64,000 bases of DNA from Parabacteroides sp. An277 (GTDB taxonomy: Bacteria > Bacteroidota > Bacteroidia > Bacteroidales > Tannerellaceae). Under the pieces are notes generated by a model that was not told the origin of the DNA, ran no database searches, and worked only from the letters and a program-made list of their open reading frames with translations. This document shows, piece by piece, positions 1 through 64,000 of the stretch. The position numbers were made by a program, and so were the translations under genes. Position 1 is the stretch's first letter; every line of letters starts with the position of its first letter. The stretch lies in the NCBI RefSeq assembly GCF_002159645.1, contig NZ_NFJB01000003.1, positions 62,001-126,000 on the forward strand, written 5' to 3'.

Positions 1-383
1 TGCAGGATGCTTTGCACCCGCTCGTTCTGTGCATTTATCATGTCTTGCAGTTGGTTGATCGTCCGCTCGCGCTCGTCCAGTTCCTGCATTTTCTTGGTCA
101 ATAGCTCGTTCAGTTTGTCCTGTTCGCCCATGTTCAGGCTCAGCATCTCCTGGTAGTTGCGGATGTTCCGCCGCATGTCGGCTGTGTCGCGTTCCAACTG
201 AGCAAGCCGTGCCGAAAGCGCGTCGTTCGCGTCGCGGCAGTCTACAAGCTGCTGTTTCAACGCCTCTTCACGCTTCAGAGCGTCGAGCCGCCCGTTTTCA
301 GCCAAGAGATATTTCTTCTTCGTTACGCATGACGTCGTGGCGCACATCAACACCGCCAACGCCCAATAACTCATCTTTCTCAT
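1..383 (-). CDS. OmpA-type coiled-coil lipoprotein (5' part; runs off the window)
   Basis: Only the first 127 codons are in the window. The protein starts at ATG 383 with MRKMSYWALAVLMCATTSC, a lipoprotein signal with its lipidated cysteine at about residue 19, so it should be anchored in the periplasm or outer membrane. From about residue 30 the visible sequence is one long heptad-like coiled coil rich in Glu, Gln, Leu and Arg. This layout (lipobox, coiled coil, then usually an OmpA peptidoglycan-binding domain) is common in Bacteroidales envelope proteins. The OmpA domain itself would lie outside the window and is inferred. It follows the barrel gene on the same strand, separated by a 40-bp tandem hairpin array that would fall in or just before its 5' leader. 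It could instead be a coiled-coil lipoprotein without an OmpA domain. Confidence 0.6.
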   Translation of the reverse strand, partial: MRKMSYWALAVLMCATTSCVTKKKYLLAENGRLDALKREEALKQQLVDCRDANDALSARLAQLERDTADMRRNIRNYQEMLSLNMGEQDKLNELLTKKMQELDERERTINQLQDMINAQNERVQSIL

Positions 384-430
384 ATTGTTCTCGTTTGTTA
401 TCTTATGAATGAATTTGTCTTATCTTTCCA

Positions 431-590
431 GCGTCGTGGAGGACGAGGAAAAATTTTTTCCAGCTTGCTGGCACCGTGGCGAACGAGGAAAAATTTTTTC
501 CGGCTTGCTGGCACCGTGGTGAACGTGAAAAAAATTTTTCCAGCTTGCTGACACCGTGGTGAACGCAGAAAAATTTTTTCCACGTTCCCA
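431..590. repeat. Tandem hairpin array A, 40-bp period, about 4 units
   Basis: Units begin at 445, 485, 525 and 565, exactly 40 bp apart, with a partial copy before them. Each unit carries three consecutive palindromes: GGAAAAATTTTTTCC, CCAGCttGCTGG and CACCgtGGTG. The array fills the gap between the barrel gene (stop at 619) and the lipoprotein start at 383. There are no unique spacers between units, so it is not CRISPR. Function is not known. Confidence 0.85.
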
Positions 591-618
591 GTGCCTATTT
601 CTTTGTGTAATGGAAGCC

Positions 619-2400
619 TTAGAAGTTGATATTCACGCCTCCCATGACGCTGATTCCCTGCGCCGGATAACCATAATAGAGTTCGTAATTCTGGTTCAAT
701 AGGTTGGTCGCTTTCACGAAGAGGCCAAACGTGTCGTTGAACGTATAAGAGCCGGTGAGGTTCAACTCGTTGATGTTGTCGAGCTTCACAACTTGCGCAC
801 CGTTCAATTCCGTATAGCGGTCGGTAGCCAAATGGTAGTTCAGCGAAATGGCCAGCTTGTTGATCGGCTTGACGGTTAGGTCCGCATCCAGTTCCACCTT
901 TGGTTTGCCCCAAGCGTGTTCGATATCTGGTTTGGAAGGCGTCCAATCTGTTTCGTCGTTGAATTCGGCCGTCCAATGGTTGTACACGCCTTTCACGCTG
1001 ATTTCCAAGAAATCTTGGTAGCTATACTTCAGGTTGGCACCGGCGAAGAACCGCTTGGTGTTCACGAATCTTTCCGCATCCAAGAAGCCGGCAAAACCAT
1101 TAAAAGAACGCGCGGGGAGGAAGAGGCAATCGTCAGAAGCGATGCGATACCCTGCAAAGACATCAAACCAGAAGCTCTTTGCCACGCCGCTCTTGATGCC
1201 GAGCTGGCCGTTGAGCCATTCGCGCGTCGGGGCAATCTCTTCGGTTGGATTTGCGTAGCGGTTTACGAGCGAAGTCTCGTAAGCGCTGTTCGAGTAGAGG
1301 CGCCCTTTGGCAGTGAGATAGAGAACGGTACGGTCGGCCACTTCCACATCCGCCTCCACATTCGGGGATGCTGTAAAGGAATCGTCCTCTCCGGTGACGA
1401 ACATGATGTTTGCCCCCAATTTGACGTTCCAGTTGTCTCCCTTTACCTTATAATAGGGCGATACGATAATCTCCGCATGGTTTTGGAACAGGCACGCGCC
1501 GGTGCCCGCGGGATAGACCGGCAGGTTGTAGTTGAAATATTCCACTTGGCCGCTTACGCCCAAACGCTGTTCGCCGTTGAAGCGGGCGTTGAGGTCGAAC
1601 TTTGCATCGATTGTATGCTCGGTTGGACCATCCAGCTGTTCGTTGAGTCCATATTTATGCGAGAAGTTGATGTAATCTAAATCCACCAGATAGAAAACAT
1701 CCGCGTCCTCGTGAGCCTCTATACCCGCTTTGACTTGGATGGTTTGATTCACTTGGTTTGTTTCGCGATCAGATTGTGAGATGTACTCATCAGGGTCGTT
1801 CGGGCTGTAACCGGATGGAACACCCCAATAATTGAAGCCGGTGTATCGATATTGTGCACCCAGGTTCAGGATGGCTTTTTCGAAAACATGGGCATAGTTT
1901 AATCCGCCCCAATTGTCATTTAATTTTGCTTTCGTATCCTTGTCTATTTGATAGTAATAATAGTCATCGACATAATTGGCTTTCCCATTCGTTGAACGGT
2001 GCGAGAAGAAGAGATTCAGTTTGTCCTTCTCCGTGCTGAGGATGTGGTAGCCAAAGTCTCCGTCGATATTCAGATGCATGCCGGCACCGAGGTGCAGATA
2101 GCCGCGCCGTTTGTTGGCGTCCAATTGCGTCATGATATTGCCCGACGGCAACACCGTGATTTGTTTTTCCGGGTCGGTCGGTAACGTGAAAGGTGAATAA
2201 TCGATGGTCCGTTTCGTGACTTCCGGTTCCTTGATTTCCGGAAGCGTGTTCACTTTATTGGCATCCTGCACGGTCGGGTCGTATTCCCGTTCGAGCGTCA
2301 TCTCGCGGTTCAAATCTTTTTTCTTTTCTTGTGCCGAAACCGTAACGGCAGAACCAAGCAAGACCGCTACACAAAGTACTTTTTGATAATTTGTTTTCAT
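619..2400 (-). CDS. Outer-membrane beta-barrel (TonB-receptor-like, no plug)
   Basis: A 593-aa exported protein with signal peptide MKTNYQKVLCVAVLLGSAVTVSAQ. A short periplasmic stretch (about residues 25-90) precedes a long run of alternating amphipathic strands with aromatic girdles, ending in a terminal Phe (GGVNINF), as expected for an outer-membrane barrel. Strands near the end (FVKATNLLNQNYELYYGYP) resemble the C-terminal strands of TonB-dependent receptors, but the plug domain is missing and the length is about that of the barrel alone. It lies 13 bp after the TPR gene, so the two are probably co-transcribed. Bacteroidales often pair such barrels with TPR partners in envelope assembly; the exact role and substrate are unknown. 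Confidence 0.75.
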   Translation of the reverse strand: MKTNYQKVLCVAVLLGSAVTVSAQEKKKDLNREMTLEREYDPTVQDANKVNTLPEIKEPEVTKRTIDYSPFTLPTDPEKQITVLPSGNIMTQLDANKRRGYLHLGAGMHLNIDGDFGYHILSTEKDKLNLFFSHRSTNGKANYVDDYYYYQIDKDTKAKLNDNWGGLNYAHVFEKAILNLGAQYRYTGFNYWGVPSGYSPNDPDEYISQSDRETNQVNQTIQVKAGIEAHEDADVFYLVDLDYINFSHKYGLNEQLDGPTEHTIDAKFDLNARFNGEQRLGVSGQVEYFNYNLPVYPAGTGACLFQNHAEIIVSPYYKVKGDNWNVKLGANIMFVTGEDDSFTASPNVEADVEVADRTVLYLTAKGRLYSNSAYETSLVNRYANPTEEIAPTREWLNGQLGIKSGVAKSFWFDVFAGYRIASDDCLFLPARSFNGFAGFLDAERFVNTKRFFAGANLKYSYQDFLEISVKGVYNHWTAEFNDETDWTPSKPDIEHAWGKPKVELDADLTVKPINKLAISLNYHLATDRYTELNGAQVVKLDNINELNLTGSYTFNDTFGLFVKATNLLNQNYELYYGYPAQGISVMGGVNINF

Positions 2401-2413
2401 CTTTGTCTCCTCC

Positions 2414-5410
2414 TTACTTTAGTTTAGCCAAACGGCTTTCAATCATTTCATTGATATTATCGTCACCCGTATAGTTCTTCTGCAAGCTATTTAAATAAAC
2501 CCGCGCTTGACCAGGATCGCCTTTACGGATGTAGATATCCGCCCAGAGGATAAAACCGCGTGCCAGCCAATATTGGTGTGGTGTACCGTTTTGGGCGAAA
2601 TCCTCCAATACGGCTTCCGCATTCGCGTCGTCGTTCGCGTCGTAGTAGAGCTGTGCCAAAAGATATTTAGCTTCGGCTCCTTCGGCGGTACGGGTATCTT
2701 TGCTGAGCAACTTCAGGTCTTCCAGTGCTTTTGATTCCTGCCCAGCTTCCATATAGGCTTTAGCTCGGACGTAGCGCGCTTCGTTGGCGATTTCAGGTGA
2801 AATCTTCGGGTTCTTCAAGAGTGAATTAGCTCCCGCGAGTGCCTCTTTCTGGTTACCGACCTTTAAAGCGCAACGCATCGTACCGAGTGCGGCTGCTTCT
2901 TGGTTGTCTGGACTTTCTGCTATCTGGCTGAGGCGTTGGAAAGTCTCTAACGCCGCCGCGAAGTCTTCCGTCAAGTATTGAATTTCCGCCTTGCGTGCTG
3001 TCGATTCTTCGAGGAACTTGCGGTCGCCGCTATCGATTACCTTTTGGAACATTGGCAGGGCTTCGTCGTACTCCTTCAGGTTGAACGCGATGCTTGCCAA
3101 GTAGAAGTTGGCATTGGTACTGAATGCGCCATTCGGGTAGTTTTGCAAATAATTCTGCATACTGCTTCGTGCTTTTTCGTTGTCGCCTCGCATGAAGAGT
3201 TTCTCAGCTGCGATGTAGGTCAGCGAGTCTTGCTCATTTATATTAATGTGGATAACTCCGCCTAAAGAGTTAACGTAAGCCACATACGCATCCACGTCGT
3301 TCATGTCGATGTAAACCGACTTCAAATCCTGCAATGCTACACGTGCCTCTTCACTTCCCGGATAACGGCTGATAACATCTTTGTATGCCTCGGCCGCCTT
3401 TTCTTGCCTGTTCGTATTGTAGTAAATCAACCCCAACTGGATACCTGCTTTACGTGAAAGGCTGCTTTCGGGATATTGGCTAATCAATTGGCGGAAGGTC
3501 TTTTCTGCAGCATCATGGTCTTCCAAGAGGACATAACTACGTCCTTTCTCGAACAGCGCGTCATCCACGTAGGGCGACTCCGGATATTCGTGGATAAGCT
3601 GATCCATCACGCGGATTTTTCCGCCATAATCTTTTTGCAATCCTAAAACGAATCCCTTTTGGTAGACGGAATAATCGCCTGCCGAAGGAAGAATTTCCGA
3701 TGCCCGGTTGTAGTTCTCTTCGGCGGCCGCGAACTGGCGGTTTTGGAAGAGGCAATCACCAATACGGTTGAATGCATCCGCATAAGAAGCCGCCGCATGG
3801 TTCTTTTCTGTTTCCGTATATTGGCGGAAACGGTTCAGTGCCATATCATATTCTTGCTGCTTGAAGTAACAATAGCCTAAATTATAATAGGAGAGGGCAT
3901 ACATATCCGTCCCACGCTGCTTCGTGTTATTCTGATAGGTGCGGTAATCGGAAATCGCATTCGCATAATCACCCTTGCGATATTGGCATTCACCACGCCA
4001 GAAGTAAGCGTCGTTTCGTGCCTCTTCATTATAGGTACCCATTTGAATGGCACGGGTGAAGTATTGGGTGGCCTCGTCGAACTGCTGGTTTGTAAAGGCT
4101 TCCGTTCCTAATTGGAACAGGATGTTTTGCTTTGCATCTAATATCTTGAGGCTTGGATGCTGTATTTTTTCGATAGATGCAAGCGCAGCGTGGTAGTTCT
4201 TCGTCGTCAGATAGGTTTCCACCAAATAGTCGTTTACTTTGTCGGCATATTTGGAGTTTGGAAAGTCGTTCAGGAAGTCTTCGAAGATTGTTACCGATTC
4301 ACCAAAGCCTGTAAAGGCGGTTTCATGTATCAACAAAGCGTAGTTGTACATCGCAGCTTCCTTGATTTGTAAATCGTAGGAGGAGGTAGCGGCTGATTCG
4401 AATGCCATGCGGGCGTCGTTCTTGTCTCCTTCCTTCAGATAACATTGCCCAAGATACATATAAGCGTTTTGGGTCAGTGCATCGTCTTCGCTCACGACTT
4501 GCGAGAAGTTGCTGATGGCTCGGTCGTATTGCTGTTGGTTGAATTGACAAACACCCAATAGGTATAAGTCCCCTCGGAGCGGATGCGCTGCTTCGTCCAC
4601 ATATCGACTGAGCATTTTCAACGCTTTCGTCTGGTTTCCGGTATGATAATAGGCATTTCCTACGAGCCGGTACAACTCGGTATTGTTCGTACTGTTCGGA
4701 TAGGCGGCAAGGAGCGCTTCGCCCGTTTCGATAGCCTGTTTGTATTTATTTTGAATGAATAGGATTTGGGTAGTGTAATAGGCCGATTGTTCGCGGTATT
4801 CCGGTTTGTCTTTCAGCGCGTCGAACTCAACCAATGCCCGGTTGTATTTGCCATTGGCATAATCAATATAGGCGACGTAGTAAGCCGAAGCGTCACGGTA
4901 CTTGTCTCCTATTTCTTGGATGCGCGCAAAGTAAGCGTATGCTTTGTCCCGTTCGCCTGTTTGCAACAAGGCATAGGCAAGGCGGAACGTGTATGCCTCT
5001 TGCTCGTCTGCGCTTAAGAGGTCGACATCGGCCTTGCGCAGCCAGTCGAGCGCTTCTTCATACTCGCCTTTCCCAAAGAGGAAAGAGCCCATCAGGTAGT
5101 TCACCACGTCCGTGTGGCGCGAATCCGGGTAGGTGTGCAAGTAGGCTTCCAATTGTTCGCCGGCCGTAGGCAGACCTTGGTTGAAAGCGGCATACGCCAG
5201 CATATAATCGGCTTCTTGTATCCAATCCGCGTCGGTCGCATGGTGCTTGTAGGCTTCCAGCTTGTCCATACACCCAGTGTAATTCTTCAGGGCGAACAGC
5301 TCTTTGCCTTCTACAAACAAACGCTCCGGGCTGTCGAACTGGTACGAACGTTGCGCGTTCGCCCAATGTGTCCCCAGCACGAGGCATAAAGGAATCAGTA
5401 TTCTTTTCAT
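2414..5410 (-). CDS. Large periplasmic TPR-repeat protein
   Basis: A 998-aa exported protein (signal MKRILIPLCLVLGTHWANA) made almost wholly of tetratricopeptide repeats from about residue 25 to the end. Recurrent patterns such as AYYNLGYCYFKQQEYDMAL, NAYMYLGQCYLKEGD and DALFEKGRSYVLLEDHDAA are typical TPR helices A and B. TPR arrays are protein-protein scaffolds; the signal peptide puts this one in the periplasm or at the outer membrane. It is the first gene of the operon with the barrel and lipoprotein downstream, and has a TAnnTTTG promoter 45 bp upstream. No enzymatic motif is visible. Envelope assembly or lipoprotein sorting is the likely setting (inference). Confidence 0.85.
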   Translation of the reverse strand: MKRILIPLCLVLGTHWANAQRSYQFDSPERLFVEGKELFALKNYTGCMDKLEAYKHHATDADWIQEADYMLAYAAFNQGLPTAGEQLEAYLHTYPDSRHTDVVNYLMGSFLFGKGEYEEALDWLRKADVDLLSADEQEAYTFRLAYALLQTGERDKAYAYFARIQEIGDKYRDASAYYVAYIDYANGKYNRALVEFDALKDKPEYREQSAYYTTQILFIQNKYKQAIETGEALLAAYPNSTNNTELYRLVGNAYYHTGNQTKALKMLSRYVDEAAHPLRGDLYLLGVCQFNQQQYDRAISNFSQVVSEDDALTQNAYMYLGQCYLKEGDKNDARMAFESAATSSYDLQIKEAAMYNYALLIHETAFTGFGESVTIFEDFLNDFPNSKYADKVNDYLVETYLTTKNYHAALASIEKIQHPSLKILDAKQNILFQLGTEAFTNQQFDEATQYFTRAIQMGTYNEEARNDAYFWRGECQYRKGDYANAISDYRTYQNNTKQRGTDMYALSYYNLGYCYFKQQEYDMALNRFRQYTETEKNHAAASYADAFNRIGDCLFQNRQFAAAEENYNRASEILPSAGDYSVYQKGFVLGLQKDYGGKIRVMDQLIHEYPESPYVDDALFEKGRSYVLLEDHDAAEKTFRQLISQYPESSLSRKAGIQLGLIYYNTNRQEKAAEAYKDVISRYPGSEEARVALQDLKSVYIDMNDVDAYVAYVNSLGGVIHININEQDSLTYIAAEKLFMRGDNEKARSSMQNYLQNYPNGAFSTNANFYLASIAFNLKEYDEALPMFQKVIDSGDRKFLEESTARKAEIQYLTEDFAAALETFQRLSQIAESPDNQEAAALGTMRCALKVGNQKEALAGANSLLKNPKISPEIANEARYVRAKAYMEAGQESKALEDLKLLSKDTRTAEGAEAKYLLAQLYYDANDDANAEAVLEDFAQNGTPHQYWLARGFILWADIYIRKGDPGQARVYLNSLQKNYTGDDNINEMIESRLAKLK

Positions 5411-5454
5411 TACAGTCCTTGCTTTTAGTAAGTTTATGTTTTCTAAATCGTTCG

Positions 5455-5462
5455 CAAAGATA
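5455..5462 (-). promoter_or_regulatory. Promoter -7 element (TATCTTTG) of the TPR operon
   Basis: On the minus strand this reads TATCTTTG, an exact match to the Bacteroidetes -7 consensus TAnnTTTG, 45 bp upstream of the ATG at 5410. The -33 element is not clear. Confidence 0.6.
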
Positions 5463-5527
5463 GCATCTTTATGCCTTTCCTGAAATAGTAAAGCGAAAAA
5501 ATCTCTGTCTGATTGTTTCTCATTGTT

Positions 5528-6000
5528 CTTTTTCCTTGATGAAAAAGAACCAAAAAATCAAGGCTGCGTCTGCTGGGCTACTCGTTCGCTGCACTCCGCT
5601 GTTCGCGCCGCAAACTCGCGCTCCGCGCTCAAACAGCGACGCTCTCGGCCGCTTCGTTCCGCTCGCTCGCTTTACGCCCACCAGACAGAGGCCGGTTTAA
5701 TGGACAATTGACAATGGACAATTGACAATTCATAACGCCTTATGGCTGACCTTTGTTCGCCTTTTGTGTGTCTAAACCTCAATGGACAATTGTCAATTGT
5801 CCATTATCCATTGTCAATTATTAATTGGATTGGCCTAACGGAAGCGGCGTAAAGCAAATTCCAAGCGGAGCGAAAAGAAATCTCGGCTGTTTGAGCGAAG
5901 CGAGTTTCCGAGATTTCCGCACCGCGCCGCGAATTTGTAGCCGCTGGAGTGTAAGCCTTGACTTTTTGGTTCTTTTGGGTCAAGCCAAAAGAACGGAAAC
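5528..6000. repeat. Large imperfect inverted repeat, about 470 bp, no gene
   Basis: The outer arms around 5540-5565 (AAAAGAACCAAAAAATCAAG) and 5950-5995 are imperfect reverse complements. Towards the middle, GGACAATTGACAATGG-type repeats at 5700-5730 are mirrored at 5780-5825. Intermediate sequence (GCGCTCCGCGCTCAAACAGC against GGCTGTTTGAGCGAAGCG) also pairs loosely. The centre is near 5755. Open frames inside are low-complexity and antisense to one another, so no coding sequence is called. It resembles the non-autonomous, MITE-like hairpin elements scattered in Bacteroidales chromosomes (inference). No target-site duplication could be assigned. Confidence 0.65.
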
Positions 6001-6019
6001 GAACATTATCCAAAAAAGG

Positions 6020-6150
6020 CTTTTTGCAGCGGTTTTCCCCCTACGCAAAACGCACCCTCCACCGTTTCGTAGCAGTACGAAAGTTTCCCGACGTCGTCGC
6101 GGCCGTTTCGTAGCCCTACGCAAAAGGGCAGAGGTCATTTTGCGTAGCTA
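6020..6150. repeat. Decayed hairpin array G (about 41-bp period)
   Basis: Two copies of CCGTTTCGTAG start at 6062 and 6103, 41 bp apart. The first makes the hairpin TTTCGTAgcagTACGAAA (6065-6082), the second TTTCGTAGccCTACGcAAA. Related half-sites CTACGCAAAA (6041) and TTTTGCGTAG (6137) flank them. The stem type TTTCGnn...nnCGAAA matches the arrays at 26.0, 55.2 and 61.2 kb. It lies 3' of dusB. Confidence 0.5.
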
Positions 6151-6161
6151 TTTTCCTTCTT

Positions 6162-7148
6162 TTAGGCTAAATGGAATTGCGCGGGAATGGCGTCCATGAT
6201 GGTAAAAAGCTCGTCGACCGTATCGGCCCGTAGCATGGCCACGCGCGTTTGGCGGAAATCGGGAATACCTTTAAAGAGGGGCGTGGCGGCCAGGTGCCGG
6301 CGGATGTGCAAGATGCCGCGCCGTTCGTCCAACCGCGCTACGCTGTCGCGCACCTGTTGTTTCAATACCTCCAGATACCAATGGAAGGGTTCGGGCGGGA
6401 GTGGTTCGCCGGTCTGGAGATAATGCTTCACTTCGCGGAATATCCACGGTCGGCCGAAGCTGGCACGGCCAATCATGATGCCATCCACGCCATATTGCTC
6501 GAACCGCTGGGCGCACCCCTCGGCCGAGGTGACGTCGCCATTGCCGATAATCGGGATGCGCATCCGCGGGTTGTCTTTTACGGCGCCAATGAGCGTCCAG
6601 TCCGCTTCGCCGGCATACATTTGGGCGCGCGTGCGACCATGGATGGTGAGGGCTGCGATGCCGCAATCCTGCAACTGCTCGGCCAAGTCGACGATGATAC
6701 GATGGTCTGCATCCCAACCGAGGCGCGTCTTGACCGTCACCGGAATGCGCACGGCGCGCACTACTTCACGAGTAATGTCGAGCAACAAGGGAATGTTGCG
6801 CAACATGCCCGCCCCGGCGCCTTTACCCGCTACGCGCTTCACCGGGCAGCCGAAGTTGATATCCAGCACGTCCGGTCCGGCCGCTTCGCAGATACGCGCC
6901 GCCTCGACCATCGACGGCACGTCTCGCCCATAGATTTGGATGGCCACGGGGCGTTCCTCGTCTGCCACGACCAGCTTCTGCTGCGTACGGTCCACGCTCC
7001 GGATGAGCGCGTCGGCCGATACAAATTCCGTATACACCATGTCCGCTCCGAAGCGTTTACACATCAAGCGGAAAGCCATGTCAGTGACATCTTCCATCGG
7101 TGCGAGGAAGACGGGGCGCGTGCCCAAGTCGATATTCCCGATTTTCAT
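6162..7148 (-). CDS. dusB: tRNA-dihydrouridine synthase
   Basis: A 328-aa FMN-dependent enzyme that reduces uridines in the D-loop of tRNA to dihydrouridine. The TIM-barrel signature is complete: the FMN-binding start VFLAPMEDVTDMAFR (residues 13-27), the active-site loop DINFGCPVKRVAGKGAG with catalytic Cys101, the TVKTRLGWD strand, TIHGRTRAQMYAG, and the phosphate-binding GNGDVTSAEG and GIMIGRASFGRPW. Length and motifs fit the DusB branch. The start at 7148 is supported by a TAnnTTTG promoter 35 bp upstream. It is monocistronic as far as can be seen, with the TPR promoter pointing away beyond 5455. Confidence 0.95.
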   Translation of the reverse strand: MKIGNIDLGTRPVFLAPMEDVTDMAFRLMCKRFGADMVYTEFVSADALIRSVDRTQQKLVVADEERPVAIQIYGRDVPSMVEAARICEAAGPDVLDINFGCPVKRVAGKGAGAGMLRNIPLLLDITREVVRAVRIPVTVKTRLGWDADHRIIVDLAEQLQDCGIAALTIHGRTRAQMYAGEADWTLIGAVKDNPRMRIPIIGNGDVTSAEGCAQRFEQYGVDGIMIGRASFGRPWIFREVKHYLQTGEPLPPEPFHWYLEVLKQQVRDSVARLDERRGILHIRRHLAATPLFKGIPDFRQTRVAMLRADTVDELFTIMDAIPAQFHLA

Positions 7149-7182
7149 ATTCCTTCTTTTCTGTCCGATTCATTTTCGGATG

Positions 7183-7190
7183 CAAAGGTA
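7183..7190 (-). promoter_or_regulatory. Promoter -7 element (TACCTTTG) of dusB
   Basis: Minus-strand TACCTTTG matches TAnnTTTG and lies 35 bp upstream of the dusB ATG. Confidence 0.55.
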
Positions 7191-7204
7191 CGGAAATATT
7201 TGCA

Positions 7205-7366
7205 TCAACGGAAGAGGACGGCAAAACGGGTGTTTTGCGGATACAGGCGCGTCTCGGTCCATATTTCTTCCGCAATCCGTTCGCATTCTTCTACGCTCAT
7301 GCCACCTTCCGGTTGGTTCCAATGCCAGGCCATTACCTTCTTTTTCTGTTCTTTTTGTGTCTTCAT
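7205..7366 (-). CDS. Possible small protein, 53 aa
   Basis: An open frame from ATG 7366 encodes a soluble, charged peptide (starts MKTQKEQKKKVMAWHWNQ, contains SVEECERIAEEIW, ends RFAVLFR). The composition is protein-like and it fills the space between the dusB promoter and the divergent promoter at 7446, with no competing frame. No family is recognised and no TAnnTTTG element was found for it. It may be a real small protein co-directional with dusB, or chance. Confidence 0.35.
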   Translation of the reverse strand: MKTQKEQKKKVMAWHWNQPEGGMSVEECERIAEEIWTETRLYPQNTRFAVLFR

Positions 7367-7445
7367 ATATACATTCTTATTTTTGTTCCTGCCCCTAAGA
7401 CACAAAAAACGGAAAAACCCTTACTCCGGTAGTTATAAATTTTGT

Positions 7446-7453
7446 TATCTTTG
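7446..7453 (+). promoter_or_regulatory. Promoter -7 element (TATCTTTG) of the membrane protein/TonB receptor unit
   Basis: Exact TAnnTTTG match on the plus strand. Transcription from here would begin near 7458, which favours the downstream TTG at 7478 as the start of the next gene over the TTG at 7442. Confidence 0.55.
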
Positions 7454-7477
7454 TCCCCGCGAAGAAGCAAATATCGA

Positions 7478-7837
7478 TTGGGTAAGCTGATTAATACATA
7501 TATACGTTGGATATTGCCCGCCCTTTTCCTGTTTTATTACGGTGGGATTATCTCGTTTACGCACGTTCATGTGGTGAATGGCGTAACGATTGTCCATGCT
7601 CATCCCTATAAACAACGCGATGCAGGCGGGCTTCATCATCATTCGTTGCACGAGTTGCAATTATACCATCAGTTATCGGTCGTTTCGCAGGAAGACGACG
7701 CCATCCAATCCCTTCGGATTCCCCCTTATTGGCCTCTGTTATTATGTTTGCTGGATGTTGAAAAGCAAGCAGATGCGAAGCAGGCGGATGTTGTCCATTT
7801 TTATTTGCGCGCCCCTCCTTGTTGTTCTTTTGCGTGA
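7478..7837 (+). CDS. Small histidine-rich membrane protein, probable TTG start
   Basis: About 119 aa. A single hydrophobic segment (ILPALFLFYYGGIISF) lies near the N-terminus, followed by histidine-rich stretches: HVHVVNGVTIVHAHPYK and GLHHHSLHELQLYH. A Cys-Cys pair ends the protein (APPCCSFA). No ATG exists in frame near the start; the promoter at 7446 makes TTG 7478 (then GKLINTYIRW) the best choice. It lies 135 bp upstream of the TonB-dependent receptor in the same direction. Together with the receptor's Cys motif, the histidine clusters suggest metal handling in the envelope; that is inference, as the family has no known function that I can name. Confidence 0.6.
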   Translation: MGKLINTYIRWILPALFLFYYGGIISFTHVHVVNGVTIVHAHPYKQRDAGGLHHHSLHELQLYHQLSVVSQEDDAIQSLRIPPYWPLLLCLLDVEKQADAKQADVVHFYLRAPPCCSFA

Positions 7838-7972
7838 AAAGCTGAAAAAAGAGTGCTATGTTTCCCTGAAAACATAGGCATCAATCATTTTATTTATAGG
7901 CGTATTTCTCCGAAAGTACAGGCGTGCTTCCAAGGAAGTATTTAATATTATTTATCCCAAAAGAAAACAAAT

Positions 7973-10270
7973 ATGAACAAGATATTATTGTTATTGGTGA
8001 GCCTGAGCTGTATCCTATGGGAAGCAAAGGCTGAAGAGTTGAAGTTGAATCCATCGGATGCGAACGTGTTCGGGCATGTGGTGGATAAGCAATCGGGTGA
8101 GCATTTGCCCTACATAAATATATTCCTGCGTGGGACGACGATTGGCACGGTAACAGATGCTACCGGTCATTATGCGATGACGAACTTACCGGAAGGGACC
8201 TTTACGATTGTCATGAAATCCATCGGTTATCAAACCATTGAGAAACAAATTGAATTGAAGAAAGGCAAGACGCTTGAGGTGAATTTCGAAGCCGAAGAGG
8301 ATGCCGTCTCGCTGGATGGCGTGGTGGTATCAGCTAATCGGAATGAAACGACCCGCCGCATGGCTCCCTCGCTGGTAAATGTGTTGGACGCGAAGGTATT
8401 CGAGACATCCAATGCTACCTCGCTGGCGGATGGTTTGAATTTCCAACCCGGCGTGCGGGTAGAGAATAATTGCCAGAACTGCGGATTCCAGCAGGTGCGA
8501 ATCAACGGATTGGAAGGTCCTTATACGCAGATTTTAGTAGATAGCCGTCCGATATTTAGTGCGTTGACGGGCGTATATGGCTTGGAGCAAATTCCGGCCA
8601 ATATGATAGAGCGCGTGGAGGTAATGCGGGGTGGAGGCTCTGCGCTGTTCGGCGCATCGGCCATTGCCGGTACCATTAATATTATTACCAAGGAACCACT
8701 ACGTAACTCGGCTCAATTGGCGCACTCGCTGACGATGATTGGAGGGAGTAGTTCGGATAACAACACGACGCTGAACGCCTCATTGGTTACGGACGACCAT
8801 AAGGCGGGGATTTACCTCTTCGGGCAATCGCGTCATCGTTCCTCGTATGATCATGACGGGGATGGCTTCTCGGAATTGGGACAGATAGATGCGCGTACGG
8901 TAGGATTCCGCTCGTATCTGAAGACCAGTAATTATTCGAAGCTGACGTTCGAGTTCCATAATATCAGCGAATATCGTAGGGGAGGAGACCAAATCAATCG
9001 TCCGCCGCACGAAGCGTTGGTGGCTGAACAGACCGACCATATTATCAATGGCGGAGGAGTAAAATATGACCTATTCTCTAAGAATATGAAACACCGGCTG
9101 AATGTCTATGCCTCTGCCCAGCATACCAAGCGACAGAGTTATTATGGGACGAACCAGAATCCGGATGCTTATGGACATACGACGGATATGACCTTTGTAG
9201 GGGGCGCGCAATATTCCTATGAGTGGGATAAATGTCTTTTCCTGCCGGCCACTTTCACTGGAGGTATGGAATATAACTATGATGGGCTGAAGGATGAGAT
9301 GCTGGGTTATCATCGTATTGTGGACCAGAAGGTACATATCGAGAGCCTTTTCTTACAGAATGAATGGAAGAATGCGCAGTGGAGCTTCCTGATTGGCGGA
9401 CGTTTTGATAAGCATAACTTGATAGACCATGTCATATTCAGTCCGCGTGCTAACGTGCGTTTCAATCCGACGGAAGACATCAATCTGCGCCTCTCTTATT
9501 CCAGTGGTTTCCGGGCTCCGCAGGCATTCGACGAGGACTTGCACGTAGCGGCTGTCGGAGGCGAGGTGTCGATTATTCGTTTGGCTGAGGATTTGAGTGA
9601 GGAAAAATCGCAGAGCCTGAGTGCTTCGATTGATTTTTATCGCCGATTAGGTCCTGTCCAGCTTAACCTCTTGGCCGAGGGGTTCTATACCGATTTGCGC
9701 GATGTCTTTTATTTGCAAGAGAGCGGGACGGACGAGCAGGGCAATCAGATTATGGAGCGTCGTAACGGTTCGGGAGCACGAGTAATGGGTGTCAATTTAG
9801 AAGGTAAAATGGCGTATGCGTGGATGCAACTTCAGGCAGGCGTTACAATCCAGCGGAGCCGTTATAAGGAGGAGATGACGTGGAGCGAAGACCCCAGCAT
9901 CGCGCCCCAAAAGAAAATGTTCCGTACACCAGACTTTTACGGTTATTTCACCTCTACTTTTACGCCGCTGAAACCTTTAAGCATTTCGCTGACGGGTACC
10001 TATACGGGCAGTATGTTGGTGCAACACATGGCTGGATATATTCCGCAAGACCGCGAAGAAACAACGCCCGACTTCTTCGATATGAACCTGAAGGTGGCGT
10101 ATGATATTCCGATCTTCCGTACGGTAACGTTGCAGGTAAATGCCGGCGTGCAGAATCTGTTTAATGCCTACCAAGATGATTTTGACCAAGGCAAGGACCG
10201 CGACTCGAAGTATATCTACGGGCCGGGCTTGCCGCGCAGTTATTTCGTTGGCTGCAAGATCTCTTATTAA
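7973..10270 (+). CDS. TonB-dependent outer-membrane receptor, possibly for a metal
   Basis: A 765-aa receptor with signal peptide MNKILLLLVSLSCILWEAKA. Residues about 32-108 form a carboxypeptidase-regulatory-like domain (VFGHVVDKQSGEHLPYINI), common in Bacteroidetes receptors. A TonB-box-like segment (LDGVVVSA, about 115) is followed by the plug (about 125-240, with IERVEVMRGGGSALFGASAI and GTINIITKEP) and a 22-strand-type barrel to the C-terminal Tyr. An unusual NCQNCGF motif (Cys167, Cys170) sits in the plug. The small His-rich membrane protein is upstream. Import of a metal or metal complex is a reasonable guess; substrate is not shown by the sequence. It is smaller than SusC proteins and has no SusD partner here. 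Confidence 0.9.
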   Translation: MNKILLLLVSLSCILWEAKAEELKLNPSDANVFGHVVDKQSGEHLPYINIFLRGTTIGTVTDATGHYAMTNLPEGTFTIVMKSIGYQTIEKQIELKKGKTLEVNFEAEEDAVSLDGVVVSANRNETTRRMAPSLVNVLDAKVFETSNATSLADGLNFQPGVRVENNCQNCGFQQVRINGLEGPYTQILVDSRPIFSALTGVYGLEQIPANMIERVEVMRGGGSALFGASAIAGTINIITKEPLRNSAQLAHSLTMIGGSSSDNNTTLNASLVTDDHKAGIYLFGQSRHRSSYDHDGDGFSELGQIDARTVGFRSYLKTSNYSKLTFEFHNISEYRRGGDQINRPPHEALVAEQTDHIINGGGVKYDLFSKNMKHRLNVYASAQHTKRQSYYGTNQNPDAYGHTTDMTFVGGAQYSYEWDKCLFLPATFTGGMEYNYDGLKDEMLGYHRIVDQKVHIESLFLQNEWKNAQWSFLIGGRFDKHNLIDHVIFSPRANVRFNPTEDINLRLSYSSGFRAPQAFDEDLHVAAVGGEVSIIRLAEDLSEEKSQSLSASIDFYRRLGPVQLNLLAEGFYTDLRDVFYLQESGTDEQGNQIMERRNGSGARVMGVNLEGKMAYAWMQLQAGVTIQRSRYKEEMTWSEDPSIAPQKKMFRTPDFYGYFTSTFTPLKPLSISLTGTYTGSMLVQHMAGYIPQDREETTPDFFDMNLKVAYDIPIFRTVTLQVNAGVQNLFNAYQDDFDQGKDRDSKYIYGPGLPRSYFVGCKISY

Positions 10271-10292
10271 GCAGGGAAATTCGCGTTTGCTA

Positions 10293-10340
10293 CCCATGCA
10301 TGGGGCATGATAGCCCCTTATGCATGGGATATTTTTATAT
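10293..10340 (+). terminator. Hairpin terminator after the TonB receptor
   Basis: CCCATGCATGGGGC (10293-10306) pairs with GCCCCttATGCATGGG (10313-10328), followed by the T-rich ATATTTTTATAT. It lies 22 bp after the receptor stop. Confidence 0.6.
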
Positions 10341-10370
10341 CCTGCGGACAGCAGAATCGGGATTTATCGT

Positions 10371-10378
10371 TAATTTTG
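10371..10378 (+). promoter_or_regulatory. Possible -7 element (TAATTTTG) of the DUF554 gene
   Basis: Matches TAnnTTTG but ends only 4 bp before the ATG at 10383, so a transcript from it would have almost no leader. No convincing -33 element is visible. Confidence 0.35.
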
Positions 10379-10382
10379 CGGC

Positions 10383-11066
10383 ATGATAGGTACTATAGTA
10401 AATACGCTTTGCATCGTGGCGGGCAGTTGCATCGGAAGCGTGGCCAAACGTGCCATCAAGCCCCGCTATCAGTCTGCTCTGTATAACGCATTAGGATTGG
10501 CTACCCTTGTGTTGGGGGCGAATGCGGTGGTGACGCACTTGCCGGATAGCTCCTATCCGGTCCTGTTTATTGCCAGCCTGGCATTAGGTTCGTTGGTGGG
10601 GACAATATGCGACCTGGACGGACGTTTCAAGCGGTTGGTGAAACGGTTCTCGCGGACGAACTTGGCGGAAGGTCTTTCGACGGGCATCCTGCTCTTTTGT
10701 GTAGGCTCTCTTTCGATGGTGGGACCCATCCTGAGCGCACTCTATGGAGATAACACTTATCTTTTTACGAATGCGATGCTCGATTTGGTCTCGTCGGCTA
10801 TCTTGGCCAGTACCTATGGCATAGGCATGGCACTTGCAGCGCCGGTATTATTTTGTTCGCAGGGGACGATTTATCTGATTACGTCGTTGGCTGGGAATGT
10901 CATATCGGAAGCGTTGATGAACGAAATCACCATTGTCGGGGGCGTATTGATTGTCAGTTCCGGCCTTGCCATCCTGCGCATACAGGACTGCAAGACCGTG
11001 AACATGCTACCCGCGCTGCTTTTCCCGATTCTCTTTTTCGGAGTGAAACAGCTTTTATCCTTATAA
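10383..11066 (+). CDS. DUF554 family inner-membrane protein
   Basis: A 227-aa polytopic membrane protein. The start MIGTIVNTLCIVAGSCIG and internal SALYNALGLATLVLGA, GILLFCVGSLSMVGP and DLVSSAILASTYGIGMALAAP match the DUF554 (YqgA/YdfK-like) family. Seven or so hydrophobic segments cover the length. The function of the family is not established; transport is likely from its topology. The gene is convergent with tolC-like gene 11061-12407, and the two reading frames overlap by 6 bp, so no terminator separates them. Confidence 0.88.
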   Translation: MIGTIVNTLCIVAGSCIGSVAKRAIKPRYQSALYNALGLATLVLGANAVVTHLPDSSYPVLFIASLALGSLVGTICDLDGRFKRLVKRFSRTNLAEGLSTGILLFCVGSLSMVGPILSALYGDNTYLFTNAMLDLVSSAILASTYGIGMALAAPVLFCSQGTIYLITSLAGNVISEALMNEITIVGGVLIVSSGLAILRIQDCKTVNMLPALLFPILFFGVKQLLSL

Positions 11067-12407
11067 GCTAAGCGGCGTCCCGTTGTAGAAATCCAATATC
11101 TTGGTACGGAGGATGAACTCATACTTGGCTTGTGCCTCTTCGGAGAGGCTTTTGGCGTAGTTGGTTTTTGCCTCATTGTATTCGAATACCGAGGATTTTC
11201 CTGCCTCGTACCGTTCGCGGGCGTATTGGAAGGCGGTGCGGGTTGCTTCGACCGAACGTCCCGTGGCGCGGTATTTACTCTGGGCAGCCGTCGCATTGTA
11301 GTAAGCCTGTTGTATTTCCTTGTAGAGCGCCTTCTTGGTGTTCTCCATCAAGAGTTCCTGGTTATGGATGTTCAGTTTGGCTGTCCGGACGTTATTACGC
11401 GTCTGGAACCGGTTGAACAACGGAATCGTGAGTGAGAAGCCTATCGTCTTACGCCCATTTTGGTTCAATTGGTCGGCAAACGAAGGGGATTCAATATCAC
11501 CCGTATAATAATGGTAGTAACCATTCGAGTAACTGGCCCCGAACGAGAGTTGCGGGAAATAATAGGAGCGTGCTACCTTCAGTTGCTTCTTCTGGCTTTC
11601 CAATAGGTATTCTTGTTCCTTGATTTGCGGCTTGAAGGCGACGGCATGCGCATAGATGTCGTCGGGCGGAAGGATGCTGCCGAGGTATTTCTGCACGGCA
11701 TCGAGCGTATCGGGCGTTTGGACGTCGAACGTTTCACCGGCATGCTCCATCTCCAAGCTCTGGGCCAGATCGAGCAAGGCGAGGCGGACGTTGTTTTCGG
11801 CTTCCGTGCGGGATACTTCATCATTGGCCGCTTGCGCTTGGATATCGTAGAGTTGGGAGAGCGGTACTTTTCCGGCCTTTACCATCGCTTGGGTCTTCGT
11901 CACCTGTTCTTCGCTATAGGCCAATTGGAGTTCGGCGATGCGTAATAGTTCTTTATTGTAGAGTGCTTGCAAATAATAACCGGCAATCTGGATAGAGAGG
12001 TCCTCTTTCGCGCGGTTGAGGTTCTCGATGGCAGCTTGGAGGTTCAATCGCTTGGCGGCAATGTCGCTTGGCGTGCGGAGCCCGTCGAAGATGGGCATCG
12101 TGAGCGAGACCGATGCCGAGGTGTTCGATGAGTTCTGGTCTGCAATCACGCCCGTACGGGATGGCGAGCGACCGAAGTCGAAGTTTTGTCCTATCGAGGC
12201 ATTCAAGTCTGGCAACCAGCTGAATTTACTGGTATGCAGTTCTACTTTGCGCGCTTGATGTTCCACTTCGCGTTGTTTCAGGTCGATGTTATGCGTTAAA
12301 GCATAGCGGATACACTCTTCCAAGGTCCATTGCTTGGTTGGCTCTGTCGCGGCGAATCCTGCGAGGCTCGCCCAAAGAAGGCACGTCGTTATAATCGTTG
12401 TTTTCAT
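11061..12407 (-). CDS. TolC-family outer-membrane efflux channel
   Basis: A 448-aa protein with signal peptide (MKTTIITTCLLWASLAGFAA) and the two-fold repeated helical layout of TolC/OEP proteins: an N-terminal WTLEECIRYALTHNIDLKQ motif (about 27-45), barrel strands and long coiled-coil helices in each half (ALYNKELLRIAELQLAYSEE; ALYKEIQQAYYNATAAQSKY). It is the outer-membrane exit duct of a tripartite pump and is the last gene of the operon ATPase-permease-permease-adaptor-TolC, 16 bp after the adaptor. Its stop overlaps the convergent DUF554 gene. Confidence 0.93.
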   Translation of the reverse strand: MKTTIITTCLLWASLAGFAATEPTKQWTLEECIRYALTHNIDLKQREVEHQARKVELHTSKFSWLPDLNASIGQNFDFGRSPSRTGVIADQNSSNTSASVSLTMPIFDGLRTPSDIAAKRLNLQAAIENLNRAKEDLSIQIAGYYLQALYNKELLRIAELQLAYSEEQVTKTQAMVKAGKVPLSQLYDIQAQAANDEVSRTEAENNVRLALLDLAQSLEMEHAGETFDVQTPDTLDAVQKYLGSILPPDDIYAHAVAFKPQIKEQEYLLESQKKQLKVARSYYFPQLSFGASYSNGYYHYYTGDIESPSFADQLNQNGRKTIGFSLTIPLFNRFQTRNNVRTAKLNIHNQELLMENTKKALYKEIQQAYYNATAAQSKYRATGRSVEATRTAFQYARERYEAGKSSVFEYNEAKTNYAKSLSEEAQAKYEFILRTKILDFYNGTPLSL

Positions 12408-12422
12408 ATACTTTGAGGTGGT

Positions 12423-13538
12423 TTATTGATTGGTTATGGCCGCTCCGCGCAGGGAGTCGTCGGTAGTAAGTCCTCCTTTTACCTCGATGTTAATGCCATC
12501 CGAGAGTCCGATTTCAATCGGGTGTTTCTCGAATATTTGTTCCGGCTTCTCCTGTTTCAAGAGATAAACGAAGGTCGAATCGCCTTGAAACTCGACAGTA
12601 CTTTCGGGAATTGTCAGCACGCTGTCGGCGCGTTCCAAGATAATCTCGGCATTTGCGCTATAGCCTGCCCGGATAAAGGCATCTTCCGGCACTTGGAGCG
12701 CGGCTTTGATTTCGAATTGGATGGCACCGTTTTCTTCCACACCCTTCGGCGCGACGTATTCCAAGTGTGCGTCGAGTTTGCGGCTTTCCATCGCGCCGAT
12801 GGTGAGGATGATGGGCATCCCCTCGTGGATGCGCCCGATTTCGGTTTCATCTACGTTGCCTTTGAATATCATATCATTCATGTCGGCCACGGTCGCGATG
12901 GTCGTGCCATCGTTGAAGTTGTTCGCTTGGATGACGGAGTTACCCACCTTCACGGGCACATCCAGAATCATGCCATCGATGGTGCTGCGAATCTGTGTGG
13001 TACTTGTCACGTTCGAGTTCTTCGCAATACCGTCTCGCACGATTTCCAACTCGCTTTGCGCCGTGTTGCGCTCCTCTACGGCCTTATCGTAATTGGCTTG
13101 GCTCGTCTCGAACTCTTCCCGCGCGATGACGCCCTGTTCATACAGCTCCTTGTCGCGTTTATACACCTCTTCTACTTGTCGGAGCGAGATTTCGGCCACA
13201 TTCACCCGTGATTCGGCGCTGTTGAGCTGCACCATTTCCGGGATGACTTTGATGGTAGCGATAATTTCGCCTGCCTTCACCATCTGCCCCGCCTCTTTTT
13301 TTATCTCGGCGATAATGCCGGAGATTTGCGGCTTAATTTCTACCTCATAACGCGGTTCGACGTTGCCCGTCGCCACGGCTTTCGTTTCGATGGTACCCTT
13401 CTGCGGTTTCACCACTTCGTAAACCGTCACTACGGGTTGCGCCTTCTTCCAGAGGAAATAAAATGTCCCGACGACTGCCGCTGCAATGATAGTCAACAGC
13501 GTCGTCCGCATGATTTTTTTGATAACTCTGTTTTTCAT
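12423..13538 (-). CDS. MacA/HlyD-type periplasmic adaptor
   Basis: A 371-aa membrane-fusion protein. An N-terminal membrane anchor (about residues 12-30) is followed by a barrel-sandwich half (KPQISGIIAEIKKEAGQMVKAGEIIATI), a coiled-coil hairpin (LRQVEEVYKRDKELYEQGVI... TAQSELEIV) and the second half (IDGMILDVPVKVGNSVIQ) plus a beta-barrel domain. It links an inner-membrane ABC pump to TolC. It precedes the TolC gene by 16 bp. The upstream gap to the permease gene (243 bp) holds tandem hairpin array B, unusual inside an operon. Confidence 0.92.
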   Translation of the reverse strand: MKNRVIKKIMRTTLLTIIAAAVVGTFYFLWKKAQPVVTVYEVVKPQKGTIETKAVATGNVEPRYEVEIKPQISGIIAEIKKEAGQMVKAGEIIATIKVIPEMVQLNSAESRVNVAEISLRQVEEVYKRDKELYEQGVIAREEFETSQANYDKAVEERNTAQSELEIVRDGIAKNSNVTSTTQIRSTIDGMILDVPVKVGNSVIQANNFNDGTTIATVADMNDMIFKGNVDETEIGRIHEGMPIILTIGAMESRKLDAHLEYVAPKGVEENGAIQFEIKAALQVPEDAFIRAGYSANAEIILERADSVLTIPESTVEFQGDSTFVYLLKQEKPEQIFEKHPIEIGLSDGINIEVKGGLTTDDSLRGAAITNQ

Positions 13539-13590
13539 ATCCTTATTCTATTTAATTATTATTCCTTTTATGCCGGATTCTATCCTGAAT

Positions 13591-13755
13591 CCTTATATAT
13601 TTACCATTTCAATACGGAGATGGTAAAGAAATCGAATATCCTTACCATCTTCATACGGTAATGGTAAGGAGACGGGATATATTTACCGTTCCCGTGCTAA
13701 AATAGTAAGGAAATGGGATATATTTACCATTTCCGTACGGAATTGATAAATAATT
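13591..13755. repeat. Tandem hairpin array B, 41-bp period, 4 units, inside the efflux operon
   Basis: TTACC cores lie at 13601, 13642, 13683 and 13723 (spacings 41, 41, 40). In units 1 and 2 TTACCAT pairs with ATGGTAA across a 12-base loop. Unit 4 carries the perfect palindrome TTCCGTACGGAA, and unit 3 is degenerate. The consensus is one long palindrome, ATTTACCATTTCC joined to its complement. It separates the permease gene (stop 13781) from the adaptor (start 13538). Confidence 0.8.
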
Positions 13756-13780
13756 CCACCTATTCCGATCGATTCCATTC

Positions 13781-15043
13781 CTATTCATCCCGCAACGCAT
13801 CAATCGCCTTTATTTGCATCGCCCGCCAAGCCGGAATCAACCCCGCCAACAGTCCGCTGAAGAGGAGGACAAGGGTGGCAGCCACGGCGATTTGTATGTT
13901 CACGCTGGGGTCTTTCATGATGATGTTGTCACTCGGAATCGCCAAGAGCAGGCGATTGGCGAGGTCGAGCAGGAAGACGCCGCAGCTCAGTCCGAGGAGC
14001 CCCGCCATCGCCGTAAGCATCAGGCTCTCGCTCATGACTTGCGAAATGATATCGAACGGCTTCGCCCCCAACGCGCGCCGCACGCCAATTTCTTTTGTCC
14101 GCTCCTTGACCGTCACCATCATGATATTGCTCACGCCGATGATGCCCGCCAGCAACGTCCCCATCCCGACAATCCAAACAAGAATATCGATACCGAGGAA
14201 GAGGTTGAGGAACGTCCCGAACATCTCCGCGAAGTTGAGGACCATAAGGGCCTGCGGGTCGTCGGGCGCAATCTGGTTCTGCTGGAAAACGATTTGCTTG
14301 GATTGCGCGATGATAGCGTTCACGTCGTATCCCGGATACACGCTGGCCGCGAGGATATCAATCTTGTCGCCTCGGTGCATACTCTGTTGCAACGTGCTGA
14401 AGGGGATGAACACGCTTTCATCGGCGCGACCGTTGATGCTGATGTTCGACGACTTCGCCCGCGTGACGCCTACCACCTGGTAGTAAAGCCCGTTCACCCG
14501 GATATATTTCCCACACGGATTGCCGTTCTGGAAGAGCGCCTTGTTTACATCCTCGCCAATCGTGCAGACCTTCCGCCTTTCGCGCTCGTCTATCTGATTC
14601 AGTAAGCGGCCGAAGAGGAGGTCTTGCGTTTCAATCTCGAAATAGGCCGGCGCGACGCCCTTCACATGATAGGTGCCGCTCTTTCGGCCATAGACCACGT
14701 TTTTATCTCCGCTTGCGCCGAAAATCAGGGGCGTAATCTGGTCGATACCCTCCACTTCGCGTTGGATGCTCGCCACGTCTCGGTTCCGCAAATCCCAGCT
14801 GCGTCCTTTATTGAAACCTTTGTAAGGAAGGCTCGTACGGTCGGTGAAAAAGAAAAAGGAGTTGGTAGCGAACCCTTCCGTTTCGCCCAATACCGCGTTC
14901 TTCAGGCCCGTCCCCGAACCTAAGAGGATAATCAACATCAAGATGCCCCAGAAGACCCCGAAGCAGGTCAGGAGGCTGCGCACCTTATTGCGGGTAATCG
15001 TGACCCATATCTCAATCCATCTGTCTCTGTCGAATAGTAACAT
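13781..15043 (-). CDS. MacB-like ABC transporter permease (second of a pair)
   Basis: A 420-aa FtsX-type permease without a fused ATPase. One transmembrane helix near residues 20-42 (VRSLLTCFGVFWGILMLIIL), a large MacB-type periplasmic domain (about 45-290), then three helices in the C-terminal FtsX domain, including the typical LAGIIGVSNIMMVTVKERTKEIGVRRALGA. It lies 18 bp after its paralogue (15062-16324) and probably forms a heterodimer with it. With the ATPase, adaptor and TolC it makes a MacAB-TolC-type mechanotransmission pump; substrate unknown. Confidence 0.92.
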   Translation of the reverse strand: MLLFDRDRWIEIWVTITRNKVRSLLTCFGVFWGILMLIILLGSGTGLKNAVLGETEGFATNSFFFFTDRTSLPYKGFNKGRSWDLRNRDVASIQREVEGIDQITPLIFGASGDKNVVYGRKSGTYHVKGVAPAYFEIETQDLLFGRLLNQIDERERRKVCTIGEDVNKALFQNGNPCGKYIRVNGLYYQVVGVTRAKSSNISINGRADESVFIPFSTLQQSMHRGDKIDILAASVYPGYDVNAIIAQSKQIVFQQNQIAPDDPQALMVLNFAEMFGTFLNLFLGIDILVWIVGMGTLLAGIIGVSNIMMVTVKERTKEIGVRRALGAKPFDIISQVMSESLMLTAMAGLLGLSCGVFLLDLANRLLLAIPSDNIIMKDPSVNIQIAVAATLVLLFSGLLAGLIPAWRAMQIKAIDALRDE

Positions 15044-15061
15044 GTGCTTATATTTTAGGAC

Positions 15062-16324
15062 TTATTCTGTTCTCATGGCTTCAATCGCACTGATGCTAAC
15101 GGCTTTTCGGGCCGGGAAATACCCCGCGAGGACACCTGCCGCCACAATCAGCACCGTAGACGCTAAGGCAATGCTGAGGTTCACGGTCGGATTGAGGAAG
15201 ACTGTGCCGCCTTGACCTGCATTTTGCCCGACGCCAGCTGCCTCCATGCCGCTATTGATTAATTCCGTCAGCCCAATGCCTGACAACATGCCCACATAGC
15301 CAAAGGCAGCCGTGACCAGGATAGACTCGGTAATGACCAACCGCAAAATAGACGCGGGTTTGGCGCCAATGGCCTTGCGGATGCCAAATTCTTTCGTCCG
15401 CTCGCAAACCGTAATCAGCATGATGTTGCTGACACCCACGATACCTGCGACGAGCGTCCCGATACCCACGACCCAGATAAAGAGCGTGATGCCGTTCATG
15501 ACGTTGTTCATCATGCGGAAACTCTCGGCCGTGTTCCAAAAGCCGATGGCATTCGTATCGGTCGGGTCGAATCGGTGGAGACGTGCCATGACGGCTCGGA
15601 AATGGGTCTCGAATTGTTTGTTTGCCTCTTCGCTTACTACCCCTTTCAATGTGAACGAAAAACTACTGAACCCATATCCTTTATTATATAAGGAACGAGC
15701 CGTAGTGAAGGGAATGTATGCCGGAGCATTGTTGTCCTTGTTGTCGTCGTTGTAAATGCCGATGACTTGCCACATCAATCCGCCTGCTTTCACATATTGG
15801 CCTAACGCATGGCCATTCGGAAACAATACTTCCGCCATGCGAGGACTGAGTACAATGACTTTCCGCTCGCCATGCATATCCAATTCGTTGAGGAAACGCC
15901 CGTTTCGCGACTCTACATTGACGTAATTGATTTTCGCATGGTCTGGAAAGACGCCCTGCATTTGTCCGCTCAGGTATTCGGTACCGACGTAGAGCGTGTC
16001 GTTGTGCCAGACGTTGGCCGACATAAGGTCTATTTCTGGAAACAGCTCCTGCAAGATAGGCAAGTCCGTCTCTTTAAAGCGGATTTCACGTCCGGATTGC
16101 ATTCCTTTCCAAGGTTTGTTCGTATAGCCATTCCAGACTTGGACTTTGTTCATCGACATATTTCGGAAGTTGTACATCACGCCGTTACGTAATCCGTTGC
16201 CCGCCGCCAATAGTACAATCAACATAAAAATACCCCACGCGACGGAAAAACCCGTCAAGAATGTCCGTAATTTATTCTGACGGATAGTACTCCATATTTC
16301 CCGGAAATTATCAAAGTCGAACAT
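15062..16324 (-). CDS. MacB-like ABC transporter permease (first of a pair)
   Basis: A 420-aa paralogue of the neighbouring permease with the same topology: first helix at about 20-42, a MacB periplasmic domain, and a C-terminal FtsX domain with LVAGIVGVSNIMLITVCERTKEFGIRKAIGA. The two are recognisably related but clearly diverged, which fits a heterodimeric pump. It starts 27 bp after the ATPase gene. Confidence 0.92.
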   Translation of the reverse strand: MFDFDNFREIWSTIRQNKLRTFLTGFSVAWGIFMLIVLLAAGNGLRNGVMYNFRNMSMNKVQVWNGYTNKPWKGMQSGREIRFKETDLPILQELFPEIDLMSANVWHNDTLYVGTEYLSGQMQGVFPDHAKINYVNVESRNGRFLNELDMHGERKVIVLSPRMAEVLFPNGHALGQYVKAGGLMWQVIGIYNDDNKDNNAPAYIPFTTARSLYNKGYGFSSFSFTLKGVVSEEANKQFETHFRAVMARLHRFDPTDTNAIGFWNTAESFRMMNNVMNGITLFIWVVGIGTLVAGIVGVSNIMLITVCERTKEFGIRKAIGAKPASILRLVITESILVTAAFGYVGMLSGIGLTELINSGMEAAGVGQNAGQGGTVFLNPTVNLSIALASTVLIVAAGVLAGYFPARKAVSISAIEAMRTE

Positions 16325-16351
16325 ACTGTATTCTTTTTGTATGCATATAAT

Positions 16352-17023
16352 TTATTTTTTCTCGATACTGGCAATCAATCCGTCTTTTAAGCGGATAATA
16401 CGGTCGGTCGCATCCGCTACGGATTGTTCGTGGGTGACGATGACCATGGTCATTCCTTCGCGATTGACTCTTCGGAGCAACTCCATCACTTCTACTGTAG
16501 TTTTACTATCCAATGCCCCGGTCGGTTCATCGGCTAGGATAATCTGCGGATGTGCAATCAAAGCACGAGCAATGGCGACGCGTTGCTTCTGTCCTCCAGA
16601 CATTTCATTCGGCATGTGCTCTGCCCAATCTTTCAAGCCAACCATATCCAAATACTCTAAAGCCATTGCGTTTCGTTTCTTTCGGTTAATACCTTGGTAA
16701 TAGAGGGGTAGCGCGACATTCTCTACGGCATTTTTGAATGATATCAGATTGAACGACTGGAATACAAAACCAATCATACGGTTTCGGAGTTCGGCGGCAG
16801 CACTTTCGCTTAGGTCTTTAACCAATTGACCGTTCAAATGATAAGAGCCTGTATCATACGTATCCAATACACCTAAGATATTTAATAATGTAGATTTGCC
16901 CGAACCGGAAGCACCCATAATCGAAACCATTTCTCCTTTTTCGATGTCCAAATCGATACCTTTTAGTACGTGGAGCGGTGCTCCGTTATAATACGTTTTG
17001 TTGAGATTCCGAAGTTCAATCAT
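16352..17023 (-). CDS. MacB/LolD-type ABC transporter ATPase
   Basis: A 223-aa ATPase that energises the two FtsX-type permeases downstream. Walker A is GASGSGKST (residues 37-45), the Q-loop VFQSFNL (about 88-94), the signature MSGGQKQR (141-148), Walker [13 protein letters not shown] (161-172) and the H-loop VTHEQ. It is the first gene of the efflux operon, with a TATATTTG promoter 31 bp upstream. Confidence 0.94.
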
Positions 17024-17054
17024 CTGCTTATTGTTTTTTAAAATTAAAACGGTG

Positions 17055-17062
17055 CAAATATA
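17055..17062 (-). promoter_or_regulatory. Promoter -7 element (TATATTTG) of the efflux operon
   Basis: Minus-strand TATATTTG, matching TAnnTTTG, 31 bp upstream of the ATPase ATG at 17023. Confidence 0.55.
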
Positions 17063-17194
17063 TGTACAATTCTATATACCTTGTATCGCATAGTATTTGT
17101 AATTATGAAAGATTAACAGAAGAAGGAAAAGGGACCTTGCCAAAACTTTCCCTCAAGGCGAGGAAAACTTTCATATCCGCCTATTATTTTTTAG

Positions 17195-17275
17195 AATATC
17201 GACGATATTTGTACAAATATCGTCGATATTTATGTATCTTTAGCCTAAAGATACATATCTTCAACCTAAAGATAT
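17195..17275. repeat. Four palindromes phased at 21 bp in a divergent promoter region (cluster H)
   Basis: Palindromes are centred at 17202, 17223, 17244 and 17265, exactly 21 bp apart. The first two, AATATCGACGATATT and AATATCGTCGATATT, are reverse complements joined by TGTACA and make a perfect 36-bp palindrome (17195-17230). The third is ATGTATCTTTAG c CTAAAGATACAT (17232-17256), the fourth ATATCTT...AAGATAT (17255-17275). It lies between the efflux operon promoter (17055) and the DUF1573 promoter (17417). It may be an operator cluster or a relative of the 40-42-bp hairpin arrays. The rest of this 430-bp gap shows no gene. Confidence 0.75.
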
Positions 17276-17416
17276 AGATTTTCTCGGGTGTTTTATGTTT
17301 TTTCATCCGGGGCGTTCTTTGAAGTGTCGAAGAGAAAAAGAAAGGGTAAAAAGGACTATTTCGAAAAAGGTACGAAAAAAAGCAGAAGAAGCGCAATGGC
17401 TTTGCGTCATTATCGC

Positions 17417-17424
17417 TATATTTG
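17417..17424 (+). promoter_or_regulatory. Promoter -7 element (TATATTTG) of the DUF1573-meaB operon
   Basis: Plus-strand TATATTTG, 30 bp upstream of the ATG at 17455. Confidence 0.6.
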
Positions 17425-17454
17425 TGCATTATTTATCAAAAACAGAGAGAAAAG

Positions 17455-17841
17455 ATGAAACGTATTATTTTTATGCTGGCCGTACTGATGCTCTCGATTG
17501 GCTTTGCGGCAGCGCAACAAAAACAGGCAGTTATTTCGGCAAAAGAAACATCGTATGACTTTGGAACCATTCAAGAGGCGGATGGGAAAGTATCTCATAC
17601 CTTCCTGATTGATAATACAGGGAATGGTCCTTTAGTGATTACCCGCGTGATTGCTTCGTGTGGTTGTACGACACCGGAATGGACGAAAGAACCGATTGCC
17701 CCTGGGAAAAGCGGCGAGGTAAAGATTACATACAATCCGGCCAATCGCCCGGGTGCGTTTGTTAAGACCATCTCTTTATATAGTAACGGAAAGAAGGGAA
17801 GTTTTATCCTGACAATAAAAGGCAAAGTAGTGGGTAAATGA
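17455..17841 (+). CDS. DUF1573 single-domain exported protein
   Basis: A 128-aa protein from ATG 17455 (an upstream in-frame start at 17422 lies in the promoter and is rejected). A signal peptide (MKRIIFMLAVLMLSIGFAAA) is followed by one Ig-like ASH/DUF1573 domain with the typical FGTIQEADGKVSHTF, LVITRVIASCGCTTPEW and ITYNPANRPGAFVKTI motifs. The CGC pair is characteristic of the family. Such proteins are abundant in Bacteroidetes; their role is unknown, probably extracytoplasmic binding. A second, larger DUF1573 protein follows 25 bp downstream. Confidence 0.9.
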   Translation: MKRIIFMLAVLMLSIGFAAAQQKQAVISAKETSYDFGTIQEADGKVSHTFLIDNTGNGPLVITRVIASCGCTTPEWTKEPIAPGKSGEVKITYNPANRPGAFVKTISLYSNGKKGSFILTIKGKVVGK

Positions 17842-17866
17842 TGGATAGAAGAAAGGAAACGGGGTT

Positions 17867-18979
17867 ATGCGTAGGTTCGGTTGGCAAATAGGAATGGTTT
17901 GCTTTTGCTGGCTCTTGGCCGTGTATGCGGGAGCACAAGGCAAAGCGCAGATAGGCGTGGATAAGCAAGTGTTTAATTTTGGCACGATTGAAGAGGCGAA
18001 AGGATTGGCGAGTCATGTCTTTCAGATAGAGAATACGGGCGATGCGCCGCTGGTCATTTCGCGCGTGACGGCTTCGTGTGGTTGCACAAGACCGGAATGG
18101 ACGAAAGAACCGATTGCTCCTGGAAAAGCGGGAAACCTGAAAGTGACTTATAATCCCAAAGGACGCCCGGGTCCTTTCTATAAAACGATAACTATTTATA
18201 GTAACGCTGGAAAGCCTCGCTATAATGTGGCAATCAAAGGAAACGTGACGCCCAAGCCGGCGGCTCCGGTCTTTACCTATCCGTATGCCATAGGCAATCT
18301 GAAGTTGCATACCAAAACGGTATTATACAATAATTTGAGGCAAAGCGAGACATTGGGTGAGAAGATAAGCATCAAGAATGATGGGAAGACTTCAATAGCG
18401 GTAGAGATAGGCAAGATGCCTCATTTCCTGACCGCCGACGTGCGTCCTGCCTCTTTGAAGCCGGGCGAAGTGGGGGAGATTACGTTTTTGATGGACGGAC
18501 ATGCGCTGAAGCATAAAGGTCGCTATCGGATGAAAGTGCCGCTCGTGGTAAAGGCCGTGGGCGAGGAGAGCGTGGAGGAGGAAATCTTTGTAGCCGCCAA
18601 TGTGATAGACGATTTCAGCAAGTGGAGCGCAAAAGACAAGGCTAAGGGTCCGGTTATCCATATTTCCGGTACCTTGCTCGACTTTGGCGAAGTACCTTCA
18701 AAGAGGAGCGTCATCCCGTTTATTGGAAATAAGTTGACGGGTACGGTCGATATTACCAACCAGGGAAAGGATGATTTGGTTATCTATAGCTTTACGTCCG
18801 ATGATGAACGCATCTCCATCAACCGAGGAAAGAAGACCATAAAGCCAGGCGAGACCACGACGTATAAAGTCTCCATCCGTCCCAAGGATGTGAAAGTCCG
18901 CTTGGAAGCGTTAGTGAATATCATTAGTAATGACCCCAATGGGCCGGTTCGCCTCCTGAAGGTCACGGCTCATAAATAA
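17867..18979 (+). CDS. DUF1573 protein with extra Ig-like domains
   Basis: A 370-aa exported protein (signal about residues 1-23). The first domain (about 25-125) closely repeats the upstream gene (FGTIEEAKGLASHVF, VISRVTASCGCTRPEW, VTYNPKGRPGPFYKTI). Two further Ig-like segments follow; the last (DFGEVPSKR...LVIYSFTSDDERI, about 250-370) is a diverged DUF1573 unit without the CGC motif. The similarity of the two neighbours suggests tandem duplication. It is 12 bp upstream of meaB and likely in the same transcript. Confidence 0.88.
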   Translation: MRRFGWQIGMVCFCWLLAVYAGAQGKAQIGVDKQVFNFGTIEEAKGLASHVFQIENTGDAPLVISRVTASCGCTRPEWTKEPIAPGKAGNLKVTYNPKGRPGPFYKTITIYSNAGKPRYNVAIKGNVTPKPAAPVFTYPYAIGNLKLHTKTVLYNNLRQSETLGEKISIKNDGKTSIAVEIGKMPHFLTADVRPASLKPGEVGEITFLMDGHALKHKGRYRMKVPLVVKAVGEESVEEEIFVAANVIDDFSKWSAKDKAKGPVIHISGTLLDFGEVPSKRSVIPFIGNKLTGTVDITNQGKDDLVIYSFTSDDERISINRGKKTIKPGETTTYKVSIRPKDVKVRLEALVNIISNDPNGPVRLLKVTAHK

Positions 18980-18991
18980 AACAAGACATGT

Positions 18992-20083
18992 ATGGAACAT
19001 CCTGAGAATAGTGAAGAATACAAAGGATTGAAAGTCAATAAAGGCATCACCGAAGCCCCTACCGTCAATCCGTACAGGACGAAGCGAATCCGCCGGCGAG
19101 AATATAGCGTGGCGGAATTTGTCGAAGGCATTCTGAAGGGTAACATTACCATCCTGAGCCAAGCGGTGACGCTCGTCGAAAGCGCGCGCCATGAGCATCA
19201 GGCCATCGCGCAAGAGATTATCGAGAAGTGCCTTCCTTTCGCAGGGCGTTCGATGCGCATTGGCATCACGGGCGTTCCGGGCGCGGGGAAAAGTACCTCG
19301 ATTGATGTCTTTGGTGTGCATCTCATCAAGCAGGGGCATAAGCTCGCCGTGCTGGCCATCGACCCGAGCAGCGAGCGTTCGAAGGGCAGTATCTTGGGCG
19401 ACAAGACCCGCATGGAAACGCTTTCGCACGAGAAGGATGCCTTTATCCGTCCTTCGCCCTCGGCCGGTTCGCTGGGGGGGGTGGCCCGGAAGACGCGCGA
19501 GACGATTATCCTCTGCGAGGCGGCCGGGTTTGATACGGTGTTTGTGGAGACCGTCGGTGTGGGGCAGAGCGAGACGGCTGTTCATTCGATGGTCGATTTC
19601 TTCCTCCTTATCCAATTGGCGGGCACAGGCGATGAGCTCCAGGGCATTAAGCGGGGTATCATGGAAATGGCAGACGGTATCGTTATCAACAAGGCAGACG
19701 GCGACAATGTGGAGAAAGCGAAGCTTGCCGCTGCGCAGTTCCGCAATGCCCTGCACCTCTTCCCGCCTGCCGAGTCGGGTTGGTTCCCGAAAGTCCTTAC
19801 TTATTCGGGCTATTATAATATAGGTATAAAGGAAATTTGGGATATGATAGACGAGTATATGGCCTTCACGCGCAAGAACGGTTACTTCGAATACAAGCGG
19901 CGCAAGCAGGCGAAGTATTGGATGTATGAGAGTATCCACGACACGCTCCGTGATACGTTCTATACGAATCCGGCCGTCCAGTCCCAGTTAGGGGCGACCG
20001 AGCAGCAGGTGCTGAACAACGAGATTACGCCCTTTATGGCCGCCAAGCGCATGATGGATCTTTTCTTGACGCATATCCACTAA
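18992..20083 (+). CDS. meaB: Methylmalonyl-CoA mutase-associated GTPase MeaB
   Basis: A 363-aa G3E-type GTPase that protects and loads methylmalonyl-CoA mutase with its B12 cofactor. The Walker A motif GVPGAGKS lies at residues 94-101; DPSSERSKGSILGDKTRM and PSPSAGSLGGVARKT are the usual MeaB/ArgK switch and base regions; ETVGVGQSE is Walker B-like; NKADGDN gives guanine specificity. Length fits the family. No mutase gene is in the window. It is the last gene of the DUF1573 operon and converges on hisS across array C. Confidence 0.94.
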   Translation: MEHPENSEEYKGLKVNKGITEAPTVNPYRTKRIRRREYSVAEFVEGILKGNITILSQAVTLVESARHEHQAIAQEIIEKCLPFAGRSMRIGITGVPGAGKSTSIDVFGVHLIKQGHKLAVLAIDPSSERSKGSILGDKTRMETLSHEKDAFIRPSPSAGSLGGVARKTRETIILCEAAGFDTVFVETVGVGQSETAVHSMVDFFLLIQLAGTGDELQGIKRGIMEMADGIVINKADGDNVEKAKLAAAQFRNALHLFPPAESGWFPKVLTYSGYYNIGIKEIWDMIDEYMAFTRKNGYFEYKRRKQAKYWMYESIHDTLRDTFYTNPAVQSQLGATEQQVLNNEITPFMAAKRMMDLFLTHIH

Positions 20084-20100
20084 CTTTCTTTCTTACTTAT

Positions 20101-20385
20101 GCCTGACCGGTCAGGCACGCTTCCGGAGCAGTCGCGGCACAAGAACGACCGGTCAGGCACGCCTCCGGAGCAGTCGCGGCGCGAGAACGACCGGTCAGGC
20201 ACGCTTCCGGAGCAGTCGCGGCACAAGAACGACCGGTCAGGCACGCTTCCGGAGCGGTCGCGGCGCGAGAACGACCGGTCAGGCATGCCTCCGGAGCAGT
20301 CGCGGCACAAGAACGACCGGTCAGGCACGCTTCTGGAGCAGTCGTGGCACAAGAATGACCGGTCAGGCACGCTTCCGGAGCGCTC
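20101..20385. repeat. Tandem hairpin array C, 42-bp period, 6 full units plus one partial
   Basis: GACCGGTC cores begin at 20105, 20147, 20189, 20231, 20273, 20315 and 20357, each exactly 42 bp apart. The first is inside the perfect 16-bp palindrome GCCTGACCGGTCAGGC (20101-20116). A second palindrome per unit is TCCGGA, usually within CTCCGGAG or TTCCGGAG. Because 42 is a multiple of three and the unit lacks stops, open frames run through on both strands (a 14-residue repeat peptide); I read these as by-products. The array fills the space between the convergent meaB and hisS genes and could act as a two-way terminator. Confidence 0.85.
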
Positions 20386-20388
20386 TTT

Positions 20389-21747
20389 TCAGGCGAACGA
20401 CTGAATGAGCTCGTCGAGCGTCACCATCTTTTGTTCGCCTGTCAGCATATTCTTGAGGTTGATTTTGCCTTCCGCCATTTCCGTTTCGCCCACGATGGCC
20501 ACGAACGGGATTTTCTTGGTGTCGGCATAGCCCATTTGCTTCTTCATCTTGGCCGCTTCAGGGTAAAGCTCGGTACGGATGCCGGCCGCGCGGACTTGCG
20601 CCACCAAGGGCAGGAGATACGCCTCTTCCGTCGCACCGAAATTGACGAACAGAAGCTGCGTGGTCTGCAACGCGTCTTTCGGATAAAGCTCCAATTGGTT
20701 CAATACGTCGAAGATACGGTCTGCGCCGAAAGAGATGCCGACGCCCGAAACGCCCTCCATGCCGAACACGCCCGTCAGGTTGTCGTATCGCCCGCCGCCC
20801 GTGATGCTACCGATTTGCACGTCGAGCGCCTTCACTTCGAAGATGGCACCGGTATAGTAGTTCAGTCCGCGCGCCAAGGTTAAATCAATCTCCAACTCCG
20901 CGTGTAGCGTCAGCTTTTCTACGCGGTCGAGGATAAATTCCAACTCCTCGATGCCCTTCCGGCCGACCTCCGATTGTGCCAGAATTTCCCGCAACGAAGC
21001 CAACTTCTCGCGGTTCGTGCCGCTCAGGAGGATGACGGGTTGGAGCCGGGCGATAGCCTCTTCCGAAAGCCCCTTGTCGCGCAGTTCGGCGTTTACATTC
21101 TCCAAGCCAATCTTGTCCAGCTTGTCGATGGCTACTGTAATATCCACGATTTTATCCGACGCGCCCAGTATCTCGGCAATGCCCGACAGAATCTTGCGGT
21201 TGTTCATCTTGATGCAGACACGGATGCCGAAGCGGCGGAACACCTCATCCATGATTTGAATCAGTTCCACTTCGTTAATCAGCGAATTGGAACCCACCAC
21301 GTCGCCATCGCACTGGTAAAACTCGCGGTAACGTCCCTTCTGCGGACGGTCGGCGCGCCAAACGGGCTGAATCTGATAGCGTTTGAAAGGAAATGAAATT
21401 TCGTTCCGATGCTGCACCACGAAACGGGCGAACGGGACGGTCAAGTCGTAACGCAAGCCCTTCTCGCACGCTTTATTGGCGAACTTCACCGGGTTCATCT
21501 CCTTCAGTTCCTCTTCAGAGATACCCGCAAAGCAATCACCGGAGTTCAGAATCTTAAACAGGAGCTTGTCGCCCTCCTCGCCATACTTGCCCATGAGCGT
21601 GGACAGGTTCTCCATCGCTGGCGTCTCTATCTGTTGGAAACCATACAGATGGTACACCTCGCGGATGGTATTGAATATGTAATTACGCTTCGCCATCTCT
21701 TCCGGCGAAAAGTCTCTGGTACCTTTGGGTATTGACGGTTTTTGCAT
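20389..21747 (-). CDS. hisS: Histidyl-tRNA synthetase
   Basis: A 452-aa class II aminoacyl-tRNA synthetase that charges tRNA-His. Motif 1 lies near residues 50-60, motif 2 is [20 protein letters not shown], the histidine-binding loop is [14 protein letters not shown], and motif 3 is [17 protein letters not shown]-terminal anticodon-binding domain (about 355-450) ends the protein. Length and motifs are those of the Bacteroidetes enzyme. It converges with meaB; the sulfatase gene upstream is co-directional, 46 bp away. Confidence 0.96.
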
Positions 21748-21793
21748 TGTATGCTTCTAATTTATGTTGTTATTATTTATGTAGTTATACTCA

Positions 21794-23311
21794 TTATCGA
21801 CGACTTTTGCCCGACGTAACATAATGTTCAAGCAGCCGTCTCATTTTTTCTACTTGTTTTGGATAATTCGCTGCCACGTTGTTTTGTTCGGTTGGGTCTT
21901 CCTTCAGATTATACAATTGTTCTGCCGGACGGTTTGCCGCATCCTTTTCCGAGAGTGACCATCCGCCCGAACCGTGCGCTTTGAGGTAAACCCAATCTCC
22001 TTGACGAAGTGCAAAATAGCCGTCGATGGAATGGTGGATTGTTGCTTCACGTAAAGGGGAGGAATAGGGTTCACCTGTCAACACTTTCCAAAAACTATAG
22101 CTATCTTCTCCCGCATCGTCAGGTAAAGGTTGGCCTACCATTTCGGCACAGGTAGCCATCAGGTCGGTTGTACAGATAACTTCATCACAGATTTTCCCTT
22201 CCTTTATCTGCTTTGGCCAATATACAATGAACGGGACGCGATGCCCACCTTCCCATAAATCGGATTTCTGTCCGGAAAAAAGCCCGTTAGCACGATGTCC
22301 AGTATCTTCTATGTCTTTTTGGCTCCAACTGGAACCATTATCACTGGTAAAGATAAGAATTGTATTCTCCAGTTGCCCGCTCTTTTCGAGCGCCTGTCGG
22401 ATTTGTCGCACGACATCGTCTACCATGCAAACGAAATCTCCGTAAACACCTGCTTCCGATTTGCCTTCAAAGCTGCTCGATGGTAACCAGGGTGTATGCG
22501 GCGCTGTGATTGGGAAGTAAAGAAAGAAGGGTTTATTGCCTTGGGCTGCTGAAGTAATATAGTCGACAGCCTTTTGGGTGAAATGTGGCAAACACGCAGC
22601 GTGTTCAAAATTATCTGCTTTATCGCCATGACGATACCACATTCCGTGTGCACGGTCGTCATGCCAATCGGGGACATGGGTATTTACCGGACTGTTTACC
22701 CGTCCGTTTTCTATATATACGTAAGGTGCAATATCCAAAGAGGCCGGAAGAATATAGCTGTAATCAAAGCCATGCTCAGATGGTCCTCCATGTACCACTT
22801 CGGCATAATTAATGTTTCGGGTATCTTGAATATCCCATTCGTTTCCGGTAAAAAGCGGTTTGGTGGTATCGATACGTGCCCAATCAAGACCCAAATGCCA
22901 TTTCCCGATGCAGGCAGTCGTGTAACCATTTTTTCGAAGTAGGGAGGCGACTGTTTCGCGTCCGGATTCGATTAAAGAGGGTGAATGCCCTACCAATACG
23001 CCGCTCTTCAAACGTGAACGGAAAGCATATCGACCCGTTAAAATACCATAGCGAGTCGGTGTACTAACGGCAGCGTTTGAATGCGCATCCGTAAATTGTA
23101 TGCCAGATGCAGCCAAACTATCAAGGGCCGGTGTCGGTATCTTACTGGAAGAATTGTAGGCATGGATATCTCCATATCCTAAATCATCAGCTAAAATATA
23201 AACGATGTTGGGATACCTATTTTCTTGCTCCTCGGAAGAGCTCTTTTGCCCGCTACAAGAAAGTAGGAATAGGAAAACCGAACCGGCGGTCCATGTCAAT
23301 GTCGTTTTCAT
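21794..23311 (-). CDS. S1-family sulfatase, serine-type, lipoprotein
   Basis: A 505-aa sulfatase with lipoprotein signal (SVFLFLLSC, Cys19), so probably on the periplasmic or cell-surface side. Metal-binding ADDLGYGD (41-48) and SDNGSSW motifs are present. The active-site motif is STPTR (Ser83-Arg87), so Ser83 would be oxidised to formylglycine by an anaerobic sulfatase-maturating enzyme encoded elsewhere. Other S1 landmarks include GILTGRYAFR and GKWHLG. It removes sulfate from a glycan, which one is not shown. It is the third gene of the mnmA-glycosidase-sulfatase run (25 bp after the glycosidase). Confidence 0.92.
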   Translation of the reverse strand: MKTTLTWTAGSVFLFLLSCSGQKSSSEEQENRYPNIVYILADDLGYGDIHAYNSSSKIPTPALDSLAASGIQFTDAHSNAAVSTPTRYGILTGRYAFRSRLKSGVLVGHSPSLIESGRETVASLLRKNGYTTACIGKWHLGLDWARIDTTKPLFTGNEWDIQDTRNINYAEVVHGGPSEHGFDYSYILPASLDIAPYVYIENGRVNSPVNTHVPDWHDDRAHGMWYRHGDKADNFEHAACLPHFTQKAVDYITSAAQGNKPFFLYFPITAPHTPWLPSSSFEGKSEAGVYGDFVCMVDDVVRQIRQALEKSGQLENTILIFTSDNGSSWSQKDIEDTGHRANGLFSGQKSDLWEGGHRVPFIVYWPKQIKEGKICDEVICTTDLMATCAEMVGQPLPDDAGEDSYSFWKVLTGEPYSSPLREATIHHSIDGYFALRQGDWVYLKAHGSGGWSLSEKDAANRPAEQLYNLKEDPTEQNNVAANYPKQVEKMRRLLEHYVTSGKSRR

Positions 23312-23335
23312 CTGTGTCCCTTCTTATTTTTATTG

Positions 23336-24598
23336 TTATTCTTCATTACCTGTTTGCTTTATCTTTTTCAGCGGAATCTGTACATTGAAGGAACTCCCGT
23401 CGCTTTTAGCATTCAAATCTTTGATTGAACAAGCGGCATACAAAACTAACGGGTCGCCATTATCGTTTAAAAGCAATTGCGGGCGTTCCAGTCTGTCTAC
23501 TTTTATCGTATCGCCAGTGCGGAGTATAAGCTCTTTTTTCATGAAGAGGGAATGCTTAGGCAATTCCCAATGAATACCATCTTTCGAGTACATAATAGCC
23601 AAGCAAGGTTCCGCATGGGTAAAATGTCCGGTAAAGTCTTTGAAGATGGCATAAAACAATTTCTCTTTCTGATTATACCAGACATAAGGATCTTCTGCTG
23701 AAAGCTTTTGCCCGTCGGACGAGGGCAAGTCGAAGACCGGAATATCTAATGGGACGAATGGCCCCTCGGGTGAATCGCTCAGGGCTACACCGTGGATTCC
23801 CCGCCAATAGGGGTCATATATATTTCCTTTGAAATAGAGCAGGTATTTGCCGTCCGATGGACGATACACTACCGACGGATTGACCACAATGATATTATCC
23901 GGCTTGGGCTGTGTCCCCAGAGGCGAAGGATTTACGATATCATCCGGTTTCACGCGCGTTCGAGGGGACAACAAAGGTGTTTGACTCCTTTTGAATATAC
24001 CTTTCCGCAAATCATCGAATGTATCAAACGAGATGACGCCGATGCAAAGCATTTGCTGGATGCGGCTTCGTTTATCCAACCGCCCGCCATCTTTGGCTTG
24101 GATGGGCAGGTGGGTGGCCTCTCTTCCTCCTACATAATAGAGATAATATTTCCCATTGAAACGTCGAAGATGTGGATTCATTACGGTTTGCGCATCCCAG
24201 GCGGAAGTATCCGGAGCAAAACCATCTTCGTTTAAGAAGAAACCCAATTGGCGGAAACCTCCATCCGGACGGTCAGAAACGGCCAATCCCAACTTCGAAC
24301 CATAGACCCATGCTTGGTTGAACGGATATTCCCCTTTTCCTTCGGGCGCTGAATATACCATATAATATTTCCCGTCTTCTTCTGATTGTAAAACAGACGC
24401 TCCCCATACGAAATGACCTTCGACTTGGAAAGCCGAAAAACCTTTTCCTATCGGGCTATCTTCCGCTTGGCAGATTTCCATGTCGACCGGCAATGCCTCG
24501 TATTGGCTGTTCGGAATCTCTTCCGCTTGGCAATTCATCCAGAAAAACGCCAGGCCAACCATTGTACCGATTATGTAAAGTACAGACTTACGCTTCAT
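23336..24598 (-). CDS. Exported beta-propeller glycoside hydrolase (GH43/GH117/GH32-like)
   Basis: A 420-aa exported protein (signal about residues 1-25). Repeated blade motifs (GKYYMVYSAPEG, GKYYLYYVGGRE, GKYLLYFKGN, LFYAIFKDFTGH, SKDGIHWELP) indicate a five-bladed beta-propeller of the GH43/32/117 type. Acidic residues sit at blade starts (for example SAEDPYVWY) as in these enzymes, but I cannot assign the family with certainty. It lies 7 bp after mnmA and 25 bp before the sulfatase, so it probably acts with the sulfatase on the same sulfated glycan (inference). Confidence 0.75.
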   Translation of the reverse strand: MKRKSVLYIIGTMVGLAFFWMNCQAEEIPNSQYEALPVDMEICQAEDSPIGKGFSAFQVEGHFVWGASVLQSEEDGKYYMVYSAPEGKGEYPFNQAWVYGSKLGLAVSDRPDGGFRQLGFFLNEDGFAPDTSAWDAQTVMNPHLRRFNGKYYLYYVGGREATHLPIQAKDGGRLDKRSRIQQMLCIGVISFDTFDDLRKGIFKRSQTPLLSPRTRVKPDDIVNPSPLGTQPKPDNIIVVNPSVVYRPSDGKYLLYFKGNIYDPYWRGIHGVALSDSPEGPFVPLDIPVFDLPSSDGQKLSAEDPYVWYNQKEKLFYAIFKDFTGHFTHAEPCLAIMYSKDGIHWELPKHSLFMKKELILRTGDTIKVDRLERPQLLLNDNGDPLVLYAACSIKDLNAKSDGSSFNVQIPLKKIKQTGNEE

Positions 24599-24605
24599 CG
24601 TGTAT

Positions 24606-25685
24606 TTAGTTTCCTTCGTCTCCTATAATCATTCCGCTTCCCAGGCAAAGATGGTGGTCTTTATCGTATACCACGCCGTATTGTCCTGGCGCGATACCCT
24701 GTATTTTCTCATCTGATTCGATACGGTAGACGTCCCCGATGCGGCGGATGTAACCATGCGTGAACTCGGGGGTGTGGCGGATTTTAAAGGTAATCTCCTT
24801 CGCATCGTCAAACTCGCCCCACGGATCTTCGGTAATGAAGTCGAATCCGTGCATGTTAATGACTTTGCCGTATTGCGTTTCCGGGTCGTATCCGTTTGAT
24901 ACATAGATAATGTTGCGACGGATGTCTTTTTGGATGACAAACCACGGACCTCCACTTAATCCCAAGCCTTTCCGTTGGCCGATGGTGTGAAACCAATAGC
25001 CATTGTGTTTGCCCAGTACTTTGCCTGTCTCCAGCTCGATAATCTTTCCCGGACGTTTTCCCAAGTAACGTTCGATAAAATCATTATAATTGATTTTGCC
25101 CAAGAAGCAGATGCCTTGGCTGTCCTTTCGTTTCGCGCTCGGGAGTTTCTGCGCTTCGGCGATGGCACGCACCTCGCTCTTCATCAGGTGCCCGATGGGG
25201 AACATCAGTTTCTGGATTTGCAAGCGGGTAATCTGCCCCAGGAAGTCGGTCTGGTCTTTTACCGGGTCTTTGGCGGTCGAGAGCCACACTTTCCCATCGA
25301 TTTCAGTCGTGGTGGCATAATGGCCCGTGGCAATCTTGTCAAAATCCTTGCCCCATTTATCTTCGAAGCAACCGAACTTGATATATTTATTGCACATCAT
25401 ATCCGGGTTCGGTGTCAAACCACGCTTAACGGAATCAATCGTATAGCTGACCACTTTCTCCCAATACTCGTCGTGCAGCGATACTTGCTCGAAGCGGCAC
25501 CCATATTTCTTGGCGATATACGATGTGATTTCAATATCCTCTTCCGCCGGGCAGTCGATATAGCCATCCTTGTCTTCCATTCCGATGCGGATGTAGAAAA
25601 TAGTAGGGTCGTAGCCCGCTTCTTTTAACAGGTGGACCACGACAGAGCTATCTACGCCTCCCGATACTAATGCTGCGATTTCCAT
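24606..25685 (-). CDS. mnmA: tRNA-uridine 2-sulfurtransferase MnmA
   Basis: A 359-aa enzyme that thiolates U34 of Lys, Glu and Gln tRNAs. The PP-loop SGGVDSS is at residues 8-14; the catalytic Cys98 ([15 protein letters not shown]) and Cys193 (SQGICFLGK) are both present, as is the ATGHYA motif. The C-terminal barrel domains end with PGQYGVVY. The promoter TATCTTTG lies 32 bp upstream. The odd feature is the downstream context: an exported glycosidase starts 7 bp after its stop, then a sulfatase. Bacteroidetes often carry two mnmA paralogues; this may be either. Confidence 0.94.
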
Positions 25686-25716
25686 ATGCGTTCAATCCTA
25701 TATTTTTAAATGCCTG

Positions 25717-25724
25717 CAAAGATA
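25717..25724 (-). promoter_or_regulatory. Promoter -7 element (TATCTTTG) of the mnmA operon
   Basis: Minus-strand TATCTTTG, exact TAnnTTTG match, 32 bp upstream of the mnmA ATG. Confidence 0.65.
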
Positions 25725-25867
25725 CGGATTTATACGCAATCTTCCGCGCAAAATGAGAAACAAGTTGGAAAGAGGGCACGGCTCTTTCCTTTAAATTGGC
25801 TACCGCAGGTCGAAGCGAGGCCTGCAGCCACAAACGTTTCGAAATACGATTTGAAAAGAGGAGCTAT

Positions 25868-26020
25868 AAAAACTATCTGAAAAGCTCCCCTGCTTTGATA
25901 GGGGAGTTCCCCGAAGGGGTGAGGGGTTGGTTTTCTTTTTGTGTGTATGAACCCCTCAGTCTCAGCTGCCGCTTCGCCAGCTCCCCTATCAAAGCAGGGG
26001 AGCTTTTCTAATAGTTTTTT
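25868..26020. repeat. REP/MITE-like hairpin element with perfect 27-bp arms
   Basis: The left arm 25880-25906 (begins AAAAGCTCCCCTGCTTTG) is the exact reverse complement of the right arm 25981-26007. Imperfect pairing extends outward (AAAAACTAT against ATAGTTTTTT). Inside lie three smaller hairpins: CCCCgaaGGGG (25909-25919), GAGGGGTT with AACCCCTC (25921-25957), and AGCTG...CAGCT (25964-25982). This multi-branched fold is typical of small non-autonomous palindromic elements found in many bacteria. It directly borders array D. Confidence 0.75.
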
Positions 26021-26034
26021 CGAAATGTCCTTCC

Positions 26035-26297
26035 TTCGACAGCGTCGAAAGTTCCAATTTCCCGCCGGAAGCGTTTTCGACGGCGTCGAAAGTTCTAATT
26101 TTTCTCCGGAAGCATTTTCGACGGCGTCGAAAGTCTCGATTTTCTTCCGGAAGCATTTTCGACGGCGTCGAAAGTCTCGATTTTCTTCCGGAAGCATTTT
26201 CGACGGCGTCGAAAGTCTCGATTTTCTTCCGGAAGCATTTTCGACGGTGTCGAAAGTTCCAATTTTCCGCCGGAAGCATTTTCGACGGCGTCGAAAT
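26035..26297. repeat. Tandem hairpin array D, 41-bp period, 7 units
   Basis: Units start at 26035, 26076, 26117, 26158, 26199, 26240 and 26281, all exactly 41 bp apart. Each carries a 17-base hairpin TTTCGACggcGTCGAAA and most carry a second palindrome CTTCCGGAAG (first and last units have CGCCGGAAG). The middle units are nearly identical; those at the ends are diverged. The array lies 3' of the GH2 gene (stop 26386) and 5' of mnmA, at the downstream end of the polysaccharide locus. Confidence 0.85.
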
Positions 26298-26385
26298 GGA
26301 ATTTCGTCCGACAAAAGGTTTCCAGTGGCATTGGAGGGTCAATTGTCGTCCGAAAATCCATTTCCCACGCTTGGGGAATGTGGCA

Positions 26386-28842
26386 TTATTCTTCCGCCGG
26401 ACGGTTTACATCCAATTGGATGCGTGCGCGTTCCAAGCCGTCAGATTCTGCTACCAGTTCGATAGGCTTTCCGGAGCCATCGCTGGAAACAATAACCTGC
26501 GCATAACCGTTGAAAGCGTGGCGATAGACTGGTTCGCCTGTCGGGAATACGTCCGGTTCTTGGCTGGAAGGGTGTCCATTCCCTACGCCCAGGATGCGGC
26601 CATGGCGAATGGAGAAATTCACGCGGTTATGAGCCGTGGGGACTACGCGCCCCTTTTTGTCCAGCACCTTTACCGTAATGACAGATACGTCGTTACCATC
26701 TCCACAGAGCGCAGGACCTGTCTCGCTGACCAATGCTAACGAGGTCGGTTCGCCGGTAGTTTCAACGCGGACTTTGTAATGCTTTCCTGCTTTCCAGCCA
26801 CGCGCTTCGACCTTTCCGGGTACGTACTTCACGCGCCAGGCAGGGATGTCGTATTTACCCACCGTTTTTTTACCCAAGCTGCGGCCGTTTACCAACAGCT
26901 CTACTTCGTCCATATTGGTATACAGATGGACATCGACGGAATCCGTACCGATACCGTTCCAATGAGGAAGCACATGAAGTACAGGCTCATTCGTCCACCA
27001 GGCCTTATAATACCAATATGCATCTTTGGGGAAGCCGCAATAGTCGTAGATACCGAAATTGGAGACCGTGCCCGGCCAGAAGTTCAGGAGCGCTTCGCCT
27101 CCGTAATCGAAGCCAGTCCAGACAAAAGCGCCGGCGATATAGGGACGCGCGTCTACGTAGCGCATCCATCGTTGAGCCGTGGAACCCCAACCCGGATGGT
27201 CGCGGTCGTAGGCTTGATGGAAATCTTTTTCCGGAATAGTTTGATAAATGCCGCGTGTTGTGACGGTGCTCGCCTCTTCCGTTAGCAGGCAAGGCAGTTT
27301 CGGAAAATGTTGGTGTACTTCGTCCAGGTTCCCAATCGAGAAATAATTGGAACCTTGCACATCAACCGCTTTGGTAAAACCTTCACCCCAGCTTCCGTTC
27401 ATGGCAGCGGTGCAGAGGCGGTCAGGGTCGTATTGACGCAATACTTGCTTCATGCGTTCCACAATCATGCGACCTCTCTCAGTTCCTTGCAACGCCGGCT
27501 CTTCGTTTCCGAGACACCAAAGAATTACGGAAGGATGGTTGCGGTCACGGCGGACGATAGTCTTCAGCTGGGCAAGCCCTTCGTCACTGGAACTGAGGAC
27601 ACGAAGTTCGTCTAATACCAACATGCCCAAGGTATCGCACGCATTCAGCACGGATTCCGTCGGCGGATTGTGAGAAGCGCGATAAGCATTTGCCCCGAAT
27701 TCCTTCAGCTTAGCTACGCGCCAAGCGTTCAAGCGGTCTGGAACCGCGATGCCTACACCCGCATGGTCTTGATGACAACAAACACCTTGGATTTGGACAT
27801 GCTCTCCGTTTAAGAAGAAACCTTTGTCGGGGTCGAAATGAATGGTACGGATACCGAAGTCTGTGCTATACGTATCCACGAGCTTACCATCAACCAGCAA
27901 ATCGGTTTGCATCTTGTACATGTGTGGATGCGATAAAGACCAAAGGCGCGGTTGCTTGATTTGCATCTGTGTGATGGACTCTTCTGTTTGCAAAGCATCT
28001 ACATGCAGGGTTGTTTCCGACGAAGCGACCTCCTTTTGGGTCGGGTCCAGGATACGGTTTCGGACCACTATTTCTTTCAAGGCATTGTGTTCGTTGGTTA
28101 CTTCGACAGATGCGTTGATAGATGCTGTTTGAAAATCTTGGCTTACCTCAGTAGTGATGCATGTACCCCATTGGGTTACATGTACCGGGTCAGTCTGTAT
28201 GAACCAGACATTTCGATAAATACCTGCACCTTCGTAAGACCAAAGTTCGGAATGCGTGGCATCTACGCGGACAGAAATCACGTTATCAGCTCCGGGTTCG
28301 TAGTTTAAGCATTCTGTCACGTCGAATACCAACGGGACGTATCCGCTTTCACCTTTTCCTAAATAAATGCCGTTCATCCAGACTTGTGCGTCACGGAAAA
28401 TACCTTCGAATTCTAATGTATAACGGCATCCTTTCTTCAGTTCCGGATAGAAAGTTTTCCGATACCAGCCGACGCTATTTTCTGGAGAACGCCCTCCCAG
28501 TTTGCGATAGCCCTTTATTTTAAATTGTGCGGGGTCGTAACCCAGCGCCATTCCCCAATCGTGCGGCAAGGATATAGAATCCCATGCGCTATCATCAAAC
28601 TTTTGCGTATGTGGAATCTGTATATCGGATTCTTGATCGGCTTCCAACATGGTAGATTCTTGCAAGAACGCAATTTTAGAGAAAGACAAAGCTCTCCCGT
28701 AATTAAAATCTTTCGCAGGGTCAGCAGCATGCCCTTTTGCAAACCGCCAATCCTGGTTCAGTCTTATTTTCTCGCGGAGCGATTGTGCCGTAAGGAATCC
28801 TGACGACACCAACGCTAATAACATACAAATAATAAATCTCAT
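26386..28842 (-). CDS. GH2 beta-galactosidase-like enzyme
   Basis: An 818-aa exported enzyme (signal about residues 1-19). It shows the GH2 order: jelly-roll sugar-binding domain (about 25-220), Ig-like domain, TIM barrel (about 335-600) and C-terminal beta domains. The acid/base is Glu447 in WCLGNEEP and the probable nucleophile Glu522 in LLTEEAST; DRNHPSVILW and HNPPTESVLNACDTLG are usual GH2 landmarks. It probably removes beta-galactosyl or related residues from a plant glycan. Last CAZyme of the long minus-strand locus; 31 bp after the GH43-type gene. Confidence 0.9.
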   Translation of the reverse strand: MRFIICMLLALVSSGFLTAQSLREKIRLNQDWRFAKGHAADPAKDFNYGRALSFSKIAFLQESTMLEADQESDIQIPHTQKFDDSAWDSISLPHDWGMALGYDPAQFKIKGYRKLGGRSPENSVGWYRKTFYPELKKGCRYTLEFEGIFRDAQVWMNGIYLGKGESGYVPLVFDVTECLNYEPGADNVISVRVDATHSELWSYEGAGIYRNVWFIQTDPVHVTQWGTCITTEVSQDFQTASINASVEVTNEHNALKEIVVRNRILDPTQKEVASSETTLHVDALQTEESITQMQIKQPRLWSLSHPHMYKMQTDLLVDGKLVDTYSTDFGIRTIHFDPDKGFFLNGEHVQIQGVCCHQDHAGVGIAVPDRLNAWRVAKLKEFGANAYRASHNPPTESVLNACDTLGMLVLDELRVLSSSDEGLAQLKTIVRRDRNHPSVILWCLGNEEPALQGTERGRMIVERMKQVLRQYDPDRLCTAAMNGSWGEGFTKAVDVQGSNYFSIGNLDEVHQHFPKLPCLLTEEASTVTTRGIYQTIPEKDFHQAYDRDHPGWGSTAQRWMRYVDARPYIAGAFVWTGFDYGGEALLNFWPGTVSNFGIYDYCGFPKDAYWYYKAWWTNEPVLHVLPHWNGIGTDSVDVHLYTNMDEVELLVNGRSLGKKTVGKYDIPAWRVKYVPGKVEARGWKAGKHYKVRVETTGEPTSLALVSETGPALCGDGNDVSVITVKVLDKKGRVVPTAHNRVNFSIRHGRILGVGNGHPSSQEPDVFPTGEPVYRHAFNGYAQVIVSSDGSGKPIELVAESDGLERARIQLDVNRPAEE

Positions 28843-28873
28843 CTTTTCGTTTTTTATAGGTTATACTTTATTT

Positions 28874-30625
28874 CTATTCCCGTTTTAATTTGTGGATTAC
28901 ATTTCCTTTTGTTACGCCTTGTTCGTTGTACGTATCTATCGAGAAATAGTAGGAGACATCGGCATTCAATCCGGTAAGTTCTATTTGTGTACTATCTGTT
29001 ATCTGGTAGGTATGGTACAACTTATCAGGGGCTATACCCGCATGGACGACATAACCTTTGGCTCCTTCGACGGGTTGCCAACTCAAGGTAGCCCGACAGG
29101 CATCTTTGGCATTTGGTTCCACGTTGAACTCTGTAAGTGATGCTGGTTTTTTGCCGGAACCTAAACCGAAAACACGTAATTCGCGTAAAGATACATTCCC
29201 CGATATGGTATAAGCTTTGTTTTCCCATTTAATATAACGGGCTTTAAAGGGTGATTCAAACTCAATATAATCGTGTGGCGTATCAGTGCGCTTTTGGCTT
29301 TTGTCTGCAATGACATACCATTTTTCCCCGTCGTGTGAGGCGTACAAGCAATAACTTTGATATAATCCAGACTGACGGCCTAGCCACGTAGCTCCGTATT
29401 CGTCGTAGTTCACTTGTATAGCAGCGATATTGGCTTCGTTTTCTAAGTCTATGACGACCCATTCTTCTTTGTTGCTATCAGCAACCCATGCCGTGCGCAT
29501 ATTTTCGTCGACTAATTGGGTTGCTGGATAATCAGCGAGCGATGAAGAAGTACTGACAGGTTTGTCTTCTGACAAAAGCATCCACTTGGGACGTTTCCTG
29601 CTCCCTTTTCCAGGAAGGAACAATGGATAATCGCCCCATTCGGTGTCAGTATGTAGATAACCGTCTGTGTCAAATCCTGCAGGATAGAGTGATACGCGCC
29701 GTTCGAACATATGTCGAACTGAAATGGAGTTGGTTGCGGCTTTCCAATAAGTGTCTCCTACAAGGAAAAGGCAACCATGTCCAGCTCCTCCTAAGAAACC
29801 AGTTGGCTTGTAGGATACGGGACTATTCGGTAGATATTTAAAAGGACCTAACGGATTATCTGATACGTAGGCTCCGTCGGCATACGTGTCCCATTCTGTT
29901 CCGGGTGCCGCATATTCCAGATAATATTTTCCGTCATGTGCAGTTAGCCAAGCGCCTTCCAAATAAGGACGGCGTGGAAGTTCGTTTCGAGCTCCAGGAC
30001 GTTCCCAACCGTGAGTTTCTGTATATGTGTTAATACATGCTACTGTTTTGCCTTCAGCCTCTAATGTCTTCAAATTAAAACGTTGTCCGTAGATTGGATC
30101 GGTGGGCGAACTACCATAATACAGATAGAGTGAATCGCCTTCTACATAAAAGGCAGGATCCCAATTCGCACTTATACTCTTTACGGCTTCCCATTGCCCC
30201 GTTTCGGGATGCGCAGAACGATAGAGCATCGCTTTACCTCGGGTGGAACCAATATAATAGATATAATCATCGTGAACAAAAAGTCCCGGCGCATAGTCCT
30301 CGATTGGGAGAACAGAATCTGGAATGAATACATATTCCCATGTGTTGAAATCATCTGTATGCCAATAACCGGACGACTTGGATGCAAAGAGCCAATAATG
30401 TCCTTTGAAAGGAATCACTACAGGATCGGCTGCTTCGCGTATACCCGCTCCTTCCGCTATTTTCATAAAACGGTAATCCAAATTCAATGGGTTGCAGAAG
30501 GTCTGTGGTTCCGAGGCTACGCGTGCCTCGATTGGTCCGGTTTGCCGACAAGACGTTATGCCCAAAAGGAATGCAATCCCAACTCCGTATATATTTGTTC
30601 TCCTGTTTTTCTCTTTAATCTTCAT
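28874..30625 (-). CDS. GH43-type glycosidase with F5/8 C and fibronectin III domains, lipoprotein
   Basis: A 583-aa lipoprotein (lipobox LLGITSC, about residue 26). The N-terminal five-bladed propeller (about 45-340) has blade motifs AADPVVIPFKGHYWLFASKS, YAPGLFVHDDYIYYIGSTRG, NWDPAFYVEGDSLYLYYGSS and LEGAWLTAHDGKYYLEYAAP. A discoidin-like carbohydrate-binding domain follows (about 365-485, with DENMRTAWVADSNKEEWVVI) and then a fibronectin III domain (to the end). Arabinosidase, xylosidase or galactosidase activity is possible; the family is probably GH43 but the subfamily is not determined. Confidence 0.8.
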   Translation of the reverse strand: MKIKEKNRRTNIYGVGIAFLLGITSCRQTGPIEARVASEPQTFCNPLNLDYRFMKIAEGAGIREAADPVVIPFKGHYWLFASKSSGYWHTDDFNTWEYVFIPDSVLPIEDYAPGLFVHDDYIYYIGSTRGKAMLYRSAHPETGQWEAVKSISANWDPAFYVEGDSLYLYYGSSPTDPIYGQRFNLKTLEAEGKTVACINTYTETHGWERPGARNELPRRPYLEGAWLTAHDGKYYLEYAAPGTEWDTYADGAYVSDNPLGPFKYLPNSPVSYKPTGFLGGAGHGCLFLVGDTYWKAATNSISVRHMFERRVSLYPAGFDTDGYLHTDTEWGDYPLFLPGKGSRKRPKWMLLSEDKPVSTSSSLADYPATQLVDENMRTAWVADSNKEEWVVIDLENEANIAAIQVNYDEYGATWLGRQSGLYQSYCLYASHDGEKWYVIADKSQKRTDTPHDYIEFESPFKARYIKWENKAYTISGNVSLRELRVFGLGSGKKPASLTEFNVEPNAKDACRATLSWQPVEGAKGYVVHAGIAPDKLYHTYQITDSTQIELTGLNADVSYYFSIDTYNEQGVTKGNVIHKLKRE

Positions 30626-30672
30626 CTTGCATCATGTTTAATTCATGCTATTTGAAGTATGGTTTTCTTAGC

Positions 30673-32886
30673 TTAATAAGAGATGCGATAATCATCACCC
30701 GAAATCGTGAGCGGATAGAAAACACCCTCCGCTTGATAGGGTTGGCCGCCTCCTATGAAAACATCCGCTTTACCGGCACGTTCGACTAAATTCCCGTCGG
30801 TGTCGACTAATGCCAATTCTTCCGGTGAGAGGGTGAAAGTGACTTCACGACTTTCTCCCTTCTTTAATGATATGCGACGGAATCCCTTCAAAGCTCGAAG
30901 CGGGCGAGGGGAAGCGGAGTCTCCCGTATGTGAGATATACAATTGCACAACCTCTTCTCCATCTCGTTCACCTGTATTCGTAACACGTGTGGTAAATTGG
31001 ATGGAATGACTTGTTTGTACGATAGAGTCTGTTGTAACGGGTGTGTATTGGAATGTGGTATAACTCAATCCATAGCCAAAAGGATAACGCACTTGCCCAC
31101 GGAAATAGCGATAGGTGCGGTTCTGCATGGCGTAATCTTCGAATGGAGGCAAGTCTGCATCATTCATGTAGGTTGTCAAAGGCATACGTCCTGCAGGATT
31201 GTAATCGCCGAAAAGGATATCTGTGATAGCATCACCTGCAGCTTGTCCGCCATACCAAGCTTGGAGAATTGCGTCGACATGCTGGCTTTCCCATTCAAAA
31301 TTCATAACCGAACCAGACATGTTCACAAGAATGAGTGGACGACCTGTCTTTTCCAATTCTTTCAACAAATCCAGTTGAACGGCCGGAAGTTGCATGGAAG
31401 AACGGTCTCCACTGGCAAAACCTGCATATCCATCAGCTCCAGCGTCTCCTGCTTCACCTTCATAGTTGGCATTAATACCGGAAACAAAGATAATCACATC
31501 AGCTTTTTTTGCCTGTTTGGCCACTTCTCGGAGCGAAGGGGCATCAGGTAGAAGGCGCAAATAATCTACTCCCTTCATGTAGTCGATTTCTATGTCATTA
31601 CCCAAACGTTTCTGTAAACTTTCTAGCGGAGTAATGATTTCACTTGGGGTTCCGAAATAGTTGGCGAGAAGTGTTTGCTCATCATTCGCGTTCGGACCAA
31701 TGACTGCAATCCGCTTTAGTTTTTCCTTCTTTAGAGGGAGAATTTTCCGTTCGTTCTTCAGGAGTACCATCGATTTACGCGCCATCTCGTATGCTTGCTG
31801 TTTGTGAGCATCGCACTCAATGACTTCCTGTCCGATTTGTCCGTATGGATTTGCCTCAACAGGGTCGAAGAGCCCAATTTTAAATAAGATAGTAAGTAAA
31901 CGCTTCAAGGAGACATCTATGTCACGTTCTGAGATAAGTCCTTGTTGCACGCCTTGCTCCAATAGTTGGTAAAGGTTTCCGCACTCCAAATCTGTACCTT
32001 TCAAGACAGCGTCACTTACAGCTTCTATGTCATTGGCATGTGTTTTATGGTTGTGAGCAAAATCGTTGATTGCCCAGCAATCCGACGTTACATATCCATC
32101 GAACTTCCATTGATTGCGGAGAATATCATGCAGCAGTTCATTGTTCCCACAGCAAGGTTGGTTCTCGAATCGGTTATAGGCGCACATCACGCCATGTACC
32201 TTGGCTTTCACTACCAATTCGCGAAAGGCAGGTAAATAGGTATCCCATAAATCATATGCACTGACCGATACATTGAAAGAGTGGCGACTTCCCTCCGGTC
32301 CACTATGTACTGCATAATGTTTGGCGCAAGCAACAGCCTTCAGGTGATTAGGATCTGTACCTTCTAGACCTCGTACCATGGCTGCCCCCATTTTAGCCGT
32401 AAGATAGGGATCTTCACCATAGGTTTCCTGTCCACGTCCCCAGCGCGGGTCACGAAAGATATTCACATTGGGTGTCCAATAGGTTAATCCTCGATAGGGA
32501 CCACCGGTTTTGCCAGCGCGCAAATCTTCGTTGAACAATGCGCGTCCTTCCGATGATATCATCTCGGCTGATTGGGCTAAAGCATCGGCATCGAACGTGG
32601 CCGCTAATGCAATCGCTTGTGGAAAAACCGTTACCTTTTCTTTCGTGCGAGCGACGCCGTGAAGTGCTTCGTTCCACCAGTTGTAAGCTGGTACACCCAG
32701 ACGTTCAATAGCCGGAGACTGATGTTTCATCATTTGTACTTTTTCGGATAATGTAAGCCGAGAGACCAGGTCTTCTACTCGTTCCTCTATAGGAAGGTTT
32801 ATATCACGAAATGGATACGTTTCCTGTGCAGGTGCATTTTGCCATGAAACCCATAACGAGAGGGCTAAAAAGATGTATTTATTCAT
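30673..32886 (-). CDS. GH3 beta-glucosidase/xylosidase
   Basis: A 737-aa exported enzyme (signal MNKYIFLALSLWVSWQNAPA). The GH3 TIM barrel shows YTLWxxExLHG-like YNWWNEALHGVA (68-79), the KHYAVHSG motif (His190) and the nucleophile Asp269 in GYVTSDCWAINDF. The alpha/beta sandwich domain and the C-terminal fibronectin-like domain (about 600-737) complete the family's usual layout. The wording WNEALHGVA and KHYAVHSGPE is most like the beta-xylosidase/glucosidase branch. It starts 18 bp after the (alpha/alpha)6 gene. Confidence 0.92.
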   Translation of the reverse strand: MNKYIFLALSLWVSWQNAPAQETYPFRDINLPIEERVEDLVSRLTLSEKVQMMKHQSPAIERLGVPAYNWWNEALHGVARTKEKVTVFPQAIALAATFDADALAQSAEMISSEGRALFNEDLRAGKTGGPYRGLTYWTPNVNIFRDPRWGRGQETYGEDPYLTAKMGAAMVRGLEGTDPNHLKAVACAKHYAVHSGPEGSRHSFNVSVSAYDLWDTYLPAFRELVVKAKVHGVMCAYNRFENQPCCGNNELLHDILRNQWKFDGYVTSDCWAINDFAHNHKTHANDIEAVSDAVLKGTDLECGNLYQLLEQGVQQGLISERDIDVSLKRLLTILFKIGLFDPVEANPYGQIGQEVIECDAHKQQAYEMARKSMVLLKNERKILPLKKEKLKRIAVIGPNANDEQTLLANYFGTPSEIITPLESLQKRLGNDIEIDYMKGVDYLRLLPDAPSLREVAKQAKKADVIIFVSGINANYEGEAGDAGADGYAGFASGDRSSMQLPAVQLDLLKELEKTGRPLILVNMSGSVMNFEWESQHVDAILQAWYGGQAAGDAITDILFGDYNPAGRMPLTTYMNDADLPPFEDYAMQNRTYRYFRGQVRYPFGYGLSYTTFQYTPVTTDSIVQTSHSIQFTTRVTNTGERDGEEVVQLYISHTGDSASPRPLRALKGFRRISLKKGESREVTFTLSPEELALVDTDGNLVERAGKADVFIGGGQPYQAEGVFYPLTISGDDYRISY

Positions 32887-32904
32887 GCTTTCTAATTTTA
32901 TTGG

Positions 32905-35142
32905 TTATTCTTTTTCTTTGTTTACTTTATACTGGATACGCTTGCCAGCTTTGATGGATACTTTTTGATGCCACGTAAGGAAGGCATTATCGCCTAATGG
33001 TTTTACTGATTCCGCCTGATTCTCGCTTAAGATTGTCACTTGTGCATCGTAGCGCGTCGGATTGGTAATTTCCAGCCAGATAGCCTTGTCAGTTTCCCGG
33101 ATGATGTGGGCCTTTACATGGTCGAATACATATAATCGGGAGGAATCGGTGCGGAGGTAAATCCCCGGAATCTCCAGTGCCATCAAAGCACCGTTTGTTT
33201 CATTCCAGCCGGTTTTTCCCCCATCGCCGCGAGAACCCCGACTATCGGCATCGCAATAGGTTAACCGTTCCGTTATCTTTCCATTGGGTTGTACACCTTC
33301 CGCATGAGCATGAATCACATCCCGCAGCAACTCAGCATAAAGCGTGTCACCCGTCGCCCGGTAAAGTTTGAACAAAGCATCGCCAGACTGTGTGCAGAAT
33401 CCCGGTGCCCCATGCTTGTTTTGCGTACTTGCCCAAACAGCTCCCGTCAAGTTAGCACCTAACTTGGCTAACGGCGTCTCCTCAGGCAAACGATAGAAAA
33501 AGGAGACCGTCCATGTCGCACACAAATTTGCCAAATCTTGCGCCTGCTCCAGATAGGGTTGTTCGCCCGTCACCTCATACAACGTCATCAACGAAGTGGT
33601 CAACGCAATCGCCGTTTCCGAATCCGAATTCTGCAAAATATCGCCGCAAGCACCGGATGTAAAACCGACAAGAGCAAAATCCTTATAATAAAAATCCGCT
33701 GCTTCACGTGCTACCCGCAGATAGTCCGGTTGGTCGAAATAACGAGAAGCCAACGCCAACCCAGCGACAGCCATTGCCCCGCCGGTCGTATTGTAGGCGG
33801 CAATCTTTCCAGACTCAACATCGATGTAGTTGCCCCAAGTCCCGTTTTCCTGCCACGTCTTGACAAACGCATCGGCCAATCGCCGCACATCCGATACCCA
33901 TTCGTCCCGAATTTGACCGCCATCGCCCATCGTTTCCATCAACATGAATTGCTTCACCATCCAATAGAGAATATCCGCATTCTTCCGGGTCAACCCAATG
34001 CCGTTGTAAAGGGCTGCCGCATCCCGCAAACGTACTTGTCCATCCGCCCCCAAGACATCATAATAATAACCGCTTTTCCCTTTCGCACGCGGCAGCGAAA
34101 AATCGAACGTGTTATACACCCTCCGGGCATGTTCCTCGTCGCCCAAAGTCAGCATCGGATAGGTATTGATCAATCCACCGATCCAGCCATACGACATCCA
34201 ATCGGCATTCTCCGGGCAATAATACTCCCACTGCTTACCGACATAATAACGCTCGTCGATATTCCGAACCATACGATCGAACACCTCGCTCATCGGCATC
34301 AAGTTTCTGGGTTCAATCCGTTGCGTGTGCGATTTACGTTCCTTCATAAAACGAGCCAATAGCTCCGGAACCTCCGCGCAAGGAAAAGCAATCGCCGTCA
34401 CCCGAATCACAATCTGTTCGCCTTCCCGAACCGAAATTCCCCGGTCCGGACTCTTGCTGAAACCGATAAACTCCGGTTTCTTCTCTCTCACGCCAGGAGC
34501 ACTAACAACCAACGAAGCGACACTTCGGTCAGGCGTCTCTTCCACAATCAAGGCATGATCCAATACCTGCCCATTCCGTTCAATGCCTTGATCAGTCAAC
34601 AAAATCAACCCTTGCTTTCCGGCACGTTCCAACACGGTGATAGCAGGAGTGGCAGTATTATTCACCAACACCTCCAAACGGGACTGCGCACCGAACTCCG
34701 GCGAAAGCTGCGGAATCGGGTTCGATGTCAATGCCAAATCTTTCCGATAATAGTCCGTTTTGTCCAACCCGGTCGCATATTCACGGTTCACGATACGCTG
34801 ACGGTTACCATTATAGACCGAAGCCGGAATCATCACATAATTATCGCTTGTCCAGCCATACCGGTCGAACGCGACTGCCACACCGGCATTCTTCAGATCC
34901 CGGCGGGCCGTAAAGGTAAACGTATATGTCTTTCGTTCACCGCTTCCTTCCGTCCCTGTCGAGACAGTCCAGTCCGTATCGTCTCCCACTTCACGGCACT
35001 GTGCCAACCGCGCCTCCTCATACACACATTCCAACAAGCGGAGCGGTTTATCCGCCTGCTTCGTTTCGGGCAACCAATTTTGGGCATTCAACCAATTCGA
35101 CAACAAGGCTGCCCCACTTATCATTACATATTTAAACTTCAT
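32905..35142 (-). CDS. Exported (alpha/alpha)6-barrel protein, putative glycosidase
   Basis: A 745-aa exported protein (signal about residues 1-20). Residues about 25-260 are beta-rich; about 280-650 are helical hairpins with conserved Asp/Trp patterns (ENADWMSYGWIGGLINTYP, TWGNYIDVESGKIAAYNTTGG, SFTSGACGDILQNSDSETAI-like region) typical of six-hairpin glycosidases and lyases; a small beta domain ends it. I do not recognise the family. It lies between GH3 and GH31 genes in the locus, so a role in glycan breakdown is likely. Confidence 0.6.
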   Translation of the reverse strand: MKFKYVMISGAALLSNWLNAQNWLPETKQADKPLRLLECVYEEARLAQCREVGDDTDWTVSTGTEGSGERKTYTFTFTARRDLKNAGVAVAFDRYGWTSDNYVMIPASVYNGNRQRIVNREYATGLDKTDYYRKDLALTSNPIPQLSPEFGAQSRLEVLVNNTATPAITVLERAGKQGLILLTDQGIERNGQVLDHALIVEETPDRSVASLVVSAPGVREKKPEFIGFSKSPDRGISVREGEQIVIRVTAIAFPCAEVPELLARFMKERKSHTQRIEPRNLMPMSEVFDRMVRNIDERYYVGKQWEYYCPENADWMSYGWIGGLINTYPMLTLGDEEHARRVYNTFDFSLPRAKGKSGYYYDVLGADGQVRLRDAAALYNGIGLTRKNADILYWMVKQFMLMETMGDGGQIRDEWVSDVRRLADAFVKTWQENGTWGNYIDVESGKIAAYNTTGGAMAVAGLALASRYFDQPDYLRVAREAADFYYKDFALVGFTSGACGDILQNSDSETAIALTTSLMTLYEVTGEQPYLEQAQDLANLCATWTVSFFYRLPEETPLAKLGANLTGAVWASTQNKHGAPGFCTQSGDALFKLYRATGDTLYAELLRDVIHAHAEGVQPNGKITERLTYCDADSRGSRGDGGKTGWNETNGALMALEIPGIYLRTDSSRLYVFDHVKAHIIRETDKAIWLEITNPTRYDAQVTILSENQAESVKPLGDNAFLTWHQKVSIKAGKRIQYKVNKEKE

Positions 35143-35244
35143 GTCCTTCTATATTTTGTTATTCTTAATTTATACATTCAAATCTACTCCATTTTTCCAA
35201 TAGAATCGTTGGTAAAGGTAAAATTGTTTTCATTCCCCGTTCAA

Positions 35245-37611
35245 TTATAACTTAACCCGTATCTCATTTCCTTTATAAACAATTTGCTTATTTACCTTCG
35301 AAGTCAACTGATCGCCACATCCACGCGATTTTCCCACCAACACAATATCAAACTGACGATTTTTCAACATGCCGGGAAATTCGCCTTTCCGTTCTCCAAT
35401 CACAAGCGTCCGATTTTGCTCATCCCATCGGAAACGAATTGTTGAATATATACCTTTCTCGTAATTATAATTATCATTCTCATCTTCGTACAACACAAAT
35501 TCGCCGTCCCTCCCCGGATACACGCGAATTTCAAGTTTATCCCATCGTTTCTCAGTTGCATATTGCATCACCGGACTGAGCGGAAGAATGCTACCGGCCC
35601 TCACATAAATAGGCATCACATCTATAGGCACCTCCTTTTCCAAAGATTGTCGGCCTGCATATTTTTCTCCCGTCCAGAAATCAAACCATTCCGTTCCGTC
35701 AGGGAGATAAACAGTTCGCGTTTTCACATCGTCCAAATGAACTTTGCCGGCATCGTCCACATACATCGGTTCTGTTACTGGAGCAACCAGCAGAGAACGT
35801 CCGAACATATATTGATCGTTCAAATCAAGTATCCGTTTATCATGCGGAAAATCCATGAACAAAGCCCGCATAAAAGTATCGCCATACCGACTTACATTCC
35901 ACGCCGTCGAATAAATATAAGGCAACAACCGGTATCGCAACCGAATGTACTTTTCCAATGCATCAAATTCCCAAGAACCTTTCTCTCCGAACAGATAAAT
36001 CTCGCGAGGCGTACACGTTCCATGCGACCGCATCATCGGCGTAAATGTACCAAACTGCATCCAACGAACATACAATTCCCGATATGCCGGATCTTGAATG
36101 CCTTTCGGATAATAATTGCACGACGCAAAACCACCGATATCCGTATTCCAATAAGGAATGCCACAAACAGAAAAATTAAGTCCTGCAGCTATTTGCTTAT
36201 GTAATACCTCCCATGAGGATTGAACATCACCCGACCAAGAACAAGCACCATAACGCTGTTGCCCGGTAAAAGCAGAACGGGTAAGAATAAAAACACGCTT
36301 ATCAGAAGTCTTCGCCCGTTGCCGTTCGTACACGCCGCCGACTGAAACAATCGGATAGGCATTCGCAACCGTCCGATAAGGTCCGACGTAAGTGTTTTGT
36401 TTCCATTTCCGCAGGTCTCTCATGGCTAATTCAGGTTCTGTCGCATCCAGCCACCAAGCGTCAATCCCCAAAGCGAACAGATTCTTATCCATACGTTCCC
36501 AATACAGAGCACGGGCTTCCGGATGAAAAGCATCATACGGCAAAGCCTCTTCGGGCCATCCGGGCAAATCCAACAACCAATCCCGCAGCCGGAATGTCTT
36601 ATAAATATCCGTATTCGGCCCAAACGAAGGCCAAACCGAAATAGCAATATGTGCATTCATTCGATGAACCTCATCAATCATCGCTTTCGGATTGGGATAA
36701 TTCGGATTATTGAACGCCAGCGCGTTCCAATCTTTCGGGTCTACACCCCAGTATTGCCAATCCTGTATGATTCCATCCAATGGCACTCCCAACTCACGAT
36801 ACTTCTTGACGACACCCACCAGTTCATCCTGACTTTGGTATCGTTCTTTCGACTGCCAATATCCGTATGTCCATAACGGATTCATTTGGACTTGCCCCGT
36901 CAAATCTCGCATATTCCGAATCACGTCATCCGCATTCCCACCATACAAAAAATAATAATCGGCACAGCTTCCCGCCTTCGAGCAGAAAGCCGTTTCCATC
37001 GGATTATCCGTAAAGTCTGTATAGGAAGCGTTATCCCATAACAAGCCATACCCTTTGACCGACTGTATATAAGGAATCGCAATCTGTGTATTTTCCTGAT
37101 GCAAATCCAGCCATTGGTTACGTTGGTTCATCTTCCCTTCTTGTTGTTGCCCCAATCCATAAATCGCCTCCTCCTCTTCGAGCCGGAATGCTTGTCGCAC
37201 AAGATAAGTTTGATGATTATCGGCATATTTCACCGGTGTAAACTGGATGCCATACGCTTTTTCCTTCAGCAAATAGCGTCCCCGACTATCGGCATAGGTT
37301 ATTTTTCCGGTTTCCACATCCAATGCGACAACCAAGCTATCCGTCGTCAAACTCACCCGGCCACCTTCCTTTTGCACTTTAAAAGGCGTTTTCTCCGGAG
37401 TTTTGACAACAGAAAAACTGGGAGGGATCACTCGTTTGCCCTCCGGATACTTCAAGACCCGAATAATGGTAGGCGAGTACACTTGGATTTCCACTCCTAT
37501 TCCATTCGAGCATACCGCAAAACCACCATCCGTCTGTTTCAACTCCTGACCATGCGCTATTCCAACCATAATCGTTAAGAATAGTCCCATCATTATCTTG
37601 TTCAATTTCAT
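35245..37611 (-). CDS. GH31 alpha-glucosidase/alpha-xylosidase
   Basis: A 788-aa exported enzyme (signal MKLNKIMMGLFLTIMVGIAHG). The GH31 barrel shows the nucleophile Asp389 in WWLDATEPE and the probable acid/base Asp462 in WSGDVQSSW, plus PLDGIIQDWQYWG and FILTRSAFTGQQRYG. An N-terminal beta-sandwich (about 25-230) and two C-terminal beta domains flank the barrel. Alpha-xylosidase on xyloglucan or alpha-glucosidase activity fits; the sequence alone does not decide. It is 20 bp downstream of the beta-helix gene. Confidence 0.92.
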   Translation of the reverse strand: MKLNKIMMGLFLTIMVGIAHGQELKQTDGGFAVCSNGIGVEIQVYSPTIIRVLKYPEGKRVIPPSFSVVKTPEKTPFKVQKEGGRVSLTTDSLVVALDVETGKITYADSRGRYLLKEKAYGIQFTPVKYADNHQTYLVRQAFRLEEEEAIYGLGQQQEGKMNQRNQWLDLHQENTQIAIPYIQSVKGYGLLWDNASYTDFTDNPMETAFCSKAGSCADYYFLYGGNADDVIRNMRDLTGQVQMNPLWTYGYWQSKERYQSQDELVGVVKKYRELGVPLDGIIQDWQYWGVDPKDWNALAFNNPNYPNPKAMIDEVHRMNAHIAISVWPSFGPNTDIYKTFRLRDWLLDLPGWPEEALPYDAFHPEARALYWERMDKNLFALGIDAWWLDATEPELAMRDLRKWKQNTYVGPYRTVANAYPIVSVGGVYERQRAKTSDKRVFILTRSAFTGQQRYGACSWSGDVQSSWEVLHKQIAAGLNFSVCGIPYWNTDIGGFASCNYYPKGIQDPAYRELYVRWMQFGTFTPMMRSHGTCTPREIYLFGEKGSWEFDALEKYIRLRYRLLPYIYSTAWNVSRYGDTFMRALFMDFPHDKRILDLNDQYMFGRSLLVAPVTEPMYVDDAGKVHLDDVKTRTVYLPDGTEWFDFWTGEKYAGRQSLEKEVPIDVMPIYVRAGSILPLSPVMQYATEKRWDKLEIRVYPGRDGEFVLYEDENDNYNYEKGIYSTIRFRWDEQNRTLVIGERKGEFPGMLKNRQFDIVLVGKSRGCGDQLTSKVNKQIVYKGNEIRVKL

Positions 37612-37631
37612 TTTTAAACTTCCTCCTTTTT

Positions 37632-39908
37632 TTACTGTTTAGGCCAGACTTTCCATTCCTGATAACCGGAGGTTTGTATCTCCAGCGCTCCGGGAGAGGG
37701 ATGCCTGTTCCGTTTATTTCCCATGTAATCGGTGTCTACTTTCAAACGGCTGCCGTCCGGATTCGTGAAAGCCTGTTGGGGAACGATGGCTTTGTCTAAT
37801 ACAGAAGTCGTCACCATACGCCGCTTTACTCCTCCTTTCCAATCGGGACTGACCTTCATGGATAAATACCAGCCATCGGCCTTTTGAGTCAGTCTGACAT
37901 CGGGATCCGCTCCCTTGTCGACCCACGCATTCCGGTCGTCAGCCGACGGACGCGCACCCCCCGAAAACACATTTCCTTCATAACGAATCGGCAGTCCGGG
38001 CGCATCCCAATTGCCTAACGAGGCCTGTTTCACCAACAGATTATTCAACCACTGCCAATCGCCCCCCGGATTCGGCGCTTTCCCGAGTGAAACAGTCCCA
38101 TGCGGTTTGTAATAGTAGGTCAGACGTCCGCCGCCGCAACGGTCGACGCCTCCATTCATTTCTCCCGTGACCAAATTATGGACGCAGGCAATCCCCTGTG
38201 ACAAAGAGATGCCTTTTTTCGACAGCAAAATATTATTGGCCACCAGAATCGGGCCGTGGCAAACTTCAATAAACAAATCTTCATTCACCCCGTTGTCGTG
38301 AAACAGATTCCCGACAACTTGTACACCTTGTGAGCCCCAATCCAGCCAGATACCGCGAATCGTACGATAGATATGATTATCCTTGATCACCGCATCGTTG
38401 GCAAAATGCAATTTGATACCCGCCATTTCATCGCCTTCGAAAGTCTCTCCGATGCAGATATCATGGATTTCATTCCCCTCTATCCGACTAAAAGCTCCTC
38501 CGCTGCAACCGACGATTCCCACTTGTCCGCAGGCATAAATATGGTTATTCCGCACCGTATGGAATCCCACCGCCTCTTTCTCCCACGAGGCATTTTCGAA
38601 ATAATCCAACAACTGCTGTTCCGTCTGTTCGCCCTCCGGCTCCGGATAGACGCGGGGAGGCAACTTCTGATAATGGTGTGAATGGCCGAACGTCGGACGT
38701 CCCAGAGAGATTCCGGCACATCGTGAATTCCGAATCGTATTGTTTTCGATAATCCAACCTTTCGACCAACGGGTACCAATCAACCCGGGTTGCTCAGCCG
38801 AAGGAGGCGCCCAGTTCGTGGCCGCGTTTTCCAGAATAAACCCACGGACGGTCAGATAATGAATGCCGGTCCGTTCCGGATAAAAGACACAGCTTCGGGC
38901 GGTGATTTCGACAGACTCCTGATTCGGATCCATTCCTTGGGGGAATTGCGCCCAAAGGGTCGTCCGGCCGTCCAGCTGTTGTGCCGGAGCCTTCAACACG
39001 AAACAGAGATTGTGCTTCCCCGTCAACCGGCGATTCAACGTCAGCGGGAAGACGACAAAACGCTCCCAGTCGCCCGTACAGGTAATCATGCCGGTCCCCA
39101 GCAATTCGCCTTCCGGACGCTCCGCATGGATTTCAATCAGCCCTCCCTTTGCCAATGTAGCCGCCTGTACAAAGAGCGTATCCGTCCCCGCGCCAAAGTC
39201 CACACCGTCAAAATAAAGCATGGAGCCATCCTTCAAATATCCGAAAGGCCAACGTTCCACTACTTGCATACACACCGCCTGGTCGCCACCCTTCACGGAA
39301 GCCTGCATCGACGTCGTACGTTTGCCACCTGCGGGGCAAATCCATTCCACATTCATCAAAACCGGACCGCCGTTCCCGTCAGCCTCCACATACCAATAAG
39401 GTTGGTCACCCACCGGTTTCAGCACCTCGCAACGAGAAAAGGTTTCCCGCATCCGCTGTCCGTTCAGTATCACAAAGCCGGTATGATTCGGCAGTCCTTT
39501 CCCCCGATACCAACTTCCATAGATTTGTTCGTCAAAAGGATTCGTATCCCCAAAGAAGCTGTTTGGCAACGTCACTTTCCAGGTATTGTTCTGTACCTTC
39601 ACCCAGCCCTTTACCGGTTCCGAACCGGTGATGACGACCCGTTCGCCCGGCGCAGCCTGGTAGGTGATGCGCATTTCGTCCGACAAACCGCCTCTGGGAG
39701 GCACGACCCATTCCCGATAGGTCCCCGCATGGACGGTCACCGTGTCGCCCGGCAAAGCCATCTGTGCGGCGTGGTTGATCGTCCGGAAAGGAGCGTTCTC
39801 CGTTCCCGGCCCCGCATCGTTACCCACAGGCGAAACATGATATTCCCTTGCCGACAAATAGGCCGGCAAGAGAATAAAGAATAGGAACCCAAATATTTTC
39901 ATACACAT
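37632..39908 (-). CDS. Right-handed parallel beta-helix protein (pectinolytic-like)
   Basis: A 758-aa exported protein (signal about residues 1-20; ATG 39902 is an equally good start). The N-terminus is DUF1565/pectate-lyase-like (YHVSPVGNDAGPGTENAPFR, GDTVTVHAGTYREWV). After an inserted beta-sandwich (about 200-330) the helix rungs resume with NNTIRNSRCAGISLG, NNHIYACGQVGIVG, GNEIHDICIGETFEG and KDNHIYRTIRGIWLD. The layout resembles GH141 and related beta-helix enzymes, but the family is not certain. A plant cell-wall or pectic side-chain target is likely from context. Confidence 0.7.
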   Translation of the reverse strand: MCMKIFGFLFFILLPAYLSAREYHVSPVGNDAGPGTENAPFRTINHAAQMALPGDTVTVHAGTYREWVVPPRGGLSDEMRITYQAAPGERVVITGSEPVKGWVKVQNNTWKVTLPNSFFGDTNPFDEQIYGSWYRGKGLPNHTGFVILNGQRMRETFSRCEVLKPVGDQPYWYVEADGNGGPVLMNVEWICPAGGKRTTSMQASVKGGDQAVCMQVVERWPFGYLKDGSMLYFDGVDFGAGTDTLFVQAATLAKGGLIEIHAERPEGELLGTGMITCTGDWERFVVFPLTLNRRLTGKHNLCFVLKAPAQQLDGRTTLWAQFPQGMDPNQESVEITARSCVFYPERTGIHYLTVRGFILENAATNWAPPSAEQPGLIGTRWSKGWIIENNTIRNSRCAGISLGRPTFGHSHHYQKLPPRVYPEPEGEQTEQQLLDYFENASWEKEAVGFHTVRNNHIYACGQVGIVGCSGGAFSRIEGNEIHDICIGETFEGDEMAGIKLHFANDAVIKDNHIYRTIRGIWLDWGSQGVQVVGNLFHDNGVNEDLFIEVCHGPILVANNILLSKKGISLSQGIACVHNLVTGEMNGGVDRCGGGRLTYYYKPHGTVSLGKAPNPGGDWQWLNNLLVKQASLGNWDAPGLPIRYEGNVFSGGARPSADDRNAWVDKGADPDVRLTQKADGWYLSMKVSPDWKGGVKRRMVTTSVLDKAIVPQQAFTNPDGSRLKVDTDYMGNKRNRHPSPGALEIQTSGYQEWKVWPKQ

Positions 39909-39950
39909 GCAATTAAATAAATCTATTTCTTAAACAGGGATATCACCAAC

Positions 39951-42860
39951 TCATTTGAATAATGTGACTTCCGCCAAAGCAGAATGTCCTTCAGACACTT
40001 TCTCAAAGACTATTCGGAAATACCTTAAGTGTTTTTGAAAACGCACCGGTTTAAAATCCCAACCCGTACATTCCTTTTCATACAAAGTTTCCCACGTTTG
40101 TCCATCTTCTGATATCTCTACCCGATGTTGATACGATGAACTGTCCTTTTGAAAACGAATACGACTTCCATATACCTTGGTTATATGGGGTAAAACAAAC
40201 GTAACTGTTTGAGGAAAAGAATCTGCCTCCGAAATCCACCAACTAAAATCATCCCCATCGACCGTATGACGTAATGGATATTCCTTCGAACCCACATCTC
40301 CCCATATCGAATCAATAACGATAGTTTCATGAGAAAGAATCTCCTTGTCCCATTTCGTATCTTTCACCACAACACCTTGTTCTTCGTCTCCAGTAAAAGG
40401 AGCATGGTTACCATCGGGCAAAATATGCATTTCACAGTGAATCGTGTGGCACGATAATTCTGCCGGTTTCAACCCCTCTGAAACCGCCTTGATGTTAATC
40501 TGTCCAGCCTTTTGGGTCGTATGAATTAACGCATAGCCAATACCGGCTTCCACCTTCTGCGGATTCACACCAATCCGCCTGATGCCGTCGCCTATTAAAT
40601 GTCCTTCACCCGAAACCTCCAAGGTAATCTCAGCCGCTGAAGTCGGTACAACTGTTCCCTGCTTATCACAAACTTTTACATAAATCGGAATCATGTCACT
40701 TCCGTCGGCAACAGGTTGTACTTGCGGATCTAAAATCTCAATCGAAAGATGATCCGGTTCTCCGGGAGTACAGACTTCGTGTGTCTTTACAAGTTGGCCA
40801 TCCAACCAGGCCTCGGCCCGCAATGCTCCCGGTTCATAGGAACCGGCATCGAACACAAAGCTCGGACTTCCTCCTTTCTGCACAATCCATGGATACACCG
40901 AAGCACGCTCTTTACGGGTTTGTTTGCCAAGCAATTTACCATTTCGATACAAATGTACTTCATCACAATTGGAAAAGACCATAATTTCCGATGTTGCCGA
41001 AGGATACTGCCCCGAATTAAATGAAGCGATAAAAACCATTGGCCCTTCATACAACCCTGCCTGTGAAACAGAAGCCGGACGCATACTTTGCATCATATAA
41101 TAACCAAATTTTGGATAACGGTTCACATCAACCACCCCTGAATACATGGTTACTTCCTCTGCTCCTCTGGCATAATCATTATAACTCCACATAAAATGGC
41201 CACCCATACGAGGATTCGCATCCAACATACACCAATCAAAATATCCATCACCATTCAACTGACGGAGACGACTTCGACATTGACGCATCTGTTCATATTC
41301 ATTTTCCTGAAGGCTTACACGTGGCTTCTCGCCTACACCATCCCCCCATTCTCTTGTAAACAAAGGCTTGACTGAAATCAAATTATCCCGTTCATTCGTC
41401 ATCACACTTCCATCCTTCGGGAAATGTCCAACCTGCTTATAAAATACATCGTAAAACGGCTCGGTTTCTTCATGGCTAAAATAATCAGCCGACGTATACA
41501 TCTGATCGCCCGGATACTCTTCATGTGCAGCCCGGTAGATACGTTCCACCACCTGCAAGGGATAAGTCGTTTCATTCAAAGCCGTTTCCCACAAAACAAT
41601 GGAAGGATGGTTTCTATCTCGTCGAATCATCGTTCGGCAAACCTCTTCCAATCGATTTGCAAACACCGGCTCCTCATTAAAGTACTGCCAACCGGGGATA
41701 CATTCAATAACCAACAAACCATACTTGTCACAAGCCGAAAGAAAAGCAGGATCATGTGGGTAATGAGCCGCCCGGACAGCGTTATACCCACCTCGTTTCA
41801 TATCGATTACATCTCGTTCTTGCATCGAGTTGGAGGCTGCATCTCCCACATGCGGAAAAGATTGATGACGATTCGCACCTACCAAATAAAGATGTTCTCC
41901 ATTAATGAAAAAGCCTTTCTCAGTAGAATATGAGATAGTTCGAATCCCTATCTGTTCGACCCGTCGATCCAATACCAGTCCTTCCTCGTCGCATAATTCA
42001 CATTCCAATTGATATAAGTTCGGATGATAAGGATGCCATAACTGCGGAGATTTTATTTCGATATCCTGCAACACAAGCCTTGCTTCCCCGTCTTTCAATG
42101 TTAATTTCATCTCTTTTTGGGCGACAACCTGGCCGGAAGTGTCCCGCACTGAAGAGAGCAAACAGACGGTTCGAGCCTCTTGAAAAGTATTTCGGACATG
42201 TGTTTTCAAACGAACTGTTGCCTGTTTGGCATTTACTTCCGGATAAGTAACAAACAAACCACCACCGGCCACATTATTTTCTTCCAGCTCATCCGTGATG
42301 TACAACTTATCTGTGACGACCATCTTTACATCCCGATAAATCCCACTGTAATAATAGAAATCCAAACGATCCTGCGGTTTGCCCGGTGGGGTCAATGAAT
42401 CATATTCGGCGGAAACACGAATAGCCAACACATTATTTGCACTATGCCGTTCGATATAGGGAGAGACATCTACGCTAAAACCAACATACCCTCCCTTATG
42501 CTCAACAATCTTTTTCCCGTTCAAATACACTTCACACGAATTCATTACCCCTTCAAATTGCAATAAAATCCGCTTATCTTCACATCCGTATGGCATCTTA
42601 AAATAACGCCGATACCAACCTATGCCATCGTAGATTATATCTCCGCCACAATGTTTCTTCTCCAATTGCATAATGTGCGGAATTGATATCGGTATCCATT
42701 GAGAATCATCAATCCCCACCTGCTCTCCATTCAGGTAGTCTCCACGATAAAAAGCCCAGTCAGTATTCAAACTATAAGTGATACGATCCGCCTTTGCACA
42801 CCATGCAATGCAGCATAGACAACATATCATCCATTTTATCCTGTTCATCCAGCTAGCCAT
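39951..42860 (-). CDS. GH2 enzyme with C-terminal F5/8 C domain
   Basis: A 969-aa exported enzyme with the GH2 domain order. The acid/base is Glu430 in WETALNET and the nucleophile Glu504 in FTREWGDG; DRNHPSIVLW and YNAVRAAHYPHD are GH2 landmarks. Ig-like domains (about 610-830) precede a C-terminal discoidin-type carbohydrate-binding domain (about 835-969, with VDGDDFSWWISEADSFPQTV and WETLYEKECTGWDFKPVR). It begins 1 bp after the GH43 stop, so the two are translationally close. The start may be ATG 42848 instead. Substrate is a beta-linked hexose or uronic acid (not resolved). Confidence 0.9.
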   Translation of the reverse strand: MASWMNRIKWMICCLCCIAWCAKADRITYSLNTDWAFYRGDYLNGEQVGIDDSQWIPISIPHIMQLEKKHCGGDIIYDGIGWYRRYFKMPYGCEDKRILLQFEGVMNSCEVYLNGKKIVEHKGGYVGFSVDVSPYIERHSANNVLAIRVSAEYDSLTPPGKPQDRLDFYYYSGIYRDVKMVVTDKLYITDELEENNVAGGGLFVTYPEVNAKQATVRLKTHVRNTFQEARTVCLLSSVRDTSGQVVAQKEMKLTLKDGEARLVLQDIEIKSPQLWHPYHPNLYQLECELCDEEGLVLDRRVEQIGIRTISYSTEKGFFINGEHLYLVGANRHQSFPHVGDAASNSMQERDVIDMKRGGYNAVRAAHYPHDPAFLSACDKYGLLVIECIPGWQYFNEEPVFANRLEEVCRTMIRRDRNHPSIVLWETALNETTYPLQVVERIYRAAHEEYPGDQMYTSADYFSHEETEPFYDVFYKQVGHFPKDGSVMTNERDNLISVKPLFTREWGDGVGEKPRVSLQENEYEQMRQCRSRLRQLNGDGYFDWCMLDANPRMGGHFMWSYNDYARGAEEVTMYSGVVDVNRYPKFGYYMMQSMRPASVSQAGLYEGPMVFIASFNSGQYPSATSEIMVFSNCDEVHLYRNGKLLGKQTRKERASVYPWIVQKGGSPSFVFDAGSYEPGALRAEAWLDGQLVKTHEVCTPGEPDHLSIEILDPQVQPVADGSDMIPIYVKVCDKQGTVVPTSAAEITLEVSGEGHLIGDGIRRIGVNPQKVEAGIGYALIHTTQKAGQINIKAVSEGLKPAELSCHTIHCEMHILPDGNHAPFTGDEEQGVVVKDTKWDKEILSHETIVIDSIWGDVGSKEYPLRHTVDGDDFSWWISEADSFPQTVTFVLPHITKVYGSRIRFQKDSSSYQHRVEISEDGQTWETLYEKECTGWDFKPVRFQKHLRYFRIVFEKVSEGHSALAEVTLFK

Positions 42861-42861
42861 A

Positions 42862-44445
42862 TTACTTCAAATTAAAATGAAACCAATTAAAATCAGCAAA
42901 ACCTCCAACACCTTCCGGTTTCGTCGCATAATTGAAAAGAGCAAAACGATTTCCTGTCCAAGCCAGCCCTAACCCCATAGAAAAGGTCGAATCAACGGGA
43001 CGGAATGTTTCTCCATCCAAACTATAATAAAAACGGGCAGTAAAATCCTTATCTCTCGCACGAGCTCGAATCCATACCCGATTTGTCGGTATGTTCGCCT
43101 CTAATTCCGTTATCTTCCCATCTTGGCATAAGACCAAACGAGGCTTTCCTGCGTACATTTCAACGCCAACGTAAGCATACGGGAATTGGAATATTCCCAT
43201 ACCAGCAATATTTCCCTCTTTCAACCCCGAAATATCAACCTCCACGGTTCCCTCTGAATTAGGGCCTTGTACACGCTGGGTTAATGTATTCCGCGCATTC
43301 TTTAAATCAGAAGCCAACAACGCATGCAACCGCAAATATCCCTTCCGTTCACTCAACGACCAGTTCTCCATATCCGGGTTATGATTCCATTGCCATTGCA
43401 AACCCAACGCTTTGGAATTGAATTCATCCGAAGTGGCGGGAGCAGACAGAGGATAGTTTTTACCCACCTCCGGTTTCTCATAAGAGATTGCATCTTTTCC
43501 TTCCACACCCAACATCGGCCATCCATCAACCCATTTCACCGGCTGTAAATGAGGGACACGCCCTATCGGCCCTCTATCCTGCATGATAATGAACCACCAA
43601 TCTCCGTTCTTTAACTGGACCATACCTCCTTGATGTAAACCATTTGGTGGATACGAGCTATCATCATCTATTATCACCTTATGTTCGTAAGGCCCATAAA
43701 TGTTTTTGGAACGTAAACAAACTTGCCACCCCTTCGTACCTCCGGCTGGACAAGTGATATAATAATAGCCATTGATCTTATACATGTGCGACCCTTCCAT
43801 GCCAAACTTTGTTCCGAATGTCCGGCTGTTATCAAATCCCTTATTCCAGATTTGAACCGGTTTGCCTTTTACAGAGCGGACATCCTCGTTTAATTCCGTT
43901 ATATATAAGGTATGTTGCCCATGTACGACGTACACTCTCCCGTCATCATCGAAAAACAATCCCGGGTCATACAAATATTCCGGGAAAATAGTCCGCTTCC
44001 AAGGACCTTCCGGTTTTTCCGCCTCGCAAACCGAGAAATGTCCATTCTCTGTACCCCAGCCGTAAGGCGTACAAAAGGCGACATAAAACTTCCCCTTGTA
44101 ATAACGGATGGAACTGGCCCAAGCACCGTTCAGATAGAGGGTACCTCCTTGCATGTCATACCGCGGATCTTCATCATACCGCTCGACAGCATAACCAGCC
44201 ATCTCCCAATTTACCAAATCATGCGACTGCGCAATCGGGCATCCCGGCACATAATGCATGCTTGTCGAAACCATATAAAAAGTATCATCCACCCGTATCA
44301 CATCAGGGTCGGGCCAATCCCCCCACATAATCGGATTCGTAAACGTCCCATCTCCGTTGTCTGCCGTCCAACCCTTTTCTTGAGCGGAAACGGCTATTGA
44401 CCATCCAAGAAAGACGCCCCATAATAATATCCTATGCTTTTTCAT
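42862..44445 (-). CDS. GH43 beta-xylosidase/arabinofuranosidase-like enzyme
   Basis: A 527-aa exported enzyme (signal MKKHRILLWGVFLGWSIAVSA). The propeller begins with WGDWPDPDVIRV (catalytic base Asp46 or Asp48), then the blade motifs YVAFCTPYGWG and YDPGLFFDDDGRVYVV; the likely catalytic acid lies in MEGSHMYKING. A C-terminal beta-sandwich (about 340-527, DUF1349-like) completes the form usual for one GH43 branch. It is followed by the GH2 gene 1 bp later and preceded by GH35 30 bp earlier. Confidence 0.9.
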   Translation of the reverse strand: MKKHRILLWGVFLGWSIAVSAQEKGWTADNGDGTFTNPIMWGDWPDPDVIRVDDTFYMVSTSMHYVPGCPIAQSHDLVNWEMAGYAVERYDEDPRYDMQGGTLYLNGAWASSIRYYKGKFYVAFCTPYGWGTENGHFSVCEAEKPEGPWKRTIFPEYLYDPGLFFDDDGRVYVVHGQHTLYITELNEDVRSVKGKPVQIWNKGFDNSRTFGTKFGMEGSHMYKINGYYYITCPAGGTKGWQVCLRSKNIYGPYEHKVIIDDDSSYPPNGLHQGGMVQLKNGDWWFIIMQDRGPIGRVPHLQPVKWVDGWPMLGVEGKDAISYEKPEVGKNYPLSAPATSDEFNSKALGLQWQWNHNPDMENWSLSERKGYLRLHALLASDLKNARNTLTQRVQGPNSEGTVEVDISGLKEGNIAGMGIFQFPYAYVGVEMYAGKPRLVLCQDGKITELEANIPTNRVWIRARARDKDFTARFYYSLDGETFRPVDSTFSMGLGLAWTGNRFALFNYATKPEGVGGFADFNWFHFNLK

Positions 44446-44475
44446 ATCTCCTTGTCGTTTTATGTATATCTTTAT

Positions 44476-46959
44476 TTAATCTCTTCTTTCAGCCATATCC
44501 GGATAAGGAGCAATCTCGACTGCTTTCACACTCGCACCATTGGCTGTCTGCCTAAAACCGAATACCAATACATTCTTTTTACCGAAATTCAACCAGCATT
44601 CCGGTAAATAATATTCGCGTTGCGGGCCGGCTTCCCAATGCCGCCCGATATTATGTCCGTTCAGCCACATATATCCATTTCCAGATGCATTTATCCGCAT
44701 CAACCACGGAATCCAAACTGCCGGATTGCTTTTCGGCAAATCAAATTCAAGCCGATACCATGTAAACAATCCATCCGGCATAGCTTTAGGTTGCACGCCA
44801 TTCCCTTTCCGAGGAATCTCGCATTTCGTATCAAGCGGTACAACCGTCCAACCTTTCGATGTACAATCGGGCGAAATCCATTTTTCCGTCACCCCGGCTA
44901 CGTCCACAGACAACTCCCATTCCAACGGATGAGTCAGCACTGTCTCGGAAACAGATAAACCGGCTTTCCGAATCCCGGCCAACTCTTCCATCGGAACATA
45001 GCCATGTGCATGGCCTAAATTCTCATAAACGACAAGAATCTCATTCTCTCCCTCCTGTAACATGCCGGAAACATCAAAACGATTATCATATTCGTCCGGC
45101 CGGATACGGTCAAAGCAATTTCGCGTAGTCCATGTCTGTGCATCGGCCTTGTCGGGGAACAATCGACGCGCCATCTTCCCATTCACACACGCAGACACTA
45201 TATCGCGCGTAAACATATTAAACAATAAATACTTTTCGTCTTCGGTTTGCTGCTTTGTCAGATAGACTTTGGCCCGATATAAACTATAACGGAAATCATT
45301 CACATTTACATCCGATAACGAAGGCAATTCCGGCACAACCATCCAACGGGCTTTAGCATAATCGTCTTCTTTTCTCCAAACCGACGCGATACGGATAGAC
45401 TCCGGTAACGATGCCGGACGTTTGATTGCAGGTTGATGCTTTGGCCACCAACTGCCCTCACGGGCCGATTTTCCTGCCGGAATAACCAACACTTTCGAAC
45501 CTAATGCATCCAATTCATATTCTACCCGAATCGGCGCAATACTTAATGAATCTTCCTGCTGGTCGCTATCCACCCGCATCAGTACCTTCTTCCCATTCTG
45601 GTCAATATTATACATTGCCTCCCGGGGACGCGCCATTTTCCCCGGAACTAATGTCACATACCCTTTTAAAGCCTGTTCCTGATTGGTGTTGTGCAAAAAT
45701 ACAAACAGAGTGCCATCCTCTGCCACACGAACACCTCCAAATAATCCTTCGGGAGCACCTTGTAACGAACAAGGGCCACCAGTCGTCCGGGTCAGTTGCG
45801 GTTCGAAACGCCGGATAAATTCACCCAATCCCTTCGCAGCCAAATACTTTTCGCCTACGCCGCCACATTCCCGAATCGCTGCATTATAATCATAAGAGGT
45901 TGTCATGCCTCGAGCGCCCCAACCGGCGAAATGAGTTCCTCCGAAAAACATATAATAATTAATACCCGTTCCTCCTCCCAGTATCGTCATCAGACCGATT
46001 GTTTGAAAATGCCGCGCATCTGAATAATGTTTTTCGCTCAATGTCCCCGTGACCAATGAAAACCATCCCCCTTGCAACTCTGTCACAAATCCCGGAGCAT
46101 CCGGCTGTTGCCTACACAATGAAGCCATCCGATAAGCACAACTCGGAGCGTCAGACAAGCCTACATAATAATTATCGCAATCGAATATCTGCGACAATTC
46201 TTTATCGCTGCTCCCGCGACATTCACCCGTCAAACAGGAAAAAACAGGGATATCCATCCCGCTTTTACGTGCCGACCGGTATAATGCCTTTAAGAATTCG
46301 GATTTATTGGCACAGCCATGCGCATTATATTCATTTTCGATTTGAATCAAGATAATGCCCTTTTCCCCTTTTGGTTTTCGTGTAATTTGCTCATCTACCA
46401 ACTCTTTGCAAACAGCATCAAACCAATGGACACACCAACGGACATGCTGCGGATCCGCACTTCTCAGCCACAACCCTTTTACATCATCCGGACGAAATTT
46501 CGCCAACCAACGCGGATATGCACCTCCCGAAAATTCCGCACAAATAAACGGACCCGGTCGTACGATTGTATACAGGTCAAACTCATTTTGTGCCATCGAA
46601 AGCCATCGTCTTAAATCTGAAAAATCAAAATGTGCCGTATCATTTACATCCGCCGGCATCGTCCGCTCGTGCCAATTCCAAGGGACATACGTTTCCACTG
46701 TATTGAATCCGGCTTCTTTAATCTTCCGAAACCGATCTCTCCACAATTCTTCCGGACAGCGGAAATAATGAAATGCCGCACTATAGATAAACCGATCTTC
46801 ACCTTCTATCGTCAAACAAGAACCGTCGTAACGGATACGTTCCGGATGGGAAAATTCTTTCACCGGCTTTTCCTCCGCGTTTATTACCCACGAACACAAA
46901 CAAAACAGATTGCAAAAAACAATCAATCCTTTTCTTAACCAATCTCGCAAATTCACCAT
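44476..46959 (-). CDS. GH35 beta-galactosidase
   Basis: An 827-aa exported enzyme. The barrel has the GH35 hallmarks: YSAAFHYFRCPEELWRDR, the TVETYVPWNWHE segment, RPGPFICAEFSGGAYPRWL, the acid/base Glu210 in IQIENEYN and the nucleophile Glu294 in FVTELQGGW, with GGTHFAGWGA after it. C-terminal beta domains include a galactose-binding-like fold (WLNGHNIGRHWEAGPQREY). It removes terminal beta-galactose. A hydrophobic segment at residues 10-27 serves as signal. It is 47 bp downstream of the LamG-type gene. Confidence 0.93.
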   Translation of the reverse strand: MVNLRDWLRKGLIVFCNLFCLCSWVINAEEKPVKEFSHPERIRYDGSCLTIEGEDRFIYSAAFHYFRCPEELWRDRFRKIKEAGFNTVETYVPWNWHERTMPADVNDTAHFDFSDLRRWLSMAQNEFDLYTIVRPGPFICAEFSGGAYPRWLAKFRPDDVKGLWLRSADPQHVRWCVHWFDAVCKELVDEQITRKPKGEKGIILIQIENEYNAHGCANKSEFLKALYRSARKSGMDIPVFSCLTGECRGSSDKELSQIFDCDNYYVGLSDAPSCAYRMASLCRQQPDAPGFVTELQGGWFSLVTGTLSEKHYSDARHFQTIGLMTILGGGTGINYYMFFGGTHFAGWGARGMTTSYDYNAAIRECGGVGEKYLAAKGLGEFIRRFEPQLTRTTGGPCSLQGAPEGLFGGVRVAEDGTLFVFLHNTNQEQALKGYVTLVPGKMARPREAMYNIDQNGKKVLMRVDSDQQEDSLSIAPIRVEYELDALGSKVLVIPAGKSAREGSWWPKHQPAIKRPASLPESIRIASVWRKEDDYAKARWMVVPELPSLSDVNVNDFRYSLYRAKVYLTKQQTEDEKYLLFNMFTRDIVSACVNGKMARRLFPDKADAQTWTTRNCFDRIRPDEYDNRFDVSGMLQEGENEILVVYENLGHAHGYVPMEELAGIRKAGLSVSETVLTHPLEWELSVDVAGVTEKWISPDCTSKGWTVVPLDTKCEIPRKGNGVQPKAMPDGLFTWYRLEFDLPKSNPAVWIPWLMRINASGNGYMWLNGHNIGRHWEAGPQREYYLPECWLNFGKKNVLVFGFRQTANGASVKAVEIAPYPDMAERRD

Positions 46960-47006
46960 AACTTGCTTTTTTTAATTTCTTATCATTCCACAAAAGCCTC
47001 CTATTT

Positions 47007-49958
47007 TCATTCTATCAAAAACCATGTCGTTCCCTGCGCTTTCACAGAAACCGGCAATGACAGATGGGCTTCATCATCTAACTTATATTCTTTACGCTTC
47101 CCGTCTTCAGCCATAACAATAGCCTTTCCTTTCAAGCCTGTATAATACAAAGGCAAACGCATTTCTTTTGTAATATCACGATCCGTCGGATTAAACACAA
47201 CCACCATCCCCTTATGCTGAATGAATGGGTTCACATGCATGATACAATCCAAATCACGACCGTTCGGACGGCTCACATGGATAATATCCGAAGTCAATAT
47301 ATCCCGATACTTTTTAAACCAATGAATCCATTTCGATACCATCTGCTTGGTTTCCGGCGTATCATATAGGCGGTTTCCCCGGATTGTCAGATGGCAACCA
47401 CTCGCGAGGTATTGGATCAATTGTTGTTCATAACGTTCCAGATTTTCACATAAGGGCTCCAACCCGACACGCGGGTCATTGGTATAAAAACCGACCAATT
47501 GCAAGGTCATCCATCCCATTGGCGGTAACTTATGCCACGTCCCGTCATAAATATACTGTCGCCCTAACAGAAGTTGCTGCTGAGGTGTCAAATTCGCACT
47601 TGCCTCACGATATCCCATACCGGTCGAATTCTGTCCATTCAAGAAATACCAATCGGGAATCGGTACATACATTCCTCGACGATTCAATTCATGAATGACG
47701 CCAACTTGCGTTTTCCATTGTTCCCACTGCGAATCTTCTAACCCACGGTGATGAGGATGTCGCGTCGAAGCACATACATCTCCATGGTAAGGCCCGTCCA
47801 TATTATACGTCATGAAACCGGTCTTATCAAAAAATTCCCACATCTTCGGATAATAAATATCTTTCCAATCACTCGCAATGCAAACACTTTGCCCGAACAG
47901 GCTACCCGGTTTGCCTGTTTCCGGATCCACGCAATCGACCGCTTCTCCACGTCCGCGCGAGGCCACCTGCAATTCATATCCCCCCATCACGATACCACGT
48001 TCCCGCGCATAAGCCGCTATTTTCCTCCAATGCTGAATGTAGGTCGAATCCAAATTATCATGACTGATGCCGGGCCATGCCATAATGTCCAACTGCTCCA
48101 ACCCCAATTCCGCCAACTGGTCGATAAACCCTTTTAGCTGCTGCTCGTCATGCGAAGTTATTCCACCACATATCAACGATTCCGTAACCTGAGGAGCTAA
48201 TTTCTTATACATCCGCCGATGTCCCAGCGATTGCCGCTCCCGGTCGTCGCTATCCTGCAACAATTCAAACGTAATATAGGATTTAAACGGATTTTGATTG
48301 TCCACCACAACGTTCGGCCCCATCGGCAACGTACTTACTAACAGATTCCGGTGTTGAAATCCCAAAAACTTATCTTCTGCCTGATTATGGCTGGCCCATG
48401 TATGATATTCCGGATCAACGCGCCACGTAGTCGTGGAACTTCCGACATGATATTTTTTAGGCGTACCATTGTAATGCATCAGCGCGCTACCCCGCAAATC
48501 GGCATTCACCAAGGCAAACGAATAATCGCTCTCTACATGAATCCGGTTAATCTGATCTTGATTCATGGCAACAATTTCCGTTTCAATCTCATCCAATACC
48601 ACTGATTCGTTCCCGTGGTTCAACACCTCGACCCATTTGGCCATAACCGGGATTCCCTTATATATTTCATACGACACCTTTACTTCCAGTTCTTTTACGT
48701 CTGGCATCTGCTCCGTCGGCTCGTATGTCATGACTATACGTAACCCCTCTGCCGGCCAATCCGTTTCCAACGCATTGAATTTCGGTTTCCACGAATACCG
48801 CATCAAAGGTTTGCCCGTTTCGATTTTACTCAAGGTAAATGCTTGGTGGGAAGCCTCCATTTCAGGAATCCAAGATTCCAATAAATAAGAATATTCCGGT
48901 TGCCCTTTCAAACCTCCGACTTCGTACCACACACTATCCACCCGAATCCGTGCCTCCGGTTTCACCGCCCGTACATATTCAGCCTCATTCGACAAATTTT
49001 TATATCCGATGCACGCCAAATTCGCTCCTACATAAAATGTACGGGAAATCAACCCGTTGCTAATTTGGAACACCGTGCTCAAAGCATCATCTGTTTGCTG
49101 AATCTGCATACAGCAAGGGTCTTCTACCGGCTGAATCAACCAATCGTTCGGTTGTCGCTCCGATGAAAAAGAAGAGACAAAGACCTTGCCCAATCCGGGC
49201 TTTTGGATTGCGGCAATCAACGCTTTTCGCTTTTCGGTCTGCACCTCGTTCTCTTTCTTGATTCTTTTATAATCCAACAAAAAATCCGTATCCGGGTCAA
49301 AAGCTCCTTCTTTAAATGTGCTATATCGGACTTCATATACTTCTCCCTCAAAAGCCTCATCTCCCTTTTCCGAAACCGCAACAGAAAAATTAGGTGCAAA
49401 TGCAGAGGTCGGATGAAACATATTGATAGATTTTCCATTCAACCAAACAGAACCTTTGCCGGCATTCACGACCATCGCCAAATGCGTCCAAACCTCTTTG
49501 GCGACCTCACCTATTTCGACAATATCCGCGCCACCGGAAACCAATAGCCAGCGGTCATCCTTTTGCGCGATTACATATCCCTGTTTCCCGTTTCCATTCG
49601 CCACTACAACCTGTGTTTGTCCTTGCGTTTGATTCCGACTGGGTTTCACCCAAATTTCCAATACCTGATTCTCCTTGGGTGTTCCCACCGCCTGTTCGAA
49701 ACGATACCCGTCCTCTTCCCCTTTAAACAGAATACCTCCTTCCCCACGTAATTTCTTATCGCCCGGGGCATCGGCATAAAAAACAGGTTTTCCAACGGCT
49801 TGCAAAACATTTTCACCCACCACAGGCCGGATTTGGCCGGGAGCGACGGCATACGTAACATTCCCGGCCTTTCCAAAGTTATAATGCAAAACAGGCTTTA
49901 TCTTTCCACTGGCATACAGACTAAACAATGCAAAAATAATGACAAGATTTTTTTTCAT
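47007..49958 (-). CDS. LamG-domain protein with putative GH TIM barrel
   Basis: A 983-aa exported protein (signal about residues 1-18). Residues about 20-220 form a concanavalin-like LamG domain (VLEIWVKPSRNQ, WTHLAMVVNAGKGSVWLNGK). A beta-sandwich (about 260-560) leads into a TIM barrel of the alpha-galactosidase (GH27/31/36 clan) type, with GLEQLDIMAWPGISHDNLD, GFMTYNMDGPYHGDVCAS and YVPIPDWYFLNGQNSTGMGY as candidate active-site strands. I do not recognise a named family. The position in the locus supports an exo-acting alpha-glycosidase. Confidence 0.6.
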   Translation of the reverse strand: MKKNLVIIFALFSLYASGKIKPVLHYNFGKAGNVTYAVAPGQIRPVVGENVLQAVGKPVFYADAPGDKKLRGEGGILFKGEEDGYRFEQAVGTPKENQVLEIWVKPSRNQTQGQTQVVVANGNGKQGYVIAQKDDRWLLVSGGADIVEIGEVAKEVWTHLAMVVNAGKGSVWLNGKSINMFHPTSAFAPNFSVAVSEKGDEAFEGEVYEVRYSTFKEGAFDPDTDFLLDYKRIKKENEVQTEKRKALIAAIQKPGLGKVFVSSFSSERQPNDWLIQPVEDPCCMQIQQTDDALSTVFQISNGLISRTFYVGANLACIGYKNLSNEAEYVRAVKPEARIRVDSVWYEVGGLKGQPEYSYLLESWIPEMEASHQAFTLSKIETGKPLMRYSWKPKFNALETDWPAEGLRIVMTYEPTEQMPDVKELEVKVSYEIYKGIPVMAKWVEVLNHGNESVVLDEIETEIVAMNQDQINRIHVESDYSFALVNADLRGSALMHYNGTPKKYHVGSSTTTWRVDPEYHTWASHNQAEDKFLGFQHRNLLVSTLPMGPNVVVDNQNPFKSYITFELLQDSDDRERQSLGHRRMYKKLAPQVTESLICGGITSHDEQQLKGFIDQLAELGLEQLDIMAWPGISHDNLDSTYIQHWRKIAAYARERGIVMGGYELQVASRGRGEAVDCVDPETGKPGSLFGQSVCIASDWKDIYYPKMWEFFDKTGFMTYNMDGPYHGDVCASTRHPHHRGLEDSQWEQWKTQVGVIHELNRRGMYVPIPDWYFLNGQNSTGMGYREASANLTPQQQLLLGRQYIYDGTWHKLPPMGWMTLQLVGFYTNDPRVGLEPLCENLERYEQQLIQYLASGCHLTIRGNRLYDTPETKQMVSKWIHWFKKYRDILTSDIIHVSRPNGRDLDCIMHVNPFIQHKGMVVVFNPTDRDITKEMRLPLYYTGLKGKAIVMAEDGKRKEYKLDDEAHLSLPVSVKAQGTTWFLIE

Positions 49959-50013
49959 ACTGTTCTCGTTTTAACTGGCAATCTACACAACAATATCCGC
50001 TATGTCAAATTTA

Positions 50014-51375
50014 TCAAGCCACAGGAGCCTTTCCTGGTTTAGGAACTTCACCTTCCTTATAAAAAGGCATCGCACCCATCTCATATTTTTCCGGTCCATA
50101 TCGCAACGTAGAAGCCATGATTTCATCCCATGTAATCGATTTCCCCGTATAGGCAGATTCACGGCCTAAAATCGCGACCTGCGTCGAATAAGCCAAATCC
50201 TCAGCCTGATTGATTTTCTTCTCTAACCGAATCGACCCTACCAAATGAACATGCTCCTGTTCATACGGATTTTTTACCGGATGATTCTGATAATCATATT
50301 TCCACAAAACATTACCGACATAATCTGCAATTTTAATATCATCTCCATTATTCAAAAAGGCGACCCCTTTCGTGCCATAAACCTGCTCAGAGATATTCCC
50401 CTCGCAACCATCTATTTGACGAGCAGTCGCCAACATCCGTTTGGAATGTTCATAATAATAATCCACGCTGAAGAAATCATAAATATCGCCGGTAAGACGC
50501 TGTGCCCTGCCTCCAAAACCGACAGCACGCATCGGGCGCTCTCCCATAAACCAAGTTACCACATCTATATTATGGACAGCCTGATCCAGTATATGGTCGC
50601 CGCTAAGCCATTTGATATTGAACCAGTTCCGTATGCAATATTCCATGTCGCTCCATTCCGGCCTTTTTGCCTTATTCCACCAAGCCCCTTGATCCCAATG
50701 GGCCGACGATGAAACGATATCGCCTATCAAACCGTTCTTAACCTGTACATAAGCTTCCCAATAATCCTTGCGATGGCGACGCTGCGTCCCGGCAATAACG
50801 GTCAAACCTTTGGCCGTTGCCACCTTCGAAGCGGCGATGACCGTCCGAATGCCAACCGGATCCACGGCGCAAGGTTTTTCCATGAAGATATGTTTGCCCG
50901 CTTCCACTGCCGCTTTGAAATGTTCCGGCCGGAAATGGGTCGGCGTGCACAACAAAACGACATCCACCTCGTCCATTGCCATCACCTTCTGATAGGCATC
51001 AAACCCCAAAAAGCAATTCGCATCCTGCACCTCGTTTCCACAATCCTTTAATACATTCCGGCAACCCGCCATCCGGTCAGGAAAGAGATCAGCCAACGCA
51101 ATGATGGAAACATTCGGTTCGGCTTTCAAAAATTGTGTCGCTGCACCGGTTCCCCGGTCTCCACATCCGATTAAAGCGGCTTTCAAAGGTTTTCCGTCTG
51201 GAGCCACCTCCACAAAAGAAAACATGCCCAATTCTTCCGGCGTATAACTTTTTGCCACTTCCCCTGCACTTTGAGAGGAAGAAGAGGTACACGAAGTAAC
51301 GGCTACCGATGAGACACCCAATGGAATACCTGCACCAATAAGCGTCATATTGGTCAAAAAATTTCTTCTTTTCAT
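50014..51375 (-). CDS. Gfo/Idh/MocA-family oxidoreductase with Tat signal
   Basis: A 453-aa protein from ATG 51375, where it begins MKRRNFLTNM, a twin-arginine export motif followed by a hydrophobic stretch and Cys (AVTSC), so a Tat-exported lipoprotein is likely; an upstream in-frame start (51417) would hide the Tat motif. The NAD-binding Rossmann start is LKAALIGCGDRGTGAATQFL, and the family motif is MEKPCAVDPVG. Exported members of this family in Bacteroidetes include GH109-type NAD-dependent glycosidases as well as sugar dehydrogenases. Which applies here is not clear. Confidence 0.85.
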   Translation of the reverse strand: MKRRNFLTNMTLIGAGIPLGVSSVAVTSCTSSSSQSAGEVAKSYTPEELGMFSFVEVAPDGKPLKAALIGCGDRGTGAATQFLKAEPNVSIIALADLFPDRMAGCRNVLKDCGNEVQDANCFLGFDAYQKVMAMDEVDVVLLCTPTHFRPEHFKAAVEAGKHIFMEKPCAVDPVGIRTVIAASKVATAKGLTVIAGTQRRHRKDYWEAYVQVKNGLIGDIVSSSAHWDQGAWWNKAKRPEWSDMEYCIRNWFNIKWLSGDHILDQAVHNIDVVTWFMGERPMRAVGFGGRAQRLTGDIYDFFSVDYYYEHSKRMLATARQIDGCEGNISEQVYGTKGVAFLNNGDDIKIADYVGNVLWKYDYQNHPVKNPYEQEHVHLVGSIRLEKKINQAEDLAYSTQVAILGRESAYTGKSITWDEIMASTLRYGPEKYEMGAMPFYKEGEVPKPGKAPVA

Positions 51376-51419
51376 ACGAATTATTATCTGTTTTTTCTTT
51401 ATTACTGTCTTTATCAAAA

Positions 51420-53684
51420 CTACTTGCCTCTTGCTTGCAAATCATACGCCCGTCCCTTCTTTCCGTTTTCCATTTGGAATAACGTCCAACCCGTTCCATC
51501 GGCTTTCTTCTCCAGACGCCAGCTGAGTTTCGGGTCTTGCAACAACTTCTTGATATGTGTCGGGAACGCATCGGCACGACGAGCTTCCTCCCATGTACGA
51601 ATTACATTAAAGATTGCATATTTCTGCGGACAACTTTCCACATCTTTCTGTCCAATTTTCAGGCTATACGTTGCGCCATAGCCGACAGCCGTCGCCTCGA
51701 TATGCTCATACTGCTCGACGGTCGATGTGGCCGTAATCGGGAAATTCCCTCCAAAGGAAGAGGGGAAGAAGTTGGCATACGTTACGTCTCTGAGATCTTT
51801 TCCCTGGCTCGTCGTACTACCCCATACGCGCTTATCCGCGTCATACATATTCAAGCCGCCGCCCACATTCCATATGCTCTGATAATGCCAGGAGCCTTCA
51901 GAGAGTGTGGCGCCGGTAAAGCGAATGTCGGGCAAGTCATATTTCTTTGCCTGTTCAAACATATTCCGGAAGAATCGTTTCACGGAATAGGTTCCAAAGC
52001 CGCTATGGAACAAGAACTCCTGACCATCGAGGTCGTAGTACCCGATTCCGCTGTGCTTAGCCATGTCGGCATACAGTTTCCCCAGTTCGTCCTGAAGTTC
52101 CAAATTCGGTACCAATCCTTGGTAGCCCCATCCTACCGTTACCTGCAGCTTGTCGACGGCGTCCCCTTTCCGGTGCGCTACGGGTTGGGTATTCCAATAG
52201 CCGCGCGTGACGTTCAGAAGTCGGTAGGGTGCCTCTTTCGATACCCCTAAGTAATGAATCAATTCTTTTCCGATTTTGACCATGTTCAATTCCTTGCAGT
52301 GCCCTTCCCAGCAGGCAATCTCTTGCAGGTAAGTAGGGTCGTCTATGTAGATGAGGGTGTCTTTTTCCGACAGGTCTGCCGTCAGGTATCGGCGATGTTG
52401 GATGCAGGCACTATCTGAAGGGATAGGGCTACAGTCTTTTGTCCCGGGCGCCATCGAATTGGTAATAGTAGTTCGTCCGAAGATAAGTCCGTCTTTTGCC
52501 AGCAGCGCCGCAAACTCTCGGTGGGAGAGGTCTCCGCTGGTCAGGTGGAAGGGTTTCCGCTCTTCCTCTTTTCCATCAACGAAGCCGCCATTGGCACAGT
52601 CTGGGTTCAAGAAGCCCTGGTCGTAGGCCGATATCACTTTCAATCCCATTTGTTTCGTGTAAGAGGGGATACTGTCGTAGAGGTTTCCGTATGTTAGCAC
52701 GTCCGGCATAAACGAGGTGGGGTCTTTCACCCATTTCCCTTGGAAAGTGGGGTAGGGCAAACCCTCTTCGCGGACAATGGTTTGAATCACGTCCATGAGC
52801 GCAAGGCTATCCGGACTTCCCCACAAGGCGATAGAGGAGCCAATATAATCGACTCCCGCCACATCTTGCCGCTGCAAATGGTTGGGTTCATTGTTTACGA
52901 ACACGGGCGTTCCTTCCGGCGAATAAATCAAATCGCCTTTCCGCCTATCGCGGGATTGATAACGTATGTTGATACGTCCATTCTCGTCGACACCGGCCGT
53001 CGCGCCATAGAGCATTCGGAAGTATGGCTCTTTCCGGTTGTAGAAGGCTACGTCACTGATACCGTCGCCTCCGAGTGTCATCTGTTGCCCTTCGTGTAGT
53101 TCGACGGGCAGGGGATACTGCACATGGTTAGGTGAATGTACGATGTATCCTCCCCAACCGGTGTCGGAAGTGTAACGGGCTTCCCCGCCTATCGTATTGT
53201 CGTTTAAAGCCAATGCACCAATGGCATAGTTCACGGTGAAAGAGGTGTCGCGCGCTACGCCGATGATTTCGCCCAGCAAATTGTCGATATTGGTATAATA
53301 GTTTCCCCATTGGACCGCATCAATGCCGTCTCGGTTTTCCAGATTTTCCAACGTCAGTTTGAAGTACTTGCTTTTGGCTTCCAGTCGGACGTCGGCTATG
53401 GCTCCGTTGGCGTATTCCAACCGGTAATGGTCTCCTTGCCAGCTTGCGGCTTGCGGGTAATAGTATTTTTTCTCTTGGCTGTTGTAAAGGGATAAAAGCG
53501 GAGAGGGTTGGTCTGTCGGGCTGAAATTCCGGTCCTCTTTCGTACCGTTCCACATGCCTACAATATATCCCCGGTTATCGACATCTATTTTGAAATAGTC
53601 TGTCTGAAACGTACGTATAGTGTTATCCACACAACTTCCCATCAGAAGGATAGCCGACGTACAAGCCAAAAGAATTTTTTTCAT
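51420..53684 (-). CDS. Exported putative glycosidase, paralogue of the 57564-59966 product
   Basis: A 754-aa lipoprotein (AILLMGSC). A beta-sandwich (about 25-280) is followed by a putative TIM barrel. Around residues 430-560 it shares with the 800-aa product at 57564-59966 a small inserted beta domain (MVKIGKELIHYLG...NVTRGYW) and then a barrel strand block (VPNLELQDELGKLYADMAKH, GYYDLDGQE). The paired pattern NLxLQD...DLDGxE is a likely active site. I do not recognise a GH family for it. It starts the gene run that continues to 26386; the cassette with DUF6261-like gene 1 lies upstream. Confidence 0.6.
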   Translation of the reverse strand: MKKILLACTSAILLMGSCVDNTIRTFQTDYFKIDVDNRGYIVGMWNGTKEDRNFSPTDQPSPLLSLYNSQEKKYYYPQAASWQGDHYRLEYANGAIADVRLEAKSKYFKLTLENLENRDGIDAVQWGNYYTNIDNLLGEIIGVARDTSFTVNYAIGALALNDNTIGGEARYTSDTGWGGYIVHSPNHVQYPLPVELHEGQQMTLGGDGISDVAFYNRKEPYFRMLYGATAGVDENGRINIRYQSRDRRKGDLIYSPEGTPVFVNNEPNHLQRQDVAGVDYIGSSIALWGSPDSLALMDVIQTIVREEGLPYPTFQGKWVKDPTSFMPDVLTYGNLYDSIPSYTKQMGLKVISAYDQGFLNPDCANGGFVDGKEEERKPFHLTSGDLSHREFAALLAKDGLIFGRTTITNSMAPGTKDCSPIPSDSACIQHRRYLTADLSEKDTLIYIDDPTYLQEIACWEGHCKELNMVKIGKELIHYLGVSKEAPYRLLNVTRGYWNTQPVAHRKGDAVDKLQVTVGWGYQGLVPNLELQDELGKLYADMAKHSGIGYYDLDGQEFLFHSGFGTYSVKRFFRNMFEQAKKYDLPDIRFTGATLSEGSWHYQSIWNVGGGLNMYDADKRVWGSTTSQGKDLRDVTYANFFPSSFGGNFPITATSTVEQYEHIEATAVGYGATYSLKIGQKDVESCPQKYAIFNVIRTWEEARRADAFPTHIKKLLQDPKLSWRLEKKADGTGWTLFQMENGKKGRAYDLQARGK

Positions 53685-53824
53685 ACGTATGTTATTTAAG
53701 TGTTTCTATTTTATCTGCTTTTTTCGATACTGTCTGTATTAAAGGACTGTTTTTGGGGCTATTTGTCCCGAAAATTAGTGATTTTTCTTACACTTTAATC
53801 TATCACAACAGATTCAAAGGATGG

Positions 53825-53892
53825 AAAAAAGGGAGCTGAAACCCTCCCGCCATTCTTATGAAAGCACATGGATAGGATATTTCAAGCTCCCC
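53825..53892 (-). terminator. Terminator after DUF6261-like gene 1
   Basis: On the minus strand, GGGAGCTtGAAA (53880-53891) pairs with TTTCAGCTCCC (53831-53841) and is followed by TTTTTT (53825-53830). The loop contains a minor hairpin. It begins about 25 bp after the gene's stop at 53918. The remaining gap to 53685 shows no gene. Confidence 0.65.
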
Positions 53893-53917
53893 TACGCTTA
53901 TGAAGTACAAAATATTT

Positions 53918-55060
53918 TTATACCAACTTCAGCGTTTCCGGATACGTAATCACGACCGGTTCTTCCAGTGGAGGATTTCCCTCGCCGTTGTAGTAGGTCT
54001 CTATCCGGAATTGATAGTTCCCCTCAGTCAAATCATTAATCATGTAGAACTCGATGAGAGTAGGGGTTGCTTTCGTAATGTCTTCGGTTGCCACCTTGTC
54101 ATCCAGGTCGGAGATACTCCGGAAAATAAGATCTCCCGGATTTTCGCCGGTCGCATCCAACAGATGTACATTTTCGCATTCAATTGCAATCAAAGCCCCT
54201 CGTTTTATCTCGTTCGGGTTGTCCGGATTGCCACCTTCCTTTTGATATATCCGCTTTATCACCGGTGTGGCAGGTTGAGGTGTAGGTTCGGGCGTCGGCT
54301 CGGGAGTTTCTGACGCACCCATTGTGCCTCGGCGAACCAAGATTTCATTCTGCTCCGCAATATAAGTAGTTATTTTATCTATCAGATTACCCAGAGCCGT
54401 GCGCATCGCCTCGTCTTGGTAGGCAATTTCGTTGGCTTGATACAACACATTGATGTAATTCACCAGTTCTTTGAAGGCATCGTCCACCAACGGACGAATA
54501 TTCTTCATGTTCGACAGGCTTTTTCGTCCCCATTTTTCCATCGAGCGTGTTTTGAAGGTCGAGTTAAACAGTTCGTTGCTCTCCTCCAAATCCGCCACGA
54601 CGCTATCCAATCCCAATGTCGTAATCGCCTCCGCATTCTTGTCTTCTTGCAATTTCAAGATCAACTTGTAGATTTGTGAGGTATTCTCCAAATAGGTTTT
54701 GTTATTAGCCTGTCGGAAAGGTTTCAATACATAAGCCAATTGCGTAGCAGCCTCGCGTTTGGCCTCATCCTTGCAATATAAGTGGGCATCCACCGTATGC
54801 CGCAGGAAGAGAAAAGCCTCATCACGCAAGACATCCGTAGTAGTTACTTGAGACGTATACGTAGACCCTTTGTCCTCATTGTATACAGCCTCCTCCCGCA
54901 GAAATTCTCCTGCGTAGAGTGTCCGTGGCGTTGTCAGATAGTTTGCTTCCGCAACCTCTTCTGTCACGTCACCCAGCACATTCTTATGAAAAAGATAGTG
55001 CTCTCCGTTCCTAAGTTTTCCTAAAAGTGTTGAGCAGTTAGGAATCTTTTTAACTTCCAT
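53918..55060 (-). CDS. DUF6261-like array-associated protein 1
   Basis: A 380-aa cytoplasmic protein with no signal peptide or membrane segment. ATG 55060 (MEVKKIPNCSTLLGK) is chosen because it aligns with the paralogue at 60034-61161; the longer frame to 55081 needs a TTG. Residues 1-245 are helical, with RNGEHYLFH, VTEEVAEANYLT, FVLKP-like YVLKPFRQ and the strongly conserved NMKNIRPLVDDAFKELV, INVLYQANE and LGNLIDKI. A proline linker (about 252-263) leads to an Ig-like domain (about 265-380; IYQKEGGNPDNPNEIKRG, LTEGNYQFRIET) that resembles the DUF4469 domain fused to HU-like DNA-binding proteins in Bacteroidetes (from memory). Own promoter, hairpin-array leader and terminator. Function unknown. 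Confidence 0.85.
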   Translation of the reverse strand: MEVKKIPNCSTLLGKLRNGEHYLFHKNVLGDVTEEVAEANYLTTPRTLYAGEFLREEAVYNEDKGSTYTSQVTTTDVLRDEAFLFLRHTVDAHLYCKDEAKREAATQLAYVLKPFRQANNKTYLENTSQIYKLILKLQEDKNAEAITTLGLDSVVADLEESNELFNSTFKTRSMEKWGRKSLSNMKNIRPLVDDAFKELVNYINVLYQANEIAYQDEAMRTALGNLIDKITTYIAEQNEILVRRGTMGASETPEPTPEPTPQPATPVIKRIYQKEGGNPDNPNEIKRGALIAIECENVHLLDATGENPGDLIFRSISDLDDKVATEDITKATPTLIEFYMINDLTEGNYQFRIETYYNGEGNPPLEEPVVITYPETLKLV

Positions 55061-55214
55061 AGTTGTTTTTCTTCCATTCAAAATTTTTTTGGATAAACAA
55101 TCATTTCATAGCAAAGCTTCCAACTATTGGTTAGCTTTTCCCAAGAGTTCTAAAAAGCTCCTATTAAATAGCGAACTTTTTAGCATAGTTCACATTTCAA
55201 GCAGAGAAATCGAT

Positions 55215-55443
55215 AGACTTTCGGAATGACTCCGAAACCTTCCTGTAAATCCAGGAGACTTTCAGAGCGGTTCCGAAACCTTCCTGTAAATCCAGGAGAC
55301 TTTCAGAGCGGTTCCGAAACCTTCCTGTAAATCCAGGAGACGTTCAGAATGATTCCGAAACCTTCCTGTAAATCCAGGAGACTTTCAGAGCGGTTCCGAA
55401 ACCTTCCTGTAAATCCAGGAAACTTTCGGAACGCCTCCGAAAG
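55215..55443. repeat. Tandem hairpin array E, 41-bp period, 5 units plus one partial, leader of DUF6261-like gene 1
   Basis: Units start at 55215, 55256, 55297, 55338, 55379 and 55420, each exactly 41 bp apart. Each has a 7-bp stem with a 5-base loop: TTTCGGA-atgac-TCCGAAA in unit 1, TTTCAGA-gcggt-TCCGAAA in units 2, 3 and 5, a related form in unit 4, and TTTCGGA-acgcc-TCCGAAA in unit 6. A second hairpin, TCCTG-TAAATC-CAGGA, follows in units 1-5. The array lies wholly between the promoter at 55464-55471 and the ATG at 55060, so it should be transcribed as 5' leader, ending 155 bp from the ATG. Confidence 0.88.
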
Positions 55444-55463
55444 GGTATTAATTTCTCTTGGCA

Positions 55464-55471
55464 CAAAGATA
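55464..55471 (-). promoter_or_regulatory. Promoter -7 element (TATCTTTG) of array E and DUF6261-like gene 1
   Basis: Minus-strand TATCTTTG, exact TAnnTTTG match. The expected start of transcription is near 55459, just before the array. It lies in the 90-bp gap after the GH97 stop. Confidence 0.65.
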
Positions 55472-55534
55472 TTACATTATTTTGAGCTATGAAAAATTTT
55501 GATGCAATAAAATTAGTTAATATTTTGCTGTTGT

Positions 55535-57457
55535 TTATTTAGAGATACGCATCACGAATCCGCCACCGCTCGGTAAAGTTTGCTTGAATACCGAACCACC
55601 ACGCACTTTCGCCTCGTTCACCTCGATTTGTTTCCGCTCTCCGGCCTTGTCGCCCGCTATCATAGCTTTATACTTTCCTTTTGGCAAGAAGTCCAGCCGA
55701 CAAGCGAAGTCTTTCGCCTTTTCCCCATTAAGTACCGAGAGATACCAGACATCGCCTTTACGACGCGCAACGGCCGCCAATTCCCCTATCTGGCTTTCCG
55801 GAAGTACGACGGTCTCGTCCCAGGTCACGGGAACCTCTTCAATAAATTGCCGAGCCGGACAATTCAACATGTCCTCCATATCTGCTGCGAAAATGAGCAT
55901 GGGCGACGTGAACATATAAATAGTGGCTAATTGATGTCCGAAGGTCACCGAGGGAGGACAAAAAGCCCGGAAATTGAGCGGCGTATAATCGGCAGGACCC
56001 GCCAACCAACGGGTAAACGGCAATACTGTATTGTGATAAGGCCAAGCCGGTCCGGGAGCCCACGAATTTTCCCCGCCGACGCACTCCAGTCCACGTACAG
56101 CCTCTTTGGCGAGGAGATTCGGGTAAGTAAACGAATCCCCCGTCGGTTTATTCACGCCATGGAAAATGACCATTAGTTTCTCCTTCGCCGCATCTCGCAA
56201 GATAGCCTCCATCAAATCCACCGTAAAAAGATTCTCGGTATGAAAGAAATCAATCTTCAACCCCTTCACGCCAATCTCCGCGCATTTCCGCATGAAGTTT
56301 TTACGCTCCTCTGCATCGACCAAACCAATATCTGTCCGATTCCCCGATCGCGGCGAGGAGGGACGCCATACCCAGATATTCACTCCCTTCGCGCGGGCAT
56401 AGTCCACCAGCTCTTGCAACATGTCCCACTTCGTGCGACCCTGCGCGTTGGGTTCTGTTTCCGGCCAATGCTCCCAGCCATCGTCGACTACGACCGTCTC
56501 GATGCCCAATTCCGCATAACCATCCACGTATTTCTTATGATTTTGCACACTCAGACGCTCCACGCCGCCCTCGACCAGCCAAGTGAAAATCGCCCGGCCA
56601 GGCTGTATCCATTCCGTTTCTCTTCCCTTAGGAAACAGTTTTTTGTCGGGCTTGTCGGATACTTGGGCGATAATTCCATTATTCACCAACCCGTTCAAAT
56701 CCTTGGAGAGCATGAGCACGCGCCAGGGAGTCACCACCTGCTGTTTTCCCTCTTCCGGCGATACGACCCAAGGAAGGTCCCGCACCACTTCATGCGCATA
56801 TTTCATCGGGGGCATCCCCGTAATGATTCCGGTCTCGACATGACCTTTATTTTCCACATACCCAAACTTTACGCTATTGGGAGCCGTACCCAGGAGGACA
56901 GCCCCATGATAATGAAAAAGATTAGCCTCCGTGAGGGCTGCATAAATGCCATCGGGTGTCCGGAACGTAGCCGGGGGCGCTAGCAACTCGCCTGTGATAT
57001 CGTCCGTACGCCTGTCCTGATAAGCCTGAATCCATCCATATTGAAACGGACCGCTGGCATACCAGACATGCGTCCCGGAAGGGAACCGGAAACTGGTGAG
57101 CTCATCATAAATGCAAATCGGCTTTCCTTCGGCCGGGAGATGATAGCGGAGCGCCATACCGTCATCGAATAGTTTCGTCTCCAACCGAAAAGGCTTTCGA
57201 CCCTTCTGGCGGACAGTATAGACGATATAATTCTCATCCAGCGTATCTGCCTTGAACTTGACAACTTCGCTCCCCAAAAGGACGTTATCCACGTTCATGC
57301 CGAGGGGCGACTCTTGAATAACCTCTTTCCCTTCGAAACTGAGACTATAGACTAATGCCTTATCTGCATTCAGGCGAACCTGCATCACCGGTTCATCTGC
57401 TTGGCTTATGCCACAAAAAGAGAGGCTTAAGAAAGATGCTAAAAGTATGTTTCTCAT
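55535..57457 (-). CDS. GH97 alpha-glucosidase/alpha-galactosidase
   Basis: A 640-aa exported enzyme. ATG 57457 (MRNILLASFLSLSFCGISQA) gives a clean signal peptide and lies 46 bp after a TATCTTTG promoter; longer frames run through the promoter and are rejected. The N-terminal beta-sandwich (about 25-290) is typical of GH97, with the TIM barrel to about 560 (IETVVVDDGWEHWPETEP, VNIWVWRPSSPRS, GVKGLKIDFFHTEN) and a C-terminal beta domain. The Asp in KIDFF is at the position used as nucleophile by retaining GH97 alpha-galactosidases, so a retaining enzyme is favoured. GH97 enzymes depend on calcium. Confidence 0.92.
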   Translation of the reverse strand: MRNILLASFLSLSFCGISQADEPVMQVRLNADKALVYSLSFEGKEVIQESPLGMNVDNVLLGSEVVKFKADTLDENYIVYTVRQKGRKPFRLETKLFDDGMALRYHLPAEGKPICIYDELTSFRFPSGTHVWYASGPFQYGWIQAYQDRRTDDITGELLAPPATFRTPDGIYAALTEANLFHYHGAVLLGTAPNSVKFGYVENKGHVETGIITGMPPMKYAHEVVRDLPWVVSPEEGKQQVVTPWRVLMLSKDLNGLVNNGIIAQVSDKPDKKLFPKGRETEWIQPGRAIFTWLVEGGVERLSVQNHKKYVDGYAELGIETVVVDDGWEHWPETEPNAQGRTKWDMLQELVDYARAKGVNIWVWRPSSPRSGNRTDIGLVDAEERKNFMRKCAEIGVKGLKIDFFHTENLFTVDLMEAILRDAAKEKLMVIFHGVNKPTGDSFTYPNLLAKEAVRGLECVGGENSWAPGPAWPYHNTVLPFTRWLAGPADYTPLNFRAFCPPSVTFGHQLATIYMFTSPMLIFAADMEDMLNCPARQFIEEVPVTWDETVVLPESQIGELAAVARRKGDVWYLSVLNGEKAKDFACRLDFLPKGKYKAMIAGDKAGERKQIEVNEAKVRGGSVFKQTLPSGGGFVMRISK

Positions 57458-57502
57458 ATTTATATGTTTTTGTAGGTAAAATTTTTCCCGATAACCAGGT
57501 CG

Positions 57503-57510
57503 CAAAGATA
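57503..57510 (-). promoter_or_regulatory. Promoter -7 element (TATCTTTG) of the GH97 gene
   Basis: Minus-strand TATCTTTG, exact TAnnTTTG match, 46 bp upstream of ATG 57457, in the gap after the 57564 stop. Confidence 0.6.
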
Positions 57511-57563
57511 AGAAACCTGTGTTATCGGGAAAATGGAGAATCCTCTGATGTAGATGGATTATC

Positions 57564-59966
57564 TTATGGCAATGTAATCGCTTCGGGCGACCCTTTCGTG
57601 ATGAATTGAACAACTACGTCAGGAAGGTCCTCACCGTGCGGTTCACAAGAAAAGGACAGGGCTGAATTGCCAGCCGGGATATCTGCCTTTCCTAAAGGCT
57701 CCACTTCCTGCAGTGTATTGTAATTCTTATCTGTTATGAGCGCTTTCCCATGGAAGTCATACAACAGATATTGTCCCGCTTTAATTTCACACGGGAATTG
57801 GATTGCTCCTGTAGGAGTCCGGAACGACGGATTGCGAATCGACCCTTCCCATTCTACTTTCAGTCGGATAGCATATGTGCCGCCATAGGGTGTATCCAAA
57901 GCCCAGTCAGCCCCGCCAGGCTGACCTGGTTGCATTTCATTTAAGCTGCATTGATAGGCTTTCGAGATATGCAATGGGTAAAGTTCATAGTGTTTCGCAT
58001 CGAGTTTCTCCAGATGCCATTCCGTCAACGGGTCTCTCAGGCGTTCTTTTTGTGCTTCTGTAAAGGCATGGGCTTCCCGCAGCGTGTCCCAATTACGTAT
58101 GGCCTCAAGGAGTTTATCTATCTGACCGTGTCGATGTAGTGTCCGGACATTGATATTCATGGCGTATCCGGCGTCGAATCCCGCTGACTCCGATAAAGCC
58201 CACTCCAAGTCTTCCAGTGATGTACATTCGAACCGGCGATCGGCAAGTCGGATGAGGAACCATCCCAACATCCGGGGGAATAGGTTCCGTTTAAAGAAGG
58301 CTTGGTTCTTGATGCGATTTTCTACCTGCCCTACACGCATTGCGGCTCCCCACGGTTCCCCCCAGTTCATACGCGTATGGATGTGCCAAGTATAATGATT
58401 CAGGTTACTGGCATCATTTAGTACATTATGATTTACTTGGTTGTAGAAATGAGTGACGAACCGTGCGGTAGCATAGTCATCTTGTCCGGTATACATACAT
58501 CCTTCCAGTCCATCAAAGGAGATTTGGGCGAGACCTGTCTTGTTGAAAATCTCAGCCAGGCGGTCCGCCATTTTATCTTGGAGCGTCAAGTCGGGGAACA
58601 GCGTCCGGTAGGGATAGTCCCACAGCTTATAGAGGGGCTCTGTCTTTTTATGAGCATTGGCTGTCGTTCCGAACGCTCCACGGGTACAGTTTTTAAGCAG
58701 GATTTCCGAGCCTGCGGCTTCATAGGTGCCAAATGTGATAAGCTCCTGCCCAATTTGTAGGGCATTCAGTGTCAGCGGGACTTCAAACAGGTCAGACTTT
58801 TGGACCTTCAGTTCGGTTTGTCCGGCATCGATATCTTCTGTTAATGCCAGCGTGCCCTGTTTCAACAGATGCGCAGAGGGAACGGGCGTAACATAGGCGT
58901 CGTTTGTGGTGATGAAATTCGTGAGGGTATGGACTCCCATCTTGATACCTCGCGCTTCGGCTTTCTCGACCATGCGCCGTACCCCTTCGTCTCCAGCCGT
59001 AGTGAAGGCACTATCCCATTGGAAGTGTCCCCAGTCGCGGAAGGGTCCAGCATGGTAGACATACTTAAATCCGGCTATCTCGGCTTTATCGAGAATAAAG
59101 TCCAAGTCATTTTCCGAGAAGTTGGAGATGAGGTAGGACCGCATGGCCTTCTGCGACGTCTTGCCCCATTCGCCGTCGAACAGGGGATGTGGCAATCCCT
59201 GTGCTATTTCGATTTCGCCAATCCGGTCGAGCACCTCGGAGGCTTGGCTGCCGAACAGGGCAATCTTCGCGCCAGCAATTTCTCCATCCTTCCCTTCGAC
59301 GGGCAATGTCAGCGAGCGAGCCACCTGTTGCACTTGGCGGTATTCCATTTCACTCCGCTTCCGCGCAGCAAACTGGAAGCACGTTCCATCGCCCGCATCA
59401 ACAGCCGCCAGTCGCGCTACCGGCACTGAGCCAACCGACAGTTCTGCCTGCTTTCCCTCTTTGGGGTAGAGGGCTTGAAACATCTCGATATACTCTGTCG
59501 GGACGCCCGCCGTGGTTTTAATGTTTAATGACTGCATTCCAAATGCCAGTCCCTCTCCTTGGGCTACCCCAATCACATCTCCCACGGTCTCGTGTATCGA
59601 TACCTTGAGGGGACAGAGCAGTACCGCGTCATAGTTTTCAGGTACCCGTGCGATTTCCAGCGTCACGCAGTCGTCGCCTTCTGCATATTTGAGCGTCATT
59701 TGCTTCCCGTCTTGTAGGGTGAGCTTGATTTGCTGTTTGCCAGCCTCCATCCGGACGGGTTGCCAAATCCCCTGTTCCGTACAGGCTGCCACGAGTGGAT
59801 AACTACCCGCCAAGATTTCTTTTCCCTCTACGCGGACAGAGCTGAAGAAGCCCTTCTCATCCAGCGTGATTTCCGTGGCCTTGGTGCGCAAGACCAGTGT
59901 CTCTCCTGCCTTTGCCGCCGGGAAAAGAAGCCAGCAAAGCAGGATAGTCAACATCATGTGTTTCAT
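57564..59966 (-). CDS. Exported putative glycosidase (family not recognised)
   Basis: An 800-aa exported protein (signal about residues 1-20). Beta-sandwich N-terminus (about 22-260), then a probable TIM barrel (GFKYVYHAGPFRDWGHFQWD, GIKMGVHTLTNFIT), interrupted by a small beta domain (LQIGQELITFG, KNCTRGAFGTTANAH), then LFPDLTLQDKMADRLAEIF, SFDGLEG and HTRMNWGEPWGAAM. The inserted domain and the FPDLTLQD/FDGLEG block are shared with the 754-aa product at 51420-53684. C-terminal beta domain from about 640. Likely a retaining or inverting exo-glycosidase; exact family unknown. Confidence 0.65.
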   Translation of the reverse strand: MKHMMLTILLCWLLFPAAKAGETLVLRTKATEITLDEKGFFSSVRVEGKEILAGSYPLVAACTEQGIWQPVRMEAGKQQIKLTLQDGKQMTLKYAEGDDCVTLEIARVPENYDAVLLCPLKVSIHETVGDVIGVAQGEGLAFGMQSLNIKTTAGVPTEYIEMFQALYPKEGKQAELSVGSVPVARLAAVDAGDGTCFQFAARKRSEMEYRQVQQVARSLTLPVEGKDGEIAGAKIALFGSQASEVLDRIGEIEIAQGLPHPLFDGEWGKTSQKAMRSYLISNFSENDLDFILDKAEIAGFKYVYHAGPFRDWGHFQWDSAFTTAGDEGVRRMVEKAEARGIKMGVHTLTNFITTNDAYVTPVPSAHLLKQGTLALTEDIDAGQTELKVQKSDLFEVPLTLNALQIGQELITFGTYEAAGSEILLKNCTRGAFGTTANAHKKTEPLYKLWDYPYRTLFPDLTLQDKMADRLAEIFNKTGLAQISFDGLEGCMYTGQDDYATARFVTHFYNQVNHNVLNDASNLNHYTWHIHTRMNWGEPWGAAMRVGQVENRIKNQAFFKRNLFPRMLGWFLIRLADRRFECTSLEDLEWALSESAGFDAGYAMNINVRTLHRHGQIDKLLEAIRNWDTLREAHAFTEAQKERLRDPLTEWHLEKLDAKHYELYPLHISKAYQCSLNEMQPGQPGGADWALDTPYGGTYAIRLKVEWEGSIRNPSFRTPTGAIQFPCEIKAGQYLLYDFHGKALITDKNYNTLQEVEPLGKADIPAGNSALSFSCEPHGEDLPDVVVQFITKGSPEAITLP

Positions 59967-60004
59967 TTTATAAAAGTGTTTTTAGAATTAAATCATACAA
60001 CATG

Positions 60005-60026
60005 GGCGGGGACCTTTATCCCCGCC
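60005..60026 (-). terminator. Strong hairpin after DUF6261-like gene 2
   Basis: On the minus strand GGCGGGGA pairs with TCCCCGCC across a 6-base loop, 8 bp after the stop at 60034. There is no T-run, so it may be a partial terminator or a processing hairpin before the next gene. Confidence 0.45.
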
Positions 60027-60033
60027 TATTTCT

Positions 60034-61161
60034 TTACATCAACAATTTGATAGTTTGCGGATATTCCACCACGAGCGGGCTACCCCCATCGTAAGTCTCT
60101 ATACGGATGGTATAGTCTCCTTCCGTGAGGTATTCTGTCATGATAAATTCGCAATACTTATTCGACCGTTCCAGAATATTCTCTGCCGGAACCGTATCAT
60201 CCCAATCGGTGTTGCTTCGGAGAATAATATCCCCCGGACCATCCCCCGTCTCATTGACAAGCTCAAAGCCCCCTGTCCATTCTATCCGTGCCCGTTTGCC
60301 CTTTTTAATTTCATTCGGCTTATCCGGATTCCCCTCTTCTACTTGGTAGACAGCTGTAATCGCTGCCTCTTCCGGCTTAGGTTCGGGGTCATCGGGAATA
60401 TCCACCTTCGAGCCATCGCCACGGTGGGTAATAGCATCATTCAGTTCTATAATATAGGAATTAATCGTGTCAATCAGTTTCCCTAAAGTAGTCCGTACCT
60501 CGTCCGACTTTTCTGTCAGTTCATTGGCATAATACAATACATTTATTGTCGTGACCAACTCATGATAGGCCGCATCCACTTCCGGACGAATCGTCTTCAT
60601 ATTTACCTTCACCTTGCGAGAATGTTTCTCGCCGGAGCGGGCATCAAACAGGGTTTGGAACTCATTATTCACCGTCTCCAGTTCCGTCACTATCTCCGTC
60701 AGCCCCAACGTAGCCAACGGCTCAGTATACTCCTCCCGTTTCAAGTCCTGGATCAAGCTATACACCTCAGAAGTATATTCCATATATGATTTCCTGTCTG
60801 CCGAGCGATAAGGTTTCAACACAAACGATAACAGCTCGGCCGCGGCTTGCTTGTCCGCCGACCGCAGGCGCGTCCCGTTCTCTATTTCAGTTTTCAAATA
60901 GAGAAAGATTTTACTCCGTTCCTTGTTCTTTTCCGAAATACTTTTCGTCGAAGCATAGCCCACATTCGTTTTATAGACCTCGTCCTCTATCAAGTATTTC
61001 GCTACATACGGCGTACGTTGTGCTGTCAGATGCTGAGCTTCCGCCAGTTCCTCCGTTACGATGCGCGTCACTTTCATGTGAAAATTATGATGCTCACCAT
61101 TACGACTCTTACTCAATAAATTCAGACACTTCGTGATTTGTTTTACTTTTGTTGTTTCCAT
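60034..61161 (-). CDS. DUF6261-like array-associated protein 2
   Basis: A 375-aa paralogue of the 53918-55060 product, cytoplasmic by lack of signal or membrane segments. It starts at ATG 61161 (METTKVKQITKCLNLLSK). Shared blocks include SRNGEHHNFH, VTEELAEAQHLTAQRTPY, FVLKPYRSADRKSYMEYTSE, NMKTIRPEVDAAYHELVT, INVLYYANE and LGKLIDTI in the helical part. A linker (PDDPEPKPEE) leads to the Ig/DUF4469-like domain (VYQVEEGNPDKPNEIKKG, LTEGDYTIRIET). The two proteins are clearly related but well diverged, so they are not a recent duplication. Like its paralogue it follows a TAnnTTTG promoter and a hairpin array. Function unknown. Confidence 0.85.
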   Translation of the reverse strand: METTKVKQITKCLNLLSKSRNGEHHNFHMKVTRIVTEELAEAQHLTAQRTPYVAKYLIEDEVYKTNVGYASTKSISEKNKERSKIFLYLKTEIENGTRLRSADKQAAAELLSFVLKPYRSADRKSYMEYTSEVYSLIQDLKREEYTEPLATLGLTEIVTELETVNNEFQTLFDARSGEKHSRKVKVNMKTIRPEVDAAYHELVTTINVLYYANELTEKSDEVRTTLGKLIDTINSYIIELNDAITHRGDGSKVDIPDDPEPKPEEAAITAVYQVEEGNPDKPNEIKKGKRARIEWTGGFELVNETGDGPGDIILRSNTDWDDTVPAENILERSNKYCEFIMTEYLTEGDYTIRIETYDGGSPLVVEYPQTIKLLM

Positions 61162-61189
61162 TGTATTATTTATTTAATTATGTTTTCAT

Positions 61190-61430
61190 GACACCCCCGA
61201 AACTTTGCCGCAAGTTGCGTGGGACTTTCGGGACACCCCCGAAACCTTGCCGCAAGTTGCGTGGGACTTTCGGGACACCCCCGAAACCTCGCCGCAAGTT
61301 GCGTGGAACTTTCGGGACACCCCCGAAACCTTGCCGCAAGTTGCGTGGGACTTTCGGGACACCCCCGAAACCTTCCCGCAACTTGCGCGGACTTTCGGGA
61401 CACCCCCGATGCTTCCCACACGCAAAGGCT
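61190..61430. repeat. Tandem hairpin array F, 42-bp period, 5 units plus one partial, leader of DUF6261-like gene 2
   Basis: Units start at 61190, 61232, 61274, 61316, 61358 and 61399 (spacings 42, 42, 42, 42, 41). The main hairpin, TTTCGGG-acacc-CCCGAAA, has the same 7-5-7 geometry as array E; the second is CGCAA-g-TTGCG. The two hairpin centres are 21 bp apart. The array ends 29 bp from the ATG at 61161 and begins right after the promoter at 61438-61445, so it forms nearly the whole 5' leader. Confidence 0.88.
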
Positions 61431-61437
61431 TCCTTTG

Positions 61438-61445
61438 CAAAGTTA
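61438..61445 (-). promoter_or_regulatory. Promoter -7 element (TAACTTTG) of array F and DUF6261-like gene 2
   Basis: Minus-strand TAACTTTG, matching TAnnTTTG, 42 bp after the stop of the GH95-like gene. Transcription would start near 61433, at the first array unit. Confidence 0.6.
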
Positions 61446-61486
61446 GTATTTATTTTTGAAACCAAGTTTTTGGGATAAGAAAAATA

Positions 61487-63823
61487 TTATTTTTCAGGTC
61501 GTAATATCACTTTTTCGCCTTTCGATAATTGTAGCGAGAGTACTTCGCCTTTCAGCACCTCTTCTTTTCCATCGGCTCGAACCAAACGGCAAGCCGTCTC
61601 CTCGCCCCATGGATTTTCTACCCTGCAGGGGCGACCCTGTTCACTGAAAATCGAAACTTCTTTAACCCGACCCGCTTCGCAGGAAGAGGAAACCAGAAAA
61701 GCGCCATACGTGCGCAAATCCCGGAAGCTGGCTGGTTTCTCTTTCGGCCAAACCGGGAAAACGCGGATCATGCCTTCATAACCTTGCAATAACATCTCGT
61801 TGATACAAGAGGGAACTGCACTCAATGACTCAATGCCACCACCACCTTGCGGTATCCATAAATTCGGGTAGGCCGTCTGCTGGATGCGTTCTTTCAACTT
61901 TTCCAATAGTTTATTCCCATCATAGCCCGTACGAACAGCCGAGGTAAAATAGGTCTCTATTCCATTACTCAGGTTATCCCAATGCGAGTCATACCACTCA
62001 TAACCGGTCTGCTCCGGCTCGTCCCAACGCTCAATTTCCTTCCGAAGCACGTTCGCAAAGGCAGAGTCTGTCACTACCCCACATACGCCAGACGGGAAAA
62101 GCAAGCCATGCATCATAACACGCCCCAGACCTGGCGCTGTGCGACTTCCGGAACCATTTCCACCTTCACACGCTTTTATTTTCATCACCCCATTCTCCTC
62201 AACAGTCGGAATGGCACTGAGGTGCGTCAATATATGATTCCATTTCACTACCCGCTCTTGGTCTATGTTCAGAAATTGGCTCATATCAATAATCCCTTTA
62301 TACAGCATCCGAACCAATCCCAGCGACACCGTCGGGTTGATATCGCCATAATTTCGCTTCCAATCTTTACCTTCCCACGGACCCACTTCCCAGAAGTTAT
62401 CCGCATAGCTTACATACCGTCCATTTTCGTAGACCAGATAATCTTCCCAGAAGTCCGCCACTTCACGGATGAAGGGATATACCTTCTCGGCATACGCGCG
62501 GTCATACGTATGATAATAGCGCATAAACATGTTTGCCGTCGCAAAAACCGCGTTGCTCTTCTGTCCCAAAAACATATAGCCACCCTCAATGTTATTGTCT
62601 GGCGTGCCATATTGCTGCATCATCGCTTCCGGCGTCAAGGGAAACATGCTGGAGCAAAAACCCTTCGGTCCAATGCCCACAGGGTAATATACCCCTTTCT
62701 GATGCAAAAACTCCTGGGCATGCACTTTCGCGCGAGACATATATTCTAAGATGGGCGTATCGTAAGGTTCCGTCAGCTCCACATGGTTCGAAGAATATGC
62801 GCCCCACCAAGGCGCCTGGTGATTATAGTTCAAGTGATAATCGCCAGCCCAGCCACCTGCCGTCGCATCCATCGTCAAAGATGTGCCCCACAAGCCCGGT
62901 GCAAACTCCGCATCGCGGCTGCAGCAAGCTAAGAGGTATTGCGAACCATAATAGTATTTTTCCAAGAAGGAATCATGCAACGTCACCTGCGAAGCCTGCC
63001 AAAAATCGCACCACCAAGCCCGGTGCACTTGATACAGTTCCGCCAACTGTTTCTCTCCTTTTATATTTTCCGCTCTATTCACGGCCTCTTCCTGATAATT
63101 CCGCTGGTCGTGGTTCGAGCAAAACGAAAGTATCAACGTCGCCTTTTCACCTTTCTTCAATGAAAGCCTCGACCCATCCCATTCTTTATCCACCGACGTT
63201 ATCGCAACTGCTACGGCAGAGGGCCATTCCAAATCATCACCTTCAAATTTACGGACGAACCATTGCGTCTGGCCCTCCTTTCCTTGGCTGTTCTGCGAAT
63301 CCATTCCTTCACCTAAACGAAATGAACAAACTAAATCGATAGGTGCTTTCACAGCTTCCAGTTCTATCACCACCTGATTTTGCACTGCAGCACACCAGGC
63401 TTTCATGTGCAACGCCAAGCTGTCGGCCTGTGTAAAGGAGGTATGGATAGTTGCATCCGCAATCGACTCCCGTGTGATATAATCCGCACCCGCCAACGAC
63501 GGCGCGGCGATATGCAATTCCCCCACATAGCACACGCCCCCATCCGGATAACCCTTCTTCGATTTCCAGAAATCATTTTTCGAAAAGTAGAACACCGATT
63601 CCTCCGGTTTTCCACCCAACACCATCCCGATATCCCCATTCCCGCTAATTGCCCCATCCGGCACGAGATGCGTAGGTATATGCGCAGGAGGCGCCGTCCA
63701 CACACCTTCATAGGCAGGCAAACCCTCCTCCTTGTTCACTACGCCGGTAGAAGGTTGGCAACTGCCCCCTAAAAACAAACAGACCACGCTGCTTGCCCAT
63801 ACATAAAATATGCTCTTGTTCAT
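61487..63823 (-). CDS. GH95-like (alpha/alpha)6 glycosidase, lipoprotein
   Basis: A 778-aa lipoprotein from ATG 63823 (MNKSIFYVWASSVVCLFLGGSC, Cys22); an earlier in-frame start would add an unlikely N-terminus. The N-terminal beta-sandwich has DGAISGNGDIGMVLGG, as in GH95/GH65-clan enzymes. The helical barrel has FAPGLWGTSLTMDATAGGWAGDYHLNYNHQ-like active-site strands (shown here in part: GDYHLNYNHQAPWWG) and NFWEVGPWEGKDW. Alpha-L-fucosidase or alpha-L-galactosidase activity is typical for GH95, but this sequence is divergent and could be a related family. Confidence 0.7.
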   Translation of the reverse strand: MNKSIFYVWASSVVCLFLGGSCQPSTGVVNKEEGLPAYEGVWTAPPAHIPTHLVPDGAISGNGDIGMVLGGKPEESVFYFSKNDFWKSKKGYPDGGVCYVGELHIAAPSLAGADYITRESIADATIHTSFTQADSLALHMKAWCAAVQNQVVIELEAVKAPIDLVCSFRLGEGMDSQNSQGKEGQTQWFVRKFEGDDLEWPSAVAVAITSVDKEWDGSRLSLKKGEKATLILSFCSNHDQRNYQEEAVNRAENIKGEKQLAELYQVHRAWWCDFWQASQVTLHDSFLEKYYYGSQYLLACCSRDAEFAPGLWGTSLTMDATAGGWAGDYHLNYNHQAPWWGAYSSNHVELTEPYDTPILEYMSRAKVHAQEFLHQKGVYYPVGIGPKGFCSSMFPLTPEAMMQQYGTPDNNIEGGYMFLGQKSNAVFATANMFMRYYHTYDRAYAEKVYPFIREVADFWEDYLVYENGRYVSYADNFWEVGPWEGKDWKRNYGDINPTVSLGLVRMLYKGIIDMSQFLNIDQERVVKWNHILTHLSAIPTVEENGVMKIKACEGGNGSGSRTAPGLGRVMMHGLLFPSGVCGVVTDSAFANVLRKEIERWDEPEQTGYEWYDSHWDNLSNGIETYFTSAVRTGYDGNKLLEKLKERIQQTAYPNLWIPQGGGGIESLSAVPSCINEMLLQGYEGMIRVFPVWPKEKPASFRDLRTYGAFLVSSSCEAGRVKEVSIFSEQGRPCRVENPWGEETACRLVRADGKEEVLKGEVLSLQLSKGEKVILRPEK

Positions 63824-63918
63824 AATCCACTTAATTAAAAGAGACAAGCCGACACGCGACTTGCCTCTTATTTAGTATGTTTGTTGCAAATATACAACTA
63901 TTATCGAAATAAACCACT

Positions 63919-64000
63919 TTATTCCTCTGCCGCTTCGTTAGCCCGTAATGGCCAGCCCGGATTCTGATAGATAGGTGAATCCGCATAATCACCACCGGCT
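63919..64000 (-). CDS. C-terminal end of a probable SusD/RagB lipoprotein
   Basis: Only the last 27 codons are visible, ending IYQNPGWPLRANEAAEE. The QNPGW-type ending is typical of SusD/RagB glycan-binding lipoproteins, whose genes head polysaccharide utilisation loci just upstream of the enzymes. That fits the minus-strand order here, with the GH95-like gene next. The call rests on a short tail and on context. Confidence 0.5.
   Translation of the reverse strand, partial: AGGDYADSPIYQNPGWPLRANEAAEE

Follow-up and report, generated by a model that had tools for sequence, protein, structure and literature searches.

Introduction

The described systems that come closest to the one analysed here join a protein gene to repeats in the DNA. 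In TIGR-Tas systems, a tandem guide array adjoins a protein gene. The parS_F site (sopC) of the F plasmid comprises twelve 43-bp tandem repeats with ten 16-bp inverted repeats, and these inverted repeats are bound by ParB_F/SopB of the same plasmid (PMC6238139). PMC2817692 describes an obligate link between RAYT genes and palindromic REP repeats, with cognate repeats in trans, a REP abundance that tracks the RAYT gene, and a palindromicity that is kept as the sequences change.

The stretch of DNA considered here, referred to as the window, consists of 64,000 nucleotides from Parabacteroides sp. An277 and carries DUF6261 genes next to tandem palindromic arrays. To our knowledge, no function is known for either the DUF6261 family or its class of DNA repeats. 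Among open-licence PMC papers, DUF6261 occurs in one, a Streptococcus oralis study, and HU-HIG in four, one of which uses it as a gene annotation. No mention of DUF4469 was found in open-licence PMC papers, and the titles listed for such papers (the best 15 of 954 in one search) include no description of arrays of this kind.

Two DUF6261 cassettes in the window

The original prediction described a self-contained cassette at 53918-55471, and the elements proposed for this copy 1, a TATCTTTG box, an array, a 380-aa gene and a terminator-like hairpin, are all found on the minus strand (Table 1). The array, placed by TRF at 55215-55442, has a period of 41, 5.6 copies and 90% matches, and 154 bp separate it from its DUF6261 gene. 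Read unit by unit, the five 41-bp units and the half unit follow the order A B A B A B A B A B A, which makes 11 palindromes and agrees with the roughly 11 hairpins that had been counted. The A palindromes are of the TTTCGGA..TCTGAAA type and the B palindromes of the TCCTG..CAGGA type; the best palindrome score of copy 1 is only 5.0 and the second 4.8. Terminator-like sites number 5 in the window vs 1.6 in shuffles. The copy 1 protein matches PF19775 (DUF6261) in Pfam with 116.3 bits and an E-value of 1.6e-33, the curated cut-off being 27 bits, and has a borderline match to PF14734 (DUF4469) at 22.7 bits vs a cut-off of 22.6.

A second cassette (60034-61445) has its box, array and gene ordered as in copy 1, but with a different 42-bp unit, and its best palindrome score is 7.0. 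The copy 2 protein matches PF19775 with 131.8 bits (2.5e-38) and has no Pfam match to DUF4469. The window also contains four arrays without a DUF6261 gene, one of which has MeaB as its left neighbour (Pfam). Rfam 15 at gathering score gives 0 matches in the whole window.

Table 1. Positions of the cassette elements and solitary arrays in the window
Feature	Position	Strand	Basis or remark
Copy 1, promoter-like TATCTTTG box	55464-55471	-	starts 29 bp upstream of the TRF array
Copy 1, array of five 41-bp units and a half unit	about 55215-55443	-	TRF and unit-by-unit reading
Copy 1, DUF6261 gene, 380 aa	53918-55060	-	ORF from first ATG and Pfam
Copy 1, terminator-like hairpin, then T6	53831-53848	-	terminator scan
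Copy 2 (locus L011), promoter-like TAACTTTG box	61438-61445	-	starts 36 bp upstream of the TRF array
Copy 2, array, period 42, 5.3 copies, two palindromes per unit	61190-61409	-	TRF
Copy 2, DUF6261 gene, 375 aa	60034-61161	-	PF19775
Array without DUF6261 gene, period 40	435-582	.	TRF
Array without DUF6261 gene, period 41	13595-13749	.	TRF
Array without DUF6261 gene, period 42, between two convergent genes	20105-20381	.	TRF; left neighbour MeaB
Array without DUF6261 gene, period 41	26035-26296	.	TRF

Linkage of DUF6261 genes and arrays

The copy 1 cassette is one case of a rule. DUF6261 genes number 38 in the window's genome and 52 in another genome of the genus, and some genomes of the genus have none. 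An array with a period of 38-44 lies upstream of 37 of the 38 genes in the window's genome vs 19 of 288 control genes (Fisher 1.8e-33), the controls being ORFs of at least 120 aa in 464 kb of the same genome with intergenic length unmatched. The scan covers 650 bp upstream, with the highest of 38 single-base shuffles as the threshold. The 38th gene (L032) has a lag of 80, twice 40.

Relatives of these genes display the same arrangement, with an upstream array at 88 of 99 loci. These 99 were trimmed from 107 by excluding five loci with less than 250 bp upstream from the linkage scan and removing L161, L164 and L066 as duplicates or a fragment; L134 and L135 adjoin and resolve to one gene, and one of the 99 is a repeat. 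The sample is non-random and consists of 30 of the 52 hits in G009, 30 of the 36 hits in G020 and the best one or few elsewhere. Over all loci, the lags above the null are 42 (60 loci), 41 (53), 40 (7), 43 (5) and 80 (1). Two loci in an uncultured Parabacteroides MAG also encode relatives, and the array unit of one of them (L197) is identical to that of L118 in G020, a genome of the window's genus.

The DUF6261 family is present in 46 of the 393 genomes searched in the order and in 27 of 206 genera, the window's genome and genus included. Outside the genus, where one best-scoring locus per genome was sampled, an array is found at 21 of 27 loci (18 at lag 41 and 3 at lag 42), representing 15 of 19 genera; two of the remaining loci have a lag of 82 or 83 and four have no array. 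The link between gene and array is near-obligate in the genus and extends to most of the tested loci of other genera. The proposal that array and gene form a unit had implied that homologues would be enriched in upstream arrays over control genes; these counts demonstrate strong enrichment, and the opposite outcome failed decisively.

Array geometry and sequence turnover

The arrays have a common geometry of two palindromes per unit. In 43 of 80 arrays, the spacing between the two centres departs from half a unit by no more than 1 bp, vs 10.5% of shuffles; the 80 comprise linked and solitary arrays that pass a score cut, and the cut applied to the shuffles was slightly laxer. With a half unit of 20-21 bp, about two turns of B-DNA, a palindromic site recurs about every 20.5 bp. 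The tests of palindrome scores, arm mismatches, boxes, turnover and strand energy are confined to loci with a TRF array (30 of the 38 in the window's genome and 67 relatives). In this set, a best palindrome score of at least 6 is reached in 77% of the 30 arrays of the window's genome and 69% of the 67 relative arrays, vs 7.6% of shuffled units. Measured across whole units in 97 arrays, with copies below 60% excluded, mean identity to the consensus is 90%, and this near-identity within arrays implies that there are no spacers or guides of the CRISPR or TIGR type.

Array sequence turns over faster than the protein, while period, palindromes and position stay. The sequence of an array is nearly always private; within the window's genome, only the arrays of L007 and L009 are close (0.90, the next best being 0.38). 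Among protein pairs, which are not statistically independent of one another, arrays exceed the 95th percentile of random pairs in 88% of 17 pairs with at least 80% identity, 39% of 23 pairs at 60-80% and 10% of 52 pairs at 50-60%. In pairs with an N-terminal identity of 83-86%, arrays may already be at the level of random pairs, so a base-specific reading of the arrays would need very fast co-evolution or few deciding residues. The distance from array to gene is kept despite this turnover (118, 119 and 121; 138 and 139 bp), and both arms of a palindrome can change together, as in TCCGACAATGTCGGA of L012 and TCCTACAATGTAGGA of L125.

Two candidate lines of evidence for specificity were considered. 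Co-divergence of protein and array was dismissed as proof, the figures above neither proving nor excluding that sequence is read. A hypervariable N-terminus may be the specificity determinant, given that L124 and L125 have three residue differences near position 10 and differing arrays, and that L007 and L118 have eight differences in the first 30 residues and one later. The pattern is absent from the pairs L042/L047, L096/L102 and L055/L118, and the nucleotides resemble gene-body conversion that halts short of the array.

Near-identical tandem units (about 90% identity with the consensus), fast turnover and proximity to promoter-like boxes are also what would be seen if the arrays were minisatellites, recombination-prone repeats that switch the gene by copy number with no recognition by DUF6261. 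Such a switch predicts neither a period of 40-43 across genera nor palindromes at the half unit, nor the matches in trans within a genome that are described below, and we consider it highly improbable.

Leader RNA or DNA site

The array of copy 1 had been predicted to lie inside a 5' leader and to form, with the protein, a possible RNA-protein system. The first part appears to be correct for both copies in the window, in which the box precedes the array, but it is unsupported as a general rule. The -7 box of Bacteroidetes has the pattern TAnnTTTG. Of 97 arrays, 23 have such a box in the 80 bp upstream and 26 have one between array and start codon, compared with 6 in the antisense control; in 51 of the 97 it lies on neither side or on both. 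The boxes between array and ATG sit 29-56 bp before the ATG in 20 of 27 cases. That arrays can precede or follow the promoter-like box is more in keeping with a DNA site than with a leader RNA.

If the arrays were hairpin runs bound as RNA by the protein, the boxes that precede them and a slight excess of G-T over A-C arm mismatches (225:170; 47:30 by locus with 20 equal, p 0.07) would find an explanation. The boxes placed between array and gene speak against it, as do a folding energy with no clear strand bias (the sense fold is the stabler in 53 of 97, p 0.08), the presence of an unpaired centre of 0-2 bases in 95 of 189 palindromes, as common as larger loops, and the existence of arrays that have no gene. 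This leaves the RNA leader a very slim chance as a general reading; the signs of RNA selection are weak, and an RNA role may still apply where the box comes first. Judged on sequence, the reading of the arrays as DNA rather than RNA sites probably fits better.

The DUF6261 protein

The copy 1 protein is laid out as a helical N-terminal part that extends to about residue 247, a linker, and an Ig-like part of the DUF4469 type at 264-380. The AlphaFold models predict the N-terminal part of both copies to be all-helical with no strands; they were built on 4-row alignments, with mean pLDDT of 80.8 and 85.0 and pTM of 0.47 and 0.58. Residues 1-245 are acidic, with a mean pI of 5.7 and a range of 4.7-9.7. 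The model of residues 264-380 of copy 1 aligns with 4fmr_D, a putative DNA-binding protein of Bacteroides vulgatus, at Z 15.2 and an rmsd of 2.4 over 111 aligned residues. Together with the Pfam match to DUF4469, this bears out the suggestion that the C-terminal Ig domain is of a type found on HU-like DNA-binding proteins.

Searches for relatives of the N-terminal part yield no fold in Foldseek at E <= 0.001, VIA-align rows up to Z 10.7 that fall within the range common for helical models, and a best E of 0.057 for the sequence against solved structures; these results do not amount to proof of a new fold. NCBIfam gives matches only far below cut-off. In the two window proteins, Pfam gives only DUF6261 and DUF4469; the HU families PF18291, PF14848 and PF00216 have no Pfam match in either protein, and no transposase or nuclease family exceeds its cut-off. 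For the same two proteins, PADLOC gives 0 families and PHROGs no match up to E 0.1.

The two parts of the protein differ in their conservation. Among 25 full-length paralogues of the 38 in the window's genome, the median of shared residues is 26% for the N-terminal part and 85% for the C-terminal part; among the 19 that carry the most frequent Ig type, the values are 24% and 93%. In these 19, agreement at the third positions of conserved residues is 65%, so the constant C-terminal domain seems to be under protein selection and not the outcome of recent copying alone.

C-terminal tags and HU-type proteins

In other species, most of the DUF6261 proteins seen end, in place of the Ig domain, in a short species-specific peptide: DDRPVVQ in G009, DDRPVIE in G019, G022 and G024, SESPDEI in G016, and RPGEL in G013. 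HU-HIG and related HU proteins, present in 12-54 copies per genome, carry some of the same endings. In a sample of 30 loci of hits in five genomes, from which L187 was excluded, 13 of 29 HU-HIG loci end in the DUF6261 tag of their species or nearly so (4/6 in G016, 4/6 in G013, 4/6 in G009 with GPVVQ, and 1/6 in G019), and 0 of the 5 HU-HIG proteins examined in the window's genome have a tag or an Ig domain.

A pattern search for the tag followed by a stop codon finds ESPDEI-stop at 16 places in G016 and DRPVIE-stop at 55 in G019, with 0 places for the reversed patterns. The match ends an open frame in 16 of 16 cases in G016 and in all 30 that were fetched of the 55 in G019. After exclusion of ORFs of 36 and 46 aa, Pfam assigns the 44 tagged proteins of the two species to HU-HIG (26), HU-DNA_bdg (24), Bac_DNA_binding (17), DUF4469 (15), DUF6261 (4) and HU-CCDC81_bac_2 (2), families that overlap, with no others listed. 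Outside the window's species, the shared endings place DUF6261 among DNA-binding proteins; within the window's own genome, the link is the Ig domain only.

Arrays also precede part of the HU-HIG genes. Lags of 20-23 are present at 14 of 29 loci and a lag of 44 at 4 more; the control genes of four genomes have lags of 20-24 in 5-11% of cases. By protein length, arrays are found for 11 of 11 HU-HIG proteins of 197-215 aa and 7 of 18 others; in a second set of short tagged proteins, which includes partly the same genes, lags of 20-24 are found in 5 of 24. HU-HIG genes were considered as an array-free control, which holds for periods of 36-46 (1 of 29, and its period of 46 is 2x23), and was rejected for the arrays of about 22 bp that part of them carry. 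Two families with partly shared tails are thus each linked to palindromic arrays with a spacing of about two helical turns.

Arrays elsewhere in the genome

The 464 kb analysed of the window's genome (G000) contain 20 arrays, two of which are those at the window's DUF6261 genes. Per 400 kb, TRF arrays with a period of 38-44 number 32 in G009, 16 in G000, 0 in G019 and 0 in G014, and the DUF6261 genes of these genomes number 52, 38, 7 and 1; the comparison covers four genomes, each with at least one such gene. In a laxer upstream scan, lags of 40-46 appear at 5 of the 262 genes scanned in G019 and at 4 of the 253 in G014; these may include doubled 22-bp arrays. In G009, 0 of the 32 arrays lie within 1.5 kb of a DUF6261 hit. 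The neighbours of the solitary arrays in the window's genome resemble ordinary genes, presumably hisS-, coaD- and gyrB/parE-like.

Some solitary arrays have a match among the DUF6261 arrays of the same genome. Matches above the 99th percentile of shuffles are found for 19 of 32 solitary arrays in G009, where 24 of its DUF6261 arrays were used, and for 8 of 18 in G000. At a similarity above 0.34, the DUF6261 arrays of the same genome again match 19/32 and 8/18, vs 4/32 and 0/18 for those of the other species, and at a similarity of at least 0.5 they match 8/32 and 3/18, vs 0/32 and 0/18. The pairing of genes with arrays and the matches in trans suggest that many parallel systems of a protein and its DNA address are present in one cell.

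Matches of this kind may also arise by spreading similar to that of REP/RAYT, in which a DUF6261 gene and its array seed copies of the array at intergenic sites, the palindromes being used by the spreading machinery and any regulation being secondary. Consistent with such spreading, a solitary array can match one particular DUF6261 array of its genome, solitary arrays are confined to the two copy-rich genomes of the four sampled, their flanking genes look ordinary, and PMC2817692 describes the same correlation of gene and repeat for REPs. We nevertheless judge spreading to be unlikely: the two window proteins match no transposase or nuclease family over cut-off (Pfam, PHROGs, NCBIfam), the arrays are one-sided and tandem and not flanking inverted pairs, and nearly every locus has a sequence of its own.

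A role in genome conflict, in which array-bound DUF6261 proteins mark self or silence invaders, would account for an expanded family with a diversified N-terminal part and a constant C-terminal module, and for a module that is common to DUF6261, HU-HIG and HU-DNA_bdg proteins. A self-marking or invader-silencing type of role was reportedly proposed by Burroughs and colleagues in 2017 for the expanded HU proteins of Bacteroidetes. The suggestion of a defence function in the original prediction is not borne out by the PADLOC and PHROGs searches of the two window proteins (no match to E 0.1). These proteins also have no nuclease family in Pfam, and the genes flanking the sampled solitary arrays do not look mobile by inspection or, for MeaB, by Pfam. 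A defence role is very unlikely in our estimate.

Proposed mechanism

The reading that we prefer, and that we consider evenly balanced between right and wrong, is that each DUF6261 gene and its array make up a cognate pair working on DNA. Autoregulation would result when the protein, alone or within a complex, recognises the array next to its own promoter; matching arrays at other chromosomal sites would be recognised in the same way. Identity would come from the diverse N-terminal domain, and the constant C-terminal module, either the tag shared with HU-type proteins or the Ig domain of the DUF4469 type, would dock the paralogues on a common nucleoid factor. The end purpose may be chromosome organisation or the control of genome conflict. 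We infer the binding, autoregulation, docking and end purpose from observations that count for cognate pairs, namely the linkage, the fixed period, the half-unit palindromes, the mostly private sequences, the matches in trans for part of the solitary arrays, the restriction of solitary arrays to the two copy-rich genomes among four sampled, and the shared C-terminal modules. The placement of arrays on both sides of the box, the HU-type families among the tagged proteins, the alignment of the Ig domain with 4fmr_D and the HU-HIG arrays also count in favour.

The strongest points against cognate pairs are the acidic N-terminal domain with no fold match and the very fast turnover of the arrays. 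In addition, only 11 of 50 solitary arrays match strongly, as compared with a subset of the DUF6261 arrays; the differing A and B palindromes are unexplained by a single homodimer; and the density comparison comes from four genomes, and the five HU-HIG proteins of the window's genome have no tag or Ig domain.

A bolder version, which we find doubtful, is that each Parabacteroides chromosome holds dozens of mutually distinct protein-array systems. Each DUF6261 protein would have its own palindromic address of 41 bp, with a master array beside the gene and matching arrays maintained, a shared module would plug all of them and the HU proteins into one species-specific nucleoid machine, and the addresses would be rewritten faster than the proteins between species.

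If cognate pairing is true, proteins would be addressed to DNA in a way that combines a fixed geometry with a free sequence. DUF6261 and DUF4469 would gain a testable role, and the dozens of natural variants per genome would make recognition measurable. A common partner, as yet undescribed, is suggested by the species-specific tag that DUF6261 and HU-type proteins share.

Comparison with known systems

Our analysis suggests that the DUF6261 system most likely works like ParB/parS or RAYT/REP, homology to either being unsupported. The likeness to parS_F/SopB lies in tandem repeats of about 41-43 bp with inverted repeats and a gene on the same replicon, the binding being a proposal in the case of DUF6261. 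In contrast with the plasmid system, DUF6261 is chromosomal, with 38-52 genes per genome in the richest species, and its arrays have two different palindromes per unit and copies in trans. The two window proteins have no Pfam match to the ParB family, and a distant relative would be compatible with the absence of sequence and fold matches.

RAYT/REP resembles the DUF6261 system in its gene-linked palindromes, of which some have matches in trans, and in the retention of the palindromes through sequence change. It differs in that the DUF6261 proteins have no match to a tyrosine transposase of the IS200/IS605 type (Pfam, PHROGs) and in that their arrays are one-sided, tandem, of period 41 and nearly private to each paralogue. 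With TIGR-Tas, the system shares a tandem array that adjoins a protein gene. The proteins with HU-HIG or HU-DNA_bdg/DUF4469 domains share with DUF6261 a tag common to both in four species, or the DUF4469 Ig domain, as well as many copies, and part of the HU-HIG genes likewise have upstream arrays. Unlike these proteins, DUF6261 has an N-terminal part that is modelled as all-helical and lacks any HU family match, and its arrays have a period of 41 with two palindromes, vs a period of about 22 for HU-HIG.

Repeat arrays and C-terminal tags

Arrays of ∼22 bp are present upstream of genes for HU-HIG proteins, a family of HU-type DNA-binding proteins. In the 29 HU-HIG loci from five genomes (L166–L195, with L187 left out), 14 display upstream repeat lags of 20–23 and 4 further loci a lag of 44. 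The strongest class consists of the HU-HIG proteins of 197–215 aa, with an upstream ∼22-bp array in 11 out of 11. The Parabacteroides sp. An277 genome itself harbors solitary 22-bp palindromic arrays that adjoin a 216-aa gene, with two or three unit types succeeding one another in a row. The 7-bp repeat AATTGAC and its complement also occur in runs, and in DUF6261 genes such runs often begin at the stop codon.

The C-terminal tags are species-specific peptides in the two other genomes searched, G016 and G019 (L198–L243), where ESPDEI-stop is coded at 16 places and DRPVIE-stop at 55. The 44 tagged proteins scanned matched HU-type, DUF4469, or DUF6261 models only. One 36-aa ORF consists of a basic stretch followed by a terminal DDRPVIE tag; it may encode a tag-only peptide or be the relic of a former gene.

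Repeat and tag features by locus
Feature	Location
∼22-bp array, HU-HIG locus	L179:1356-1440
∼22-bp array, HU-HIG locus	L183:1938-2018
∼22-bp array, HU-HIG locus	L185:1348-1432
Solitary 22-bp arrays	L069:801-1161
AATTGAC/complement run	window 5699-5827
AATTGAC/complement runs at or shortly past stop codon	L001, L003, L005, L008, L012, L013, L197
36-aa tagged ORF	L226:1411-1521

Mosaic DUF6261 genes

In the DUF6261 pairs L124/L125 and L007/L118, the gene bodies are identical or nearly identical in DNA across long stretches, whereas the arrays and the first 16–26 codons differ. This mosaic pattern looks as if gene conversion had halted at the 5′ end.
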